From Actinomycetospora sp. TBRC 11914 (GTDB taxonomy: Bacteria; Actinomycetota; Actinomycetes; Mycobacteriales; Pseudonocardiaceae), in NCBI RefSeq assembly GCF_012933465.1, contig NZ_JABBND010000007.1, positions 62,001-126,000 on the forward strand: a stretch of 64,000 nt of DNA, in the 5' to 3' direction. The translations under genes and the position numbers were made by a program. Within the stretch, counting starts at the first letter, position 1, and every line of letters starts with the position of its first letter. The notes beneath the pieces are model-generated. The model did not search any database. It was given only the letters and a program-made list of their open reading frames with translations, and had not been told where the DNA came from. Of the stretch, positions 1 to 64,000 are shown in pieces.

Positions 1-1175
1 GCCTCGGCGACGGCGGCGGCCACCGCGGGGGCCACGCGGGGGTCGAGCGCGCTCGGCACGATGTGGTCGACACCGAGATCCTCGGAGGCGATCCGGAAGA
101 TCGCGTCGGCCGCGGCGAGCTTCATGTGCTCGGTGATCCGCCGCGCCGACGCGTCGAGCGCCCCGGCGAAGACGCCGGGGAACGCCAGCACGTTGTTGAT
201 CTGGTTCGGGTAGTCGCTGCGCCCGGTCGCCACCACCGCGGCGTGCTTGCGCGCGACGTCCGGGTCGATCTCCGGGTCCGGGTTCGACAGCGCGAACACG
301 ATGGCGTCGTCGGCCATCGTCTCGATGACCGACTCCGGCACCGTCGAGCCGGAGAGGCCCAGGAACACGTCGGCGTCGGCCAGGGCCGTCGTCAGGTCCC
401 CGCGCAGGCCGCGCGGGTTCGTCTGCTCGGCCAGCGCGTACTTGGCGACGTTCATGTTCTCGCGCCCGGTGTGGATCACCCCGCGCGAGTCGAGCACGGT
501 GACGTCCTCGACGCCGGCCTCCAGCAGGATCTTCGCGCAGGCCACGCCGGACGCACCGGCTCCGGACACGACGACCTTCAGCGGCGCCAGGTCCCGGTCG
601 AGCGCGGCCGCGGCGCCACGCAGGGCGGCGAGCACGACGATCGCCGTGCCGTGCTGGTCGTCGTGCATCACCGGGCAGTCCAGCGCCTCGACGAGCCGGC
701 GCTCGAGCTCGAAGCAGCGGGGCGCCGCGATGTCCTCGAGGTTCACCGCCCCGAACGACGGGCGCAGGTGGGTGAGGGTCTCGACGATCTCGTCGACGTC
801 GGTGGTGTCGAGCACCAGCGGGATCGAGTCGAGCCCCGCGAACGCCTTGAACAGCGCCGACTTCCCCTCCATCACCGGCAGCGACGCGCGGGGGCCGATG
901 TCGCCGAGCCCGAGGACGGCGGTGCCGTCGCTGACGACGGCCACCAGGCGGTGGGTCCAGGTGTAGCGGGCGGTCAGCGCGGGGTCGTCGGCGATCGCCC
1001 GGCTCACCTTCGCCACCCCGGGGGTGTAGGCGATCGAGAGGTCGCGACGGCCCGACAGCGCCACGGTGGGCGCGACGGAGAGCTTCCCCGACTCGTGCGA
1101 GGCGAAGATCTCGTCCTCGGTGAGGTCGCGGCCGTCCATGTGGGGCGGGCTGGTGTCGGCGTGCGTGCTGCTCAC
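1..1175 (-). CDS. NAD(P)-dependent malic enzyme (3' end outside window)
   Basis: Oxidative decarboxylation of malate to pyruvate, linking the TCA cycle to gluconeogenesis and NAD(P)H supply in the cytoplasm. The reverse-strand translation begins at GTG 1175 with AGGAGG a few bases upstream. It reads through family landmarks: GKLSVAPTVAL and YTPGVAKVS near the N terminus, SDGTAVLGLGDIGP, GKSALFKAFAGLD (catalytic Lys region), HDDQHGTA (metal-ligand Asp region), the Rossmann stretch VVSGAGASGVACAKILL, and FALSNPDPEI followed by SDYPNQINN. About 391 residues are visible, close to the roughly 400 of the short bacterial form, so only a few C-terminal residues are missing at the window edge. It has the short bacterial architecture without a phosphotransacetylase domain so far. 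Coenzyme preference cannot be decided from sequence. Confidence 0.93.
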   Translation of the reverse strand, partial: MSSTHADTSPPHMDGRDLTEDEIFASHESGKLSVAPTVALSGRRDLSIAYTPGVAKVSRAIADDPALTARYTWTHRLVAVVSDGTAVLGLGDIGPRASLPVMEGKSALFKAFAGLDSIPLVLDTTDVDEIVETLTHLRPSFGAVNLEDIAAPRCFELERRLVEALDCPVMHDDQHGTAIVVLAALRGAAAALDRDLAPLKVVVSGAGASGVACAKILLEAGVEDVTVLDSRGVIHTGRENMNVAKYALAEQTNPRGLRGDLTTALADADVFLGLSGSTVPESVIETMADDAIVFALSNPDPEIDPDVARKHAAVVATGRSDYPNQINNVLAFPGVFAGALDASARRITEHMKLAAADAIFRIASEDLGVDHIVPSALDPRVAPAVAAAVAE

Positions 1176-1434
1176 GCGGTCCTCCTGGCTGGTGGGTCGC
1201 GGTGGGTGGGGGGACGGGGTACCTCGCCGGCGGCCGCGCGGACGCGGGGCGGGTGGACGCCCGTCGGGGACGGAGGGGGCTCGGGCGGGGCGGGATCGGG
1301 GTGGCGATCCCGGGGTGCCCGGCGCGGTCCGGACGGGCAGGTGGGCCCGGACCGGTCGATCCTGACGGCTCACCGCGCCGCTGTCTGCGACACGGAGGCG
1401 TCGGACTGGTCACGTCGGTGACGACCCCGGCCAT

Positions 1435-1440
1435 TAGGGT
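1435..1440 (+). promoter_or_regulatory. -10 element for leaderless rmlC transcript
   Basis: TAGGGT lies 8 bases before the GTG start of rmlC and there is no purine-rich ribosome binding site. The same TANNNT spacing recurs at about ten genes in this window, which supports both the start choice and a leaderless mRNA. The rest of 1176-1448 shows no gene. Confidence 0.55.
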
Positions 1441-1448
1441 GCGTCGGC

Positions 1449-2066
1449 GTGGAGGCCGAGGAACTGGCGGTACCCGGTGCGTGGGTGTTCACCCCGCCGG
1501 TGTTCCCCGACGCGCGCGGGGCGTTCGCCGCGCCCTTCCAGGCGGAGGTGTTCGCCGGAACCGTCGGGCACCCGCTGCATGTGGCGCAGGCCAACACGAG
1601 CGTATCCCGTCGCGGAGTGGTGCGCGGCGTCCACTACGCCGACGTCCCGCCCGGCCAGGCGAAGTACGTGCAGTGCTCGGCCGGCGCCCTCCTCGACGTC
1701 GTCGTCGACCTCCGGGTGGGCTCCCCCACCTTCGGGAAGTGGGACGCCGTACGGCTCGACGCCGAGGGCCTGCGCGCGGTCTACCTCTCCGAGGGGCTGG
1801 GCCACGCGTTCCTGGCGCTCGCCGACGGCACCGTCGCCACCTATCTCTGCTCGACGGCCTACAACCCGGGCGCCGAGCACGGGGTGGACCCCCTCGACCC
1901 CGAGCTCGCCCTCCCGTGGACCGAGCACGTGCCGGCCGACGAGCTCGTGCTCTCGGCGAAGGACACGGACGCCCCGTCGCTGGCGCAGGCCCGCGACGCG
2001 GGGGCGCTTCCCGACGCCGAGGCCTGCCGGGCCCGCGTGGCGGCGCTGACGGTCGGGGGTTCCTGA
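1449..2066 (+). CDS. rmlC: dTDP-4-dehydrorhamnose 3,5-epimerase
   Basis: Third step of dTDP-L-rhamnose synthesis: double epimerisation of dTDP-4-keto-6-deoxyglucose in the cytoplasm. Rhamnose is needed for the arabinogalactan linker in this lineage. The 205-residue cupin contains the signature VRGVHYA with the catalytic His near residue 63, GALLDVVVDLRVGSPTFG, VYLSEGLGHAFLAL, and the TAYNPGAEHGV segment carrying the conserved Tyr. GTG 1449 is chosen because TAGGGT precedes it by 8 bases. The partner rmlD lies about 58 kb away in this window, so the rhamnose genes are split. The convergent neighbour is a transglycosylase gene, with a hairpin between them. Confidence 0.93.
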   Translation: MEAEELAVPGAWVFTPPVFPDARGAFAAPFQAEVFAGTVGHPLHVAQANTSVSRRGVVRGVHYADVPPGQAKYVQCSAGALLDVVVDLRVGSPTFGKWDAVRLDAEGLRAVYLSEGLGHAFLALADGTVATYLCSTAYNPGAEHGVDPLDPELALPWTEHVPADELVLSAKDTDAPSLAQARDAGALPDAEACRARVAALTVGGS

Positions 2067-2113
2067 GTCCCGGCGTCCCGGCGGGGCGGCGACGGACCTG
2101 CGCTGACACCTGA

Positions 2114-2137
2114 CGTCAGGATGGAGGCGTCCTGACG
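2114..2137. terminator. Hairpin between convergent genes rmlC and transglycosylase
   Basis: CGTCAGGA (2114-2121) and TCCTGACG (2130-2137) form a perfect 8-bp stem with an 8-base loop, about 50 bases after the rmlC stop. There is no T-run, as is usual for high-GC actinobacteria. It could terminate either gene. Confidence 0.5.
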
Positions 2138-2169
2138 CGGGGCCGGGCTCCCTCGGGGCGGCGCCGAGG

Positions 2170-3981
2170 TCAGCCGGACGGCCAGGACGCGGCGAGCGCG
2201 GTCAGGACGGCCGCCGCCCGGTCCGGCGTGAGGCCGCTCGTGACGGGCACGGTGAGGACCGTCCGGCCGCCCGCGAGGGTCCGGCTGACACCGGTCGGGG
2301 GCGTCGGTGGGGTCGGGGTGCCGGTGACCGCGACGAGGACCGGCCCGCGCGGACCGCGGACCGTGCAGGTCGTCCGCCCCGTGCCCGGGCCGGCGGTGCT
2401 CACGGCGGTCAGCTGACCGGCCGCGAGCCCGGACGCCTCCGCGACCGCCGGGACGAGGGCGGCGCACCGGGTCGCTGCTGTGGTGGTGGGCGTCGTGGTG
2501 CTCGACGGCGGGTGCGTGGTGGAGGACGACGTGGTGGAGGACGCGGTCGTGCCCGACGGGGGCGGCGTCGCGGCGGACGCCGGGTGCGGCGGCCGGGGCG
2601 GCGGGGAGACGGCGCTCGAGGACGGAGTGCTCGCCGGCGCCGGGGCGACGGCGCCGGGCTTCGGAGCGCTCGCGGCGGGCGGCGCGGTCGACGAGCCGGC
2701 GGTCGACGAGCCGGCGGTCGACGAGCCGGTGGTCGACGAGGTGGTCGACGAGCCGGTGGTCGACGAGCCGGTGGTCAACGAGCCGGTGGTCGACGAGCCG
2801 GTGGTCGACGAGCTGGTGGTCGAGGACGGCAGGCCGGCGGGCGGGGCGAGCGCCGCGTGCGGAGCACCGACCGCGGTACCGGTCGTCGGGGTGGTCGAGG
2901 CGCTCAACGGGGTCGGCGCGGGGACCGGGCGCGGGGCGCCCGGCGCCGCGACGAGCGGCGGCGCCGCCGGCACCGGAGCGGGAGCCGCGACGGCGGCCGG
3001 GGCACCCGCCGTCGTCGGGACCCGAGGCGACGGCAGGGCCGCCAGCGTCACCGCGTCGTCACTGCTCGGGACCCCGCCCGACGCACCGCCCGAGCCCGGG
3101 CCCGGGGAGTCGGGCACCGGCAGCGCGCCCGAGGCGTAGGCGTCGGCCCAGCGGAGCACCGTCGCGACGTAGCCCTCGGAGTGGTTGTAGCGGAACACCG
3201 CGTCGTGGCGGGCGGCCGCCTGCGCGAGGTCGCCGCCGCCGGAGCAGAGGTGGCGGGCCGTGGCGAGGCCGGCGTCGTAGACGTTGTCGGGGTCCGCGCG
3301 GCCGTCCCCGTTGCCGTCGGCGCCGTAGACCCGCCAGCTCGACGGGATGAACTGGGTGGGGCCGACGGCGCGATCCCAGGTGGCGTCGTGGTCGAGGGCG
3401 CCGCCGTCGGTGTCGCGGATCGCCGCGTTGCCGCCGGTGCCGGTGAGCTGCGGGCCGAGGATCGGCCGGCGGGTGGTGCCGTCGGCGTCCACGGCCCCGC
3501 CGGAGGCGTGCCCGGACTCGACCTTGCCGATCCCGGCGACGAGCGGCCAGGTGAGCCGGCAGCCGGGGGCGTCGCGGTCCGTCGTCGTCGCCGCCGCGCG
3601 GTAGGCCGCGAGCACGGTCTCCGGGATGCCGAGACCCGAGCCCGTCGCGGTCCCCGGGAGCGGGGCGTCCTGGAGGCCGGCGTCGGGAAGGCCCGGGAGG
3701 GGCGCGACGCCCGCGTCCGGCAGCCGCCCGGTGGCTCCCGTGGGGCTCGTGTCGGGCGGCGGGAGGGCGGTCGCGGCGGTCACGGGCGCCGGGGGCCCGG
3801 CGGCGCCCAGGCCGGCCAGTAGCACCAGCACGCCGAGCGCGCACACGACGAGCGGCACCCGGCGACGGCGGGGCGGCCGGGGCGCGACGCGGTGGGCGGC
3901 CGGCCGCGGCGCACCCGGCCGGGCGGCCGTCGGCCCCGTCCACGCCGACCCGCGTGGCGGCTGGCGGTCCTCGTCGGGCAC
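2170..3981 (-). CDS. Secreted lytic murein transglycosylase with Ser/Thr-rich linker
   Basis: Probable cell-wall hydrolase acting on peptidoglycan outside the membrane. From GTG 3981 (GGGGGAG upstream) the protein has about 603 residues: a short basic cytoplasmic stretch, one hydrophobic segment (VPLVVCALGVLVLLAGLG) acting as anchor or signal, and an SLT_2/MltB-like domain near residues 110-270. In that domain GIGKVESGHA carries the likely catalytic Glu, AVGPTQFIPSSW and DNVYDAGLATARHLC are typical motifs, and GADGNGDGRADPDN resembles a calcium-binding loop. A long low-complexity region of Thr/Ser/Gly/Pro follows (about 270-510), probably a wall-spanning linker, then a small C-terminal domain of unknown function with two Cys. 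ATG 4017 is an alternative start. Part of the linker is a 15-bp DNA tandem repeat. Confidence 0.8.
   Translation of the reverse strand: MPDEDRQPPRGSAWTGPTAARPGAPRPAAHRVAPRPPRRRRVPLVVCALGVLVLLAGLGAAGPPAPVTAATALPPPDTSPTGATGRLPDAGVAPLPGLPDAGLQDAPLPGTATGSGLGIPETVLAAYRAAATTTDRDAPGCRLTWPLVAGIGKVESGHASGGAVDADGTTRRPILGPQLTGTGGNAAIRDTDGGALDHDATWDRAVGPTQFIPSSWRVYGADGNGDGRADPDNVYDAGLATARHLCSGGGDLAQAAARHDAVFRYNHSEGYVATVLRWADAYASGALPVPDSPGPGSGGASGGVPSSDDAVTLAALPSPRVPTTAGAPAAVAAPAPVPAAPPLVAAPGAPRPVPAPTPLSASTTPTTGTAVGAPHAALAPPAGLPSSTTSSSTTGSSTTGSLTTGSSTTGSSTTSSTTGSSTAGSSTAGSSTAPPAASAPKPGAVAPAPASTPSSSAVSPPPRPPHPASAATPPPSGTTASSTTSSSTTHPPSSTTTPTTTAATRCAALVPAVAEASGLAAGQLTAVSTAGPGTGRTTCTVRGPRGPVLVAVTGTPTPPTPPTGVSRTLAGGRTVLTVPVTSGLTPDRAAAVLTALAASWPSG
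2687..2829. repeat. 15-bp coding tandem repeat in transglycosylase linker
   Basis: About nine copies of GTCGACGAGCCGGTG (plus-strand reading) with small changes and one shorter spacing. On the coding strand they encode repeated S-S-T-T-G / S-S-T-A-G units. Such arrays can change copy number by slippage, so linker length may vary between strains. Confidence 0.85.
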
Positions 3982-4133
3982 GGCGTCGTCTCCCCCACCT
4001 ACGTCGCCCGGACGCATCCCCCGCGGCCCGGTTCCCGGGGATCGTCGTGCGCCGGGGCCGGGGCGCTACCCGGCGTCACCCGACCGGGGACCTCCGTGGC
4101 GAAGTCGTGACCTCGCCGTCGCCGGGGCGTGGC

Positions 4134-4511
4134 TCAGCGACGCGGGAGGCGGCCGGGGCGGGGCCACAGCCGGTGGGTGACGACGGCGAGGGCGACGGCC
4201 GGGCCGAGGGTGCGCGAGTCGGTGGAGGCGGTGGGGGCGTCGCCGACGGCGAACCAGTGAGCGGCAGCGTCGTCGGCAGCGTCGTCGTCGTCGGGGAAGC
4301 GCAGCGCGAGCCGCTTCACCGAGAGCTGGTCGGGCCGCGCCGGCCAGCGCACGAGGGCCACCGCCCCGTCGCGCGGGCGCAGGCCCGGCACGGCGAGCAC
4401 GACGTCGCCGTCGTGCAGCGTCGGGACCATGGAGCCGCCCCGCACGACGACCCGCCGCGGTACCCGGCCCAGCCCGTGCGGAAACCCGGCCCGCCGCCGT
4501 CCGAGGCGCAT
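4134..4511 (-). CDS. sodX: Nickel superoxide dismutase maturation protease (S26-like)
   Basis: Signal-peptidase-like Ser/Lys protease expected to cut the leader of nickel superoxide dismutase and free its N-terminal His. The 125-residue protein has GGSMVPTLHDGDVVLA with the presumed nucleophile Ser, and VKRLALRF with the likely general-base Lys, then GDAPTASTDSR close to the S26 box with Asp/Ser. There is no clear transmembrane anchor, unlike standard signal peptidase I. ATG 4511 is preferred over a longer frame because GGGAGGG sits about 8 bases upstream. It is divergent from sodN with 125 bases between them, and this neighbourhood is the main support for the specific role. Other S26/S24-like functions are less likely. 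Confidence 0.83.
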   Translation of the reverse strand: MRLGRRRAGFPHGLGRVPRRVVVRGGSMVPTLHDGDVVLAVPGLRPRDGAVALVRWPARPDQLSVKRLALRFPDDDDAADDAAAHWFAVGDAPTASTDSRTLGPAVALAVVTHRLWPRPGRLPRR

Positions 4512-4576
4512 CGCACGACCCTCCCACCTGCACGAACGGTCACCCAGGTCCGGCTGCCCGGCGGGCCGCACCGGAG

Positions 4577-4611
4577 TAGGTTGGGCCGCGGTCGGAACGA
4601 TCACCGTGATC
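4577..4611 (+). promoter_or_regulatory. Candidate sodN promoter with palindromic operator
   Basis: TAGGTT at 4577-4582 resembles a -10 box. Just downstream, at 4599-4611, is the perfect palindrome GATCAC-C-GTGATC, about 25 bases before the sodN start. Its position in the early transcribed region suits a repressor, for example a nickel-responsive Fur-family protein, but it is not the classic Nur sequence and the regulator is unknown. Confidence 0.45.
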
Positions 4612-4636
4612 CCCCGAGGGGGAGTTGGGAGGCGAC

Positions 4637-5044
4637 ATGGGACTGCTCACGAGCATCCTCCGTCCGCGCCTGGAGGCCACCGCGCACTGCGACCTCCCCT
4701 GTGGCGTGTACGACCCGGCCCAGGCCCGGATCGAGGCCGAGTCGGTCAAGGCGATCCAGGAGAAGTACCAGGGCTCCGACGACCCGGAGTTCAAGGAGCG
4801 CGCCATCCAGATCAAGGAGGAGCGCTCCGACCTCGTCAAGCACCACCTGTGGGTGCTGTGGACGGACTACTTCAAGCCGCCGCACTTCGAGAAGTACCCG
4901 CAGCTCCACGAGCTGTTCAACAAGGCCACCAAGGCCGCGGGCGCCACCGGCACCAAGGGGTCGACCGACCCGAAGACCGGTGACGAGCTGCTGGGCTACA
5001 TCGGCGAGATCTCGGACATCTTCTGGGAGACCAAGAAGGGCTGA
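4637..5044 (+). CDS. sodN: Nickel-containing superoxide dismutase
   Basis: Converts superoxide to hydrogen peroxide and oxygen in the cytoplasm using nickel. The 135-residue precursor starts at ATG 4637 with GGGAGG 3 bases upstream of the spacer. A 16-residue leader ends before HCDLPCGVYDPAQA, the nickel hook: His1, Cys2 and Cys6 of the mature protein bind the metal. The remaining helical part (ESVKAIQEKYQ, KHHLWVLWTDYFKPPHFEKYP, LLGYIGEISDIFWETKK) matches the family over its full length. A maturation protease gene is divergent next door. No sodA/sodB is visible in the window. Confidence 0.97.
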   Translation: MGLLTSILRPRLEATAHCDLPCGVYDPAQARIEAESVKAIQEKYQGSDDPEFKERAIQIKEERSDLVKHHLWVLWTDYFKPPHFEKYPQLHELFNKATKAAGATGTKGSTDPKTGDELLGYIGEISDIFWETKKG

Positions 5045-5129
5045 CGCCCGACGCACCCTCCGGCGCGCCCGTCCCGGTCCCGGGGCGGGCGCGTCGTGGT
5101 GTCGGGGCCCTTCCGGGAGGCGAGGAGCC

Positions 5130-5768
5130 ATGGCGAGCGAGAGTCCGCTCGGGCGCATCTACCTGCTGCGCCACGGGGAGACGGAGTGGTCGCGCTCCGG
5201 GCAGCACACCGGTCGCACCGACATCCCGCTGACCGAGCACGGCGAGGAGCAGGCCCGGGTGGCGGGCGACCTGCTGCGCATCCTGCGGGGCGCCGACGCA
5301 CCGCCACCGGTCGTGTGGTGCAGCCCCCGGCGCCGGGCGCGCGACACCGCCGCGCTCGCCGGGCTCACCCCGGACGCGGTCCGCGAGGACCTCGCCGAGT
5401 GGGACTACGGCGACTACGAGGGCCGCACGACGCCCGACATCCGCACCGAGGAGCCGGGCTGGACGATCTGGACGCACCCGGTGCCCCACGGCGAGTCCGG
5501 CGACGAGATCGCGAAGCGGATCGACGAGGTCATCGCCGACGCCGACCGCGAACTGGCCCGCCACGACGTGGTGCTCATCGGCCACGGGCACGCGAGCCGC
5601 GTCCTCGTCGCCCGGTACCTGGGCCTCCCGCCCGCGGCGGGCGTGGGGTTCGCCTTCGACCCGGCCTCGGTGACCGTGCTCGGCCACGAGCGCGGCGCCC
5701 ACCGCATCGACCTGCTCAACGCGCCCGGCGGGCTCGTGGAGCCGCCGCCCCCGCCGGCGGACCGCTAG
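5130..5768 (+). CDS. Histidine phosphatase family protein (phosphoglycerate-mutase-like)
   Basis: Branch-1 histidine phosphatase of 212 residues with unknown substrate. The RHGET motif near residue 14 carries the catalytic His; a distal VLIGHGHASRVL supplies the second His; EWDYGDYEGR contains the acid residue region. The start is ATG 5130 with GGAGGCGAGGAG upstream. Relatives act on phosphoglycerate, alpha-ribazole phosphate or other small phosphoesters; nothing here decides between them. The TAG stop forms the first bases of a 76-bp palindrome shared with the convergent gene. Confidence 0.85.
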   Translation: MASESPLGRIYLLRHGETEWSRSGQHTGRTDIPLTEHGEEQARVAGDLLRILRGADAPPPVVWCSPRRRARDTAALAGLTPDAVREDLAEWDYGDYEGRTTPDIRTEEPGWTIWTHPVPHGESGDEIAKRIDEVIADADRELARHDVVLIGHGHASRVLVARYLGLPPAAGVGFAFDPASVTVLGHERGAHRIDLLNAPGGLVEPPPPPADR

Positions 5769-5841
5769 GTGGCCTCCGGCCTCGTGAGCAGAAAGTGTCG
5801 GTATAGCGACAGTTAGTGCTCACGGGGCCGGAGGCCACCTA
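5766..5841. terminator. 76-bp palindrome joining two convergent stop codons
   Basis: The outer arms TAGGTGGCCTCCGGCC (5766-5781) and its exact complement (5826-5841) begin and end at the TAG stops of the two convergent genes. Inside are GTGAGCA...TGCTCAC and TGTCG-GTATAG-CGACA. It can form a very long hairpin readable from both sides, so a bidirectional terminator is the simplest role. A close relative is at 19185-19242 and a looser one at 38042-38106. Confidence 0.75.
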
Positions 5842-6216
5842 GCTCTCGGCCCAGTCCCGCCCCGCCCGCGTCAGGATGCCGGCGAGCACGGCCACGCAGA
5901 CCACGGCGATCGGCACCCCCCACTCGGGACGCCCGCTCGTGACGCCCGCGTAGAAGGCGACGCCGAGACCCAGCAGCTGCACGACGACGACGGGTCCGCG
6001 CGCCCCCCGGGCGCCGCGCGCCAGCGCGAGGCCCGCGGCGGCGACACCCAGCCCGAGCAGCACGACGAACGCCCACACCTGCGGCGTCCCCTCCAGCACC
6101 AGCAGGACGACGCCGCCGACCACCAGCGCCAGGCCCTCCAGCGCCGTCACGAGCGCGGCCACCACCAGGGGGCGCGGGGGCGCGTCGGTCCCCGGAGCGG
6201 GTGGAGTACCGGACAC
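5839..6216 (-). CDS. Small integral membrane protein, unknown function
   Basis: A 125-residue protein starting at GTG 6216, supported by TACCCT 7 bases upstream (leaderless pattern). It has a short Pro/Ala-rich N terminus and then four hydrophobic segments, roughly residues 16-40, 45-65, 75-92 and 97-115, ending TRAGRDWAES. No catalytic motif is visible. It is divergent from the lipid kinase gene, with both starts preceded by leaderless-type -10 boxes in an 87-base gap. It does not match a family I can name. Confidence 0.75.
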   Translation of the reverse strand: MSGTPPAPGTDAPPRPLVVAALVTALEGLALVVGGVVLLVLEGTPQVWAFVVLLGLGVAAAGLALARGARGARGPVVVVQLLGLGVAFYAGVTSGRPEWGVPIAVVCVAVLAGILTRAGRDWAES

Positions 6217-6223
6217 GCTCCCC

Positions 6224-6296
6224 AGGGTAGGTGGGACCGTGTCGCGGGACAGCTGCCCCACGCCCGGCCCAGCGGCCGACGGCCCGGGGCTACGGT
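6224..6296. promoter_or_regulatory. Divergent leaderless promoters
   Basis: The minus-strand TACCCT (6229-6224) is 7 bases before GTG 6216 and the plus-strand TACGGT (6291-6296) is 7 bases before GTG 6304. Neither gene has a convincing ribosome binding site. Confidence 0.5.
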
Positions 6297-6303
6297 GAGT
6301 GCC

Positions 6304-7224
6304 GTGCGCGCCCTGCTCGTGGCCAATCCGTCGGCCACCACCACCACGGCAGCAGGCCGCGACGTCATCGCCCACGCCCTCGCCAGCGAGGTGAAGCTCG
6401 AGGTGGTGGCCACCCGGTACCGGGGCCACGCCGCCGAGCTGGCCGCGCGGGCCGCGTCCGAGGGCGTGGACCTCGTCGTCGTCCTCGGCGGCGACGGCAC
6501 CGTCAACGAGGCGCTCAACGGCCTGCTCGTCGACGGCCCGTCGGAGCGGGTGCCCGCGCTGGGCGTGGTGCCCGGGGGCTCCGCCAACGTGTTCGCCCGC
6601 GCCCTCGGTGCCCCGCGCGACCCGCTGGAGGCCACCCACCAGCTCCTCGAGGCCCTCGCCGCCGGCCGCAGCCGCACCGTCGGCCTCGGGCGTGCCGACG
6701 AGCGCTGGTTCAGCTTCAACGCCGGCCTCGGGTGGGACGCCGACGTCATCGCGGCCATGGAGCACGCCCGGGACCGGGGCCGCGAGGCGACGCCGACCCG
6801 CTACGTCGCGACCTCCATCCGCCGGTGGACCACCGCGCGGGCCCGGCCGCCGTCGCTGCGCGTGGAGATCCCCGGCCGCGAGCCGGTCGAGGACGTCAAG
6901 CTCGCGCTGGTCTCCAACACCGACCCGTGGACCTACCTCGGCGGGCGCGCCGTCCGCACGAACCCCGGGTGCTCCTTCGCGAGCGGTCTGGGCCTGTTCG
7001 CGCTCCGCCGGCTGGGGCTGCCCACCATCGGGCGCATCGTCTCGCAAATCCTCTCCGAGGACGGGTTCTCCGAGCTCGGGTCGGTCCTGCGCGACGACGA
7101 CGTGCCCGCGCTGCGGGTCGTGTCCGAGGAGCCGGTCAACCTGCAGGTCGACGGCGACCACCTGGGGCGCCGCAGCGACGTCGAGTTCCTCGCGGTGCCG
7201 GAGGCCCTGCGCGTCGTCGTCTGA
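6304..7224 (+). CDS. Diacylglycerol kinase family lipid kinase
   Basis: Probable lipid kinase of the DAGK/YegS type, 306 residues, acting at the inner membrane surface on diacylglycerol or a related lipid. It begins VRALLVANPSAT; the nucleotide-binding GGDGTVNEALNGLL occurs near residues 62-75, followed by LGVVPGGSANVFARALG. The C-terminal beta-rich half carries KLALVSNTDPWTYLG and NLQVDGDHLG, the end motif of the family. GTG 6304 is chosen over GTG 6295 because TACGGT precedes it by 7 bases. It lies upstream of whiB1, as does the corresponding kinase gene in M. tuberculosis. Substrate is not determinable. Confidence 0.87.
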   Translation: MRALLVANPSATTTTAAGRDVIAHALASEVKLEVVATRYRGHAAELAARAASEGVDLVVVLGGDGTVNEALNGLLVDGPSERVPALGVVPGGSANVFARALGAPRDPLEATHQLLEALAAGRSRTVGLGRADERWFSFNAGLGWDADVIAAMEHARDRGREATPTRYVATSIRRWTTARARPPSLRVEIPGREPVEDVKLALVSNTDPWTYLGGRAVRTNPGCSFASGLGLFALRRLGLPTIGRIVSQILSEDGFSELGSVLRDDDVPALRVVSEEPVNLQVDGDHLGRRSDVEFLAVPEALRVVV

Positions 7225-7808
7225 GCCGCTCGGCGTCGACGGGTCGACGTCCAGTGCTCGTGACCGGCGTCACTCCCGGGCGGTGGACGAGCCGCCGGAT
7301 GTCACCCGCGGGCCGACGAACGGGCCTGCAGTCCGGCCATCGGGGGACCCGACGGGCCACTTCACGGGCGCACAGCGTGGCTTCGGGCATCGTAGCGACC
7401 GCTCATCGTCGTCCGGCGGCCGGGTCGACGCCTCGTCGTGCGGCGTTTTCCGCTCGTCGCAGTGACCGCGCCGTCACGGTGCGCCGATATCCACTCACCG
7501 ACCGCCCATGCCCGTCGAGCCGTCTGGGACTCGATCCAGACGCGATCCTCCTGCAGATTCTTGGTCATCCCCCGCGAGAGCCGGGCAGGAATGCACCACG
7601 CAGAACTGCTCGGCCGGGTCCCCGGGAACCGGAGAGATTCTCTCCGGAGACCGGAGGGCAGGGAGGCGGACACGCCGGTGTCCGGTCCTCCCGACAGAAC
7701 GACACAGCACGAGAACGGCACGACGGGTGATTCCGCCCCGAAGGAATCGCCGATGACCACCCCAACCGGTGCGCACCCCGAGGCGCACCCAGCGAGGAGA
7801 CCAGCACG
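7225..7808 (+). promoter_or_regulatory. Long whiB1 upstream region (584 bp, no gene)
   Basis: No convincing gene is present. The region is slightly less GC-rich than its neighbours and rich in inverted repeats: a CRP-like site at 7260-7273, GTGAC-N6-GTCAC at 7462-7477, the perfect palindrome GGAGAG-ATT-CTCTCC at 7631-7645, and GATTCC...GGAATC near 7729-7748. A GAGGAG ribosome binding site lies just before whiB1. This suggests a long, regulated leader. Confidence 0.6.
7260..7273. promoter_or_regulatory. CRP-like half-site pair GTGA-N6-TCAC
   Basis: GTGA (7260-7263) and TCAC (7270-7273) are separated by 6 bases, the core of the CRP consensus. In M. tuberculosis whiB1 is controlled by the cAMP receptor protein Rv3676, but this site is about 535 bases from the whiB1 start, so its role is uncertain. 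Confidence 0.35.
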
Positions 7809-8057
7809 ATGGACTGGCGGAACGACGCTGCTTGCCGCGACGAGGACCCGGAACTGTTCTTCCCGGTCGGCACCAGCGGCCCGGCGCTCTCGCAGATCGC
7901 GCAGGCCAAGGCCGTGTGCCGCCGCTGCCCGGCGATGTCCGAGTGCCTGACGTGGGCCCTCGAGTCCGGTCAGGACGCGGGCGTCTGGGGCGGCGCGAGC
8001 GAGGACGAGCGCCGCGCCATGAAGCGCTACGGCGTCCGGGTCGACGCGCAGGCCTGA
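7809..8057 (+). CDS. whiB1: Transcriptional regulator WhiB1
   Basis: Iron-sulfur regulator of 82 residues, related to M. tuberculosis WhiB1 and Streptomyces WblE: it binds the primary sigma factor and its 4Fe-4S cluster reacts with nitric oxide. The four cluster Cys are in AACRDEDPELFF, KAVCRRCPAMSECL (C-x2-C-x5-C); the turn GVWGGASEDERRAMKR and the basic tail follow. The whole protein closely matches the WhiB1 pattern, and the next gene is pdtaS, as in M. tuberculosis. The GAGGAG site about 10 bases before ATG fits. Confidence 0.96.
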   Translation: MDWRNDAACRDEDPELFFPVGTSGPALSQIAQAKAVCRRCPAMSECLTWALESGQDAGVWGGASEDERRAMKRYGVRVDAQA

Positions 8058-8141
8058 CCCCGGCCGCGCGACCGTCGCGGCGGCGGACGCTCGCTCCCCA
8101 CGCGTTCCCCCTCCGGTCGCGCACGCACCACCGACGAACGG

Positions 8142-8177
8142 CGAAGGGCCCCCTCGGTCGATCGAGGGGGCCCTTCG
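8142..8177. terminator. Strong hairpin terminator between whiB1 and pdtaS
   Basis: CGAAGGGCCCCCTCG (8142-8156) and CGAGGGGGCCCTTCG (8163-8177) form a perfect 15-bp stem around GTCGAT between convergent genes. Related hairpins occur at 34434-34478 and 55260-55314. Confidence 0.8.
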
Positions 8178-8188
8178 TGCGTCCGGGG

Positions 8189-9718
8189 TCAGTGGTGCGA
8201 CAGCGGCAGCGTCAGCTCGGCGCGGGTGCCGCCCTCGGCGGCGGGACGCAGGCTCAGCGTGCCGCCCAGCTCGGAGTCGACCAGGGTCCGCACGATCTGC
8301 AGACCGAGCCCGTTCGCCCGCTCGAGGGAGAACGTGTCGGGCAGGCCGCGGCCGTCGTCGACGATCTCGACGGAGAGCCGGCTCGCGGTGCGGGTCGCGA
8401 CGATCCGCACGGTCCCGCTCGCGCCCTCGCCGAAGCCGTGCTCCAGGGCGTTGGAGACGAGCTCGGTGACGACCATGACCAGCGGTGTCGCCATCACCGC
8501 CGGCAGCACCCCGGCGCGCCCCTCCCGCCGCATCTCGACGCCGGAGCCCGGCCGCACGACGTCGTTGAGCATCGGCACGACCCCGGCGAGCACGTCGTCG
8601 ATGTCCACCCGCTCGTCCACCGACGCGGCGAGCGCCTCGTGCACCAGCGCGATCGACGCCACGCGGCGCATCGACTCGGTCAGCGCCGAGCGGGCCTCGT
8701 CGTGACGGGTCCGCCGGGCCTGCAGCCGCAGCAGCGCCGCCACCGTCTGGAGGTTGTTCTTCACCCGGTGGTGGATCTCGCGGATGGTGGCGTCCTTGCT
8801 CATCAGGGCGCGGTCCCGACGGCGGACCTCGGTCACGTCCCGCACGAGCACCAGGGCGCCGCTGGGCACCCCGCGAGGCCGCAGCGGCAGCGCCCGGACG
8901 ACCGCGGTGGCACCGCGGCTCTCCACCTCGGCCCGCGGCGAGGGCGTGCCGGCGAGGGCGTCGCGCAGCAGCGTGACCACCTCGGCGCCCTCGAACGGGT
9001 CCGCCGAGACCTTGCGGGCGACCGACGGCAGGTCGGCGCCCACCAGCTCGTCGCTCCACCCGAGCCGGTGGAAGGCCGAGGCGGCGTTCGGGCTGGCGTA
9101 GAGCACCGTGCCGGCCGCGCTGACCCGGACGAGCCCGTCCCCCACCCGCGGCGTCGAGCGGCCCTCGTCGGCGGTCTCGGCGGTCGGGAAGGTGCCGTCG
9201 GCGATCATCTGGCACAGATCACCCGCGACGGCGAGGTAGGAGATCTCGAGGGTGGACGGCACGCGGGGCGCGGCGAGGTTGGTGTCGCGCCCGAGCACGG
9301 CGATCACGCGGCCCTCGTAGCCGACCGGCACCACCTCCCGGCGGATGGAGCGCCCGCGGTGCCAGCGCGGCTGCTCCTCGCGCCGCATGGTGGTGTCGCC
9401 GAGGGCCCGCAGCAGCTGCGGGTGCTGGGCCGCGGTGGCGGTGCCGCCGACCATGTCGTCGGGGTGGGCCGTGGGCGCCGTCGTCGGGCGCGAGTGGGCG
9501 ACGCAGAGGAAGGTCGGGCTCTCGGGAGCGGCCGGGGCCGTCGTGCCGTTCGAGCCGCCCGCATCCGGCGGCGGTGTGGTGACCGGCACCCAGAGCAGGA
9601 AGTCGGCGAACGAGAGGTCGGACAGGAGCTGCCACTCCGACGCGACCCGCTGCAGGTGCGCGACCTCGTCGCCGGAGAGCGCGGTGTGCCTCGCGAGCAG
9701 GAAGCTCAGCGTCGACAT
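8189..9718 (-). CDS. pdtaS: Two-component sensor histidine kinase PdtaS
   Basis: Cytosolic sensor kinase of 509 residues, like M. tuberculosis Rv3220c, which with the ANTAR-type regulator PdtaR controls post-transcriptional responses. Order: an N-terminal GAF-like region (about 1-170, beginning MSTLSFLLARHTALSGDEV), a PAS domain (about 190-300), a HisKA_2 helix with EIHHRVKNNLQTVAALLRLQ carrying the phosphorylated His near residue 317, and an HATPase domain (N-box ELVSNALEHGF, G-box DDGRGLPDTF and NGLGLQIV). No transmembrane segment is seen. No PdtaR gene is visible in the window; in M. tuberculosis it is also unlinked. Convergent to whiB1. Confidence 0.92.
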   Translation of the reverse strand: MSTLSFLLARHTALSGDEVAHLQRVASEWQLLSDLSFADFLLWVPVTTPPPDAGGSNGTTAPAAPESPTFLCVAHSRPTTAPTAHPDDMVGGTATAAQHPQLLRALGDTTMRREEQPRWHRGRSIRREVVPVGYEGRVIAVLGRDTNLAAPRVPSTLEISYLAVAGDLCQMIADGTFPTAETADEGRSTPRVGDGLVRVSAAGTVLYASPNAASAFHRLGWSDELVGADLPSVARKVSADPFEGAEVVTLLRDALAGTPSPRAEVESRGATAVVRALPLRPRGVPSGALVLVRDVTEVRRRDRALMSKDATIREIHHRVKNNLQTVAALLRLQARRTRHDEARSALTESMRRVASIALVHEALAASVDERVDIDDVLAGVVPMLNDVVRPGSGVEMRREGRAGVLPAVMATPLVMVVTELVSNALEHGFGEGASGTVRIVATRTASRLSVEIVDDGRGLPDTFSLERANGLGLQIVRTLVDSELGGTLSLRPAAEGGTRAELTLPLSHH

Positions 9719-9727
9719 GGGCGGGGT

Positions 9728-9973
9728 CTACTCCTCGCCCTCGGGTGCTCGCTCGACGACGGCGATGAGGTCGCCGCCCTGCACGACGTCGCCCTCCTTG
9801 ACCGCCACCGAGACCACCGTGCCCCCGTGCTCGGTGAGCACGGGGATCTCCATCTTCATCGACTCGAGGAGCACGACGGTGTCGCCGTCGCCCACCCGGG
9901 TGCCCTCGCGGGCGACGACCTCGAGGACGTTCGCGACCATCTCCGCGCGGATCTCGTCAGCCACGACGGCCAT
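9728..9973 (-). CDS. Biotinyl/lipoyl carrier protein (TB7.3-like)
   Basis: An 81-residue single carrier domain with ESMKMEIPVL, where the Lys between the two Met is the biotinylation site, and two half-barrel repeats (VGDGDTVVLL, VKEGDVVQGGDLIAVV). It matches the short biotinylated protein of mycobacteria located next to pdtaS and rsrA. ATG 9973 gives MAVVADEIRAEMVANVLE, the usual N terminus; a longer frame from ATG 10021 would overlap the start of bL37. The carboxylase it serves is unknown; no carboxylase subunit is nearby. Confidence 0.88.
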   Translation of the reverse strand: MAVVADEIRAEMVANVLEVVAREGTRVGDGDTVVLLESMKMEIPVLTEHGGTVVSVAVKEGDVVQGGDLIAVVERAPEGEE

Positions 9974-10019
9974 CAAACCATCGACCGGGGCGGATACACC
10001 CTCGTGGGAGGATGAGGTC

Positions 10020-10094
10020 ATGTCGAAGCGCGCACGTCAGAAGCGGGACCGCAAGAAGAAGAGCTCGAACCACGGCAAGCGGCCGAACAGCTGA
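10020..10094 (+). CDS. Ribosomal protein bL37 (24 residues)
   Basis: A very short gene encoding MSKRARQKRDRKKKSSNHGK followed by RPNS. It is strongly basic, with GGGAGGATGAGGTC ending at the ATG providing a ribosome binding site. It matches the actinobacterial 24-residue 50S subunit protein bL37 seen in mycobacterial ribosome structures (recognition from memory). It is easily missed by gene finders. A hairpin follows 20 bases after the stop. Divergent from the carrier protein gene. Confidence 0.83.
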   Translation: MSKRARQKRDRKKKSSNHGKRPNS

Positions 10095-10114
10095 GGCGGG
10101 TGGCCGTGGACGCA

Positions 10115-10149
10115 CGAGAGGCCCGGAGACGTCGTCTTCGGGCCTCTCG
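10115..10149. terminator. Hairpin between bL37 and rsrA
   Basis: CGAGAGGCCCG (10115-10125) pairs perfectly with CGGGCCTCTCG (10139-10149), and the loop itself contains AGAC/GTCT. It lies between convergent stops, so it can serve both genes. Confidence 0.75.
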
Positions 10150-10151
10150 CG

Positions 10152-10490
10152 TCAGCGCTTCCAGGTCTCGACGCGGGTCTGGTTGACCTCGACGACGGTG
10201 CCCGACGGCGTCCGCTCGACGCTGACCTGTGCCTGCTCCAGCACCGTCGCGCGGATCCGCTCGCGGAGCTTCTGGTGCAGCTCGTCCGGGGCGCGGTCGC
10301 CACCGCACGTCCGGGCCAGCAGCGTCTTCACCTTCTCCTCGAGGCCGTAGCGCGCCAGGCACGGCCCGCACTCCTCGAGGTGGCGGCGCAGCTGGGCGTC
10401 GCGCTCCTCGCCGCACTCGTGGTCGAGCAGGAGCCAGACCTCGGCGAGGACCTCGTCGCAGTCCGTCTCGTGGGGCTCTCCGCAGCTCAC
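10152..10490 (-). CDS. rsrA: Mycothiol-system anti-sigma factor RsrA/RshA
   Basis: Redox-sensing zinc anti-sigma factor of 112 residues that holds the adjacent ECF sigma factor and releases it on thiol oxidation. The ZAS motif is visible as H-x3-C-x2-C in [15 protein letters not shown], with an upstream DHECGEE segment supplying further ligands and a Cys-rich N terminus ([11 protein letters not shown]). The GTG start overlaps the sigma factor stop by 4 bases (GTGA), the standard arrangement for this pair. A C-terminal half lacking further motifs is typical. Confidence 0.93.
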
Positions 10491-11206
10491 GACTGCACCC
10501 CCTGGTCTGTCTGGTCACGGATGAAGCCGCGGTCGCGCGCGGTGTCGGTCAGGGCGTCCCGCAGCTGCCGGCGGCCGCGGTGCAGCCGCGACATCACCGT
10601 CCCGATCGGCGTGCCCATGATCTCGGCGATCTCCTTGTAGGCGAACCCCTCGACGTCGGCGAGGTAGACCGCCATCCGGAAGTCGTCGGGCAGGGCCTGC
10701 AGGGCGTCGCGGATGTCGTTGTCGGGCAGCCGGTCGAGCGCCTCGACCTCCGCCGACGGCAGGCCCGACGAGCTGTGCTCGGCCGACTGCGAGAGCTGGT
10801 AGTCGGTGAACTCGTCGGTCGGGCTCTGCTGCGGCTGTCGCTGCCGCTTGCGGTACGTGTTGATGTACGAGTTGGTCAGGATGCGGTACAGCCAGGCCTT
10901 GAGGTTCGTGCCCGGCCGGAAGGACGTGAACGACGAGTACGCCTTCAGCACCGTCTCCTGGACCAGGTCCTCGGCGTCCTGCGGGTTGCGGGTCATCCGC
11001 ATCGCGGCCGCGTAGAGCTGGTCGACCATCGGCATGACGTCGCGCTCGAAGCGCTCCGCCCGCTCGGCGACGGTCTCGGTCTCGAGGTCGGCGGGGCTCG
11101 ATCCGCCCTGCTGGACGGCCTCGGTGGGCTCCGCACCGTCCTGCTGGGCGGGCACCGTGACGCCGTCCGTGGTCACGTCGCGGTCCGCGCGCACGGCTTC
11201 GGCCAC
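10487..11206 (-). CDS. sigR: ECF sigma factor SigR/SigH
   Basis: Oxidative and heat-stress sigma factor (239 residues), controlling thiol homeostasis genes. Region 2 is visible in [14 protein letters not shown] and [18 protein letters not shown], the linker contains [20 protein letters not shown], and region 4 has YADVEGF-like [17 protein letters not shown] and [20 protein letters not shown] 11206 is chosen because AGGGAG lies 6 bases upstream. The open frame continues 65 codons further to ATG 11401; Streptomyces sigR also makes a longer unstable isoform, so an alternative upstream start is possible. Operon with rsrA. Confidence 0.92.
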
Positions 11207-11477
11207 CGGACTCCCTTCGCGCCGCGCGTCGGACGCGGCGTCGGAACGCCGGGAGATTACCCCTGCGGGCGTGCGCGCACCCTCATCCTGTGAGCGGTCC
11301 GGGTCCATGTCCGGGAGCAGGATCACGACCCCGTCGGCCACGTGCCGGGTGTCGGCCCCGGTCCGCGTGCCGCGCTCCATCGTCATCGCTGGCATCGTCA
11401 CCTTCCCTCGGCCGCGGTGCCAGGACCGCGGCTCCTGCAGGGATGTGAACGTCCCGGCCGCCGCACGGATTCCCCGC

Positions 11478-11483
11478 TAGCCT
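11478..11483 (+). promoter_or_regulatory. -10 element for leaderless ybaK transcript
   Basis: TAGCCT is 8 bases before GTG 11492, with no ribosome binding site between them. Confidence 0.5.
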
Positions 11484-11491
11484 CCGCCGGC

Positions 11492-11989
11492 GTGGCGCGA
11501 CGCACCGGCAGCGGGACCCCCGCCCTGACGGCCCTGGAACGTGCCGGTGTGGCCCACCGCACCCACCCGTACGAGGCACCGTCGGGCCCCGACGGGCACC
11601 GCTCCTACGGCACCGACGCCGCCGCCGCGCTGGGGCTCGACCCGCACCGCGTGTTCAAGACCCTGGTCGCCGAGGTCGACGGCGCCCCCGTGCTCGCGAT
11701 GGTGCCGGTGGCCGGCACGCTCGACCTCAAGGCCCTCGCGGCGGCCCGCGGCGCCAAGAAGGCGGTCATGGCCGACCCGGCGGCCGCCGAGCGGCTCACC
11801 GGCTACGTGACGGGCGGGATCAGCCCGCTGGGGACGAAGCGGCGCCTGCCGGTGGTCGTCGACGCGTCGGCGCTCGGGCACGCGACGATCTTCTGCAGCG
11901 CGGGCAGGCGCGGGCTGCAGATCGAGCTGGCGCCCGCCGACCTGGTGGCCGCGGCGTCGGCGACGACGGCGGCCGTCGCCGGCCCCTGA
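11492..11989 (+). CDS. ybaK: Cys-tRNA(Pro)/Cys-tRNA(Cys) deacylase YbaK
   Basis: Trans-editing enzyme that hydrolyses mischarged Cys-tRNA(Pro). The 165-residue protein shows the YbaK/EbsC fold: VFKTLVAEVDG with the catalytic Lys, LDLKALAAARGAKKAVMAD, GYVTGGISPLGTKRRLPVVVD (GGxSPxG motif) and FCSAGRRGLQIELAPADL. Length matches the family. The start at GTG 11492 is supported by TAGCCT 8 bases upstream; the longer frame upstream lies opposite sigR and is not needed. Confidence 0.92.
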   Translation: MARRTGSGTPALTALERAGVAHRTHPYEAPSGPDGHRSYGTDAAAALGLDPHRVFKTLVAEVDGAPVLAMVPVAGTLDLKALAAARGAKKAVMADPAAAERLTGYVTGGISPLGTKRRLPVVVDASALGHATIFCSAGRRGLQIELAPADLVAAASATTAAVAGP

Positions 11990-11996
11990 CGGGCGC

Positions 11997-13172
11997 TCAG
12001 TAGGAGCGGTCCAGGCCCAGGACGGACTGGGCGAGGTGGTTGAGCACCATCGCCTGGGGCAGCGGCGCGAGGCGCTGCAGCCGGGCCTCGCGGAAGTACC
12101 GCTCCACGTGGAACTCCTGGGCGTAGCCGAAGCCGCCGTGGGTCTGCACCGCGGTGTCGGCGGCGAAGAAGCCGGCCTCGGCCGCGAGGAACTTCGCGGT
12201 GTTGGCCGCCTCGCCGGCCGGCAGGCCCCGGTCGAGGCACCAGGCCGCCTGGCGGATCACGAGCTCGGCGGCGTTCAGCCGGGCGTGCGCCTCGGCGAGC
12301 GGGTGGGCCACGGCCTGGTTGGCCCCGATCGCGCGGCCGAACACCCGCCGCTGCTTCGCGTAGTCGACGGCGCGGCGCAGGGCCGCCCGGCCGATGCCGA
12401 GGGCCTCGGCGGCGATGAGCACCCGTTCGGCGTTGAGCCCGTCGAGGAGCTGGCGGAAGCCCCGGCCCTCCTCGCCGACGAGGTCCGCGGCGTCGACCTC
12501 GAGCCCGTCGTAGGTGACCTCGCAGGACGCCACGGCGTTGCGGCCCATCTTGGGGATGGGGGTGATCGTGACGGCGGGGTCGCGGAGGTCGGCCAGCAGC
12601 AGGCTCAGCCCGTCGGTGCGCGTGGCGCACTCCTCGGCGGGGGTGGTGCGCACCAGCAGCAGCACCCGTTCGGACTCCAGCGCCTTCGACGTCCACACCT
12701 TGCGGCCCCGCACGCGGTACACGTCGCCGTCGCGCACGGCCCGCGTGGTGATCGCGGTGGTGTCGAGGCCGGCGTCGGGCTCGGTGACCCCGAACGCCAC
12801 GTGGAGGTCGCCCGTGGCGATGCGGGGCAGGGTGCGCCGCTTCAGGTCCTCGCTGCCGTACAGCACGACCGGGTGCATCCCGAAGATCGACATGTGCACG
12901 GCGCTGGCGCCGTTCATCCCGGCACCGGACGCGGCGACCTCCTCGAGCACGATCGACGCGGCGTCGATGCCCTGGCCGCCCCCGCCGTACTCCTCGGGGA
13001 TCGCGATCCCGACCCAGCCGCCCGCGGCCATCGCGTCGTAGAACGCCCACGGGAAGGCGTGCGTGCGGTCGCACTCGGCCCAGTAGTCGTCGTCGAAGCG
13101 CCGGCAGAGGTCGCGCACCGCCTCGCGGATCGCCCGGTCGTCCTGGGACTCGCTGAAGTCCATGGGCGCCAT
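11997..13172 (-). CDS. Acyl-CoA dehydrogenase family protein
   Basis: FAD-dependent enzyme of about 391 residues predicted to oxidise an acyl-CoA thioester. Visible family motifs: IAIPEEYGGGGQGI, FGVTEPDAGLDTT (FAD/substrate loop), GRKVWTSKA, DYAKQRRVFGRAIGANQAVAHPL, and the C-terminal QTHGGFGYAQEFHVERYFREAR. The usual catalytic Glu position near the end is within the GGFGYAQEFHVERY segment, where a Glu is present. ATG 13172 or 13163 are both possible starts; neither has a strong ribosome binding site. Substrate unknown. The neighbouring genes do not define a pathway. Confidence 0.88.
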   Translation of the reverse strand: MAPMDFSESQDDRAIREAVRDLCRRFDDDYWAECDRTHAFPWAFYDAMAAGGWVGIAIPEEYGGGGQGIDAASIVLEEVAASGAGMNGASAVHMSIFGMHPVVLYGSEDLKRRTLPRIATGDLHVAFGVTEPDAGLDTTAITTRAVRDGDVYRVRGRKVWTSKALESERVLLLVRTTPAEECATRTDGLSLLLADLRDPAVTITPIPKMGRNAVASCEVTYDGLEVDAADLVGEEGRGFRQLLDGLNAERVLIAAEALGIGRAALRRAVDYAKQRRVFGRAIGANQAVAHPLAEAHARLNAAELVIRQAAWCLDRGLPAGEAANTAKFLAAEAGFFAADTAVQTHGGFGYAQEFHVERYFREARLQRLAPLPQAMVLNHLAQSVLGLDRSY

Positions 13173-13287
13173 CAGACACCCGGGGAGCTCGGCGCGCGGT
13201 GCGGCCGACGACCACCAGGACGTCATCGCTCCCGGAGCCGCCCAGGGAGGACCACCACGTCCCGGTGATCCGATCGGGCCGGGCCGG

Positions 13288-13908
13288 TCAACCGGCGAGG
13301 AGCTTCTCCAGCCACGGCGCCACGGCGTCGCGGATCGGGCCCTGCGCGCGCAGCGAGTGGTCGCCGCGCACCGTCACCACCTCGCGGTGCGCCGCCGGGG
13401 AAGGGACGCCGAACCGGTCGCGGTCCCCCGACACCGCCAGCACCGGGATGCCGGCCGCGTCCACCCCGTCGATCTCGGGCGTGCGGTCCCCCCGGGTGCC
13501 GTCCTTCCTGGGCGGCGCGAGCAGCGGGAACGCCAGCGCCAGCACGCCGACCGGCGCCGGGTCGGCCACCACCGCGCCGCGGCAGGCCACCCGCGCCCCC
13601 GACGACCGCCCGCCGTGCACCTGCGGCACCCCCGGGAAGCGGCGCGTCAGGTCGGCCAGCACCGCCGCCCACGCCTCGTCGAGCTGCGCCGCCGGCGCCG
13701 GTCCACGCCGGCCGGCCACCCGGTAGGGCTGGAGCACCCGCGCGACGGCGACCGTGGGCCCGGCGGCCGCGGCGGCGGCCCGGAGGTCCGGCGCCTCGAT
13801 CCCGCCGCCGGCGCCGTGGCCGAGCACCAGCAGGCCGGCGGCCCCCTCTGGAGCCTCCAGCGTCACCCGGGCCGGACCGTGCGGCGTCGGGATCTCCAGC
13901 TCACTCAC
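13288..13908 (-). CDS. Alpha/beta hydrolase (KANL3/Tex30-like)
   Basis: A 206-residue serine hydrolase-like protein. GHGAGGG near residue 30 forms the oxyanion-hole region, GGRSSGAR holds the nucleophile Ser, VSGDRDRFG the Asp and VRGDHSLR the His. It fits the small alpha/beta hydrolase group related to KANL3/Tex30. The GTG start overlaps the upstream stop by GTGA, so it is probably translationally coupled to the SRAP gene. Substrate unknown. Confidence 0.83.
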   Translation of the reverse strand: MSELEIPTPHGPARVTLEAPEGAAGLLVLGHGAGGGIEAPDLRAAAAAAGPTVAVARVLQPYRVAGRRGPAPAAQLDEAWAAVLADLTRRFPGVPQVHGGRSSGARVACRGAVVADPAPVGVLALAFPLLAPPRKDGTRGDRTPEIDGVDAAGIPVLAVSGDRDRFGVPSPAAHREVVTVRGDHSLRAQGPIRDAVAPWLEKLLAG

Positions 13909-14702
13909 GACGGGTTGACGGCCTCGAGGTCGAGCCCCTGCTGCTCGGGCTGCTCGTGCGCCTCCTCGACGAGCTCGGCCCCGTGGTTGCGCACGTTGTT
14001 GACCTTCGACGACACCTGGCGCATCTCGATCGCGGCGAGCACCTCGTCGGCCGGGACGAGCAGGCCCGAGGGGTCGTCGTGGTCCGGGTCGAGCCACTCG
14101 GCCCAGCGCTCCCGCGGCAGCACCAGCGGCATCCGGTCGTGGATCTCGGTGAGCGGGCCCGCGGCGGCGACCGTGACCACCGTGGTCGACACCAGCGGCG
14201 CCGTGCCCTTCTCCGCGGACCGGGGCCGCCACGTCTCCCACAGCCCGGCGAGCGCGAGCGGATGCCCGGCGAGACCCGAGGACTGCGAGTACGTCATGAA
14301 GTACGGGATCTTGTGCGACCCGTCGCGCAGCCACTCGTACCAGCCGTCGGCGGGCAGCAGGCAGCGCCGCGACGCCGCCGCGCGCCGGAACGCGGGCTTC
14401 TCGGTGAGCGACTCGGCGCGGGCGTTGATCAGCCGGTTGCCGACCGACTCGTCCTTCGCCCACGACGGCACCAGCCCCCAGCGCATCGCCCGCAGCGACC
14501 GCTCGGTGGTCGACGGGTCGGGCGTGCCCTCCTCGTCGCGCGGATGCCGGTCGACGACGCCGGGGATCGTCAAGGTGGGCGCGACGTTGTACTCGGGCGT
14601 GTCGAGATGGGGCGTGTCGACCCCGCCGTCGGTGGCGTCGCGCGCGTCGAACTCCTCGGCCAGGTCGGCCGGGTCCTTGGCCAGGGCGTAACGACCGCAC
14701 AT
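13905..14702 (-). CDS. SRAP domain protein (abasic-site DNA crosslink protein, YedK/HMCES family)
   Basis: Forms a covalent thiazolidine link with abasic sites in single-stranded DNA and shields them. The protein starts [10 protein letters not shown], so Cys2 becomes the reactive N-terminal Cys after Met removal. The conserved [44 protein letters not shown] and IHDRMP motifs are all present; Asn, Glu and His in these are the active-site residues. Length 265, normal for the family. Divergent from aroA across 50 bases; coupled to the hydrolase downstream. Confidence 0.95.
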
Positions 14703-14752
14703 ACCCCCGATCCTGCCACCGAGGTCCGACGACGACGCGGGAGAATGACCCG

Positions 14753-16108
14753 GTGAGCACCTGGAGCGCGCCCCTCGCGGAGGGCCCCGTCCGCGGCACC
14801 GTCGCGGTCCCCGGCTCGAAGTCGATCACCAACCGGGCCCTGCTGCTGGCCGCGCTCGCGGCCGACGGCGCCACCCGCACGGTGGCGGGCGCCGCTCGCT
14901 CGCGCGACACCGCGCTCATGGCCGACGGCCTGGCCGTCCTCGGGGCGCACACCGCGGTGACCCCGGGCCGCGACGGCACCCTCGACGTCGCCGTCACCGC
15001 CCCCGCCCACCTGCGCGGCGGCCGCGTGGACTGCGGGCTGGCGGGCACCGTCATGCGCTTCCTGCCGCCCGCCGCGGCGCTGGCCGACGGGCCGGTCGAG
15101 TTCGACGGCGACCCGCACGCCCGGACCCGCCCGATGGGCGGCGTCCTCGAGGGCCTGCGGGCGCTCGGGGTCACCGTCGAGCCCGCCGACGCCGACCGCC
15201 TCCCGTTCACCGTGCTGGGCCGCGGCGCCGTCGAGGGCGGGCCGGTGAGCGTGGACGCGTCGGCGTCCTCGCAGTTCGTCTCCGGGCTGCTGCTCTCCGG
15301 CGCCCGCTACCGGCGGGGGCTCGCGGTCACCCACCGCGGCCCCGGGGCGGTGCCGTCGCTGCCGCACGTCGAGATGACGGTGACGATGCTGCGCGCGGCG
15401 GGGGTGACCGTGACCTCGCAGGTGGAGGCCGACGCGGCCGTCCCCTCGCACTGGGCGGTGTCGGCCGGGCCGATCACCCCGGCCGCCCACCACGTCGTCG
15501 AGCCCGACCTCTCCGGCGCCGCGGTCTACCTCGCCGCCGCCCTCGTGACCGGCGGTGAGGTCACCGTCGCGGGCTGGCCGGAGTCGACGCCCGGCCTGCC
15601 CGACCTGCAGCCCCTCGGGGCGGTCCGCGGCGTCCTCGAGGCCTTCGGCGGCACGGTCACCGTCGACGGCGCGGGCCTGACGGTGCGCGGCGACGGCCGG
15701 TTGTCCGGCGTCGACGTCGACCTCGCCGAGATCGGGGAGCTCACGCCCACCGTCACCGCGCTGGCGGTGATCGCCGCCCGCGACGGGGCACGCTCGCGGC
15801 TGCGGGGGGTGGCGCACATCCGCGGCCACGAGACCGACCGGCTGGCGGCGCTGGCGACGGAGGCCGCGGCGCTCGGCGCGCGGGTGGCCGAGACCGACGA
15901 CGGGCTCGTCGTCGAGCCCTCGTCGACGCTGGCGCCCACGCGCCCGTGGGGGGCCTACGCCGACCACCGGATGGCCACCGCCGGGGCCCTCGTCGGCCTC
16001 GTCGTGCCCGGGGTCCAGGTCGACGACGTCACCGCCACCACCAAGACGCTCCCCGACTTCGCCACCGACTGGCCCGCGCTCGTGCACGGGGTGGGGATCC
16101 CGGCGTGA
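14753..16108 (+). CDS. aroA: 3-phosphoshikimate 1-carboxyvinyltransferase (EPSP synthase)
   Basis: Sixth step of the shikimate pathway: adds phosphoenolpyruvate to shikimate-3-phosphate. The 451-residue protein has [18 protein letters not shown] near residues 20-37, [16 protein letters not shown] (in place of the commoner GNAGTAMR), [14 protein letters not shown] and [14 protein letters not shown] near the C terminus. It is divergent from the SRAP gene, and rsgA overlaps its end by GTGA. The order SRAP-aroA-rsgA matches M. tuberculosis. Confidence 0.96.
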
Positions 16109-17118
16109 CCCGCGGCGGCGCGGCGGGGCGCTACGACGAGAGCGACGTCCGGGTCCGGCCCGGGAAGGGCAGCCGGCCCCGCTCGAAGCGCCGTCCCGAG
16201 CACGCCGACGCCCGCACGGCGATGGTGGTCGGTGTCGACCGCGGCCGCTGGACCTGCGCCCCCGACGACGAGCCAGGCGTCCGCGTCGTCGCCATGCGCG
16301 CCCGGGAGCTGGGGCGCACGCCCGTCGTCGTCGGCGACCACGTCGACCTCGTCGGGGACACCTCCGGCGCGGACGACACGCTGGCCCGGATCGTCCGCGT
16401 CGCCGACCGCTCGAGCGTGCTCCGCCGCACCGCCGACGACACCGACCCCTACGAGCGGGTCGTCGTCGCGAACGCCGACCAGCTGGTGGTCGTCACCGCC
16501 CTCGCCGACCCGCCGCCGCGGACCGGGTTCGTCGACCGCTGCCTCGTCGCGGCCTACGCCGGGGGGCTCGAGCCGGTGCTGTGCCTGACGAAGGCCGACC
16601 TGGCCGACCCGGACCCGTTCGCCGCCGACTACGCCGAGCTCGACCTGCCGATCGTCGTCACGCGGTCCGACCAGGACCCGGACCCGCTGCGGGAGCTCCT
16701 CACCGGGCAGGTGTCGGCGTTCATCGGGCACAGCGGCGTCGGGAAGTCGACGCTGGTCAACGCGCTGGTGCCCGACGCCGAGCGGGCGGTCGGCGAGGTG
16801 TCCGGCGTCGGCAAGGGGCGGCACACGTCGACGTCGGCGGTGGCCCTGGCGCTGCCGGGGTCGGGGTGGGTGGTCGACACCCCGGGCGTGCGGTCGTTCG
16901 GGCTCGCCCACATCTCCCCCGACGACGTCGTGGCCGCGTTCGGCGACCTGGCGGCGGCGGTCGAGGACTGCCCGCGGGGCTGCTCGCACCTGGGCCCGCC
17001 CGCCGACCCGGAGTGCGCGCTGGACCCGATGGTCGAGGCCGGGACGCTGTCGGCCGGCCGGCTGGCGGCGCTGCGGCGGGTGCTGACCGCGCTGCGCACG
17101 CCCGCGTGGGAGGTCTGA
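16105..17118 (+). CDS. rsgA: Small-ribosomal-subunit biogenesis GTPase RsgA
   Basis: Circularly permuted GTPase assisting late 30S maturation. An OB-fold domain (about 40-120) is followed by the G domain in G4-G5-G1-G3 order: LTKADLAD, then [14 protein letters not shown] (P-loop), GKGRHTST, and [12 protein letters not shown] (DTPG). The zinc motif near the C terminus is [16 protein letters not shown] with the usual Cys/His spacing. 337 residues, translationally coupled to aroA. The basic N terminus ([16 protein letters not shown]) is typical of actinobacteria. Confidence 0.95.
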
Positions 17119-17140
17119 GCCCTCAGGACAGCGGGCAGCG

Positions 17141-17758
17141 TCACGGGTCCGGCGTTCCGTCGTCGGTGAGCACGACGTCGGCCCGGGGCGCGGTGCGGGC
17201 GATCACGGCGGCGTTGGCGGCGTCGGAGCCGTCGGCGCGCGCGATCGCCTCCTCGGGCGTGCGGCCGACCTGCTCGTGGCGGGCGATCAGGCGGGCCCGG
17301 CGGACGTCCTCCGGCGGCTGCAGGAACCAGGCCTCGTCGAGCAGGGCGCGGACGCGGTCCCACGGCGGGTCCTCGCACAGCAGGTAGTTGCCCTCGGTGA
17401 CGAGCAGGGTCACGTCGGGACCGATCTCCAGCGCGCCGCCGATCGACTCCTCGACGCTGCGGCGGTACTCGGGCGCCCAGATCATCGTCCCGGCGCCGGA
17501 CCGGAACCGCTCGAGGAAGGCGACGTAGCCGGCCGAGTCGAAGGTGTCCGGGGCGCCCTTGCGCTCGAGCCGGCCGAGGCGCTCGAGCGTGGAGTTGGCC
17601 AGGTGCCAGCCGTCCATCCCGACGACCGCGACCCGGGCCGGGTCGGTGCGCTCCCCGATCGCCGCGGCGAGCGTGGACTTCCCGGCGCCGGGGCCGCCGA
17701 CGATCCCGAGGATCCGGCGGCCGGGGCCGGCGGCCAGCTCGTGGACGCGGTCGAGCAC
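17141..17758 (-). CDS. P-loop nucleoside/nucleotide kinase family protein
   Basis: A 205-residue ATP-binding kinase related to the uridine kinase/pantothenate kinase group and to proteins once called fructose transport kinase. GGPGAGKSTLAAAI is the Walker A motif; VVGMDGWHLANSTLERLGR and KGAPDTFDSAGYVAFLERF are characteristic of this subgroup, with the Asp in the first as a likely catalytic residue. LVTEGNYLL follows. The substrate is not evident. Convergent to rsgA, 22 bases apart; its upstream region holds two repeated hairpins. Confidence 0.82.
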   Translation of the reverse strand: MLDRVHELAAGPGRRILGIVGGPGAGKSTLAAAIGERTDPARVAVVGMDGWHLANSTLERLGRLERKGAPDTFDSAGYVAFLERFRSGAGTMIWAPEYRRSVEESIGGALEIGPDVTLLVTEGNYLLCEDPPWDRVRALLDEAWFLQPPEDVRRARLIARHEQVGRTPEEAIARADGSDAANAAVIARTAPRADVVLTDDGTPDP

Positions 17759-17801
17759 GATGCCTCCGGCGGTCGGGGTGGTGGGTCCGGCTGGACCTCG
17801 C

Positions 17802-17919
17802 CGAGTGGACCACGAGGGTCACCGTGGCAGCCGTGGGAGTCCACTCGACGGCGGCGGCCCGCCAGGTGCCCGCCGAGTGGACCCTCAGCGTCTCCGCGGA
17901 AGCCATGGGAGTCCACTCG
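17802..17919. repeat. Two copies of a 46-bp inverted-repeat element, 72 bp apart
   Basis: Copies at 17802-17847 and 17874-17919 each have perfect 9-bp arms CGAGTGGAC / GTCCACTCG around 28 bases; the interiors share GCNGTGGCAGCC-like and (C/A)TGGGA ends. They fill the 206-bp space between the divergent kinase and photolyase-like genes, so they may be operators for one or both promoters. Confidence 0.8.
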
Positions 17920-17964
17920 CCGCCCGGCAGGCTCCACCGAGCTCCCGCGCGGGTACGCCCCGGT

Positions 17965-19188
17965 GTGCTCCTCCCCGTGCCCGACCCCGGTCCCGACGCT
18001 GCCGTCGCCTTCGTGCGCGAGCACCTCGGCGACCTGGCCTGCGACACCCCCGCCGCCTCGCCGTCGTTCCGCGGCGGGCAGACCGCCGCCGACGAGGCCC
18101 TCGCCGCCCTCGACGTGACGGACTACGCCCGCCGTCGCAACGAGGTCTGGCCACCCGAGCGCCGCGGGGCCTCGCGGATGTCGCCCTGGATCCGCCACGG
18201 GCTGCTGTCGCTGCCCGCGCTGTGGGAGCACGTCGCCGACGCCCCGCCGCGCGACCGCACCAAGTACCGCGACGAGCTCACCTGGCAGGAGTACGCCCGC
18301 CACGTCTACGCGCGGGTGGGCCGGCGGCTCGGCGACGACCTCCGCGCGCACCCCCCGCGACCGCCGTCGACCTGGGATGACCCGTGGCCCCGCGACATGG
18401 CCTGCATGGACGCCACGGTCTCGGAGCTGCACGAGGACGGCTGGCTGGTCAACCAGACCCGGATGTGGCTCGCGAGCCAGTGGACGGTGCGCGCCGGCGC
18501 CCGGTGGCGCGACGGCGAGGACGCGTTCTTCACCCACCTGCTCGACGGCTCCCGGGCGGCGAACCGGCTCGGGTGGCAGTGGACGGTCGGGTCGGGGACG
18601 GGCAAGGCGTACGGGTTCTCGCGGCACCAGGTCGAGAAGCGGGCGCCGAAGCTGTGCGCCGGGTGCGTGCTCAACGCCGCCTGCCCGGTGCAGGACTGGC
18701 CGCCCGAACAGCGGACCGAGCGCATCGAGCCGCCGGCCGCCCTGAGGGGTGACGACGACGTCGAGGCGACCGCCGGGCCGTCGTCGGGACCTCCTCCCGG
18801 CGAGGTCGACGGGGTGTGGCTCACCGCCGAGTCGCTCGGCGACGACGACCCGGCGCTGGCCGCCCACCCGGACGCCCCGGCGGTGTTCGTGTTCGACGAG
18901 CCACTGCTGCGCCGGCTGCGGCTCTCCGGCAAGCGGCTGGTCTTCCTCACCGAGACCCTGGCCGACCTGGCGACCCGGCGTCCGGTGCAGCTGCACCGCG
19001 GGCGGGTCGCCGAGGAGCTGGGTGACCGGCGGCTGGCGGTCACGTTCGCGCCGGTCCCCGGGTTCCGGCGGCTCGCGACCCGGCTGGAGCCCGCCGAGGT
19101 GCACCCGTGGCCGTGGCTCTTCCGACCCCGCGGCGGGCGGCTGCAGAGCTGGACGGCCTGGCGCAAGAGGTGGGCTTCGCCCACGTGA
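17965..19188 (+). CDS. Photolyase/cryptochrome-like protein with swapped domain order
   Basis: A 407-residue flavoprotein candidate. Residues about 1-250 resemble the photolyase FAD domain: RGGQTAADEALAAL, SRMSPWIRHGLLS, TWQEYARHVYA, EDGWLVNQTRMWLASQ, GEDAFFTHLLDGSRAANRLG and WQWTVGSGTG. Four Cys at 147, 231, 234 and 240 (C-x83-C-x2-C-x5-C) resemble the spacing that binds 4Fe-4S in bacterial FeS photolyases such as PhrB. Residues about 275-390 (VWLTAESLGDDDPALAAH, AVFVFDEPLL, KRLVFLTETLADLA, GRLQSWTAWRK) resemble the alpha/beta antenna domain, which normally comes first. Repair activity, chromophore and cluster are inferred. GTG 17965 is preferred because upstream sequence is repeat DNA; a longer frame exists. 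Confidence 0.72.
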   Translation: MLLPVPDPGPDAAVAFVREHLGDLACDTPAASPSFRGGQTAADEALAALDVTDYARRRNEVWPPERRGASRMSPWIRHGLLSLPALWEHVADAPPRDRTKYRDELTWQEYARHVYARVGRRLGDDLRAHPPRPPSTWDDPWPRDMACMDATVSELHEDGWLVNQTRMWLASQWTVRAGARWRDGEDAFFTHLLDGSRAANRLGWQWTVGSGTGKAYGFSRHQVEKRAPKLCAGCVLNAACPVQDWPPEQRTERIEPPAALRGDDDVEATAGPSSGPPPGEVDGVWLTAESLGDDDPALAAHPDAPAVFVFDEPLLRRLRLSGKRLVFLTETLADLATRRPVQLHRGRVAEELGDRRLAVTFAPVPGFRRLATRLEPAEVHPWPWLFRPRGGRLQSWTAWRKRWASPT

Positions 19189-19242
19189 GCACTAACTGTC
19201 GCTATACCGACATTTAGTGCTCACGGGGCCGGAGGCCACCTA
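19185..19242. terminator. Second copy of the convergent-gene palindrome
   Basis: A 40-bp core (19185-19224) has arms GTGAGCACTAA / TTAGTGCTCAC around TGTCG-CTATAC-CGACA. It matches the reverse complement of the 5766-5841 core at 37 of 40 positions, and the right flank ending at the next stop codon is identical. The left outer arm is absent; instead GTGGGC-TTC-GCCCAC (19170-19184) sits inside the photolyase-like gene end. Confidence 0.75.
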
Positions 19243-19743
19243 CAGGAGCTCCAGCACGAACGGCAGCTCCTGCAGCCCGTACCAGGCCAGGTCGTGGTCC
19301 TCGGCGTCCCCGACCGCGAGCTCGGCGTCCTCGTCGCCCAGGTCGGCCGCGTCGATCACGGCGGCGGCCCGTCGCACGGCCTCGACGGCCTCCTCGACGT
19401 CGAGGTGCACCGAGGCGAGCCGGCGCATCGGGATCGGGCCGCCCACCCGCACGACGGCGGCGTCGAGGTCCGGGCGCAGCGTCACGTCGTCGACGTCGGC
19501 GGCCACGACCGCCCGCCGCGCCGGCGCCTCCGGGTCCCCGGCGAGCTCGGCGCCCAGCAGCCGCAGCGAGGCCCGCGCGGCCTCGGTCATCGCGACGTAC
19601 TCCAGCTCCTCGTCGTCGCCGGCGGTGTAGGCCTCGCGCAGCGCGGGGGTCAGCGCGAACGCGGTACCCGAGAGCGGCTGGACCTGCTCGTCGGCGAGGA
19701 GCTTGCGCAGCCCGGCCACCGTCGTCGGTACGTAGACCCTCAC
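19240..19743 (-). CDS. Conserved actinobacterial protein (DUF6912-like, Rv3231c type)
   Basis: A 167-residue soluble protein of unknown function. It starts VRVYVPTTVAGLRKLLADEQV and contains acidic stretches (GDDEELEYVAM, DLGDEDAELAVGDAEDHDLAWYGL). The position downstream of a patatin and an acyltransferase corresponds to Rv3231c in M. tuberculosis; the family name is from memory. The GTG start overlaps the patatin stop by GTGA. No catalytic motif is visible. Confidence 0.75.
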   Translation of the reverse strand: MRVYVPTTVAGLRKLLADEQVQPLSGTAFALTPALREAYTAGDDEELEYVAMTEAARASLRLLGAELAGDPEAPARRAVVAADVDDVTLRPDLDAAVVRVGGPIPMRRLASVHLDVEEAVEAVRRAAAVIDAADLGDEDAELAVGDAEDHDLAWYGLQELPFVLELL

Positions 19744-20732
19744 CAGTCGTCCCTGTCCTTCCGCGCCCACCAGGCCTCCGTCGTCCGCAGCGCCGTGCGG
19801 AGGACGTCGCCCTGCTTGCGGGCGTCCATGACGTTCCAGCCCATCGCCGCGCGGTCCTCCGGTCCCGGAGCATGTGTGGTGACGCGTACCCCCGCGGACC
19901 GCAGCCGGGCGATCTCCCGGGCGCTGCGGCCCCCGACGATCCCACGGAAGAGCCCGTCGGCCGCCGCCCCCGCCCCCGTCAGCCGGACCCCGCCGCGGCG
20001 GGCCAGCGGGACCAGGACCAGGGCCTCGTCGACCGGCGGCATGTCCGGGCCCAGCAGCAGGTCGGCCGAGGTCGCCGAGCACACCCCGCCGTCGACGTAG
20101 CGGCGCCCGTCGATCCGGACCGGCGCGAACCAGCCCGGGACCGCGCACGACGCGCTGGCGGCATCCGCCGGCGACGCCGGCGGCGCGCCGGGCCGGCCGA
20201 AGGGCACGCGGGCGCCGGTGTCGTAGTCGGTGGCGACGATGCGCAGCTCCGGCGCCGACGGCGGGCCCGGCCACGACTCCGGCGCGAACGACGACACCAG
20301 CTTCACCACCCCGGTGGTGTCGGCCCGCCCCACCGGCAGCAGCGCCGAGGCGAACGCCAGCGGCGGGAACCGCCGGGGCGCGCGGGCGATCCGCCCGAGC
20401 AGCCGGATCGAGCCCGGGCCGAACCGCGGTACCGGGGGCGTCCCACCCCGCGCCCCGCGGGGCCGGGGACGGCTCGGCGGCCCGGAGGGCCCTTCGCGGC
20501 GCTCGCGCGGGCGCTGCAGGTGGTCGACGAGGTCGTCGACGGCGACCCCGCTCGCCAGGGCGGACGCGATGATCGACCCGGCGGAGGTCCCGACGACGAC
20601 GTCGGCGTCGCGCGCGTCGAGCCCGGTCGCCTGCTGCCAGGTCGAGAGGGCCGCGATCGCCCAGGCGTAGCCGAGCGACCCGCCCGTGCCGATCACGACG
20701 GCGCGCCGGGAGGGGGTACGTGCCGAGGTCAT
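19740..20732 (-). CDS. Patatin-like phospholipase family protein
   Basis: Predicted lipid acyl hydrolase of 330 residues. GTGGSLGYAWAIAAL is the oxyanion-loop region, VGTSAGSIIASAL carries the nucleophile Ser in G-x-S-x-G, and YVDGGVCSATSADLLLG contains the Asp of the DGG motif, completing the Ser-Asp dyad. An insertion rich in Arg/Pro lies around residues 85-110. The ATG overlaps the acyltransferase stop (ATGA), so acyl ester synthesis and hydrolysis genes are co-translated, which suggests linked lipid turnover. Confidence 0.88.
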   Translation of the reverse strand: MTSARTPSRRAVVIGTGGSLGYAWAIAALSTWQQATGLDARDADVVVGTSAGSIIASALASGVAVDDLVDHLQRPRERREGPSGPPSRPRPRGARGGTPPVPRFGPGSIRLLGRIARAPRRFPPLAFASALLPVGRADTTGVVKLVSSFAPESWPGPPSAPELRIVATDYDTGARVPFGRPGAPPASPADAASASCAVPGWFAPVRIDGRRYVDGGVCSATSADLLLGPDMPPVDEALVLVPLARRGGVRLTGAGAAADGLFRGIVGGRSAREIARLRSAGVRVTTHAPGPEDRAAMGWNVMDARKQGDVLRTALRTTEAWWARKDRDDW

Positions 20733-22144
20733 CGCGGCACCGTCGCCACCAGTTCCGCGAGCGCCTCGGACACCAGGTCGCCGAACTCGTCGACGTCGGG
20801 CATCCCGTCGCGGTCGGCGTTGAAGCCGTAGAACACGCCGCCGTCGTAGGACGTCAGGCCGACCGCCAGCGACTGGCCCTTCGCCAGCGGGACGACCGGG
20901 TACATCTCGAGCATCCGCGCGCCGCCCGCGTAGAGCGGGTGCTGCGGACCCGGCACGTTGGACACCACGACGTTGAAGAGCCGCCGGGAGAGCCCGCTCG
21001 CCGCGCGGGCGCCCAGCGCGTGCAGCGTCGGGGGCGCGAACCCGCCGACCTGCACCAGCGCGTTCGCGCCGACCGACTGCCCGGACTGCTTGTGCTCGCG
21101 CATCGCGTGCGCGACGTGGTGCATGCGCAGCACCGGGTTGGGCTCGCCGACCGGCAGGTCGACCAGGTACGAGGCGATCCGGTTGCCGAGCAGCCCCGCC
21201 CCGTTGATGGCGCCGGTGGCCTCGGCCTCGCCGCGCACCGACAGCGGGACCATCGCGCGCATCGTCGTCGACGGGGTGACCGACGCGCCCCGCGAGAGCA
21301 GCCAGTTGCGCAGCGCGCCCGAGATGACGGTGAGGACGACGTCGTTGATCGTGCCGCCGTGCGCGCGGCGCACCGCCCGGTAGTCCTCGAGGTCGGTGCG
21401 GGCGTGGGCGAAACGGCGTTGCGTGGAGATCGGGACGTTCAGCGGGCTGGTCGGGGCGGGCCGCACGGCGGTGCGCACCGCGGAGAGCAGCCCGCCGGCG
21501 ACCCCGGCGACCTGGGTGATGGTGTCCGTGGCGTCGCGGACCGCGGCGCGGGCGACCTCGACGGCGTTGCCGGGACGGCCGACGGCCTCGCCCATGGCGT
21601 CGAGGACCAGCCGCCACGGCGGTGGTTCCGGCCGCGCCGTCCAGTCGTCGAGGGGCTCGTCGCGGCCCTCCGGGGTGTCGTCGAGGACCACCTGGCTGAT
21701 GTCGATCGAGGCGACGCCGTCGACCATCGCCTGGTGGGTCTTGGTGACGATCGCGACCCGCCCGCCCGAGAGCCCGTCGACCAGGTACATCTCCCACAGC
21801 GGGCGGGTGTGGTCGAGGGGCCGGGACATCAGCCGCGCGACGAGCTCGTTGAGCGCCCGGTCGGTCCCCGGGCCGGGCAGCGCCGAGCGGCGGACGTGGT
21901 AGGTGACGTCGAACTCGGTGTCGTCGACCCACACCGGACGCGCCATCCCGGCCGGCACCTGGCGGATCTTCTGGCGGTAGCGCGGGACCAGGCCGATGCG
22001 CCCGCTGATGAGCTCGACGAGCCGCTCGTAGTCGAAGCCGGACCGGGGCTTGCGGAAGACGGCGACACTGCCGAGGTGCATGGGCGTCGTCGGTTGGTCC
22101 ATGTAGAGGAAGGAGGCGTCCAGGGCCGAGAGGCGGTCCGGCAT
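20729..22144 (-). CDS. Wax ester synthase/diacylglycerol acyltransferase family protein
   Basis: Membrane-associated acyltransferase family of neutral lipid synthesis; 471 residues. It begins LSALDASFLYMDQPTTPMHLGS, typical of the family, and has PLWEMYLVDGL and, near the C terminus, NVVVSNVPGPQHPLY and GLTSYDGGVFYGFNADRD. The active-site motif normally HHxxxDG reads HQAMVDG, so the second His is Gln; activity may be altered or lost. ATG 22144 follows the conserved N terminus. First gene of the chain with the patatin and the DUF6912-like gene; divergent from the rRNA methyltransferase gene. Confidence 0.87.
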   Translation of the reverse strand: MPDRLSALDASFLYMDQPTTPMHLGSVAVFRKPRSGFDYERLVELISGRIGLVPRYRQKIRQVPAGMARPVWVDDTEFDVTYHVRRSALPGPGTDRALNELVARLMSRPLDHTRPLWEMYLVDGLSGGRVAIVTKTHQAMVDGVASIDISQVVLDDTPEGRDEPLDDWTARPEPPPWRLVLDAMGEAVGRPGNAVEVARAAVRDATDTITQVAGVAGGLLSAVRTAVRPAPTSPLNVPISTQRRFAHARTDLEDYRAVRRAHGGTINDVVLTVISGALRNWLLSRGASVTPSTTMRAMVPLSVRGEAEATGAINGAGLLGNRIASYLVDLPVGEPNPVLRMHHVAHAMREHKQSGQSVGANALVQVGGFAPPTLHALGARAASGLSRRLFNVVVSNVPGPQHPLYAGGARMLEMYPVVPLAKGQSLAVGLTSYDGGVFYGFNADRDGMPDVDEFGDLVSEALAELVATVPR

Positions 22145-22199
22145 GACCCCGATCCTCGCACGCCACCACGGAGGGGCTCGTCTGCGAGAGTGGTCGTCG

Positions 22200-22979
22200 A
22201 TGTCACGCGCAGAGTCGGCCGACGAGGCCTCCGAGGCGTCCCCCAAGGACCGCTTCGTCACCGTCTACGGGCGCAAGCCGGTCCTCGAGGCGCTCTCGGA
22301 CCCGGCGCTGCAGGTCGACAAGGTGGTGCTCGCCGAGGGCGCCGACCCGCGCGCCGTCCGGCCTCTCCTCGACGCCGCCCGCGACCGCGGGATCCCCGTC
22401 CGCCGGGCTTCGGCCCAACGGGTGAAGGTGCTCGCGGGCAACGGCCGGCAGGACCAGGGCGTGGTGGCCGACGTCGTCGCGCCGGGGATGCGGACGGTGG
22501 AGCGGTTCACGGCGTCGCTGGGTCCCGACTCCCCGGCCCGGGTGCTGGTCCTCGACGGGCTGACGAACCCGGCGAACGTCGGGATGATCCTGCGCTCGGC
22601 GACGGCGGCCGGCCTCTCCGGGGTGCTCCTGCCCCGGCGCGGCGCCCCGTCGATCGACCCGCTCGTGGTGAAGGCCTCGGCCGGGGTGGCGTTCCACGCG
22701 CCGGTGCTGCGGGCGGGGACGGCGGCGGCCGGGCTCGCGGCGCTGGCCGAGGCCGGCTTCGTGCTGCTGGGCCTCGACGGGGACGGGCGGTCGTCGCTGT
22801 TCACCGTGGAGCTGCCCGAGCGGGTGGCGATCGTGGTCGGGGGCGAGACCGACGGGCTGACCGAGGACGTCCGCGGCGAGCTGCACGACACCGTCGCCGT
22901 GCCGATGGCGGCCGGGGTGGAGTCGTTGAACGCGGCGTGCGCGGCGACGTTGGCCTGCTTCGAGCTCGCCCGCCGGTGA
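22200..22979 (+). CDS. SpoU-family RNA 2'-O-methyltransferase (TrmH/RlmB-like)
   Basis: SAM-dependent ribose methyltransferase for rRNA or tRNA, 259 residues. A substrate-binding domain (TVYGRKPVLEAL, VRRASAQRVKVLAGNGRQDQGVVA) is followed by the SPOUT knot with motif 1 LDGLTNPANVGMILRSATAAG (N and R catalytic positions), motif 2 VVGGETDGL and motif 3 VPMAAGVESLNAACAAT. The ATG at 22200 opens with an acidic linker; a downstream GTG would also retain the domain. Which RNA is modified cannot be told. Confidence 0.9.
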   Translation: MSRAESADEASEASPKDRFVTVYGRKPVLEALSDPALQVDKVVLAEGADPRAVRPLLDAARDRGIPVRRASAQRVKVLAGNGRQDQGVVADVVAPGMRTVERFTASLGPDSPARVLVLDGLTNPANVGMILRSATAAGLSGVLLPRRGAPSIDPLVVKASAGVAFHAPVLRAGTAAAGLAALAEAGFVLLGLDGDGRSSLFTVELPERVAIVVGGETDGLTEDVRGELHDTVAVPMAAGVESLNAACAATLACFELARR

Positions 22980-22985
22980 CGTCAG

Positions 22986-23069
22986 CGGTGTCGCATCGCA
23001 GACACCGGACGTCCGGAAGCCACACCGTCACCGGCCGTAGGGGTTGTCAGGAAAGCCACGTTCCTGACA
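22986..23069. repeat. Cluster of three inverted repeats
   Basis: CGGTGTC / GACACCG (22986-22992 and 23001-23007), the 12-bp perfect palindrome CCGGACGTCCGG (23005-23016), and TGTCAGGAA / TTCCTGACA (23045-23053 and 23061-23069, 7-base loop). They follow the methyltransferase stop and precede the Rv3235-type gene; at least one is probably a terminator and the last could be an operator. TAGATT at 23163-23168 may be a -10 box for the next gene. Confidence 0.65.
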
Positions 23070-23231
23070 CTGGGTGTCCGGAGATCGGCGTTGACGCCCC
23101 GCCGCCGGCGCCGGGTCCGCACGACCTGCGCCGAACCGGCCCCGCCCGGCGTCGTGCTCGCCTAGATTCGGTCGCGGTCGCGGTTCCTCCCGCCGCGCCG
23201 GCAGCGAGGTCCTGACGGCGGGAGGTGCGGC

Positions 23232-23855
23232 ATGAGCGTGGCGGCGAACGAGGTCGTCCCGGAACCCGTGGGAGGCGGGCCCGGGGCGTCGGCGGGCGCC
23301 GCGCCCGCGCGGCTGCGGCCGCGGGCAGCCTCGCCCGGCGCGGCGCCGACCCGGGCCCGGCGGATGGACATCCGTCCGCTCCCCCGGCTCCGGCCCCTCG
23401 CCGAGGTGCTGGCGGAGCTGGGCACGATCCCCGACGAGGTGCCGCCGGAGCGCGCGGACCCCGACCCGGCGGCCGGCGGTCCGGCATGGGACGCGGCCCT
23501 GGAGGCGGCGTGCGGCCAGGTCGGGCCGCTGGCCGTCGCGCTGCTCACCGCGGTGGCCGAGGTCGTGGACGGGCGCCGGCCGCTCGGGCACCTCGCCCGG
23601 CTGTGTCCGCCGGCGCTGGTCGAGCGGGTGCGGGCCGGTCTCGGGCGGGTCCGGCCCGGGTTCCCGCGGGGTGCGCGGGTGCGGGGCCTGCGGTTGTGCC
23701 CCGTGGTGGGGTCGCCGGGGCCGGACGGTGTCCCCGGCCTGGCCGTCGAGGTGGCCGCGGCGCTGGCGGGCGAGGGCCGGGCGCGGGCGGCGGTGGCCCG
23801 CTTCGAGCTCGACGCGTCGCGCACCTGGCGGGCCACCGAGCTCGCCGTGCTGTGA
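23232..23855 (+). CDS. Rv3235 family protein, unknown function
   Basis: A 207-residue protein with a disordered Pro/Ala/Arg N terminus (about 1-45) and a compact C-terminal part containing ALEAACGQVGPLAVALLTAVAEVVDGRRPLGHLARL and ARFELDASRTWRATELAVL. This pattern and the location just before secA match the actinobacterial Rv3235 family. GGGAGG precedes ATG by about 7 bases. Related C-terminal motifs (W-R-A) occur in small conserved actinobacterial proteins of unknown role. Confidence 0.8.
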   Translation: MSVAANEVVPEPVGGGPGASAGAAPARLRPRAASPGAAPTRARRMDIRPLPRLRPLAEVLAELGTIPDEVPPERADPDPAAGGPAWDAALEAACGQVGPLAVALLTAVAEVVDGRRPLGHLARLCPPALVERVRAGLGRVRPGFPRGARVRGLRLCPVVGSPGPDGVPGLAVEVAAALAGEGRARAAVARFELDASRTWRATELAVL

Positions 23856-23878
23856 GCAGCGACGCCGTGATCATCGCG

Positions 23879-24010
23879 GCGCGGAGGCCGCCGGCAGCGA
23901 GGGGCACACCAGGCAGCGTCAGCAGCGATGGGCGCGGCCTGATGTGCTCCTGACCACTGCGCGCGGAGGCCGCCCAGCAGCGAGGGGCACACCAGGCAGC
24001 GTCAGCAGCC
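23879..24010. repeat. Direct repeat of about 48 bp, two copies
   Basis: Copy 1 at 23879-23926 and copy 2 at 23962-24010 share nearly the whole sequence GCGCGGAGGCCGCC...AGCGAGGGGCACACC...AGGCAGCGTCAGCAGC, with one small indel. They lie between the convergent Rv3235-type gene and secA. No gene is seen here. Confidence 0.8.
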
Positions 24011-24045
24011 CGTAGCGCAGCCTGACGTGCCGCTCGGCGTCCCCG

Positions 24046-27222
<3,177 letters not shown>

Positions 27223-27300
27223 GATGGGTGACCTCGCTCGTCCTCGTCGCTGGCTCTTGTCGTCCCCGGCACGGCGCTGGCACGCGCGCGCCGACTCCCC

Positions 27301-27306
27301 ATGGTA
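27301..27306 (-). promoter_or_regulatory. Candidate -10 box for secA
   Basis: The minus strand reads TACCAT (27306-27301) about 78 bases before the secA ATG. This fits a TANNNT -10 element and gives a leader of roughly 70 bases. No clear -35 is seen. Confidence 0.35.
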
Positions 27307-27325
27307 AGCGCGCCGGACACGGCGA

Positions 27326-27354
27326 CGGCCCGGGGCGGGACCCGCCCCGGGCCG
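27326..27354 (-). terminator. Strong GC hairpin after hpf
   Basis: CGGCCCGGGGCGGG (27326-27339) is followed after one base by its exact complement (27341-27354), starting 10 bases after the hpf stop. This is a likely hpf terminator separating it from secA. Confidence 0.75.
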
Positions 27355-27363
27355 CGCGCCGGC

Positions 27364-28059
27364 TCAGACCAGCGAGATGACGCCGTAGTCGTAGCCGCGA
27401 CGGCGGTAGACCACGCTCGGGCGTCCCGAGGACTTGTCGGAGAACAGGAAGAAGTCGTGGCCGACGAGCTCCATGTGCGAGAGCGCGTCGTCGACCGTCA
27501 TGGGCACGCCCTCGTGCTCCTTCACGCGGGCGATGCGGCCGGGGCCGTCACCGTCGACGTCGCGGCCGAAGCGGTCGTCGAGCGCCTCGCGGGCGGCGGG
27601 GACGGCGCCGTCGGGCAGGAACCCGTGACCGGCGTCCTGGTCCTCGGCGGGGTCCTCCCGCAACGCGGTCGGCAGGGCCTCGTCGAGCTCGGCACCCGAG
27701 GAGGGCAGGACCTCGGCGGGGCCTCCCACGCCGACGGCCACACGGCGGCGCCCGGCCTTGTGCAGGCGGCGGTCGTGGGCGCGGCGCAGCCGTTCCTCGA
27801 GCCGCTGGACGGCGAGGTCGAGCGCCGAGTAGAAGTCGCCGGCACAGCCGACGGCCCGCACCACGGGCCCCCGTCCGCGTCCGGTGATCTCGATGCTCTG
27901 GCAGGTCTTCGACCGGCGCGGGTTGTTCTCGTGGGAGAGTTCGACGGACAGCCTGATGATCTTGTGGTCGTAACGCCCGAGTCGGGCGAGCTTGTCGGTC
28001 GTGTGGTCGCGGAAGTGCTCCGGGACCTCGACGTTGCGGCCGCAGATGACGATCTCCAC
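27364..28059 (-). CDS. hpf: Ribosome hibernation promoting factor (long form)
   Basis: Binds idle ribosomes and dimerises them into 100S particles. 231 residues: N-terminal S30AE domain beginning VEIVICGRNVEVPEHFRDHTTDKLARL, with KTCQSIEITGRG; an acidic linker (about 120-170); and the C-terminal dimerisation domain IARVKEHEGVPMTVDDALSHMELVGHDFFLF...VVYRRRGYDYGVISL. GTG 28059 has GGGAG 5 bases upstream. The order secA-hpf-comF matches M. tuberculosis. A comF reading frame runs into it in another frame. Confidence 0.95.
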   Translation of the reverse strand: MEIVICGRNVEVPEHFRDHTTDKLARLGRYDHKIIRLSVELSHENNPRRSKTCQSIEITGRGRGPVVRAVGCAGDFYSALDLAVQRLEERLRRAHDRRLHKAGRRRVAVGVGGPAEVLPSSGAELDEALPTALREDPAEDQDAGHGFLPDGAVPAAREALDDRFGRDVDGDGPGRIARVKEHEGVPMTVDDALSHMELVGHDFFLFSDKSSGRPSVVYRRRGYDYGVISLV

Positions 28060-29087
28060 ATCAACTCCCGAGGGAAGAAGGAGCGACGCCACGATCGGCC
28101 CTGCGCATGGCCTCGGGTCCTCGGGGGCGAAGACCCGGGCCGGGTGGGAGGGGGTGGATGCGCCTCCCGGAGAGCCGTGGCGTCGCGGTACGACGTTCGC
28201 GCCTCCTCTCGGTCTGCCTGACCGGTGAGGTGCGCCACGGTACTGACTCCCAGGGGTGTCCGGAAGGTGTCGAGTGGGCGGCCGCCGGGTCGAGGGAATC
28301 CCACGCCCGGACCAACGCGAGGCGTGCGGGGTGGGACGCGTGGGGTGCCTGCCACGCGGGTGAGTGGGAGGGGTGTCCGGCCGGCCCCGGACGCCGCGCG
28401 TGGCGGCGCCCCGCCGGGCACGCGCAGCCGTCGGGCACCGACCGCGGTGATCGTCAGGACGAGGTCCACGGGCAGCCCCGCTGCCGCCAGCGCGGCGGCG
28501 CAGGCGGCCGCCGTCGCGCCCGTGGTCAGGACGTCGTCGAGGAGCACGACGGGACCGTGCGGCCCCGGCGACACGGACGCCGCGCCCGGCCGGACGCGCA
28601 GGTGGGCCGCGAGGTTGGCCGCCCGGGCGGCGGCGTCGAGGCCGACGGAGTCCCGGGCGCGGCGGGAGAGGGCGAGGGCGGGCACGACCTCCCCGTGCCC
28701 GTCGCGGGCGAGCCGGTGGGCGAGGCGCAGCATGTGGTCGCCGCCGCGGGCCCGGGCCGCGGCCGGCCGCGAGGGCGCGGGCACGAGCAGCGCGCCGCTC
28801 CCGACGAGCCCGGTGAGCGCGGCCCCCAGCGCGGCGGCCAGCGGGACCGCGAGGTCGCGCCGCCCGCGCTCCTTGTAGGCGATGACGGCGTGCCGGGCGG
28901 CGCCGGTGTAGGGCGCGAGCGCCATCGCCGGCGGCAGGTCGGGCCGCTCGGGGGCGGGCAGGGGCCGTCGCAGCGCGTCGCGGCACGCGGGGCAGAGCCC
29001 GGCACCCGGCGGGACGACGGCCCCGCAGCCGCCGCAGGGCGCGGGGAGGACCAGGTCGACGAGGGCCCGGAGGAGTCGCGTGAGCAC
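27522..29087 (-). CDS. ComF family phosphoribosyltransferase-like protein; frame has no stop before hpf
   Basis: Residues about 1-215 are a normal ComF protein: a zinc ribbon (APCGGCGAVVPPGAGLCPACRDAL), AVIAYKERGRRDLAVPLA, VPAPSRPAAARARGGDHMLRLA, and the PRPP-binding motif VVLLDDVLTTGATAAAC. In other bacteria ComF takes part in DNA uptake; here the role is unknown. Family proteins stop soon after this point, yet the frame stays open through the 340-bp gap and 538 bases into hpf, ending at 27522. The other two frames are also open until at least 28061. The C-terminal tail is Pro/Arg-rich and unlike a folded domain. Either a genuine overlapping tail, a sequencing indel, or a missed stop. GTG 29087 or 29123 could be the start. 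Confidence 0.6.
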   Translation of the reverse strand: MLTRLLRALVDLVLPAPCGGCGAVVPPGAGLCPACRDALRRPLPAPERPDLPPAMALAPYTGAARHAVIAYKERGRRDLAVPLAAALGAALTGLVGSGALLVPAPSRPAAARARGGDHMLRLAHRLARDGHGEVVPALALSRRARDSVGLDAAARAANLAAHLRVRPGAASVSPGPHGPVVLLDDVLTTGATAAACAAALAAAGLPVDLVLTITAVGARRLRVPGGAPPRAASGAGRTPLPLTRVAGTPRVPPRTPRVGPGVGFPRPGGRPLDTFRTPLGVSTVAHLTGQADREEARTSYRDATALREAHPPPPTRPGSSPPRTRGHAQGRSWRRSFFPRELMWRSSSAAATSRSRSTSATTRPTSSPDSGVTTTRSSGCPSNSPTRTTRAGRRPARASRSPDADGGPWCGPSAVPATSTRRSTSPSSGSRNGCAAPTTAACTRPGAAVWPSAWEAPPRSCPPRVPSSTRPCRPRCGRTPPRTRTPVTGSCPTAPSPPPARRSTTASAATSTVTAPAASPA

Positions 29088-29223
29088 GTCGCCAGGTTGG
29101 CGCGGCCGGGCCCCGTGGAGCACGCGGCCGGGTTCCGGCCTGGGGATGACCGGGGGGCGCGGTGCCGGTGTGGACGACCGGCTGCTCCGGATGCCCGGGG
29201 CGACGCTGACGCGCGGGTGGTCG

Positions 29224-31041
29224 CTATCCCGCGTACGCGGGCACCGACGAGTTCGACCCGCCCGGCACCGAGCGCCACACGTCTCCCCCGTCGGACCCGT
29301 CGGCGGGCAGCGACCACAGCCCGCCCTGGTCGACGACGAGTGTCGGGCGGTTCGCGGCGGCGGCGACCGCGGTGACCGGCGGGGTGAGGTTGGTCGTGGG
29401 CCCGTCGTCGAGGTCCAGCCCGTCGGCCGAGGCGATCTGCACCGGGTGGCCCGCCGCGGACCCCACCGCGACCAGCCGGTCGGTCTGCGACCAGCTCACG
29501 TCGGCGACGCCCGCGAGCGCCTCCCCGGCCGGCCCGGGGCGCAGCACGCGCACCGCGCCGAGCTGCGCGCCGCCGCCGGCGTCGCGGACCACCGTCGCGA
29601 GCACGACCCGGCCCCCCGCGACCAGCGCGACCTTGGTGCCGTCCGGGGAGAGCCGCAGGGCGGTGACCGGGCCGAGGCCCGACAGGGGGGTGGTGTCGAG
29701 CCCGACCGGGGTGAGCACCGGCGAGTCCGGGGACGACCCGTTGCGCACGGCCCGCACCGGCCGGCCGTCCACGACGGTCCAGACCTCGGCGGCGTCCGGG
29801 GTCCACGAGGGCCGCGTCATCGTCGTCCCGGTGATCGGCGTCGGCGACACCGCCGCCCCGACCCGCCCCACGGACAACCGCATCGTCGTGCCCTCCAGCC
29901 CGACGACGGCGACGTCGCGCCCGTCCGGTGAGTAGCTCGCGCTGCGGGCGTCGGTGACGCCGGTGACGAGGTCGGGCGCGGCGGGCCGGCCGGGATCGGA
30001 TCCGCTCGTCGGGTCCTGCGGGACGGCGCGCACCCGCCCCCCGGTGACGACGAGGGCCGTCGCCGTCGCGGTGTCCGCGGTGGGGCGGACGCTGGGCAGG
30101 TCCTCGCGCTCGCGGACGGCGGGCGGGAGGCCGGCCAGGACGTCCTCGACCCCGAGCTGCGGGCGCCCGTCGAGCAGCGGGGCCCCGTCGACGGTCAGCT
30201 GGACCCGGTCGACGCCCACCCCGGCGAGGGTGAGCACGACCTGCTGCGCGATCTCGGTGCGCCGCGCCTCGTCGAGGGCGCCCACCGGGCCGACGTGGGT
30301 GAGGTCGACCGTGGCGACGCCGTCCGAGGTCATGCCGACCGCCGAGCGCAGCAGCGTCCCGGGCGGCAGCGCGGAGAGCGCGGCGCCGCGCAGGCCGTCG
30401 GAGGGGCCGGAGAAGAGCTCGTCGAGGACCCGCGCGGGCACGGACCGCACGGGGCTGGTCGCGAGGTAGCGGGTCTCCCCCACCGGCGCCCCGCCGACCG
30501 CCGCCAGGTACCAGACCCGCACCGGCCGGGTGTTCGCGCGCAGGTCCGAGCGCCGCACGATCGTGCCGGCCGGCAGCGAGGAGATGCGCCAGACGCCGTT
30601 GTCCTCGGTGAGCCCGACGGTGACGTCGACGGTGCCCGGGTCGGCGACGAACGCCCCGTCCGGGCGCAGGACCCCGAGCTTGTCGGCGCGGACCCGCACC
30701 GAGGCGGTCCCGGCCTGCCCGCTGCCCGGGGAGAACACGGTGTCGACCCGGTCGTCGACCACGGTCGGCGACGACCCGTCGTCCCACGACCCGGCCGCAG
30801 CCGGTGCGAGGAACGCCCGCGCGGCGCTGTGGCGCTCGGCGGTGGCGCCCGAGGCGTTGATCCAGCCGCGGACGATCTCGAGCGGCTGTGCGCCCCGGTT
30901 CGGGCCGGGCGGCGCGCTGGGCTCGGCCGGGTCGCCGACCCGGCGCAGCACGGTCACGTCGGACGACCCGGGCACCGTCGCACACCCGGCGAGCAGCAGG
31001 GCCACGAGGCCGAGCACGGCGGCCAGGAGGCGCCGCTTCAC
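29224..31041 (-). CDS. lpqB: Lipoprotein LpqB
   Basis: Lipoprotein partner of the MtrAB system, on the outer face of the membrane; it influences MtrB signalling and MtrA phosphorylation. 605 residues from GTG 31041. The signal peptide KRRLLAAVLGLVALLLAGC ends in the lipobox LAGC. A GerMN-like domain occupies about 50-330 (VRVWYLAAVGG, ARVLDELFSGPS, VATVDLTHVG), and the C-terminal beta-propeller-like part has SYSPDGRDVAVVGLEG, PSWTPDAAEVWTVVDG and LSPDGTKVALVAGG. The start overlaps the mtrB stop by GTGA. Confidence 0.95.
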   Translation of the reverse strand: MKRRLLAAVLGLVALLLAGCATVPGSSDVTVLRRVGDPAEPSAPPGPNRGAQPLEIVRGWINASGATAERHSAARAFLAPAAAGSWDDGSSPTVVDDRVDTVFSPGSGQAGTASVRVRADKLGVLRPDGAFVADPGTVDVTVGLTEDNGVWRISSLPAGTIVRRSDLRANTRPVRVWYLAAVGGAPVGETRYLATSPVRSVPARVLDELFSGPSDGLRGAALSALPPGTLLRSAVGMTSDGVATVDLTHVGPVGALDEARRTEIAQQVVLTLAGVGVDRVQLTVDGAPLLDGRPQLGVEDVLAGLPPAVREREDLPSVRPTADTATATALVVTGGRVRAVPQDPTSGSDPGRPAAPDLVTGVTDARSASYSPDGRDVAVVGLEGTTMRLSVGRVGAAVSPTPITGTTMTRPSWTPDAAEVWTVVDGRPVRAVRNGSSPDSPVLTPVGLDTTPLSGLGPVTALRLSPDGTKVALVAGGRVVLATVVRDAGGGAQLGAVRVLRPGPAGEALAGVADVSWSQTDRLVAVGSAAGHPVQIASADGLDLDDGPTTNLTPPVTAVAAAANRPTLVVDQGGLWSLPADGSDGGDVWRSVPGGSNSSVPAYAG

Positions 31042-32891
31042 CGGGCCTCCCCGCGCCCCGACACCGCCCCCGGCCGGCCGGGCCCGGTGGCTCCGTCCCC
31101 GCCGTCGCCGTCGATGCCCCCGTCGTCGAGGCCGTCGTCGTCGAGACCGTCGTCGCCGAACCCGTCGTCCCCGGTACGCGTCGCGGGGATCTCGCCGGTC
31201 GGCGGCGGCAGCGCGGTGCCCGTGGTGACCGCGGCCTCGTGGATGCCGGGCTCGGCGTCGGCGGGCGCGCCCGTGACCGGGATGAGCGGCAGCGGACTGG
31301 TGCGCAGCAGGTCGCCCGCCGTGCGCGGCAGCGTCAGCCGGAACACCGCGCCGTGGTCCGTCTCGCCCCACGCCTGCAGCCAGCCGCCCTGCAGCCGGGC
31401 GTCCTCGAGGCTGATCGCGAGGCCGAGCCCCGTCCCGCCGCTGCGGCGCTGGCGGGACGGGTCGGCCCGCCAGAACCGGTTGAACACCAGGCCGGCCTCG
31501 CCGGGCTTGAGCCCGACGCCGTGGTCGCGCACCACCACCGCCACCGCGTGGTCGTCGGCGGCGACGCGGACCTCGATCGGCCGGGACTCGCCGTGGTCGA
31601 TCGCGTTGGCCAGCAGGTTGCGGAGGATCCGTTCGACGCGGCGGGGGTCGACCTCGGCCTCGGCGGGCTCGGTGAGGTCGAGCAGCAGCGGGGTGGCGGT
31701 GTCGTCGACGAGGTGGCGGACGGTCTCGGCCGAGCGCCGCACGATGTCGCGCAGGTCGACGCGTTCGACGGCGAGCTCGGCGACGCCGGCGTCGAGCCGG
31801 CTGATCTCCAGCAGGTCGCCGAGCAGCGACTCGAAGCGGTCGAGCTCGTCGACGAGCAACTGGGCCGAGCGCCGCGCGACCGCGTCGAGATCCTCCGCCT
31901 GGTCGTGGAGCACCTCGGCCGCCATGCGCACCGTCGTCAGCGGGGTCCGCAGCTCGTGGCTCACGTCGGAGGTGAAGCGCCGCTGCAGCGCGCCGAACTC
32001 CTCGAGCTGGTGGATCTGCTGCTGGATGCTCGCGGCCATCTCGTTGTAGGACTCGGCGAGCCGGGCGACCTCGTCGTCGCCGTAGACCGGCATGCGCTCG
32101 TCGAGGTGCCCGTCGGCGAACCGCTCGGCGACGTCGGCGGCCTGGCGGACCGGGCGCACCACCTGCCGGGTGACGATGCTGGAGATGCCGGCGAGCAGCC
32201 CGAGCAGCGCGAGTCCCGCGAGGGCGAGCGTGGACTGGATGAGCGCGAGGGTCCGCTGCTCCGCCGAGAGCGGGAAGACCAGATAGAGCTGCAGGTTCCG
32301 GCCGGCCGTGCGCACCGGCTGCCCGACGATGAGCGCCGGCACCCCCGCGCCGCCGCCGGAGGGCACCGTCACGTACTTGGTCGCCAGGAACCCCTTGAGC
32401 ACCGGGTCGCGCAGCTGCGGGGGCACGACGTCGGCCGGTCCCGACGACCGGTCCTCCTCCCCCGGCATGGTGGTGCCGGTGGTGCTGGTGGTGCCCACCG
32501 GCTCGGTCCCGGCGACGAGGACCGCCTCGAACGCGCCGGCGTCGCGGGAGTCGGCGCCGGAGCCCAACGACGTGAGCCGGTCGAGGGCGTCGTCGAGCGT
32601 GCTCTGGGTGCCGTCGCGGTCGGGGTCGACGCGGGCGAGGTCCCGCTCGAGGTTCTGCCGGCTGATGTCGGCCTGGACGAGCGCCGCCTGCTGCTTGCCC
32701 TGGAGCAGGCGGTCGGCGATCTGGGTCTGCAGCACGAGCCCGAGCACCAGCACGACGACGCTGGACATGGCGACCGTGGACAGCACGACGCGCAGCTGCA
32801 TCGAGCGCCGCCACAGCACCCGCACCGCGCCGACCCGCTCGGCGAGGGCGAGCTCGACGCGGCGCCGCAGTCCGGCGATCCGGTCAGCCAC
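31038..32891 (-). CDS. mtrB: Two-component sensor histidine kinase MtrB
   Basis: Membrane sensor kinase phosphorylating MtrA, linked to cell division and envelope homeostasis. 617 residues: TM1 near 32-58 (LRVVLSTVAMSSVVVLVLGL), an extracytoplasmic region to about 205, TM2 (LALIQSTLALAGLALLGLLAG), a HAMP domain (RPVRQAADVAERFADGHLD), a HisKA helix with RFTSDVSHELRTPLTTV (His phosphorylation site) and an HATPase domain (NLLANAIDHGE, DHGVGLKPGEAG, GGTGLGLAI). A C-terminal tail of about 80 residues is acidic with repeated DDGLDD units. GTG start, 18 bases after mtrA. Confidence 0.96.
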   Translation of the reverse strand: MADRIAGLRRRVELALAERVGAVRVLWRRSMQLRVVLSTVAMSSVVVLVLGLVLQTQIADRLLQGKQQAALVQADISRQNLERDLARVDPDRDGTQSTLDDALDRLTSLGSGADSRDAGAFEAVLVAGTEPVGTTSTTGTTMPGEEDRSSGPADVVPPQLRDPVLKGFLATKYVTVPSGGGAGVPALIVGQPVRTAGRNLQLYLVFPLSAEQRTLALIQSTLALAGLALLGLLAGISSIVTRQVVRPVRQAADVAERFADGHLDERMPVYGDDEVARLAESYNEMAASIQQQIHQLEEFGALQRRFTSDVSHELRTPLTTVRMAAEVLHDQAEDLDAVARRSAQLLVDELDRFESLLGDLLEISRLDAGVAELAVERVDLRDIVRRSAETVRHLVDDTATPLLLDLTEPAEAEVDPRRVERILRNLLANAIDHGESRPIEVRVAADDHAVAVVVRDHGVGLKPGEAGLVFNRFWRADPSRQRRSGGTGLGLAISLEDARLQGGWLQAWGETDHGAVFRLTLPRTAGDLLRTSPLPLIPVTGAPADAEPGIHEAAVTTGTALPPPTGEIPATRTGDDGFGDDGLDDDGLDDGGIDGDGGDGATGPGRPGAVSGRGEAR

Positions 32892-32909
32892 TCCTGCCCA
32901 CCGGGTGGA

Positions 32910-33587
32910 TCAGGGGGGCCCGGCCTTGTAGCCGACGCCGCGGACGGTGAGCACCACCTCGGGGTGCTCCGGGTCCTTCTCGACCTTCGAGCGCAGCCGC
33001 TGGACGTGCACGTTCACCAGCCGGGTGTCCGCCGCGTGCCGGTAGCCCCAGACCTGCTCGAGCAGCACCTCGCGGGTGAAGACCTGCCGGGGCTTGCGGG
33101 CGAGCGCCACGAGCAGGTCGAACTCCAGGGGCGTCAGCGGGATCGGCGACCCGCCGCGCCGGACCTGGTGGGCGGGCACGTCGATCGTCACGTCGCCGAT
33201 CTGCATCTGCTCGCTGGGCTCGGCCGGGAACTGCCGCAGCCGCGCCCGGATGCGGGCGACGAGCTCCTTGGGCTTGAACGGCTTGACGATGTAGTCGTCC
33301 GCGCCGGACTCCAGGCCCAGCACGATGTCCACCGTGTCGGTCTTCGCGGTGAGCATCACGACCGGGACGCCCGACTCCGCGCGGATCGCCCGGCAGACGT
33401 CGATCCCGTTCATGCCCGGGAGCATCAGGTCGAGCAGCACGAGGTCCGGGGCGGACTCCCGCACGGTGGGCAGTGCCTCTGCCCCGTCGGACACGACGGT
33501 CGTGTCGAAACCCTCGCCCTGCAGGACGATCGTCAGCATCTCGGCGAGCGAGGAGTCGTCGTCCACGACGAGGATTCGCGAGCTCAT
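32910..33587 (-). CDS. mtrA: Two-component response regulator MtrA
   Basis: OmpR-family DNA-binding regulator, 225 residues. Receiver: RILVVDDDSSLAEML, phosphorylated Asp in LVLLDLMLPGMNGID, Thr in VMLTAKTD and Lys in DDYIVKPFKPKEL. DNA-binding winged helix: LTPLEFDLLVALARKPRQVFTREVLLEQVWGYR and NVHVQRLRSKVE ... VLTVRGVGYKAG. It matches mycobacterial MtrA strongly. The ATG overlaps the tmk stop by ATGA, so tmk, mtrA, mtrB and lpqB form an operon. Confidence 0.97.
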   Translation of the reverse strand: MSSRILVVDDDSSLAEMLTIVLQGEGFDTTVVSDGAEALPTVRESAPDLVLLDLMLPGMNGIDVCRAIRAESGVPVVMLTAKTDTVDIVLGLESGADDYIVKPFKPKELVARIRARLRQFPAEPSEQMQIGDVTIDVPAHQVRRGGSPIPLTPLEFDLLVALARKPRQVFTREVLLEQVWGYRHAADTRLVNVHVQRLRSKVEKDPEHPEVVLTVRGVGYKAGPP

Positions 33588-34288
33588 GTCTCAATGGTGT
33601 CACTTCTCACCGACGATCCGGGAGCGAACTCCGCGGTCAGCACGGCATCCATCACTGAGTCAGCCGTACGGGTGAGTGCTTTGTCCCCCGAATGCCGATT
33701 TTCGGCCACCCACCAGCGGCACCACCAGTGCCGCTGCGCGAGTTCGTCGTACACCTGCGCGCATCGTTGCTGGAGCGACGCATCGGCCTCGAAGCCGTCC
33801 GGGTCGCGGTCGGGGGTGGCGCGGGCCCGCTCGCGGACCCGCTCGGCGGCGAGGTCGGGCGGGACCCGGACGAGGACCTGGGCGTCCGGGGCGGGCACCC
33901 CGAAGCGCCCGACCTCGGTCTCGTGGACCCACGCGGCGAACTCCCCGACGCCCTGGCGCAGGCGGGCCGAGCCGTAGGCGGCGTTGGAGGCGACGTAGCG
34001 GTCGACGAGGACGAGGTCGTGCGTGGCGCGGAGGTCGGCGAGCTCGCCGGCGGCGTCGCGCCGGTCGAGGGCGAACAGCAGGGCCATCGCGTGCACCGAT
34101 GCGGCGGTGTCGCCGTGCTGCCCGTGCAGCGCCTCGCCGGCGAGAGCGGCGTGGACGTCGTCGTCGTAGCGGGGGAACGCGAGGGTGGCGACCGAGGCCC
34201 CCCGCGCGCGGGCGGCCCGGCCGAGCGCGTCGACGAGCGTCGCCTTGCCCGCCCCGTCGAGTCCCTCGACCGCCACCATGACACCCAC
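33584..34288 (-). CDS. tmk: Thymidylate kinase (dTMP kinase)
   Basis: Phosphorylates dTMP to dTDP for DNA synthesis. 234 residues from GTG 34288, chosen because TAGCGT sits 8 bases upstream (leaderless); ATG 34279 is the alternative. The P-loop is VEGLDGAGKATLVDALG; the DR(Y/H) motif is LVDRYVASNAAYG. The lid-like Arg-rich segment follows (LAAERVRERA). Length is normal for actinobacteria and the place before mtrA matches M. tuberculosis. First gene of the tmk-mtrA-mtrB-lpqB operon. Confidence 0.9.
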   Translation of the reverse strand: MGVMVAVEGLDGAGKATLVDALGRAARARGASVATLAFPRYDDDVHAALAGEALHGQHGDTAASVHAMALLFALDRRDAAGELADLRATHDLVLVDRYVASNAAYGSARLRQGVGEFAAWVHETEVGRFGVPAPDAQVLVRVPPDLAAERVRERARATPDRDPDGFEADASLQQRCAQVYDELAQRHWWCRWWVAENRHSGDKALTRTADSVMDAVLTAEFAPGSSVRSDTIET

Positions 34289-34296
34289 GGGGAACC

Positions 34297-34302
34297 ACGC
34301 TA
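34297..34302 (-). promoter_or_regulatory. -10 element for tmk-mtrAB-lpqB operon
   Basis: The minus strand reads TAGCGT (34302-34297), 8 bases before GTG 34288. It would produce a leaderless operon mRNA, separate from ahcY because a terminator lies between. Confidence 0.5.
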
Positions 34303-34433
34303 GCCAGCGACGGGGTGTGACCGGGGTGGGAGGTGGGGGTGGGCGGGCCGGCGCGATGATCAGGAGCACAGGGGGCAGACCGGGCGGCCGCGAAACCTGC
34401 TCCACGTGCCCCTCGCCGCCGGCCGGGAACGAG

Positions 34434-34478
34434 CGAAGGGCCCCTCCGCTCGGATAGATCGAGCGAAGGGGCCCTTCG
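34434..34478. terminator. Hairpin terminator after ahcY
   Basis: Left arm 34434-34452 (CGAAGGGCCCCT-C-CGCTCG) pairs with the right arm 34460-34478 over 19 positions with one C-A mismatch, loop GATAGAT. It lies about 50 bases beyond the ahcY stop. Related to the hairpins at 8142 and 55260, sharing CGAAGGG and the GGATAGATCGAG loop region. Confidence 0.75.
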
Positions 34479-34526
34479 GTCAGCTCAGCCCGTGGCGGCG
34501 CCCACCGGAACGCTTACCGCGGCCAC

Positions 34527-36011
34527 TCAGTAGCGGTAGTGCTCCGGCTTGTACGGGCCCTCGACGTCGACGCCGATGTACTCGGCCTGCTCCTTGGTGA
34601 GCTTGGTCAGCTCGGCACCCAGGGCCTCGACGTGCACCCGGGCGACCTTCTCGTCGAGGTGCTTCGGCAGGCGGTACACGCCGATCGGGTACTCACCGGG
34701 CTTGGTGAAGATCTCGATCTGCGCGATCGTCTGGTTCGCGAACGAGTTCGACATGACGAAGCTCGGGTGGCCGGTGGCGTTCCCGAGGTTCAGCAGCCGG
34801 CCCTCGCTCAGGATGATGATCGAGTGGCCGTCGTTGAACTTCCACTCGTCGACCTGCGGCTTGATGTTGATCCGCTGGGCGTCGCCCGACTTCTCGAGCC
34901 GCTCCATCTGGATCTCGTTGTCGAAGTGGCCGATGTTGCCCAGGATCGCCTGGTGCTTCATCCGCTTCATGTGGTCGAGGGTGACGATGTCCTTGTTGCC
35001 GGTCGTCGTGATGACGATGTCGGCCTGCTCGATCACGTTGTCGAGCGTCTGGACGTCGTAGCCCTCCATGAGCGCCTGGAGCGCGCAGATCGGGTCCGAC
35101 TCGGTGACGGTGACGCGGGCGCCCTGGCCGGCCAGCGACTCGGCCGAGCCCTTGCCGACGTCGCCGTAGCCGCAGATCACGGCGCGCTTGCCGGAGATCA
35201 GCACGTCGACCGCGCGGTTGATGCCGTCGACGAGCGAGTGGCGGCAGCCGTACTTGTTGTCGAACTTCGACTTGGTGACCGAGTCGTTGACGTTGATCGC
35301 CGGGAACAGGAGCTTGTCCTGGTCGAAGAACTCGTACAGGCGGTGGACGCCGGTGGTGGTCTCCTCGGTGACGCCCTTGATGCCGGACGCGACCTTGGTC
35401 CAGTGCTGCGGGTCCTCGGCGAGCGAGCGGCGCAGCGTCTCGAGGACGACGCCGTACTCGGCCGGGTCGTCGGCCTCGGTCGACGGCACCACGCCGGCCT
35501 TCTCGAACTCGACGCCCTTGTGGACGAGCATCGTGGCGTCGCCGCCGTCGTCGAGGATCATGTTCGGGCCGCGGGTGTCGGCGTCGCGCCACGCGAGCAT
35601 CTGCTCGGCGCACCACCAGTACTCCTCCAGCGTCTCGCCCTTCCAGGCGAAGCAGGAGATGCCCTGGGGGTTGTCCGGGGTGCCGTTCGGGCCGACGACG
35701 ACGGCCGCGGCCGCGTGGTCCTGCGTGGAGAAGATGTTGCAGGAGGCCCAGCGGACCTCCGCGCCGAGCGCCGTGAGGGTCTCGATGAGGACCGCGGTCT
35801 GGACGGTCATGTGCAGCGAGCCGGAGATGCGCGCGCCGTGCAGCGGCTTCGCCTCGGAGTACTCCCGGCGCAGCGCCATCAGGCCCGGCATCTCGTGCTC
35901 GGCCAGCCGGATCTCGCGGCGGCCGAAGTCGGCCTCGCCGAGGTCCGCGACGGCGTAGTCGATCCCGTTCTTCTCGGCGTACTTCTCGTGCGTCGTCCCT
36001 ACTGCTGCCAT
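34527..36011 (-). CDS. ahcY: Adenosylhomocysteinase (S-adenosylhomocysteine hydrolase)
   Basis: Splits S-adenosylhomocysteine into adenosine and homocysteine, using bound NAD; it relieves product inhibition of methyltransferases. 494 residues, the long form typical of actinobacteria and eukaryotes. Motifs: [76 protein letters not shown] (NAD-binding glycines) and [15 protein letters not shown] 36011 has GAGGAG just upstream. A SAH-riboswitch-like structure lies about 110 bases upstream, so expression is probably tuned to its own substrate. Confidence 0.97.
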
Positions 36012-36430
36012 GACTCCTCGTCCGTGTCGTGTCGGTCGGTCGATGGTCGAGGGGTCCGTACCCCCGATGGCCGGGAACGAGACACGCCCGCCACCGGGCC
36101 CGGGGACACGGTCGACCACCATCCGGAGGCGCCCTTGATGGTGCGGAGCCATGCCGAGCGTGGCGGACACGACCGGTCCGTTGCAGCGCCACTCGACAGC
36201 TCCGTCGCACACGTGTGCGAGCTGTTTGCCGTGCTCCCATGCCATCACGGCCCGTCGGGACGGTCAAGACGGGACGCCGGGCGCCACCTGAGCCCGGGCG
36301 CGGTCCCCGCTGGTCGCCGCCGGGGACGGTCGGCCCGCTATGAGCGGGACCACGCACTCTGTATGACCCGGGCCACAAGAGCCGTAGGCTCGTCCGGCCC
36401 GCCCCGTGACGTGCCCAGGAGGCCCCCGCC
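36012..36430. other. 419-bp gap: ahcY leader and start region of acyl-CoA synthetase
   Basis: The region between divergent genes holds the riboswitch candidate (36123-36199), a short GGGGTACGGACCCC hairpin nearer the ahcY start, and an AGGAGG ribosome binding site (about 36418-36423) for the plus-strand gene. An open frame continuous with ahcY runs through it but is explained as leader RNA. No additional gene is supported. Confidence 0.6.
36123..36199 (-). promoter_or_regulatory. SAH riboswitch candidate upstream of ahcY
   Basis: On the minus strand: P1 is TGTCGAG (36199 downward region) pairing with CTCGGCA; between them come GGCGCTGCAAC, matching the conserved GCGCUGCRAC core, and a P2 stem CGGAC/GTCCG; then GCCACG before the P1 closing strand, similar to GCC-AGG. 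Further 3' AAGGGCGCCTC supplies GCGCC to pair with the early GGCGC as the pseudoknot. This is the layout known for SAH riboswitches, which switch ahcY on when SAH accumulates. Compared from memory, not by a covariance search. Confidence 0.72.
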
Positions 36431-38044
36431 GTGCTCGGACAGATGCAGACCACGCCACTGGCCCTGCCCCACGTGTTCCACCGCGCCGAGCAGCTCTTCG
36501 GGCACAAGACACTGACCGGGGTCGGCGTCGGGGGTGCCGTCACGACGACGACCTACGCGGACTGGGCGACGCGGGTGCGGCGGACCGCCGCCGCCCTGGA
36601 CAAGCTCGAGATCCCGCACGACGCCCGCGTCGGGACGTTCTGCTGGAACACCCCCACCCACCTCGAGCTCTACTTCGCGGTCCCCTGCAGCGGCCGGGTG
36701 CTGCACACGCTGAACATCCGGCTGTTCGCCGAGCAGCTCGTCTACATCGTCAACCACGCCGACGACGACGTCGTCTTCGTCGACCGGTCCCTCTTCGGCC
36801 AGCTCTGGCCGCTCGCGGACCAGATGCCGCACGTGCGGAAGTTCGTCGTGATCGACGACGGGTCCGACACCGCGGTGCCCGAGGACGAGCGCATCGTCGA
36901 CCACGCCGAGCTGCTCGCCTCGGTCGAGCCCCATGCCGGCCGCTTCGTCGTCGACGACGAGAACCGGGCCGCCGCCATGTGCTACACGTCCGGCACCACC
37001 GGCAACCCCAAGGGCGTCGTCTACTCCCACCGCTCGACGGTGCTGCACTCCATCTCGGTGCTCATCGCCGACGTCGCCGGGCTGGTGGAGCGCGACGTCG
37101 TGCTCCCGATCGTCCCGATGTTCCACGCGAACGCCTGGGGGACGCCGTACGCCGCGGTCTTCGCGGGCGCCTCGCTGGTGATGCCGGGCCCGAACATGGT
37201 CCCGAAGGCGATCGCCGGGATGCTGCGCGACCACGACGTCACCCTCACCGCCGGCGTCCCGACGATCTGGATGGGCGTGCTGCCCGAGATCACCCGCGAG
37301 GACGTGCCGCACCTGCGCCTGCTGCTCTGCGGCGGGTCCGCGGTGCCGCGCTCGCTCTCCGAGTCCTACCGGGAGAAGATCGGCCTGCCGATCACGCAGG
37401 CCTGGGGCATGACCGAGACCAGCCCGATCGCGACGACGGGCATGCTCCGCTCGATCCACGACGGCCTCTCCGACGACGAGCTCGCCGACGTCCGCGCGAC
37501 GGCGGGCAGCCCGGCGCCGCTGGTCGACCTGCGCCTCGCCGACCCCGACACCGGCGAGATCCAGCCGTGGGACGGGGTGTCCTCGGGTGAGCTCCAGGCC
37601 TCGGGGCCGTGGATCGCGGACTCGTACTACCTCAACGAGGACGGCGGCAAGCAGTTCACCGCCGACGGCTGGCTGCGCACCGGTGACGTCGCGGTGATCG
37701 ACCGCTACGGCTACGTCAGGCTCGTCGACCGGACCAAGGACCTCGTGAAGTCCGGCGGCGAGTGGATCTCCTCGGTCGACCTGGAGAACGAGATCATGGC
37801 GATGCCCGAGGTCGCCGAGGCCGCCGTCATCGCGATCCCCGACGAGAAGTGGTCGGAGCGCCCGCTCGCCTGTGTCGTGGTGCGGGACGGCAGCTCGCTG
37901 ACCGCCGAGCAGGTGCGGGAGTACCTGCTCACGCGGGTGGCCAAGTGGCAGGTCCCCGACGACGTCGAGTTCATCGACGAGGTGCCCAAGACCTCGACCG
38001 GGAAGTTCTCGAAGAAGACGCTGCGCGAGAAGTTCGTCGGGTAG
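36431..38044 (+). CDS. Long-chain fatty-acid--CoA ligase
   Basis: AMP-forming acyl-CoA synthetase of 537 residues. The ATP-binding loop [18 protein letters not shown] occurs near residues 182-199; [43 protein letters not shown] and [19 protein letters not shown] are typical adenylation motifs, and [16 protein letters not shown] carries the catalytic C-terminal Lys. It resembles the medium/long-chain FadD group. GTG 36431 has AGGAGG upstream. Its stop codon begins a palindrome shared with the convergent permease. Confidence 0.92.
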
Positions 38045-38106
38045 GTACCTGCGGCCCCGTGAGCAGCGGGCGACACCCCCTGCTCACGGGCCGCGGGGCG
38101 CACCTA
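38042..38106. terminator. Palindrome between convergent acyl-CoA ligase and permease
   Basis: From one TAG stop to the other: TAGGT...ACCTA outer bases, and a stem GCGGCC(C)CGTGAGCAG (38051-38066) with CTGCTCACGGGCCGC (38080-38094), one bulge, 13-base loop. The GTGAGCA/TGCTCAC core is shared with the palindromes at 5766 and 19185, while the loop differs. Confidence 0.7.
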
Positions 38107-39639
38107 CACGGACGTCGTCACGCTCGTCTCCTCGCCGCGCTCGCGCTTGCCGAGCACGGAGTTGCGCCGCGAGTAGACGAAGAAGACCACGACGCCGACC
38201 GCCATCCACACGATGAAGCGGACCCACGTGCCGGCGCTGAGGTTGAGCATCAGCCACAGGCACGAGATCACGGCGAGCGTCGCGACGACGGGCAGCGCCT
38301 TCACGGTGAAGCTGCGCTGCAGGTGGGGCTGCCTCACCCGCAGCACCCACGTGCCGACCGCGACGAGCACGAACGCGAACAGCGTGCCGATGTTGACCAT
38401 CTCCTCGATGGTCGTGGTCGGGACGAAGCCCGCGATGACGGCGCAGACCACACCGATGATGATCGTGATGGTGCTCGGCGTGTCGTAGCGGCCGGTCCGG
38501 GCGAGGCCCCGCGGGAGCAGCCCGTCGCGGCTCATCGCGTAGAACACGCGGCTCTGCCCGAGCATGAGCACGAGGACCACCGTGGTCAGGCCGGCGAGCG
38601 CGCCGACCGCGATGATCGTCGACGCCCAGTCCGCCCCGACGAGCGTGAACGCGTCGGCGAGCGTCTTGTTCTGCCCGTCGGGGGTGCTCTTGAGCTGCGT
38701 GTAGTTGACCATCCCGACGAGGACCAGCGACGTCGCCACGTAGAGCACGGTGACCACGGCCAGCGAGCCGAGGATGCCGCGGGGCAGGTCCTTCTGCGGG
38801 TTCCGGGTCTCCTCGGCGGTCGTCGAGACCGCGTCGAACCCGATGAACGCGAAGAACACCAGCGAGGCGCCCGCGAGCAGGCCGAACCCGCCGTAGGTGC
38901 TCCCTTCGCTGCCGACCAGCAGCGAGAGCAGCGAGGACTCCAGGCCGCTCGAGCCCTCCGCCGGCGGCTGCGACGGCGGGATGAACGGGCTGTAGTTGGC
39001 GGCCTTGATGAACGTCGCGCCGGCGATGATCACGAAGAGCACCACGAGCAGCTTGATCGCGGTGATGATCGTGGACACCCGGCTGGAGAGCTTGATGCCC
39101 AGCACCAGCACGACGGTCAGCGCCGCGATGACGAGGACCGCGCCCCAGTCGACCTCCACCGAACCCACGTCGAAGGACGTCGAGTCGCCCAGGCCCAGCA
39201 CTCCGAAGATCTTGCCGAGGTAGCTCGACCAGCTCTTCGCGACGGTGGCCGCGCCGAGCGCGTACTCCAGGATCAGGTCCCACCCGATGATCCAGGCGAT
39301 GAACTCGCCGAAGGTCGCGTAGGAGAACGTGTACGCGCTGCCGGCCACCGGCACCGTCGAGGCGAACTCCGCGTAGCAGAGGCCGGCGAACCCGCAGGCG
39401 ATCGCCGCGATGACGAACGAGATCGCGATCGACGGCCCGGCGACGTCGCCCGCCGTGCGCGCGGTGATGGTGAAGATGCCCGCGCCGATCAGGACCGCGA
39501 CGCCGAAGATCGTCAGGTCGAGCGCGCCGAGCTCACGGCGCAGCTTGCTGTCCGGCTCGTCGGTGTCGGCGATCGACTGCTCGACCGACTTGGTCCGGAA
39601 GAGACTCCCCGTTCCCGAAGGACTCGTGGGACCCGCCAT
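38104..39639 (-). CDS. APC-family amino acid permease
   Basis: Secondary transporter of amino acids in the inner membrane, 511 residues with about 12 hydrophobic segments. LRRELGALDLTIFGVAVLIGAGIF is the TM1 signature (GxGIF), AGPSIAISFVIAAIACGFAGLCYAEFA TM2, and VFFAFIGFDAVSTTAEETRNPQKDLP the TM6-8 loop typical of cationic amino acid transporters (CAT/YfnA type). ATG 39639 is preferred with AGGGGG upstream over 39663. A corresponding permease gene (Rv3253c) is in the same position in M. tuberculosis. Substrate unknown. Confidence 0.9.
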   Translation of the reverse strand: MAGPTSPSGTGSLFRTKSVEQSIADTDEPDSKLRRELGALDLTIFGVAVLIGAGIFTITARTAGDVAGPSIAISFVIAAIACGFAGLCYAEFASTVPVAGSAYTFSYATFGEFIAWIIGWDLILEYALGAATVAKSWSSYLGKIFGVLGLGDSTSFDVGSVEVDWGAVLVIAALTVVLVLGIKLSSRVSTIITAIKLLVVLFVIIAGATFIKAANYSPFIPPSQPPAEGSSGLESSLLSLLVGSEGSTYGGFGLLAGASLVFFAFIGFDAVSTTAEETRNPQKDLPRGILGSLAVVTVLYVATSLVLVGMVNYTQLKSTPDGQNKTLADAFTLVGADWASTIIAVGALAGLTTVVLVLMLGQSRVFYAMSRDGLLPRGLARTGRYDTPSTITIIIGVVCAVIAGFVPTTTIEEMVNIGTLFAFVLVAVGTWVLRVRQPHLQRSFTVKALPVVATLAVISCLWLMLNLSAGTWVRFIVWMAVGVVVFFVYSRRNSVLGKRERGEETSVTTSV

Positions 39640-39806
39640 GTCCGCCCCCTTTCGTACGGTCACTCGTCAGATGTCCACCTGTGCGGTGACCGGGACCATA
39701 CTCAGGGTGACGCCTCGTCGCTGCCCTCCTCGCGGCGCGTCGTCGGCCGGGGGATGTCGGCCGACGAATTCGGCCGGGGACGTCGGCCGGGGACGTCGGC
39801 CGGGGG

Positions 39807-40757
39807 TCAGGGCGTCGGGTCGAGCGCGGGGTCGATCCCGTCGTCGGAGCCGGTGCGGTCGAGGTCGGGCTCGAGGTAGACCAGCCGTGCCTGCGGGACG
39901 GCGTCGCGCAGCCGGGCCTCGGCCGCGTCGATCGCGGCCGCGACCTCCTCGGTCGGCAGGCTCCCCGGCACCGCGATCTTCGCGGCGACGAGCAGCTCCT
40001 CCGGCCCGAGGTACTGGGTGCGCAGGTGGATGACCCGCTCGACGGGGCCGCCGACGAGCGCCGAGGTGATGGTGGTGCGCAGCGGCGGCGGCGCGCCCTC
40101 CCCGATGAGCAGGCTCTTCGTCTCCACGATGAGGATCACCGCGATGACGCCGAGCAAGGTCCCGATCGCGATGGTGCCGACGGCGTCCCAGACCGGGTCG
40201 CCGGTGGCCACGGTCAGCCCGACACCGGCGAGGGCGAACACGAGGCCGACCAGCGCCCCGGTGTCCTCGAGCAGCACCACCGGCAGCTCGGGGTTCACCG
40301 ACTGGCGGATGAAGCCCCACCACGTGGCGTCGCCCTTGAGCTCGCGGGACTCGTGCACCGCGGTGCGGAAGCTGTAGCCCTCGAGCGCGAGCGCCACGAC
40401 GAGGATCACGATCGCGACGAGGGGACTCTCCAGCTCCTCGTGGGCGGAGAGCTTGTGCACGCCCTCGTAGATCGCGAAGACCGACCCCAGGCTGAACAGC
40501 AGCAGCGCGACCACGAACGAGTAGAAGAACCGGTCGCGCCCGTAGCCGAAGGGGTGCTCGGGGGTCGCCGCCCGCGAGGCCCGCCGGCGCCCGAAGAGCA
40601 GCAGGCCCTGGTTGGCCGTGTCGGCGACCGAGTGGACGCCCTCGGCGAGCATCGACGACGAGCCCGTGATCGCGAAGCCGGCGAACTTCGCCAGCGCGAT
40701 GCCCGCGTTCGCCGACAGGGCGGCGATGATCGCCCTCGAGCCTCCGGATGCGGACAC
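39807..40757 (-). CDS. Cation diffusion facilitator family metal transporter
   Basis: Divalent-metal/proton antiporter of 316 residues exporting zinc, cobalt, manganese or iron. Six transmembrane segments; HSVADTANQGLLLFG near residue 40 holds the HxxxD metal site in TM2, and LLEDTGALVGLVFALAG holds the second ExxxD-type half in TM5. The C-terminal cytoplasmic domain (VERVIHLRTQYLGPEELLVAAKI) is present. GTG 40757 has GGGAGG 5 bases upstream of the spacer. It is separated from the permease by 167 bases. Confidence 0.9.
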   Translation of the reverse strand: MSASGGSRAIIAALSANAGIALAKFAGFAITGSSSMLAEGVHSVADTANQGLLLFGRRRASRAATPEHPFGYGRDRFFYSFVVALLLFSLGSVFAIYEGVHKLSAHEELESPLVAIVILVVALALEGYSFRTAVHESRELKGDATWWGFIRQSVNPELPVVLLEDTGALVGLVFALAGVGLTVATGDPVWDAVGTIAIGTLLGVIAVILIVETKSLLIGEGAPPPLRTTITSALVGGPVERVIHLRTQYLGPEELLVAAKIAVPGSLPTEEVAAAIDAAEARLRDAVPQARLVYLEPDLDRTGSDDGIDPALDPTP

Positions 40758-40819
40758 CGCGACCTCCCAGCCGACGAAACGGGACGGACCGGACGTCTGG
40801 TGGCCCGGCCCGCGGCAAT

Positions 40820-42085
40820 CTAGCCGTCCGCGTCGTCGGCGTCGTGGCCCCCGGTCCACCCGTCGCCGGCGGCGAACACCAGCGCGTGCCCGGGCGTGGC
40901 CTCGACCGTCACCACACCGTCGGCCGCGGGCACCCACACCGCCCGCCCCTGCGCCAGCGCCTTCGACCGGCCGGAGGCGTCGCGCAGCTCCGCGTCGCCG
41001 CGCACGACGACCACGATCCGGGGGCCGTCGATGCCCAGCTCCACCGGGCCGTCGTCGGGGCCCACGTCGAGGCGCACGAGCCGGAAGTGGTCGCTCGGGG
41101 CGGTGAACACCGACCGGGGCCCCTCGCGCCGCGGCGCGATGACCGGCGGCGGGCCGCACCGGAAGTCGAGGATCCGCAGCAGCTCCGGGACGTCGACGTG
41201 CTTGGGGGTGAGCCCGGCGCGCAGCACGTTGTCGGAGTTCGCCATCAGCTCGATGCCGCACCCGGACAGGTAGGCGTGCGGCGAGCCGGCGGGCTGGAAG
41301 AGGCACTCCCCCTCGGCGAGCACGACCCGGTTCAGCAGCAGCGCGGCGAGCACGCCGGCGTCGCCGGGGTAGCGCTCCCCGAGGTCGAGCAGGGTCCGGA
41401 CCTCGCGCTCGAACTCCCCGCCCGGTGCCCCGGGCGAGCCGGGGGTCTTGGCGAGCCGGACGCAGCCGTCGAGCAGCGCCGGGACCAGCTCGTCGACGAT
41501 GCGCTGGGGCAGGGTGATCCACGTGGTGAACAGCGCCCGGAGGCCGTCCGGGCCTGGCTGGGCGGCGAGCAGCTCGGTGTGGTGGGCGAGCTGGTCGACC
41601 TCGAGGGCGCGCAGCAGCCGGACCGTGACGACGGCGTCCCGGAAGCCGGCGAGGGCGTGGAACTCCTCCAGCGCGCAGAGGATCTCCGGCTTCGGCAGCG
41701 GGTCGCGGTAGTTGCGGTCGGGGGCGTCCTGCGGCACGCCCGAGGCCTCCTCCCGGGCGAAGCCGGCGGCGGCCTGCTCCGCGGAGGGGTGGGTCTGCAG
41801 GCTCAGCGGCTCGTCGGCGGCGAGGACCTTGAGCAGGAACGGCAGGCGCCCCTGCCAGCGCCCGGCCCGGGCGGGGCCGAACGTCCCCTCGGGGTCGGCG
41901 GCGAGGGCGTCGAGGAGCGTGCGGTCGGCGGCGTGCTCGACGAGCCGCGACGGGGCGTCTGCGTGGGCCCCCAGCCAGAGCTCGGCCTGGGGGTGGGGCG
42001 ACGGGACGGGCTCACCGAGCAGCGCCGCGATGTGGGTGCGCGAGCCCCACGCGTAGGGGCGCACCGTCCCCTCGAGCAGTTCCAC
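40820..42085 (-). CDS. manA: Mannose-6-phosphate isomerase, class I
   Basis: Interconverts fructose-6-phosphate and mannose-6-phosphate, the entry to GDP-mannose for lipomannan and mannosylated glycans. 421-residue zinc enzyme. PYAWGSRTHIAAL at the N terminus, AELWLGAHADAPS, FLLKVLAADEPLSLQTHPS (zinc ligands Gln/His), PKPEILCALEEFHALAGFR, and SPHAYLSGCGIELMANSDNVLRAGLTPKHVDV. GTG 42085 has GGGGGAG upstream. First in sequence order of the mannose cluster with the SIS protein, Trm112-like gene and phosphomannomutase. Confidence 0.94.
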   Translation of the reverse strand: MELLEGTVRPYAWGSRTHIAALLGEPVPSPHPQAELWLGAHADAPSRLVEHAADRTLLDALAADPEGTFGPARAGRWQGRLPFLLKVLAADEPLSLQTHPSAEQAAAGFAREEASGVPQDAPDRNYRDPLPKPEILCALEEFHALAGFRDAVVTVRLLRALEVDQLAHHTELLAAQPGPDGLRALFTTWITLPQRIVDELVPALLDGCVRLAKTPGSPGAPGGEFEREVRTLLDLGERYPGDAGVLAALLLNRVVLAEGECLFQPAGSPHAYLSGCGIELMANSDNVLRAGLTPKHVDVPELLRILDFRCGPPPVIAPRREGPRSVFTAPSDHFRLVRLDVGPDDGPVELGIDGPRIVVVVRGDAELRDASGRSKALAQGRAVWVPAADGVVTVEATPGHALVFAAGDGWTGGHDADDADG

Positions 42086-42191
42086 GTCTCCCCCTCCCAC
42101 TGCTGGTGTGGCAGTGCTGGTGTGGCGGTACCGCGGTGGCGGCCGGGCCCGCGGCGTGCGGTGCGCCCGGCGGGTCGGCGACCGGCCCGGG

Positions 42192-43337
42192 TCACCCGGC
42201 GCCGACGCCGGGCCGGGCGCTGCCCGCCGGGTCGGCTCCGGCGGTGCCGGTCGCGAGGCCCAGGTAGAGGGCCGCGAGGTCGAGGCGCAGGCCCAGCACG
42301 GCGGCCCGGACGGCGTCGTGGCCGGGGGTGTCGCCCGCGGAGTCGACGTCGTCGAGCTCGAGCGTGTCCCCGACCGGCCACCGGCGCAGGGCCTCCTCGG
42401 CGAGCCGGCGGGTGCCCAGGTCCTCCCGGACGGAGACGACGACGAGGCGCGGCGGCGGTGCGTCGCCGCCGGGGTCGTCGAAGGGGTCGGCGAAGATCGA
42501 GTCCTCGGCCGCGCCGGACTCCAGCCGGGCCGAGAGCGCGGGCACCGCCACGGCGCCGGCGACCGAGCCCGCGTGGGCGACCACACCGGCATGGGCGGCG
42601 AGGACGACGGCGCCGTAGCCGGCGAGGGCGGTGGCGACCGGCTCGGTGCCCCACAGCAGCGGGGTGTGCTCGGCGAACCGCAGCGCGAGGGCCTTGGCCG
42701 GCGCGACGAACGCCTCGTGGCGGGGGCCGCTGCGCTCGGCCTCGTCGTCGAGCCGGTCGGCGAGGCCCTCGCCGTCGACGTCGAGCAGGCCCAGCGCCCG
42801 CGTCGTCGCGAACGTGGCCGCGAGGTCCGTCGCGGCCGACAGTCCCTCGACGCCGGGGATGCGGGGCACCACCTGCATCGCGCGCCCGCCCGCGGCCGCC
42901 GCGGCGGGGCCCTCGGCGGGACCCGTGAGCACGACGTGGGCGTTGCGCCGGACCGCGCGGTCGACCGCCTCGGCCACCTGGGCGTCGGCCGGGTCCCGCT
43001 CCGAGCCGCGGTGGGAGACCACGACGACGTCCAGCGGGCCCAGCCACGGCGGGGCCACCTCGCTGACGACGACGGGGCACGGGCACGTCGGCGCGAGCAG
43101 CGCCGCGACCATCCGCGCGGCCGCGTACTCGGTGCCCGGCCGCGCGAGCAGCACCAGCGCCCGGGGCCGCAGCCCGTCGAGGGGACCGCCCGAGCCGACG
43201 CCGACCTCGGCCGCCGCGGCCCACGTCGCCCGCACCTGGGCGCCCGCGGTCGCCGCCGCGCGCAGCAGCCCCGACCGGTCGGTGTCGAGCAGCCGGCCGG
43301 TGTCCTCGAGCAGTGCCTCGTCGAGCACGGCGCTCAC
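42192..43337 (-). CDS. SIS domain protein (Rv3256c type)
   Basis: A 381-residue protein with two sugar-isomerase-like (SIS) halves: a GGPLDGLRPRALVLLARPGTEYAAARM region and a second half with HTPLLWGTEPVATALAGYGAVVLAAHAG. It lies between manA and the phosphomannomutase, as in M. tuberculosis, so it may be a bifunctional phosphoglucose/phosphomannose isomerase or a regulator; the conserved sugar-phosphate residues are not obvious. The GTG start overlaps the upstream stop by GTGA. Confidence 0.8.
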   Translation of the reverse strand: MSAVLDEALLEDTGRLLDTDRSGLLRAAATAGAQVRATWAAAAEVGVGSGGPLDGLRPRALVLLARPGTEYAAARMVAALLAPTCPCPVVVSEVAPPWLGPLDVVVVSHRGSERDPADAQVAEAVDRAVRRNAHVVLTGPAEGPAAAAAGGRAMQVVPRIPGVEGLSAATDLAATFATTRALGLLDVDGEGLADRLDDEAERSGPRHEAFVAPAKALALRFAEHTPLLWGTEPVATALAGYGAVVLAAHAGVVAHAGSVAGAVAVPALSARLESGAAEDSIFADPFDDPGGDAPPPRLVVVSVREDLGTRRLAEEALRRWPVGDTLELDDVDSAGDTPGHDAVRAAVLGLRLDLAALYLGLATGTAGADPAGSARPGVGAG

Positions 43338-43567
43338 CCGTCCGCGGTCGCCGCGGCGTCGTGCTCCGGCCCGCCGGTGGCCTCGGAGAGCAGGAGGACG
43401 GGGATCCCGTCGGTGACCGGGAAGCGCCGGCCGCAGCTCTGGCAGGTCAGCGCGGCGGCCGCCGGGTCGTCCGGGGTGCCGGGGCGCAGCTCGCCGTGGT
43501 CGGGCGCCGGGCAGGCGAGGATCTCCAGCAGCACCGGGTCGAGGCCCAGGGGGCCGGCGCCGGTCAC
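43334..43567 (-). CDS. Trm112-family small zinc-ribbon protein
   Basis: A 77-residue protein with LLEILACPAPDHGEL and LTCQSCGRRFPVTDGIPVLL, the latter the Trm112/YcaR signature. The CxxC is intact; the first Cys pair is reduced to one Cys, so zinc may be absent or held differently. Located between phosphomannomutase and the SIS gene with GTGA overlaps on both sides, a tight operon. In other organisms Trm112 activates methyltransferases; the bacterial role is unknown. Confidence 0.8.
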   Translation of the reverse strand: MTGAGPLGLDPVLLEILACPAPDHGELRPGTPDDPAAAALTCQSCGRRFPVTDGIPVLLLSEATGGPEHDAAATADG

Positions 43568-44985
43568 CCCCGCACCACCGCGAGCACCTCGTCGCGCAGG
43601 GCGGCGACGGCGTCGGCGTCGGAGGCCTCGACGTTCAGGCGCAGCAGCGGCTCGGTGTTCGAGGGGCGCAGGTTGAACCAGTCGCCGTTGGCGAAGGTCA
43701 CGGTCAGCCCGTCGAGGGTGTCGGTGGTGACGTCCTCGCGGTCGCCGTAGGTCTGCTCGACCTCGGCGATCTTCGCCTGCGGGTCGTCCACGGTGGAGTT
43801 CACCTCGCCGGACGCGGCGTAGCGCGAGTACTGCGCCATGAGCTCGGAGAGCGGCTTGTCCTGCTCCCCGAGGGCGGCCAGCACGTGCAGGGCGGCCAGC
43901 ATCCCGGAGTCGGCGCGGAAGAAGTCGCGGAAGTAGTAGTGCGCGGAGTGCTCGCCGCCGAAGATCGCGCCGGTCTGGGCCATCGTCGCCTTGATGAACG
44001 AGTGGCCCACGCGCGAGCGCACCGGGGTGCCGCCGGCCTCGGAGATGATCTCGGGGACCGCGCGGGAGGTGATGAGGTTGTGGATCACCGTCCCGCGCGG
44101 CTCCTTGGCCAGCTCCCGGGTGGCGACGAGGGCCGTGATCGCGCTCGGGCTGACCGCCTGGCCCTTCTCGTCCACGAGGAACACCCGGTCGGCGTCGCCG
44201 TCGAAGGCGAGCCCGGCGTCGACGCGGTTCAGGGTGGAGACCTCGCGCTGCAGGTCGACCAGGTTGTCCGGGTCGAGCGGGTTGGCCTCGTGGTTCGGGA
44301 AGCTGCCGTCCAGCTCGAAGTAGAGCGGGTAGACCTCGATGGGCAGCGGGTCCAGGACGGCGGGGACGGTGTGGCCGGCCATGCCGTTGGCGGCGTCGAC
44401 CACCACCGACATCGGCCGCACGCCCGAGAGGTCGACGAGCCCGCGCAGGTACTCGGCGTAGTCGGCGAGGACGTCGCGCTCGGTGATCGTGCCGGGCTGC
44501 GCGGCCGGCTCGGCGCCGGCGGCCGCACCCGGCCCCTGGTCGAGCAGCGCGGCGATCTCGTCGAGCCCGGTGTCCTGCCCCACGGGGCTCGCGCCCGCCC
44601 GGCACAGCTTGATGCCGTTGTAGCGCGCGGGGTTGTGGCTCGCGGTGAACATCGCGCCGGGCGCGTCGAGCGCCCCGGACGCGTAGTACAGCTCGTCGGT
44701 GCTGGCCAGGCCGATCTTCACGACGTCGACGCCCTGGCTCGTCACGCCCTCGGCGAACGCGTCCGAGAGCTCCGGCGACGACTCCCGCATGTCGTGCCCC
44801 ACGACGACGCCGTTGGCCGGCACCCCGCCCTGCTCACCGATCAGCAGCTGGGCGAACGCGGCGCCCACGTCGCGCACGAAGGCGGCGTCGAGCTGCTCGC
44901 CGACGAGGCCGCGGATGTCGTAGGCCTTGATCGTCTCGCTGACCACGCGGGCACGCGCGGCGTCCGCGGTCTCGGTGCTGCTCAC
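43564..44985 (-). CDS. manB: Phosphomannomutase/phosphoglucomutase
   Basis: Interconverts mannose-6-phosphate and mannose-1-phosphate. 473 residues; KAYDIRGLVGEQLD at the N terminus, the phosphoserine loop GAMFTASHNPARYNGIKL, the metal-binding DGDADRVFLVDEKG, GGEHSAHYYFRDFF (sugar-ring contact) and NLRPSNTEPLLRLNVEA (phosphate contact) are all present. GTG 44985 is supported by TACGCT 7 bases upstream. It starts the operon that continues through the Trm112-like, SIS and manA genes. Equivalent to Rv3257c. Confidence 0.95.
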   Translation of the reverse strand: MSSTETADAARARVVSETIKAYDIRGLVGEQLDAAFVRDVGAAFAQLLIGEQGGVPANGVVVGHDMRESSPELSDAFAEGVTSQGVDVVKIGLASTDELYYASGALDAPGAMFTASHNPARYNGIKLCRAGASPVGQDTGLDEIAALLDQGPGAAAGAEPAAQPGTITERDVLADYAEYLRGLVDLSGVRPMSVVVDAANGMAGHTVPAVLDPLPIEVYPLYFELDGSFPNHEANPLDPDNLVDLQREVSTLNRVDAGLAFDGDADRVFLVDEKGQAVSPSAITALVATRELAKEPRGTVIHNLITSRAVPEIISEAGGTPVRSRVGHSFIKATMAQTGAIFGGEHSAHYYFRDFFRADSGMLAALHVLAALGEQDKPLSELMAQYSRYAASGEVNSTVDDPQAKIAEVEQTYGDREDVTTDTLDGLTVTFANGDWFNLRPSNTEPLLRLNVEASDADAVAALRDEVLAVVRG

Positions 44986-44992
44986 GTCGCCC

Positions 44993-44998
44993 AGCGTA
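44993..44998 (-). promoter_or_regulatory. -10 element for phosphomannomutase operon
   Basis: The minus strand TACGCT (44998-44993) lies 7 bases before GTG 44985; no ribosome binding site is seen, consistent with a leaderless transcript. Confidence 0.5.
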
Positions 44999-45074
44999 TC
45001 GGCCGGGACCGACGACGCGCGGGTCGGCGGGCACCCATTGGGGTGGGCGGTCGGGCGCCGTGACGGCGCGCCGG

Positions 45075-45449
45075 TCAGGAGCCCGAGGGGTCGGGCAGCA
45101 CCCGCAGGTGGGCGCGCCGCCCGGTGCCCGCGACCGCCCCGAACGGGCCGGTGTGGCCCACCGCCTCGCTCGGCGGCTCGGCCCGCCCGGCCTCGCGGAC
45201 CGCCTCGGCGAGCGCGGTGAGGTCGTCGGCCGAGGGCTCGGACGGGAAGTCGCCCTCGTAGCGCACGACCTCCCATCCGCGGGGGGCGGTGAGGCGCAGG
45301 GCGTGGTGCTCGCAGAGGTCGTACGAGTGCGGCTCCGCACTGGTCGCCAACGGACCCACGACGGCCGTCGAATCGGAGTAGACGTACGTCAGCGTGGCGA
45401 CGGCCGCCCGGCCGCACCCGGTCCGTGAGCACTTCCGCACTCCTCGCAC
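45075..45449 (-). CDS. DUF3499 family protein
   Basis: A 124-residue actinobacterial protein of unknown function. The N terminus RKCSRTGCGRAAVATLTY and YDLCEHHALRLTAPRGWEVVRY provide two Cys pairs/Cys-His, a likely zinc-binding fold. GTG 45449 is chosen because TATCGT (45463-45458) lies 8 bases upstream. The place before the phosphomannomutase operon matches Rv3258c. Confidence 0.87.
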   Translation of the reverse strand: MRGVRKCSRTGCGRAAVATLTYVYSDSTAVVGPLATSAEPHSYDLCEHHALRLTAPRGWEVVRYEGDFPSEPSADDLTALAEAVREAGRAEPPSEAVGHTGPFGAVAGTGRRAHLRVLPDPSGS

Positions 45450-45901
45450 GACGCAGGACGATAGTCGCCCCGGGGCGGCGGGCCGGGCAGGCGCGCTCGG
45501 CGCGTCGGGGGTCGGTCGTCACCGGCCGGTCACCTCGTCGTCGCCCGGGGGGTGGGCTCGGTCGGCCGTGCCCGGGGTCGGCCGCGTGGGCGCCCGGGCT
45601 GGTCCAGGTGCTCGTGATCGTGGGAGGGGGCCGTTCTCCTTGATCAGCAGCACACTGCGCGCGCCGGGCGGTCATTCGGGCTACCCCACGTACCCCTCGC
45701 GGCGGACTAACGGGGCCGGCGGTGATCAGGGAGTCGGTGCACGCCCCGTGGAGATCCGCTCGACGTGCAGCGACTCCCTCGCGCGCCGGGTGACAACGAC
45801 GACGGGCGAACGGCGCCGTCCTGGCGTCGGACGCCGGGAATGTGCCGTTGCTGCCACGGGACGGGCCGCACCCACCCGCCCACGGCGTAGGCTCGACCGC
45901 C
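45450..45901. other. 452-bp gap between divergent genes, with a large hairpin
   Basis: It holds the -10 boxes of both flanking leaderless genes: TATCGT on the minus strand at 45463-45458 and TAGGCT on the plus strand at 45888-45893. The middle is less GC-rich around 45630-45760 and contains a long hairpin at 45728-45779. No open frame looks like a conserved protein. A small RNA or another regulatory element is possible. Confidence 0.5.
45728..45779. repeat. 16-bp inverted repeat (hairpin) in intergenic region
   Basis: AGGGAGTCGGTGCACG (45728-45743) pairs with CGTGCAGCGACTCCCT (45764-45779) at 15 of 16 positions, with a 20-base loop. It is not directly after a gene end, so it is not an obvious terminator. 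Confidence 0.7.
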
Positions 45902-46420
45902 GTGGCGAGAGGTGGGACGCGGACCGGCCCTCGGGAACCCGACCGGTCGGAGCGCAGCCCGGCGCGGCCCACGGTGCCCGGCCGTCCCCGGCGCCGCCGC
46001 GACCGGCGCGGCCGCGGCATGCGCGCCCCGCTCTACCCCGCCGGCTCCCCCGCGGCGCGCACGCGGGCCGAGCGGTTCGACGCCGTGGTGCTCGAGGCCC
46101 TCGAGCCGATCGAGGACCGCTGGGGCGCCGAGCTCGAGGACCTCGACGTCGCGGTGGACGACGTGCCCGACGTCGGGGAGACCGCCCCGGACGACGACGG
46201 CGTGGTCGGTGACGGCGACATCCCGCTGGCGCGCCTCGTCCCGGCCGGCGTCGACCGCCGCGGCGCCCCGACCCGCGCCCGCATCGTGCTCTACCGCCGC
46301 CCCCTCGAGGCGCGCGCGCTCGACGGCGAGGACCTCGCCGACCTCCTCCACGACGTGCTCGTCGAGCAGGTGGCCGAGTACCTCGGCGTCGAGCCGGACA
46401 CCGTCGACGGCGAGGAGTAG
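45902..46420 (+). CDS. Minimal metallopeptidase (zincin) family protein, degenerate site
   Basis: 172 residues from GTG 45902 (TAGGCT 8 bases upstream). A basic Arg-rich N terminus is followed by the MMP-like domain: RFDAVVLEALEPIEDRWGAELEDLDVAVDDVP, ARIVLYRRPLEARAL and DLLHDVLVEQVAEYLGVEPDTVD. In the family this last helix holds HExxH; here it reads VEQVAEY, so the zinc-binding His residues are missing and peptidase activity is doubtful. It matches Rv3259 by location. Function unknown. Confidence 0.8.
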   Translation: MARGGTRTGPREPDRSERSPARPTVPGRPRRRRDRRGRGMRAPLYPAGSPAARTRAERFDAVVLEALEPIEDRWGAELEDLDVAVDDVPDVGETAPDDDGVVGDGDIPLARLVPAGVDRRGAPTRARIVLYRRPLEARALDGEDLADLLHDVLVEQVAEYLGVEPDTVDGEE

Positions 46421-46424
46421 GGCT

Positions 46425-46802
46425 CTAGAAGCCGTGGTGCACGGCCTCGACGTTGTGCCCGTCGGGGTCGCGGAGGAAGACCGCGTAGTAGCCCGGGTGG
46501 TACTCCGGCCACTCCCGCGGGGCGTGCAGCACCTCCATCCCCTCCTCGACGGCGGCCGCGTGCACCGCGTCGACCGCCGCGCGGTCGGGCGCCGAGAACG
46601 CGACGTGCAGCTCCGTGCCCAGGGCCCCGCCCGGGGTGAGCCAGAACTGCGGGACGCCGGCGGGACCGGCGAGCCCGACGACGGCGCTCCCCTCGTGGGG
46701 GATGCGCAGCGCCTCCTGCAACCCCAGGGGCGCGAACAGGCGCAGGTAGGCCGCGACGGAGGCGTCGACGTCGGCGACCGGGAACCCGAAGTGGTCGATC
46801 AC
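46425..46802 (-). CDS. VOC family protein (glyoxalase/dioxygenase fold)
   Basis: A 125-residue single-domain protein with FGFPVADVDASVAAYLRLFAPLG at the start and VFLRDPDGHNVEAVHH at the end, the two halves of the glyoxalase fold. Candidate metal ligands are His4, Glu/His in ELHVAF and Glu near the C terminus. The GTG start has TAGCGT 8 bases upstream (46816-46811). Substrate unknown; it may be an enzyme or a ligand-binding resistance protein. Convergent with the metallopeptidase-like gene, 4 bases apart. Confidence 0.83.
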   Translation of the reverse strand: MIDHFGFPVADVDASVAAYLRLFAPLGLQEALRIPHEGSAVVGLAGPAGVPQFWLTPGGALGTELHVAFSAPDRAAVDAVHAAAVEEGMEVLHAPREWPEYHPGYYAVFLRDPDGHNVEAVHHGF

Positions 46803-46810
46803 ACCGCCGG

Positions 46811-46816
46811 ACGCTA
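46811..46816 (-). promoter_or_regulatory. -10 element for leaderless VOC gene
   Basis: The minus strand reads TAGCGT, 8 bases before GTG 46802; no ribosome binding site. Confidence 0.5.
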
Positions 46817-46844
46817 GACCCGGGGTCCGACAACGCGACAGGAA

Positions 46845-49800
46845 TCAGTCGAGGCGGGTCCGCGACGGCAGCGCCGACACCGCCGTGAAGAGCACCAGGG
46901 CGAGCTGGACGAGCAGGAGCAGGTCCCGGAACGTCGCGTCGCGGCTGATCACGACCGGGCCGCCGCCGGACGGGACGCCGACCGCGACGAGGTGCCCCCA
47001 CGCCGACTCCAGCGGCACGACCTCACCCTTGACCGACGCGGTCCACCCCGACTCGTTCTCCGCCGCCAGGACGACGAGCCGCCGGTTGGCCCCCGGCGAG
47101 ACCTGCACGCCCACCGACGGCGGCGTGCCGGGCAGTGGGGTGATGCCGGTCGGGCGCTGCGGCGCGGCCTTGGCGTCGGTGGCGTCGTCGGACACCGGCG
47201 GCTCGAGCAGCACGGCACCCGCGGCGGGCAGGCCGATCGCGAGCACCGGGCGCCCGTCGCTGGTGTCCGGCGCCGCGGTGAGCAGGGAGCCCGAGGCCTG
47301 GCGGGCGTTGTCCGCCACCGTCCGGTCGGGCAGGACGACGGCGGCGGTGCCCGCGGTGGCCAGCTCGGCCGCGCCCGCCTGCACCTTCGCGGGGTCGCCG
47401 GAGAGCAGCGCGGTGACGTCGCGGGTCAGGCGGGCGGGCGCAGCGCCGACCGGGGCGAGGTCGTCGTCGCCGTAGCGGGGCAGGTCGGGCCCCGCCCGGC
47501 GGGTGCGGTCGGTGTCGAGCGCGAAGCCCGGGCCGTCGGGGAGCCGGGTGAGCCCGACGTCGACGACGTTGGCCCCGGCCGCGGCGAGCCGCCCGGCGAA
47601 GGCCGGGTCGAGCGCGGGGGCGGACCGCGCGGCCAGGGAGCCGCCCGACCCGAGGATCACCGCCGCCGCCGCGAGCGCCACCGCCAGCGACGCGGCCACC
47701 GGCACCGCGGCACCCCGCACGCGGCGCCCCCCGGTGCCCGCGGCCACCTGCCGGGTCCGCAGCCGCGACCCCAGCGCCGTCGAGAGCCGGGAAGCCGCCG
47801 AGGCCGTCCCGCCGCCGACGCGCGCGAGCACGCCGTCGGGCCCGAGGTCGATCTCGGAGTCGCCCCGCCGCCGCGGCGCGGGCCGGTGCCGCGGTCCGGC
47901 GCGGCCGGTCACCAGCGTTCCCAGGGGCGTCACGCGGGCCTCGGCGACGAGTGCGAGAAGGGTCCACAGGGTTCCGCAGGCCGCGAACGCGAGCGCCGGT
48001 CCGGTCCAGCCCGGGCGGGCGTCGCCGCCGGACAGGGGCGGCAGCGTCACCGATCCGACGACGCCGGCCGCGACGACGCCGAGCACGGTGACCGCGAGAC
48101 CCGGCACCAGGCTGCGCCGGGGGGCCAGGAGCGCCCCGCCGACGGCGGCCACGAACACCAGCAGGCCGATCACCGGCAGGGATCCGGGACCGCCCGGGTC
48201 GAGCGAGAGCACGTCGAGCACCCCGGCGAACTGCTCGCGCACCGGCGACCCGGTGCCGTGCACGAGGACCTGCGGGGCGCGCAGCAGTGTCGAGGGCCAG
48301 GGCAGGAGCAGCAGCACCGGCAGCACGACGACGACGCCGAGGGCGATCGCCCGCCGGCGCGCGGCCCCGACCGGGGCCGGCACGAGCACGAACCCGACGA
48401 CCACGACGACGAGCACCAGCACGTGGACCAGCGGCGCGAACGCCGAGACCACGGCGAGCAGCAGCACCGTCCCCGCCGCCGCGCTCCACCACGACCCCCG
48501 GCGGCCCTCGACGCGGCTGCCGCGCAGGACCGCCGTCACGCCGGCGAGGACCATCGGGAGCAGGACCACGGCGACGACGCCGTCGAGGCGGCCCTGCGCG
48601 ACGGCCGCCCCGGCGATGCCCAGCAGCGCGTAGACCGCCGCGGCGCACGCGCGCAGCATGCGGCCGACCCGGATGCCGCGCGTCGCGACGTAGGCCGACA
48701 GACCCGCGGCGGGCAGCGCGAGGAGGAAGACCAGCGACACCGCGGCCGCGGGGCCGTCCGACCCGGCGAAGGGCCACAGGATCCCGCCGAGGACCCCGAC
48801 GACGGCGAGGGCGGCCGAGGCGGGCGCGGCGGTGCCGCCCGCGATCGGGTGCCACTCCGCGAGGTAGGAGCTCCACAGGGCGCCCAGCCCGGGCAGGGTC
48901 CGGGTGCGCCCGCCGGCGAGGTCGAGCCCGAGGCGGGAGCGGTTGACCACCAGCGACACGGCCGTGAGGGCCAGCACGAGGAGTACCGGCGGGGCCAGCA
49001 GGAGCTCGCGCAGCGCCCGCCCGACGGTGACCGGGACGACGACGAGCTGCTCGTCGTCGGCGGCCGAGCGCTCGGCCGCGTACCCGGCCCCGGCCCCCGT
49101 CCGGGGCCCGGGGATGCCGACGAACGCGGTGTCCGCGTCCGGGGAGCCGATGAGCTCGGTCGGGCCCGCGGGACCGTCGGCGGGTCCGCCCGCGGCGAGG
49201 GTGACGCCGACCGACTCGCCGGGGCGGCGGAGCCCGGCCTTGCGCCGGGTGCTGCGCTTCGGCGCCGTCGCGCCCGCGGGCAGCGCGCCCTGCCCGACGA
49301 GCAGCGCGCCCTCCTCCGGCCCGTCGTCGAGGGCGACCGACGAGGCCGGCCGGGCCCGGGCGGGGCGGTCGGCCCACTCCGGGAGCCGCCCGAGGACGAG
49401 CTCGTCGCGGACCCGGGAGCGCACCACGCGGGTCAGCCCGCCCTGCACGGCGTTGCGCAGCCGGGTGGTGCGGCTGGTCAGCAGGCCGCGCATCCCCCGC
49501 GGGACGGCGGCGCCCGCGGCGTGCAGCCGGCGTCGGCGGGCCTCCCGCAGGTCGGACAGGTCGGCCAGCACGTGGCCCATCGCGCCCAGCTCGGCCGTGG
49601 CCGCGGCGGGCCGGCGCAGCAGCAGGAAGCCCAGCGCACGCAGCACCGCGAGCACCGGGAGGCGGACCAGCCCGAGCACGAACGCCGGCTCCGGGCAGTT
49701 CGCGAGCACCGTCCACCAGCCGTTGCGGCGGTCGACGGCGCGCCGCCCGCCCTCACAGCCGGCCGCGTCGAGGGCCCGGGCGCCGGTGGTGACCGCCCGG

Positions 49801-50486
49801 GCGTGGTGGAGCCGGGCGGAAGGGACGCAGAGCACCAGCCCGCCGGAGCGGTTGATCCGCCAGCCGAGGTCGATGTCCTCCCGCAGGAGGCCGAACGCCG
49901 AGTCGTACCCGCCGAGCGCGTCCCACTCCCGGCGGCGGACCAGCGCCCCGGCCGACCCGACCGCGAGGACCTCCGAGTTGGTGGCGAACTGCCCGAGGTC
50001 GAGCTCGTCGGAGCCGATGCCGGTCTGCCGGTGCCCGGACGCGTCGGTGGACAGGCCGGCCTCGACGACGAGCCGCGGGTCGTCCCGGTCGAGCTGCAGC
50101 GGGCCGAGCATCGCCGCCGCCGGCGACGCCTCGGCGACCGAGAGCAGGACATCGAGGCAGGAGGGCTCGGGGGCCGCGTCGTCGTGCAGGACCCACAGCC
50201 AGTCCCCCGAGCTGCGCTCGCCCGAGCGGCCCCACCGCCGGTCGGCGTCCGCGACGGCCGCGGCGACCGCGGTGCCGAACGGGGTGTCGCGCGGGAGGTC
50301 CAGGACGACGTCGACGCTGTTGGTCGAGCGCAACAGGTCGGCCGTGGAGTCGGTCGACCCGGTGTCGACGGCCACGACGCGGCGCGGTGCCACGGTGAGC
50401 CGCCCGAGCGCCCCGAGGGTCTCCGGCAGCCACGTCTCGCCGTCGTGACAGACGAGCACGGCCAGTACGGGCGCCGTCGGTGCCAC
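46845..50486 (-). CDS. Large glycosyltransferase family 2 protein with polytopic membrane part
   Basis: 1213 residues from GTG 50486 (GGGGAGGGG upstream). Residues about 1-260 are a GT2 GT-A domain: VLAVLVCHDGETWLPETL, VVAVDTGSTDSTADLL, WVLHDDAAPEPSCLDVLL (DxD-like), SAGALVRRREWDALGGYD and LLREDIDLGWRINRSG. A soluble/disordered linker follows, then about 10-12 hydrophobic segments between roughly 490 and 880, an external region with GARGxx-rich loops, and a final TM near 1190 (DLLLLVQLALVLFTAVSAL). It probably transfers an activated sugar to a lipid or exported polymer at the membrane. It sits next to whiB2 in the actinobacterial layout. Donor and acceptor unknown. Confidence 0.83.
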   Translation of the reverse strand: MAPTAPVLAVLVCHDGETWLPETLGALGRLTVAPRRVVAVDTGSTDSTADLLRSTNSVDVVLDLPRDTPFGTAVAAAVADADRRWGRSGERSSGDWLWVLHDDAAPEPSCLDVLLSVAEASPAAAMLGPLQLDRDDPRLVVEAGLSTDASGHRQTGIGSDELDLGQFATNSEVLAVGSAGALVRRREWDALGGYDSAFGLLREDIDLGWRINRSGGLVLCVPSARLHHARAVTTGARALDAAGCEGGRRAVDRRNGWWTVLANCPEPAFVLGLVRLPVLAVLRALGFLLLRRPAAATAELGAMGHVLADLSDLREARRRRLHAAGAAVPRGMRGLLTSRTTRLRNAVQGGLTRVVRSRVRDELVLGRLPEWADRPARARPASSVALDDGPEEGALLVGQGALPAGATAPKRSTRRKAGLRRPGESVGVTLAAGGPADGPAGPTELIGSPDADTAFVGIPGPRTGAGAGYAAERSAADDEQLVVVPVTVGRALRELLLAPPVLLVLALTAVSLVVNRSRLGLDLAGGRTRTLPGLGALWSSYLAEWHPIAGGTAAPASAALAVVGVLGGILWPFAGSDGPAAAVSLVFLLALPAAGLSAYVATRGIRVGRMLRACAAAVYALLGIAGAAVAQGRLDGVVAVVLLPMVLAGVTAVLRGSRVEGRRGSWWSAAAGTVLLLAVVSAFAPLVHVLVLVVVVVGFVLVPAPVGAARRRAIALGVVVVLPVLLLLPWPSTLLRAPQVLVHGTGSPVREQFAGVLDVLSLDPGGPGSLPVIGLLVFVAAVGGALLAPRRSLVPGLAVTVLGVVAAGVVGSVTLPPLSGGDARPGWTGPALAFAACGTLWTLLALVAEARVTPLGTLVTGRAGPRHRPAPRRRGDSEIDLGPDGVLARVGGGTASAASRLSTALGSRLRTRQVAAGTGGRRVRGAAVPVAASLAVALAAAAVILGSGGSLAARSAPALDPAFAGRLAAAGANVVDVGLTRLPDGPGFALDTDRTRRAGPDLPRYGDDDLAPVGAAPARLTRDVTALLSGDPAKVQAGAAELATAGTAAVVLPDRTVADNARQASGSLLTAAPDTSDGRPVLAIGLPAAGAVLLEPPVSDDATDAKAAPQRPTGITPLPGTPPSVGVQVSPGANRRLVVLAAENESGWTASVKGEVVPLESAWGHLVAVGVPSGGGPVVISRDATFRDLLLLVQLALVLFTAVSALPSRTRLD

Positions 50487-50637
50487 GAGTCCGCCCCTCC
50501 CCGTCGCGCCGTCCTCGGTGTCCCGGCGGGGACCGCCGGGCGACGACGAGACTAGAAGGGCGGTCCCGGACGGCCGTCAGGGGAGTGGCCGCCCGGCGGA
50601 ACGGCAGTCGGCCAGGACGCCGACGGCGGCCGCGCGC

Positions 50638-50982
50638 CTAGACGACGCGACGCTTGAGACGGCGGCGCTCCCGCTCCGAGAGCCCACCCCAGATGCCGAA
50701 GCGTTCGTCGTGCCCCAGCGCGTACTCCAGGCACTCGGCCCGGACCTCGCAGCTGTTGCAGATCTGCTTCGCCTCCCGGGTCGATCCGCCCTTCTCCGGG
50801 AAGAACGCCTCCGGGTCGGTCTGCGCGCACAGGGCGCGCTCCTGCCACTCCTGTTCCTCCTCGCCCGCGAGGGCCATCAGCTCCCCGAGGACGTCTCGCG
50901 ACCCACCTGGGCCCATGGAACCCACCGCACCGACTGATCCGACCGAGCCCAGCACCACCGACCCGCTCTCCGCACCGTTCAC
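50638..50982 (-). CDS. whiB2: Transcriptional regulator WhiB2/WhmD
   Basis: Iron-sulfur regulator of 114 residues, orthologous to WhiB of Streptomyces and WhmD/WhiB2 of mycobacteria, controlling septation and cell division. Cys in ERALCAQTDPEAFFP and KQICNSCEVRAECLEYAL (C-x2-C-x5-C), then the turn GIWGGLSERERRRLKRR. GTG 50982 has GAGGGAGG a few bases upstream; internal Met codons at about 23 and 36 are alternative starts. The 224-bp region upstream has TAGCGG and TGTAATT-like sequences but no clear regulator site. Confidence 0.95.
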   Translation of the reverse strand: MNGAESGSVVLGSVGSVGAVGSMGPGGSRDVLGELMALAGEEEQEWQERALCAQTDPEAFFPEKGGSTREAKQICNSCEVRAECLEYALGHDERFGIWGGLSERERRRLKRRVV

Positions 50983-51206
50983 ACGGCCTCCCTCACCGCT
51001 AGCACTCCCCAGCTGGCGGAGCGCCGGCCCCGCACCGGCGTGTACCTCGACGTGAATTACAGCGGTGTCGTTCCATGTGGGTCAAGCCGAGCCACACGTG
51101 CGGCCGCATGTCGCGACGGACGGTCGTCACGTGCGGTGAGCGTGAGGGGCCACCCGATCGACACAGCGTCGCGGAGAGGTTAGCGCGGGCCTGGAACACT
51201 GGTGCC

Positions 51207-51971
51207 GTGGCCAGCGTCTTCTCCGCCCGCCGACCGGCACGCGGCATCAGCCCGGTCTTCCTCGCCCTCGTCCTCGTCACGGTCGGCGGCGGCGCGCTCA
51301 CGCTCGTCGGGACCCGGATCGCCGTCACGGCGGGGATCGTCGTGCTCGTCCTCGCGGGGTGGGCGGTCTCCCTCTGCCTGCACGAGTTCTCCCACGCGGT
51401 CGTCGCGGACCGCTGCGGCGACCACACCGTGCGCGGGCAGGGCTACCTGACCCTCGACATCCGTCGGTACGCCAACGTGGGGCTCACCTTCGTGCTCCCG
51501 CTGCTGTTCCTGCTCATCGGCGGCATCCCGCTGCCCGGCGGAGCGGTGTGGATCCGGCGGGGCCTGCTGCGCTCCCGTGCGGCCGCGAGCGCGGTCGCGG
51601 CGGCCGGGCCGCTGATGAACCTGCTCCTGGCGTTCCTGATCTCGCTGCTGGTGCCGCTGGTGCCGCCGCTGCTCGGCGCCGGGCTCTCCTTCCTCGCGCT
51701 GATCCAGGTCCTCGCGTTCATCCTCAACATCCTGCCGATCCCCGGCCTCGACGGCTGGGGCGTGATCGACCCGTACCTGCCCGACCACACCCGGGTCGCG
51801 GTGTCCCGCTTCGCGCCCTACGCGCCGCTCGTGCTCTTCGCGGTGCTGATCTTCCTGCGCCCGGTGGCGAGCGCCCTGTTCGGGCTCGCCTCGCTCGTGT
51901 ACGGCGCCGTCGGCGGCGACAGCACGCTCGCGGGCCTCGGCCAGGAGCTGTTCTTCTTCTGGCAGCGCTGA
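51207..51971 (+). CDS. Site-2 protease family protein (M50 metalloprotease)
   Basis: Intramembrane zinc metalloprotease of 254 residues. HEFSHAVVADRCGDHTVRG holds the HExxH zinc motif near residue 60; LPIPGLDGWGVID near the C terminus holds the Asp ligand in the NPxDG-like motif. About five to six hydrophobic segments, no PDZ domain. Of the short type, like the Rv2625c/Rv1828 group in name only; the substrate is unknown. GTG 51207 is used. Divergent from whiB2 and followed by fbiA. Confidence 0.88.
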   Translation: MASVFSARRPARGISPVFLALVLVTVGGGALTLVGTRIAVTAGIVVLVLAGWAVSLCLHEFSHAVVADRCGDHTVRGQGYLTLDIRRYANVGLTFVLPLLFLLIGGIPLPGGAVWIRRGLLRSRAAASAVAAAGPLMNLLLAFLISLLVPLVPPLLGAGLSFLALIQVLAFILNILPIPGLDGWGVIDPYLPDHTRVAVSRFAPYAPLVLFAVLIFLRPVASALFGLASLVYGAVGGDSTLAGLGQELFFFWQR

Positions 51972-52020
51972 GGCGCCCCGGAGCGGCGGGGTGTCGGGGG
52001 GCAGGGGCACGATCAGCGGT

Positions 52021-52983
52021 GTGAAGGTGACGGTTCTGGTCGGGGGCGTCGGCGGCGCACGGTTCCTGCAGGGAGTGCTCGCCGCACTCCCCGCAGACGC
52101 GGACGTGCGGGCGGTCGTCAACGTCGGCGACGACATCTGGCTCCACGGGCTGCGCGTGTGCCCGGACCTCGACACGTGCATGTACACGCTCGGCGGCGGC
52201 ATCGACACCGCCAAGGGCTGGGGTCGCGACGACGAGACGTGGTCGGTGAAGGCCGAGCTCGAGGCCTACGGCGCCGACCCGACGTGGTTCGGGCTGGGCG
52301 ACCGCGACGTCGCCACCCACCTCGTGCGCACCCGGATGCTGCGGGCCGGCTACCCGCTCTCGCAGGTCACCGAGGCCCTGTGCCGGCGGTGGGCGCCCGG
52401 CGTCGCGCTGATCCCCGCGAGCGACGACCGCATCGAGACCCACGTCGTGATCGACGACCCGGAGACCGGCGAGCGGCGCGCCGTGCACTTCCAGGAGTGG
52501 TGGGTGCGCCACCACGCCGAGCCGGTCGCGCACGGCTTCGCGTCCGTGGGGCGCGACCAGGCGAGCGCCTGCCCGGCGGCCCTCGCCGCGATCGCCGACG
52601 CCGACGCCGTGCTGCTCGCGCCCTCCAACCCCGTGGTGAGCATCGGCACCATCGTCGACGTGCCCGGCATGCGCGCGGCGCTCGCCCAGGCCCCCGGACC
52701 CGTCGTCGGGATCTCGCCGATCATCGACGGGCACGCGGTGCGCGGCATGGCCGAGGCCTGTCTGTCCGCGGTCGGCGTCGAGGTGTCCGCCGAGGGGGTC
52801 GCCCGCCACTACGGGGCCCGCGCGGAGGGCGGGCTGCTCGACGGGTGGCTGGTCCACTCCGGCGACACCGCCGACGTACCCGGGGTCGCCGTCCGGTCGG
52901 TGCCGCTGCTGATGAGCGACGCCGAGGCCACCGCGGCCATGGTGCGCGAGGCGCTCGACGTCGTGGGGCTGGCGGGTGTCTGA
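52021..52983 (+). CDS. fbiA: 2-phospho-L-lactate/phosphoenolpyruvyl transferase (FbiA/CofD)
   Basis: Forms the phosphodiester link of dehydro-F420-0 from Fo and the activated GPPG/LPPG donor. 320 residues. [18 protein letters not shown] at the N terminus, [26 protein letters not shown] (substrate region), [19 protein letters not shown], and [31 protein letters not shown] 52021 or 52027 could be the start. fbiB overlaps it by 8 bases, as in F420-producing actinobacteria. Confidence 0.95.
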
Positions 52984-54349
52984 GCAGGCGGTGCCCACCG
53001 ACCATGCCGCCCTCGGCGGGATCTCGGCCTGGGGCGTCGCCGGCCTCCCCGAGTTCCGCCCGGGCGACGACCTCGTGGCGGCCCTCGCTCCCGCTCTGGA
53101 ACCCACCCTGGCCGACGGCGACGTCGTCGTCGTCACCTCGAAGATCCTCTCGAAGGCCGAGGGCCGCCTGGTCACCGTCCCGCGCGACCCCGAGGAGCGC
53201 GACGCGGCCCGGCGCCGGCTCATCGACGGCGAGACGGTCCGCGTCCTGGCCACCAAGGGCCGGACGAAGATCGTCACCAACCGCCTGGGGATCGTCCAGG
53301 CGGCCGCGGGGGTCGACGGCTCGAACGTCGAGGGCGACGAGGTCGCGCTGCTGCCGGAGGACCCGGACGGCACGGCCGAGACGCTGCGGGCGGGGCTCGC
53401 GGCCGCGCTGGGGGTCCGGGTCGCGGTCGTCGTCACCGACACCATGGGGCGCTGCTGGCGGCTCGGGCAGACCGACGCCGCGATCGGCTCGGCCGGGCTG
53501 GTCGCGCTGCACGGCTACGGCGGCGCGGTCGACGCCCAGGGCAACGAGCTGGTGGTCACCGAGGTGGCCGTCGCCGACGAGATCGCGTCCGCCGCGGACC
53601 TGGTCAAGGGCAAGCTCGGCGGGGTCCCGGTCGCGGTCGTCCGGGGCCTGCGCCACCTCATCGGGGCCGGGCGCTCGGCCGGCGAGCTCGTGCGCCCCGT
53701 CGAAGAGGACCTGTTCTGGCTCGGCACCGCCGAGGCGCTCGCCCGCGGCGCGCGGGAGGCCGTCCCGGCCCGCCGCTCGGTGCGCGCCTTCACCGCCGAC
53801 CCCGTGGATCCCGAGGCGGTCCGCCGCGCCGTCGGCGCCGGTCTCACCGCGCCCGCGCCGCACCACTCCCGGCCGGTCCGATTCGTGTGGCTGCGCTCCG
53901 CGGAGCGACGGGCCGCGCTGCTCGACGCCATGGGGCGGGCGTGGCGGGCCGACCTCGCCGGCGACGGGTTCACCGAGGAGCAGATCGCCCGCCGGACGGC
54001 CCGCGGGGAGCTCTTGCGCGACGCCCCCGAGCTGGTGCTGCCGTTCCTGGTCCGGGGTCCCGACGGCGGGTCGCACGACTACCCCGACGAGCGCCGCGCC
54101 GCCTGCGAGCGCGCGATGTTCACGGTGGCCGGGGGTGCGGCGGTGCAGGGATTGCTCGTGGCGCTCGCCGCCGAGGGCCTCGGCTCCTGCTGGGTGGGCT
54201 CGACGATCTTCGCGGCCGACGTCGCACGGTCGGTGCTGGAGCTGCCCGAGGACTGGGAGCCGCTGGGCGCGGTGGCGGTGGGGCACCCCGCGGAGGCGGT
54301 GCCGCCGCGGGGCGAGGTCGTGGCCGACGACCGGCTGGTGGAGCGGTGA
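52976..54349 (+). CDS. fbiB: Coenzyme F420:L-glutamate ligase FbiB (bifunctional)
   Basis: Adds the glutamate tail and, through the C-terminal domain, reduces the dehydro form. 457 residues: the N-terminal CofE domain with [34 protein letters not shown], and [17 protein letters not shown]; the C-terminal nitroreductase-like FMN domain with [37 protein letters not shown] and the end motif AVGHPAE. Full length. The start overlaps fbiA by 8 bases, and the NUDIX gene overlaps its end by GTGA. Confidence 0.95.
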
Positions 54350-54882
54350 GGGAACCGACCGCCGCGGTGCACGTCGACGCCACCGCGACCCTCGCGGGAT
54401 GGGAGGCGCCCGACCCCGGCCAGGCCGCCGTCCGCGAGGCCCTGTTGGCCTACCTCGCCGCCCGCCCCGACGCGTGCTCACGGTCCTGCGCCGCCGGGCA
54501 CCTCACCGCCTCGGCGCTCGTGGTGGACGACGCGGGCGAGCGGGCGCTGCTCACGCTCCACCCGCGGGTCGGGCGCTGGGTCCAGCTCGGTGGGCACATC
54601 GAGCCGACCGACACCACCCTCGCCGGGGCCGCGCTGCGCGAGGCGAGCGAGGAGTCGGGGATCGAGGGCCTGGTGATCTCGCCGGAGCCGGTCCACCTCG
54701 ACGTGCACCCGGTGACCTGCTCACTCGGCGTCCCGACCCGCCACCTCGACGTCCGCTACCTCGTCCGCGCGCCGGCCGGCGCCCGAGAGGTGCGCAGCGA
54801 GGAGTCGGTCGACCTGCGGTGGTGGCCGCTGGCGGAGCTCCCCGACGACGTGGCCTTCGGGCGCGCCCTGCTGCTGCGCTGA
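54346..54882 (+). CDS. NUDIX hydrolase
   Basis: A 178-residue phosphohydrolase. The NUDIX box [20 protein letters not shown] followed by EESGI matches G-x5-E-x7-REUxEExGU; the preceding [10 protein letters not shown] is typical. It overlaps fbiB by GTGA, so it is co-translated with the F420 genes. Whether it cleans up a nucleotide by-product of F420 synthesis (for example GDP-linked) is only an inference from position. GTG start. Rv3263 is different at this place. Confidence 0.85.
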
Positions 54883-54931
54883 GCCGGGCCAGGGGCCGCT
54901 GGGGTGGGGCCCGGGTCGCCGTCCTGCGACC

Positions 54932-55087
54932 AACGCGTCACGCACACTCTTCCGCCTGCCGGCGGATCGCCGTTGGCACCACCGACGCGCCGCACACACA
55001 CTCCTGTCCCCCGGCGGATCGACACTGTCAGCACCGACGCGTCCCGCACACGATCTCGCCCGCCCTCTGATCGACAGACGATGGACG
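54932..55087. repeat. Left tandem array, three copies of about 52 bp
   Basis: Copies begin at 54932, 54984 and 55036, each with GACGCG(T/C)CCGCACAC near the start and CGGCGGATCG near its middle. Copy three is degenerate at its end. Confidence 0.75.
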
Positions 55088-55259
55088 TGGTGGCGCTCGA
55101 TGACGAGGGCCGCACCAGGGTGCCGGGGTTCCTCGACCGCGCCGCGGCCGGGGCCGGCGGGGTCGCAGCGATCCCGCACGACCGAGTCGCCGCGACTCGG
55201 TGGCGCCGAAGGTGGTTGGGCCGAAGGTGGCCGGGCCGGCCGGGATCGTCCTGTGCCGT

Positions 55260-55314
55260 TCGAGCGAAGGGCACCCTCGCTCGATCTATCCGACCGACGG
55301 TGCCCCTCGCTCGA
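55260..55314. terminator. 24-bp stem hairpin
   Basis: TCGAGCGAAGGGCACC (from 55260) pairs with the segment ending at 55314 over 24 positions with three mismatches; the loop is ATCTATC. It belongs to the hairpin family also seen at 8142 and 34434: its reverse complement shares GGATAGATCGAGCGA with 34434-34478. Confidence 0.7.
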
Positions 55315-55394
55315 GAGCGGGTTCCTGTTCCGCGCGGCGGTTCCGTTCCCGCGGCTCGTGGCGTGCGCGCCCGTTGCCGTGCGCTGTCGTCGTC

Positions 55395-55515
55395 GTGTGC
55401 GGCACGCGCAGGTCCCACCGCGGCCTCTCGCCTCCCGGCCGACCGTGTGTGCGGCACGCGCAGGTCCCCCCACCACGACCTCGCGCCGGGCAAGGCGCAG
55501 GTGTGTGCGGCACGC
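55395..55515. repeat. Right tandem array, three copies of GTGTGCGGCACGC
   Basis: Copies begin at 55395, 55447 and 55503 (spacing 52 and 56 bp). The first two share GTGTGCGGCACGCGCAGGTC. Read on the minus strand the unit resembles the left array unit GACGCGTCCCGCACAC. Confidence 0.75.
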
Positions 55516-55556
55516 ACACAGCTGCGCCGCTCGTCCAGCCGGCCCGCGCCGGCGGA

Positions 55557-56153
55557 TCAGGCCGGGGTGACGGCGAGGGCGTCGCGGGCGTAGGCCGCCG
55601 TGCCGGGCGCGTGGTGGTCCAGGACCTCGGCGAGGCGCGGCGGGACGTCGGGGCCGGTGACCGCGCGGTGGTGGCGGGCCAGCGCCTGGGCCGCGGCCCC
55701 GTCCACCGGCTCCCCCGCCGCCCAGGTCCGGGCCCACGCGGCGCCGAGGTCCGCGAGCGTCTCCGGGTCGAGGCCGGGGTCGGGGTCGCCGAAGCCGTCG
55801 AACATCGTCGCCGGGTCGTCGGCGCGCCCGCCAAGAGTGGCCCGGACCGCGGCGGCCTGACGGTCCAGCCGGTCGCGCACCGCGTCGAGGACGTCGAGGT
55901 GCCCACGCAGCGCGGTGTCCGGGTCGGGAGCGTCGGGGCCGGACAGGGCCGCGGCCACGTCGTCGTCGGGGAACCCGAGCGCGCGCAGGAGCAGCACGCG
56001 CTGGAGGCGGACGAGGTCGTCGCGGCCGTAGGCGCGGTACCCGTCGTCGGCGACGACCCCCGGCACCACGAGCCCACAGCGTTCCCAGCCCCGCAGCGAC
56101 GCCACCGGCACCCCGCTCGCGCGGGCCACCTCCGCGGTGCTCCAGCCGCGCAC
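55557..56153 (-). CDS. MerR-family regulator with TipA-like C terminus
   Basis: A 198-residue regulator. The N-terminal helix-turn-helix STAEVARASGVPVASLRGWERCGLV and YRAYGRDDLVRLQRVLLLRALGF fit MerR; the coiled-coil linker follows (HLDVLDAVRDRLDRQAAAVRATLGG). The C-terminal half (TMFDGF, ALARHHRAVTGPDVPP) resembles the antibiotic-binding TipAS domain, although short. Signal and targets unknown. GTG 56153 is just after the stop of the upstream glycosylase gene. Confidence 0.85.
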   Translation of the reverse strand: MRGWSTAEVARASGVPVASLRGWERCGLVVPGVVADDGYRAYGRDDLVRLQRVLLLRALGFPDDDVAAALSGPDAPDPDTALRGHLDVLDAVRDRLDRQAAAVRATLGGRADDPATMFDGFGDPDPGLDPETLADLGAAWARTWAAGEPVDGAAAQALARHHRAVTGPDVPPRLAEVLDHHAPGTAAYARDALAVTPA

Positions 56154-56155
56154 GC

Positions 56156-57097
56156 CTACATCTCGCGGAAGTCGCGGGGCGAGTAGCGGGGGCCGAACCG
56201 CGGCCGGCGGAAGCCCGAGGCCTCGATGTAGCGGACCGCGCGCTGGCGCTGCGGGGCGTAGCAGGCGAGGACCTCGAGCATCCCGGCGTCGTCGAGCTTG
56301 CGGCCCACGAGGGCGTAGCCGACGGTCGAGGGGATGTGGAAGTCGCCGACCGAGACGGCGTCGGGGTCGCCCCAGGCCCGCTGCGCCACCTCGGCGGCGG
56401 TCCAGACCCCGATCCCCGGGACCTTGCGCAGCAGCGCCCGCCCCTCGGCCCCGCGCAGCGCGACCGCGCCCTCCAGCCGGTGCGCGACCGTGGCCGAGGC
56501 GAGGATCGCCCGACGCCGGGACTGGTCGACCCCGGCCTTGTGCCACTCCCAGTCCGGGATGGCCCTGGTCGCGCGCGGGGTCGGCGGGACGCGCATCCCG
56601 CGCGGGGCGGGCCCCGGGGCGGCCGTGCCGAAGCGCCAGCAGAGCTCCCGCCAGGAGCGGTGCGCCTCGGTCCCGGTCACCTTCTGCTCGAGGATCGCGG
56701 CGAACAGCACGTCCCACACCGCGCCGCACGCGCCGAGCCGCAGCCCGGGCATGCGGTGCCGCGCGTCGGCGACCACGGGGTGGTGCCCCACGAAGCCGGC
56801 GTCGTCGTCGTCCGCCCCGAGCAGCGCGGGCAGGCCGTCGAGCACCCAGTCGGCGCCGTCGCCCCACGCGTCGGCGACGACCTCGCTGCCGACCCGCCGG
56901 ATGCGTGTCGTCGCGGGGCCGTCGGGCGTCGAGCCCACCCGCCAGACCACGCCGGCCTCGTCGATGCGGCACGTGGGGTCGCCCCGCCCGTGGCGCAGCG
57001 GGCCGATCAGGGCGCCGATGTCGAGGACGTAGCCGGGCTCCCACCGCCGGGTCCGCGCCGGGGCCGCGGGCTCCGCCGCGGGGAGGACGTCAGGCAC
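56156..57097 (-). CDS. DNA-3-methyladenine glycosylase family protein (AlkA-like)
   Basis: Predicted base-excision glycosylase of 313 residues in the HhH-GPD fold. VWDVLFAAILEQKVTGTEAHRSWRELCWRFG is the conserved helix, VPGIGVWTAAEVAQRAWGDPD is the helix-hairpin-helix, and the Asp in AVSVGDFHIP is the likely catalytic residue. There is no Cys cluster, so not an EndoIII type. ATG 57097 lies 8 bases inside the end of the GDP-mannose pyrophosphorylase gene, so it is co-transcribed with it. Confidence 0.85.
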   Translation of the reverse strand: MPDVLPAAEPAAPARTRRWEPGYVLDIGALIGPLRHGRGDPTCRIDEAGVVWRVGSTPDGPATTRIRRVGSEVVADAWGDGADWVLDGLPALLGADDDDAGFVGHHPVVADARHRMPGLRLGACGAVWDVLFAAILEQKVTGTEAHRSWRELCWRFGTAAPGPAPRGMRVPPTPRATRAIPDWEWHKAGVDQSRRRAILASATVAHRLEGAVALRGAEGRALLRKVPGIGVWTAAEVAQRAWGDPDAVSVGDFHIPSTVGYALVGRKLDDAGMLEVLACYAPQRQRAVRYIEASGFRRPRFGPRYSPRDFREM

Positions 57098-58205
57098 TCC
57101 CCGAGAATCGCAGACCGCCGTCCGGGATGGTGATGCCGGGCCAGAGCCGCACGCCCTCGCGCAGCTCGCAGCCGGCGCCGACCGAGACGCCGTCGCCGAC
57201 CACCGCGTCGCTCACCACGGTCTCGTCGCCGATCACGGCACCGGGACCGATCACCGAGCGGGTCACGGTGACGTTGTCGCCGATCCGGGCCCCGTCCATG
57301 ACCACCGACCCGATGACCCGCGAGCCGTCGCCCACGACGACCTCGCGGCCGAGCGTGGTGCCGTCCGAGAGCGACGCCGAGGCGGCCGTCTTCGCGCCCG
57401 GCAGCAGCAGCGCCGTCCCGACCGGCCCGGGGAGGGCGGAGGTGGGCGCGATGCCCTGCACGAGGTCGGCACAGCCGCGGACGAACGCGGCGGGGGTGCC
57501 GAGGTCGAGCCAGTAGGACGACTCGACGTGGCCCTGCAGCCGGGCGCCCTGCCGCAGCAGCCCGGGGAAGGTCTCGCGCTCCACGGAGACGGCCCGGCCG
57601 GTCGGGATCGCGTCGACCACCGCGCGCCGGAAGACGTAGCAGCCGGCGTTGACCTGGTCCGTCGGCGGTGTGAGCGTCTTCTCGAGGAAGGCCTCCACCC
57701 GGCCGCTGGCGTCGGTGGGCACGCAGCCGAAGGCGGTCGGGTCGGCCACCTTCACCAGGTGCAGCGTGGCGTCGGCGCCCGCGGAGCGGTGCTCGTCGAC
57801 GACGGCGGGCAGGTCGACCCCGGAGAGGATGTCCCCGTTGAAGACCATGACCTCGTCGTAGTCGCCCTCGAGCGCGTCGGCGGCGTGCCGGATGCCGCCG
57901 CCGGTGCCGAGCGGCTCGGGCTCGGGCACGCAGTCGAGCTGCAGGCCGAAGGCGGAGCCGTCGCCGAGGTAGTCGGCGAAGACCTCCGCGCGGTAGGAGG
58001 TGCCGAGCACCACCCGCCGGATGCCGGCCGCCGCGATCCGCGAGAGCAGGTGCCCGATGAACGGCACCCCCGCCGTCGGCAGCATGGGCTTGGGCGTCGA
58101 GGCGGTCAGCGGCCGCAGCCGGCTCCCCTGTCCCCCGACCAGCACGACGGCAGCCGTCCGCGCGAGCCGGTCACCGGCCTCGCCACGTCCCCCCGTGGTG
58201 TCCAC
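57090..58205 (-). CDS. Mannose-1-phosphate guanylyltransferase (GDP-mannose pyrophosphorylase)
   Basis: Makes GDP-mannose, the donor for mannosylation. 371 residues: nucleotidyltransferase signature AVVLVGGQGSRLRPLTASTPKPMLP near residues 18-42, VPEPEPLGTGGGIRHAAD, VMVFNGDILSGVD (metal Asp), FLEKTLTPPTDQVNAGCYVF and SSYWLDLGTP; a C-terminal left-handed beta-helix follows (GDGSRVIGSVVMDGARIGDN, SVIGPGAVIGDE). GTG 58205 has GGGAGG upstream. It matches Rv3264c (named manB in M. tuberculosis). It leads the minus-strand operon with the glycosylase and MerR genes. Confidence 0.93.
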   Translation of the reverse strand: MDTTGGRGEAGDRLARTAAVVLVGGQGSRLRPLTASTPKPMLPTAGVPFIGHLLSRIAAAGIRRVVLGTSYRAEVFADYLGDGSAFGLQLDCVPEPEPLGTGGGIRHAADALEGDYDEVMVFNGDILSGVDLPAVVDEHRSAGADATLHLVKVADPTAFGCVPTDASGRVEAFLEKTLTPPTDQVNAGCYVFRRAVVDAIPTGRAVSVERETFPGLLRQGARLQGHVESSYWLDLGTPAAFVRGCADLVQGIAPTSALPGPVGTALLLPGAKTAASASLSDGTTLGREVVVGDGSRVIGSVVMDGARIGDNVTVTRSVIGPGAVIGDETVVSDAVVGDGVSVGAGCELREGVRLWPGITIPDGGLRFSGSA

Positions 58206-58343
58206 GACCGACCTCCCTGATGATCGTGTGGGCCCGGTGTGACGACGGCGTCCCGTCCGGGCGCTACTGTTGGGTCCCTCGGCGCGTGCCGGTACGGCCT
58301 CGGATCGTCGGGGCCCCTCCGACCGAGATCGGGCAGGAGAAGC

Positions 58344-58862
58344 GTGGTGGAGCCGACGAACGCCTGGGACCGTGCTCAGCAGGCTATCGCCCGCGCGCAG
58401 CAACGCAACGGCACCGTCGTGACCCCGGACAACGCGGAGTCACCGTTCGATGCCTCGCAGACGCAGATGATCCCCACCCCGCTGAACCCCGACGGCTCGC
58501 CGAACACGCACGGTCAGCGGGGGCGTCCCGCGCCGGCGCCGCGTCGCCCGGGCGACGGCCGCCGATCGGGTCCGGGACCCGACCCCCAGTGGGGCGGGTA
58601 CGGCCGGGGCCGGCCGGGCGAGCCGGAGACGACGCCGGTCGAGGTCTCCGACCCCACGCTCATGCGCCCGCTGCCGCCGGACGCGCCGACCGTGCGCACC
58701 TCCCGGCCGCGCACCGCGCCCTTCCCGGCCCAGCACACCCCGGCGCAGCACACCCCGGCGGGCGGGCAGCCCCGGCCCGGCCCCGCGCCGGACGACACCC
58801 CCACCACGCCGCCCGTCGGGATCCGCGTGCCGTGGTGGAAGCGCCTCTTCGGCCGCGGGTAG
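58344..58862 (+). CDS. Hypothetical proline-rich protein
   Basis: 172 residues from GTG 58344 or 58347 (AGGAG a few bases upstream). The N terminus VVEPTNAWDRAQQAIARAQQRNG and FDASQTQMIPTPLNPDG may be helical; the rest is Pro/Arg/Gly-rich with a repeat QHTPAQHTPA, ending VGIRVPWWKRLFGRG. No transmembrane segment or enzyme motif. It is divergent from the GDP-mannose pyrophosphorylase and convergent with wbbL. I do not recognise the family. Confidence 0.65.
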   Translation: MVEPTNAWDRAQQAIARAQQRNGTVVTPDNAESPFDASQTQMIPTPLNPDGSPNTHGQRGRPAPAPRRPGDGRRSGPGPDPQWGGYGRGRPGEPETTPVEVSDPTLMRPLPPDAPTVRTSRPRTAPFPAQHTPAQHTPAGGQPRPGPAPDDTPTTPPVGIRVPWWKRLFGRG

Positions 58863-58866
58863 CGGA

Positions 58867-59754
58867 TCAGGCCTTCCGGGTCGCCCACCGCGCGCGGGCC
58901 GCGAGCGCGGCCCGCAGGCCCAGCCGCAGCGGGGCCCACCGCGGGCCCCGGTAGCGGTCGGCCAGGAAGCGGTAGGCGCTGCGGTGGTGCTCGCGCAGCA
59001 TCCGCGCCGACGTCGGGGCGTCGCGGGTGGTGGCGTGCCCACCGGTGTGGACCACGGCCGCCGTCGGGACGTAGACGTTGAGCCAGCCGGCGCGGCCGAG
59101 CCGGTCTCCCAGGTCGACGTCCTCGAAGTACATGAAGTACCGCGGGTCGAAGCCGTCGACCGAGTCCCACGCCTCGCGGCGCAGCAGCACGCACGAGCCG
59201 GAGAGCCACCCCGCGGGCCGCTCCTCGACCACGCCCTCCTGCCGGTAGGAACGGGTCCAGGGGTTGCCCGGCCAGACCACGCCGAACAGCGCGTGCCCCA
59301 CCCCGCGCCCGAGGGACGGAACGAGCCGCGCGGACGGGTAGATCTCGTCGTCGGTGTGGATGAGCGGGCCCAGCGACCCGGCCCGCGGCCACCGGTCGGC
59401 GGCCTCGAGGAGAGTGTCGAGCGACCCGGCGCCCAGCACGATGTCGGGGTTGCTCACCAGCACCCAGCCGACCGAGCCGTCGAGTCCCGCCACGGCCCGG
59501 TTGGCGGCCGCCCCGTAGCCGAGGTTCTCGCCCATCGGCAGCACCTCGGCCCGGCCGGCGGCCGCGGCGGCCTCAGGCGCCCCGTCGACCGAGCCGTTGT
59601 CGGCGAGCACCACGTGCACCGGCCGGGACGTCGCGCCGGCCAGCGAGTCGAGGAAGGTGCCCAGGGAGTCGCCCGGGGAGTAGGTGACGACGACGACCGC
59701 CAGCCCGTCGCCGTAGGTGCGCAGGGCGTCCGAGCTGCGGGGGGCCGCGGTCAT
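58867..59754 (-). CDS. wbbL: dTDP-rhamnosyltransferase WbbL-like (GT2)
   Basis: Probably transfers L-rhamnose from dTDP-rhamnose to GlcNAc-PP-decaprenol, building the linker of arabinogalactan. 295 residues, GT2: LAVVVVTYSPGDSLGTFLDSL, VHVVLADNGSVDGAPE, NLGYGAAANRAVAGL, VLVSNPDIVLG (DxD-like), WLSGSCVLLRREAWDSVDGFD and YFEDVDLGDRLGRAGW. rmlD is next on the same strand and Rv3265c matches. ATG 59754. Confidence 0.9.
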   Translation of the reverse strand: MTAAPRSSDALRTYGDGLAVVVVTYSPGDSLGTFLDSLAGATSRPVHVVLADNGSVDGAPEAAAAAGRAEVLPMGENLGYGAAANRAVAGLDGSVGWVLVSNPDIVLGAGSLDTLLEAADRWPRAGSLGPLIHTDDEIYPSARLVPSLGRGVGHALFGVVWPGNPWTRSYRQEGVVEERPAGWLSGSCVLLRREAWDSVDGFDPRYFMYFEDVDLGDRLGRAGWLNVYVPTAAVVHTGGHATTRDAPTSARMLREHHRSAYRFLADRYRGPRWAPLRLGLRAALAARARWATRKA

Positions 59755-59810
59755 GGGGGCATCTTCGCGGAGCGCGCCCGGGACTCCCCGCGCGCCCCGC
59801 CGGAGTCGGC

Positions 59811-60101
59811 TCAGACGGGCCGGCGGACCTCGTCGGTGGCCGGCAGGGCGAGCGGCCAGTACCGCCAGGCGTCCGGCCCGGCACCACCGGTGTTCGCCGT
59901 CGCGGGCCGCGGCCCGGTCACCGGCCGCTCGACGGGCCGGCGGGGCGCGGTGGCGACGCCGAGCGGGCCGTCGTCGACGACCGTCCGGCGGGTGGCGCGG
60001 TCCATCCGCGCCTTGAGGCGATGGCGCTCGCGGCCCGCGTCGACCACCAGCCAGACCGCGACGACGCCCAACAGGGCGAGCAGGATCGTCTCCAGCGCCA
60101 T
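59811..60101 (-). CDS. Small membrane protein, unknown function
   Basis: 96 residues from ATG 60101: MALETILLALLGVVAVWLVV is one transmembrane helix, then a basic stretch (DAGRERHRLKARMDRATRR) and a Pro/Arg-rich cytoplasmic tail ending WRYWPLALPATDEVRRPV. It lies between wbbL and rmlD on the same strand. No ribosome binding site is convincing. The frame continues open upstream, so the start is uncertain. I do not recognise a family. Confidence 0.55.
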   Translation of the reverse strand: MALETILLALLGVVAVWLVVDAGRERHRLKARMDRATRRTVVDDGPLGVATAPRRPVERPVTGPRPATANTGGAGPDAWRYWPLALPATDEVRRPV

Positions 60102-60238
60102 GCCGGTCCAACGCGCGAGTCGCCGAGAGGTGACGCCCGGTCGGCGACACGCATCGACGGCTCCCGAGAACGGTCCCCTCGCCCACCGCGCGGCACCCGG
60201 TCCCGCCGCTCGACCGTCCGGCGTCTGACGACCGCCCC

Positions 60239-61177
60239 TCAGCGCACGACCGGTGCCCGTCCGAGCAGGTCGGGGTGGCGCCGGACGGCCGCGGCGAGGG
60301 CCTCCCGCCACGGGCGCAGAGGCGGTAGGCCCGCCGCCTCCCAGGACGCCGGCGACAGCACCGACCAGGCCGGGCGCGGCGCCGGCCGCGGGAACTGGTC
60401 GGTGGTGCACCCGTGCACGCGGCCGGGATCGGCGCCCAGCTCCTCGAACACCGCGCGCGCCAGGCCGCACCACGTGGTCACCCCGCCGCCGGTCGCGTGC
60501 CGGGTGCCCGACGGCGTCCCCGAGCGGCCCAGCGCGACCAGGCCCGCGGCGAGGTCGGCCGACCACGTGGGCGAGCCGTGCTGGTCGTCGACGACGTCGA
60601 GCGTCTCCCGCTCGCCCGCGAGGCGGGCCATGGTGCGGACGAAGTTGGCCCCGGTGCCGCCGTAGACCCAGGCGGTGCGCACCACGTGGTGGGCGTCCGG
60701 GGCGGCGTCGCGGACCCGCTGCTCGCCCTCCTCCTTGGTGCGGCCGTAGACCCCGGCGGCGCCGGTCGGGTCGTCGGGCTCGTAGCCGGCGGGCCCGCCG
60801 TCCGGACCCCGCCGCCCGCGCGGGCCGGCGCCGTCGAAGACGTAGTCGGTGGAGACGTGCACGATCCGCGCCCCGTGGCGCACGCACGCGCCCGCGAGCA
60901 GGCCGGGGGCGACGGCGTTGACCGCGTGCGCGGCCCGGGCGGCCTCCGGGTCCGTCTCGGCGAGGTCGACGGCGGTGAAGGCGGCCGCGTTGAGCAGCAC
61001 GGCGCCCTCGTCACCACCACCGTCGGCCCACCGCGCGACGGCGTCCCCGACGGCGTCGGCGTCGGTGATGTCGAGCTCGGCCCGGGTCCGTGCGGTCACC
61101 GGCTCGCCCTGCTCGCGGAGCAGGCGCACGAGGTCCGTCCCGAGCGCCCCTCCCGCTCCCGTCACCATCCAGCGCAC
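60239..61177 (-). CDS. rmlD: dTDP-4-dehydrorhamnose reductase
   Basis: Last step of dTDP-L-rhamnose synthesis. 312-residue short-chain dehydrogenase/reductase: MVTGAGGALGTDLVRLL (nucleotide-binding Gly), LDITDADAV, LNAAAFTAVDLAE, VHVSTDYVFDG, and YGRTKEEGEQ with the catalytic Tyr and Lys. The C-terminal part (FRTAWVYG-like VVRTAWVYGGTGANFVRTMARL, RPAWSVLSPASWE) matches RmlD. GTG 61177 has GGAGGG upstream. rmlC is at the other end of the window. Confidence 0.93.
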   Translation of the reverse strand: MRWMVTGAGGALGTDLVRLLREQGEPVTARTRAELDITDADAVGDAVARWADGGGDEGAVLLNAAAFTAVDLAETDPEAARAAHAVNAVAPGLLAGACVRHGARIVHVSTDYVFDGAGPRGRRGPDGGPAGYEPDDPTGAAGVYGRTKEEGEQRVRDAAPDAHHVVRTAWVYGGTGANFVRTMARLAGERETLDVVDDQHGSPTWSADLAAGLVALGRSGTPSGTRHATGGGVTTWCGLARAVFEELGADPGRVHGCTTDQFPRPAPRPAWSVLSPASWEAAGLPPLRPWREALAAAVRRHPDLLGRAPVVR

Positions 61178-61501
61178 GTCGTGACCCTCCTGTCGTGGGC
61201 GTCCGCGGCGTCCCGGCCGACCGGGCCGTGGATCCCCCCTCGGGGCCCTCCTCCCGGCTCCGGGACCCCGCGGGGGCGTGTGTCATCCTCCGACGCGCCG
61301 TGAGAGGTCCGAACGGGTGGTGGGCACGAAAAGCACGGAGAGCCGTCTAGCCTGCCCTCCAGGCTGTGGTGCCGGAGGTCGATGTCCTCCGCGGGAGGAC
61401 GTCGCCCGGGCGAGGATGCCCGTGCGGCCCGCACGTCCCGACGCCGCGCGCGACCCGGGGACACCGCACTGAGCCGATCGGAGATCGTGGAGGGAGGCCG
61501 C
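61178..61501. other. 324-bp region between rmlD and the LCP gene
   Basis: No gene. The plus strand has TAGCCT at 61348-61353 as a -10 candidate for the LCP gene, giving a leader of about 140 bases, and an inverted repeat at 61381-61390/61394-61403 (GATGTCCTCC/GGAGGACGTC) inside that leader. The frame open upstream of 61502 is attributed to leader sequence. Confidence 0.5.
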
Positions 61502-63310
61502 GTGGAGGACGAGCGCGGTCCCCGTCGTGATCCCGGGCGCCGGTTCGGGCCGTCCGCCGGGCGCGGTCCGGCCCCCGCTCCCCCGCGCGACCCGGCCCCG
61601 GGCCCCTCGGCGCGGCGCGGCAGCGACCTGCGGGAGATGCGCCCGGCCGGCGAGGGCCGGGACCGCCGCGGCACCGTCGGGTTCCGCGACGGCGCCGGCG
61701 ACGCCCCGTCACGGGCCGCGACCGCGCCCACGGCACCGTCGCGCCCCGGGGGCCCGTCGAAGAACGGCGGCCGGTCCGACGCGCCGCCCGCCCCGCCGCC
61801 GCCCCGGCGGACGGCCCCCGCCCCGCCCGGCGGGCCGCCGCCCCGGCCCGCCCGGCCCGCGGCCGCCCCCGCGGGGAGGCCGCCGGGCCGCCGCGGCCGA
61901 CGGCTGCTGCGCATCCTCGCCGTCGTCGCCTCCGCCCTGGTCTTCGCGGTGAGCGGCACCGCGTGGGCCGCCCTGTCCGGCAGCTTCTCCAGCTCCGGCG
62001 CCCTGTCGAAGAAGGGCACCGCCGCCGACGGGGCCACCGACATCCTGCTCGTCGGCACCGACAGCCGGACCGACGCGCAGGGCAACCCGCTGCCGCGTGA
62101 CGTGCTCGCCCAGCTCGACGCCGGCTCGGCGGACGGTGAGCTCAACACCGACACGATGATGCTGGTGCGGGTGCCGAACGACGGCAGCCGCGCGGTCGCC
62201 TTCTCGCTGCCCCGCGACAGCTTCGTCCCGCTGCCCGGGGGCGGCAAGGGCAAGCTCAACTCGGTCTACCCGGGCGCCAAGGCCGCGATGACCCAGCAGC
62301 TGATCTCCGACGGCGACTCGAACTCCGCCGACGTCGACGTCAAGTCCTCCGAGGCCGGTCGCCAGGCACTGATCGACGCGGTCCAGGAGCTCACCGGCAT
62401 CGGGGTCGACCACTACGCCGAGGTCAACCTGCTCGGCTTCTACAACCTGACCAACGCGATCGGCGGCGTCGACGTCTGCCTGAAGAACGCCGTCGACGAC
62501 GACTTCTCGGGCGCCCACTTCCCCGCCGGTCCCCGCACCGTGCAGGGCCGGGACGCGCTCGCGTTCGTCCGGCAGCGCCACGGGCTGCCGCTCGGCGACC
62601 TCGACCGGGTGCGCCGCCAGCAGGCCTTCCTGGCCGGGCTCTCCCACAAGGTCCTCTCGGCGGGCACCCTCGCCGACCCGGTGACGCTCACCCGCCTGCT
62701 GGACGCGGTGAAGCAGTCGGTGATCCTCGACCAGGGCTGGGACCTGCTCGGCCTCGCCCAGCAGATGCAGGGCGTCTCCGGCGGCGCGGTCACGTTCATG
62801 ACGATCCCGACCCAGGGCGGCGAGAACACCTCGGCCGGCGACGCGCTCAAGGTGGACCCCGCGGAGGTCCAGCAGTTCGTCGCCGACGCCATCGGCCCCA
62901 AGCAGGCGCCGGCGGCGGCCCCCGCGGGCCCGGCGCCCGCGACCATCCCGGTCGACGTCCGCAACGGCTCGGGCACCGAGGGCGCGGCGGCCCGCGTCGT
63001 GCAGATCCTCGGCGCCCAGGGCTACACCCACGTCACCTCGGGCAACGCCGGCCAGCGCACCGCGAGCTCGGCCGTGGAGGTCGCGCCCGGCAGCGAGGCG
63101 GCCGCGGGCGTCGTCGCCAAGACGCTCGGGGGCCTGCCGACGCGGACCGACGCGACGGTGCCGCCCGGCACCGTGCGCGTGCTGCTCGCCTCGGACTACA
63201 AGGGCCCCGGTGCGGTGACGACCCAGCCGAACGGCGACTCCGCGGACGCGGCCCCGCCGCCGCCCGCCCAGCCGCCGATCACCGCCGACGGGATCCCCTG
63301 CGTCAACTGA
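61502..63310 (+). CDS. LytR-CpsA-Psr (LCP) family glycopolymer ligase
   Basis: Probably attaches arabinogalactan or a similar polymer to peptidoglycan outside the membrane. 602 residues from GTG 61502 (GGAGGGAGG upstream). A Pro/Arg-rich cytoplasmic part (1-135) precedes one TM helix near 140-160 (LLRILAVVASALVFAVSGTAW). The LCP domain has TDILLVGTDSR, MMLVRVPNDGSRAVAFSLPRDSF (conserved Arg/Asp), GVDHYAEVNLLGFYNLTNAIGGVDVCL, and ALAFVRQRHGLPLGDLDRVRRQ. A LytR_C domain (PVDVRNGSGTEGAAARVV) ends it. Matches Rv3267 by order. Confidence 0.92.
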   Translation: MEDERGPRRDPGRRFGPSAGRGPAPAPPRDPAPGPSARRGSDLREMRPAGEGRDRRGTVGFRDGAGDAPSRAATAPTAPSRPGGPSKNGGRSDAPPAPPPPRRTAPAPPGGPPPRPARPAAAPAGRPPGRRGRRLLRILAVVASALVFAVSGTAWAALSGSFSSSGALSKKGTAADGATDILLVGTDSRTDAQGNPLPRDVLAQLDAGSADGELNTDTMMLVRVPNDGSRAVAFSLPRDSFVPLPGGGKGKLNSVYPGAKAAMTQQLISDGDSNSADVDVKSSEAGRQALIDAVQELTGIGVDHYAEVNLLGFYNLTNAIGGVDVCLKNAVDDDFSGAHFPAGPRTVQGRDALAFVRQRHGLPLGDLDRVRRQQAFLAGLSHKVLSAGTLADPVTLTRLLDAVKQSVILDQGWDLLGLAQQMQGVSGGAVTFMTIPTQGGENTSAGDALKVDPAEVQQFVADAIGPKQAPAAAPAGPAPATIPVDVRNGSGTEGAAARVVQILGAQGYTHVTSGNAGQRTASSAVEVAPGSEAAAGVVAKTLGGLPTRTDATVPPGTVRVLLASDYKGPGAVTTQPNGDSADAAPPPPAQPPITADGIPCVN

Positions 63311-63318
63311 GCCGGCCG

Positions 63319-63324
63319 TAGGGT
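63319..63324 (+). promoter_or_regulatory. -10 element for leaderless TIGR03089 gene
   Basis: TAGGGT lies 9 bases before ATG 63334 and 8 bases after the LCP stop. Confidence 0.45.
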
Positions 63325-63333
63325 GCCGACCCG

Positions 63334-64000
63334 ATGACCGTCACCGACGCGCTCCTGGCCCCCGTCCTCGCCGCCGACCCGCGCCGGCCGCTGATCACGT
63401 TCTACGACGACGCGACCGGCGAGCGGCTCGAGTTCTCCGGCGAGACGCTGGCCAACTGGATCGCCAAGACCGCGAACCTCCTGCGTGACGAGTGCGACGT
63501 CGAGCCGGGTCAGCGCGTGGCCGTGCTGCTGCCGGCGCACTGGCAGACCGCGGTGGCGCTGCTGGGCGCCTGGTGGAACGGCGCCGTCGTCGTCGGGGAT
63601 CCGGCCGGGGCCGACGTCGCGCTGGCCGACGCCGAGCACCTCGACGCGGCGGCCGCGGCCGGCCTCGTCGTCGGGTTCTCGCTCGACGCGTTCGGGCGCC
63701 CGCTCGCGGACCTGCCGGGCGACGCCGTCGACTACGCGAGCGAGGTCCGGATGCACGGCGACGCGTTCGCCCCGTCGCCGGTGCCCGGCGACGCGCCCGC
63801 GCTGGCGGACGCGAGCGTGGACGACGTCGTCGGGACCGCGCGACGGCGGGCGGCGGAGCTCGGGTACGACGCCGGGTCGCGGGTGCTGTCGACGGCGGAC
63901 TGGCCGCTCACCCCGGACGGCGACCTCGTCGACGGTCTGCTCGCGGTGCTGGCCGCCGGCGGGTCGCTCGTGCAGGTGCGCCACGCCGACGAGGCGGGGC
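63334..64000 (+). CDS. TIGR03089 family protein (3' end outside window)
   Basis: The visible 222 residues begin MTVTDALLAPVLAADPRRPL and include LITFYDDATGERLEFSGETLANW and VAVLLPAHWQTAVALLGAWWNGAVV. This is the short actinobacterial protein resembling the N-terminal half of AMP-binding enzymes but lacking the ATP loop (YTSGTTG), matching Rv3268 in the same place. Function unknown. Only a short C-terminal part is missing. Confidence 0.85.
   Translation, partial: MTVTDALLAPVLAADPRRPLITFYDDATGERLEFSGETLANWIAKTANLLRDECDVEPGQRVAVLLPAHWQTAVALLGAWWNGAVVVGDPAGADVALADAEHLDAAAAAGLVVGFSLDAFGRPLADLPGDAVDYASEVRMHGDAFAPSPVPGDAPALADASVDDVVGTARRRAAELGYDAGSRVLSTADWPLTPDGDLVDGLLAVLAAGGSLVQVRHADEAG

Follow-up and report, generated by a model that had tools for sequence, protein, structure and literature searches.

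The gene analysed here, located in a 64,000-nucleotide stretch of the Actinomycetospora sp. TBRC 11914 genome (hereafter the window), very probably encodes an iron-sulfur photolyase belonging to the SPL/NewPHL group, with its two domains in reverse order, the FAD domain first and a homologue of the antenna domain last, and acting by the mechanism proposed below. The family, the domain order, the antenna homology, the cysteine quartet and the catalytic residues are established at the level of sequence, and each of them is taken up in turn.

The open reading frame begins with GTG, ends in TGA and specifies a product of 407 amino acids (Table 1). A scan of genome contigs gave 45 loci, 41 of them full-length relatives and four (L039, L040, L042 and L044) left out as partial or frame-broken; alignment A1 has 42 rows, the window protein included, with identities to that protein of 47–89%, and the 41 full-length relatives so aligned rule out a chance or out-of-frame ORF. 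In L040 and L042, both from metagenome-assembled genomes, the relative is broken across frames, through either sequencing error or a real split. The frame of the gene could extend upstream to an in-frame GTG at 17824, a longer start that seems unlikely; in two relatives (L009 and L026, the latter labelled Acidobacteria and counted here in the actinobacterial-type group) an upstream in-frame stop or the contig edge leaves 1 residue possible before the equivalent of residue 1, and it is this that supports the GTG at 17965 and rules out an in-frame N-terminal antenna domain upstream.

Just 5′ of the gene lies a tandem pair of 44-bp palindromic elements (17803–17846 and 17875–17918) of the form GAGTGGAC-N28-GTCCACTC, for which the chance expectation in the window is 0.01. 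The source genome holds 16 such sites, all those listed being 44 bp long and four being tandem pairs, and the reversed control pattern gave 0 sites in the same genome. In form the element resembles the intergenic hairpin repeats of REP-like type.

Table 1. Coordinates in the window of the gene, its domains and the residues discussed in the text.
Feature	Coordinates	Strand	Basis
Probable reverse-order Fe-S photolyase gene (SPL/NewPHL type)	17965..19188	+	Open frame and PF03441 match
N-terminal FAD/catalytic domain, residues 1–252	17965..18720	+	PF03441 and hhalign
Cys147 codon, first putative cluster Cys	18403..18405	+	Invariant, 61/61; aligns to FeS-BCP Cys
Trp181, outer Trp of inferred electron-transfer dyad	18505..18507	+	Aligns to 1tez chain Trp366; 61/61 rows
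Trp204, FAD-proximal Trp of inferred dyad	18574..18576	+	Aligns to 1tez chain Trp389; 61/61 rows
Cys231, Cys234, Cys240 (C-x2-C-x5-C), other three putative cluster Cys	18655..18684	+	Invariant, 61/61; align to FeS-BCP Cys
C-terminal alpha/beta domain, antenna-domain homologue, residues 283–399	18811..19161	+	hhalign to class I antenna domains

The preliminary description had placed the FAD domain first, and this was borne out. Pfam recognises one family in the window protein, FAD_binding_7 (PF03441), at residues 147–216 (E 2.2e-12), and class I photolyase structures, 1tez and 1owl among them, match residues 38–212, the structure matches starting at residue 38 or later; in the same protein Pfam gives no PF00875 antenna domain ahead of the FAD domain and, at E up to 1, no PF04244 domain. 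When the FAD domains of 65 relatives were compared by hhalign, they lay nearer to the class I CPD photolyases (E 6.6e-25) than to 20 FeS-BCPs (E 9.2e-10). Chain residues Glu282, Trp285, Asn348 and Met352 of 1tez align with Glu104, Trp107, Asn163 and Met167 of the window protein, and Asn385, Trp389, Trp391 and Trp366 with Asn200, Trp204, Trp206 and Trp181; the literature numbering of 1tez is presumably the chain index plus 1, chain Trp366 being Trp367 and chain Trp389 being Trp390.

A protein with such a FAD domain might be a light sensor of the cryptochrome type, which binds FAD and a cluster and repairs no DNA: the redox Trp pair is conserved, and sensors and enzymes are inseparable by sequence alone. 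However, Glu104, Trp107, Asn163, Met167 and Trp206, at positions to which we assign the role of contacting the dimer, are each kept, as is Asn200 and the flavin-side Trp204, in 57–61 of 61 rows, and a sensor is very unlikely. For the photolyase reading, the usual triad has lost its third Trp, Pro131 standing at that position in the 1tez alignment, which fits the Trp dyad reported for the NewPHL of Dinoroseobacter shibae (PMC8948257). Counting against it are the FAD contacts, since among the 13 positions given in the available text of PMC9426592 eight are kept in the window protein and five are changed.

The quartet of cysteines was the second point of the preliminary description, which had compared its spacing to that of 4Fe-4S photolyases such as PhrB, and the quartet was borne out. 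Cys147, Cys231, Cys234 and Cys240 are present in 42/42 rows of alignment A1, in 61/61 actinobacterial-type rows and in 4/4 Deinococcus rows, and in the profile alignment of the 65 FAD domains all four coincide in position with the cluster cysteines of the 20 FeS-BCPs, which bind a 4Fe-4S cluster, as established for PhrB (PMC9426592). To judge by these alignments, the window protein has retained a cysteine quartet that could carry an iron-sulfur cluster. In PhrB the last step of the spacing is 13 (441 to 454), in the window protein 6; a final step of 6 is the one published for the reverse-order Phr4 of RS9916 (C169/C254/C257/C263), so that, Phr4 and Phr6 being compared by their published description, the spacing is 85/3/6 there and 84/3/6 in the window protein (PMC9426592). 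The complete quartet is found in 0/6 alphaproteobacterial and 0/2 Persicobacter rows, one alphaproteobacterial row having a Cys at the first position.

In the profile alignment Asn163-Gln164 sits where the FeS-BCPs carry His-His, a pair whose functional role we take to be tied to the choice between 6-4 and CPD substrates. Two features, a FAD domain closest to class I and Asn163-Gln164 in place of His-His, favour CPD over 6-4, and the function would most likely be light-dependent CPD repair, perhaps in the context of single-stranded DNA. The same architecture could instead repair 6-4 photoproducts, as has been argued for Phr4/Phr5 and Phr6 from their Fe-S cysteines (PMC9426592); all four cysteines of the window protein do align with FeS-BCPs, many of which are 6-4 photolyases, and the effects of phr4 are described for UV-C rather than UV-B in the available text of that paper, so that both the proposal and the phenotypes count against the CPD reading. 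Beyond the two features of the FAD domain just named, 6-4 repair is opposed by the summary of SPLs as CPD repair enzymes (PMC9649867) and by the source genome, which already has an FeS-BCP homologue, and we consider it rather unlikely. The photolyase-family genes of that genome are three: a class I gene on contig C8, the only match in a PF00875 search, the FeS-BCP homologue on contig C1, matched by PF04244, and the reverse-order gene on contig C61.

That an antenna-like domain comes last was a further part of the preliminary description, which had named the lack of any antenna similarity in the C-terminal part as its refutation; this was checked by profile comparison, and the similarity was found. 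Residues 266–407 taken alone (the last 142) have no Pfam match at E up to 1 and none in NCBIfam, so the resemblance is invisible to curated models from the window sequence alone. Conservation among the relatives runs on, nevertheless, through residues 283–400. Profiles of the C-terminal domain were set by hhalign against 30 antenna domains of class I photolyases; the 27 controls comprised profiles of Usp, of response regulators and of class I FAD domains, three reversed alignments and 21 unidentified ORF clusters, some of which may be out of frame and from which the two largest of 23 were omitted. Taken as single comparisons, 61 actinobacterial-type domains matched the class I antenna at E 1.6e-6 (probability 90; best control 0.039), four Deinococcus domains at E 5.3e-11 (probability 97; best control 0.0064), the two groups pooled at E 3.2e-8 (best control 0.061) and all rows at E 2.6e-8 (best control 0.093). 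Six alphaproteobacterial domains alone gave E 0.22 against the antenna, with controls at least as good, which is no match. By the same method class I antenna domains reach E 1.7e-4 against Usp, and the relation between class I and FeS-BCP antenna domains is missed (E 0.04). PF00875 itself matches two of nine relative proteins scanned (E 0.00023, at residues 25–138 of a separate Deinococcus ORF, and E 0.00072), over 96–114 residues, both matches falling below the curated Pfam cut-off of 26.6 bits.

A domain with these scores could be an unrelated Rossmann-like fold that was fused later, its likeness to the antenna being convergence of fold. The want of a PF00875 match in the window protein alone and of an antenna match in the alphaproteobacterial domains would agree with this, and the weak match between antenna and Usp profiles means that kinship of fold alone can score; however, the C-terminal domain meets Usp and response regulators at E 0.039–0.1 where listed in the actinobacterial, Deinococcus, pooled and all-row comparisons, against 5.3e-11 to 1.6e-6 for the antenna, and two relatives match PF00875 over 96–114 residues, and convergence is highly improbable. 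The actinobacterial domain is about 7 residues shorter than that of Deinococcus, between two strands. The PDB copy searched held no entry convincingly matching the domain, and for that reason its structure would be new. D. shibae and M. mesophilicum, whose NewPHLs are cited in the literature, are alphaproteobacterial by taxonomy, and since that group, as represented by the six relatives here, has neither the Cys quartet nor, taken alone, an antenna match, it counts against our preferred explanation.

In the mechanism that we infer, the N-terminal helical domain would hold FAD together with a 4Fe-4S cluster on Cys147, Cys231, Cys234 and Cys240. A pyrimidine dimer would be flipped into the pocket, up to the flavin; blue light would excite FADH−, and the electron donated would split the dimer, the oxidised flavin then being re-reduced by way of Trp204 and Trp181. 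The C-terminal alpha/beta domain would be a relocated and shortened antenna homologue packed on the FAD domain, and it would more probably serve that domain as a lid or a structural partner than work as an antenna. Occupancy by FAD and the cluster, the role as a lid, the path of the electron and the substrate are the parts of this scheme that go beyond the alignments and may be read as predictions.

The distribution of the relatives confirms that reverse-order photolyases of the cluster type occur, patchily, well outside cyanobacteria, the protein being present in 20 of the 296 sampled genomes of the phylum, with the window's own counted. Plasmid records gave 130 matches, three of which, in Deinococcus, cover at least 80% of the query, and 12 plasmid stretches were examined (four Deinococcus, six alphaproteobacterial and two Persicobacter). 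On a plasmid of Deinococcus sp. QL22 (NZ_CP097153.1; stretch L080) the two domains are two genes, the FAD domain at 2908–3681 and the alpha/beta domain at 3678–4199 of that stretch, which overlap by four bases, the second being annotated as a hypothetical protein; on the three other Deinococcus plasmids both domains are in one gene. On four alphaproteobacterial plasmids (L081, L082, L087 and L088) a gene for an AarF/ABC1/UbiB kinase adjoins the reverse-order photolyase gene or lies at most three genes from it. A viral or phage source received no useful support, as viral contigs gave 10 pattern matches and 0 relatives, and phage records eight matches, none covering 80% of the query.

As regards the origin of the reversed order, we suggest, tentatively and as a possibility that falls somewhat short of even, that the antenna domain has been a movable part: the reversed order, with a cluster, would extend to both Actinomycetota and Deinococcota; in one Deinococcus the parts are two overlapping genes, apart from the cyanobacterial split of phr4/phr5; the actinobacterial domain would have shrunk from antenna to lid; and the SPLs would be rearranged photolyases, not the primitive one-domain ancestors implied by the word short in their name. 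The reverse order may have come about by circular permutation or by separate fusion of two domain genes, or it may be ancestral. A tree built from 45 FAD domains united class I with the alphaproteobacterial rows (92/77, under a warning of long branches) and attached the split Deinococcus row to its three counterparts at only 51/5. The C-terminal domain is now tied, with controls, to the ordinary antenna domain, a link that bears on whether SPLs are ancestral one-domain photolyases, as proposed, or rearranged two-domain ones. For the Fe-S reverse-order form the assignments to CPD and to 6-4 repair clash, and this is directly testable.

Among known systems, class I CPD photolyases (1tez, 1owl) share with the window protein the FAD domain and the catalytic residues, and their antenna is homologous to its C-terminal domain, but they have the classical domain order and a Trp triad, and 1tez has no Cys quartet in the stretch aligned at Cys147. 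The FeS-BCP/PhrB type (PF04244) shares the four cluster cysteines in register, but its antenna domain is N-terminal, His-His takes the place of the window protein's Asn-Gln, and the overall similarity is weaker than that of class I. Like the SPLs, the window protein has no N-terminal alpha/beta domain, and a Rhodococcus fascians member of the SPLs reportedly has FAD, FeS and CPD repair. The SPLs (Xu 2021) are summarised as lacking the N-terminal domain, repairing CPDs and possibly carrying an FeS cluster (PMC9649867), and the descriptions of them as short, with no N-terminal alpha/beta domain, are silent, in the sections available, on any antenna homologue at the C terminus (PMC9649867, PMC9178010, PMC9498864). 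The NewPHLs/SPLs of Emmerich 2020 are credited with an inverted domain topology and with CPD repair in single-stranded DNA (cited in PMC13274461), and a NewPHL has, like the window protein, an N-terminal FAD domain and a C-terminal short Z-domain (PMC13274461, PMC9426592), as does Phr7, a relative of the Emmerich 2020 NewPHL in which an N-terminal FAD domain is followed by a Z-domain at the C terminus (PMC9426592).

The preliminary description had implied that a reverse-order Fe-S photolyase would be novel, an idea that has to be given up, as the architecture and the Fe-S cysteines are already in print (PMC9426592); among the papers listed in a literature search joining photolyase to permutation terms, none had circular permutation or circularly permuted in its title or abstract. 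The architecture is already known and the window protein is an additional case; what is added here is the occurrence of the two domains as separate genes on a plasmid of Deinococcus, together with the measured antenna homology of the actinobacterial C-terminal domain, either of which Emmerich 2020 or Xu 2021 may already contain. The same design is described from picocyanobacteria, where it is split in Phr4/Phr5, in most strains by a short G-C stretch and a change of frame, and fused in Phr6, with nearly identical Cys spacing: these proteins of marine Synechococcus and Cyanobium have, like that of the window, the FAD domain first, the alpha/beta domain last and four Fe-S cysteines (PMC9426592).
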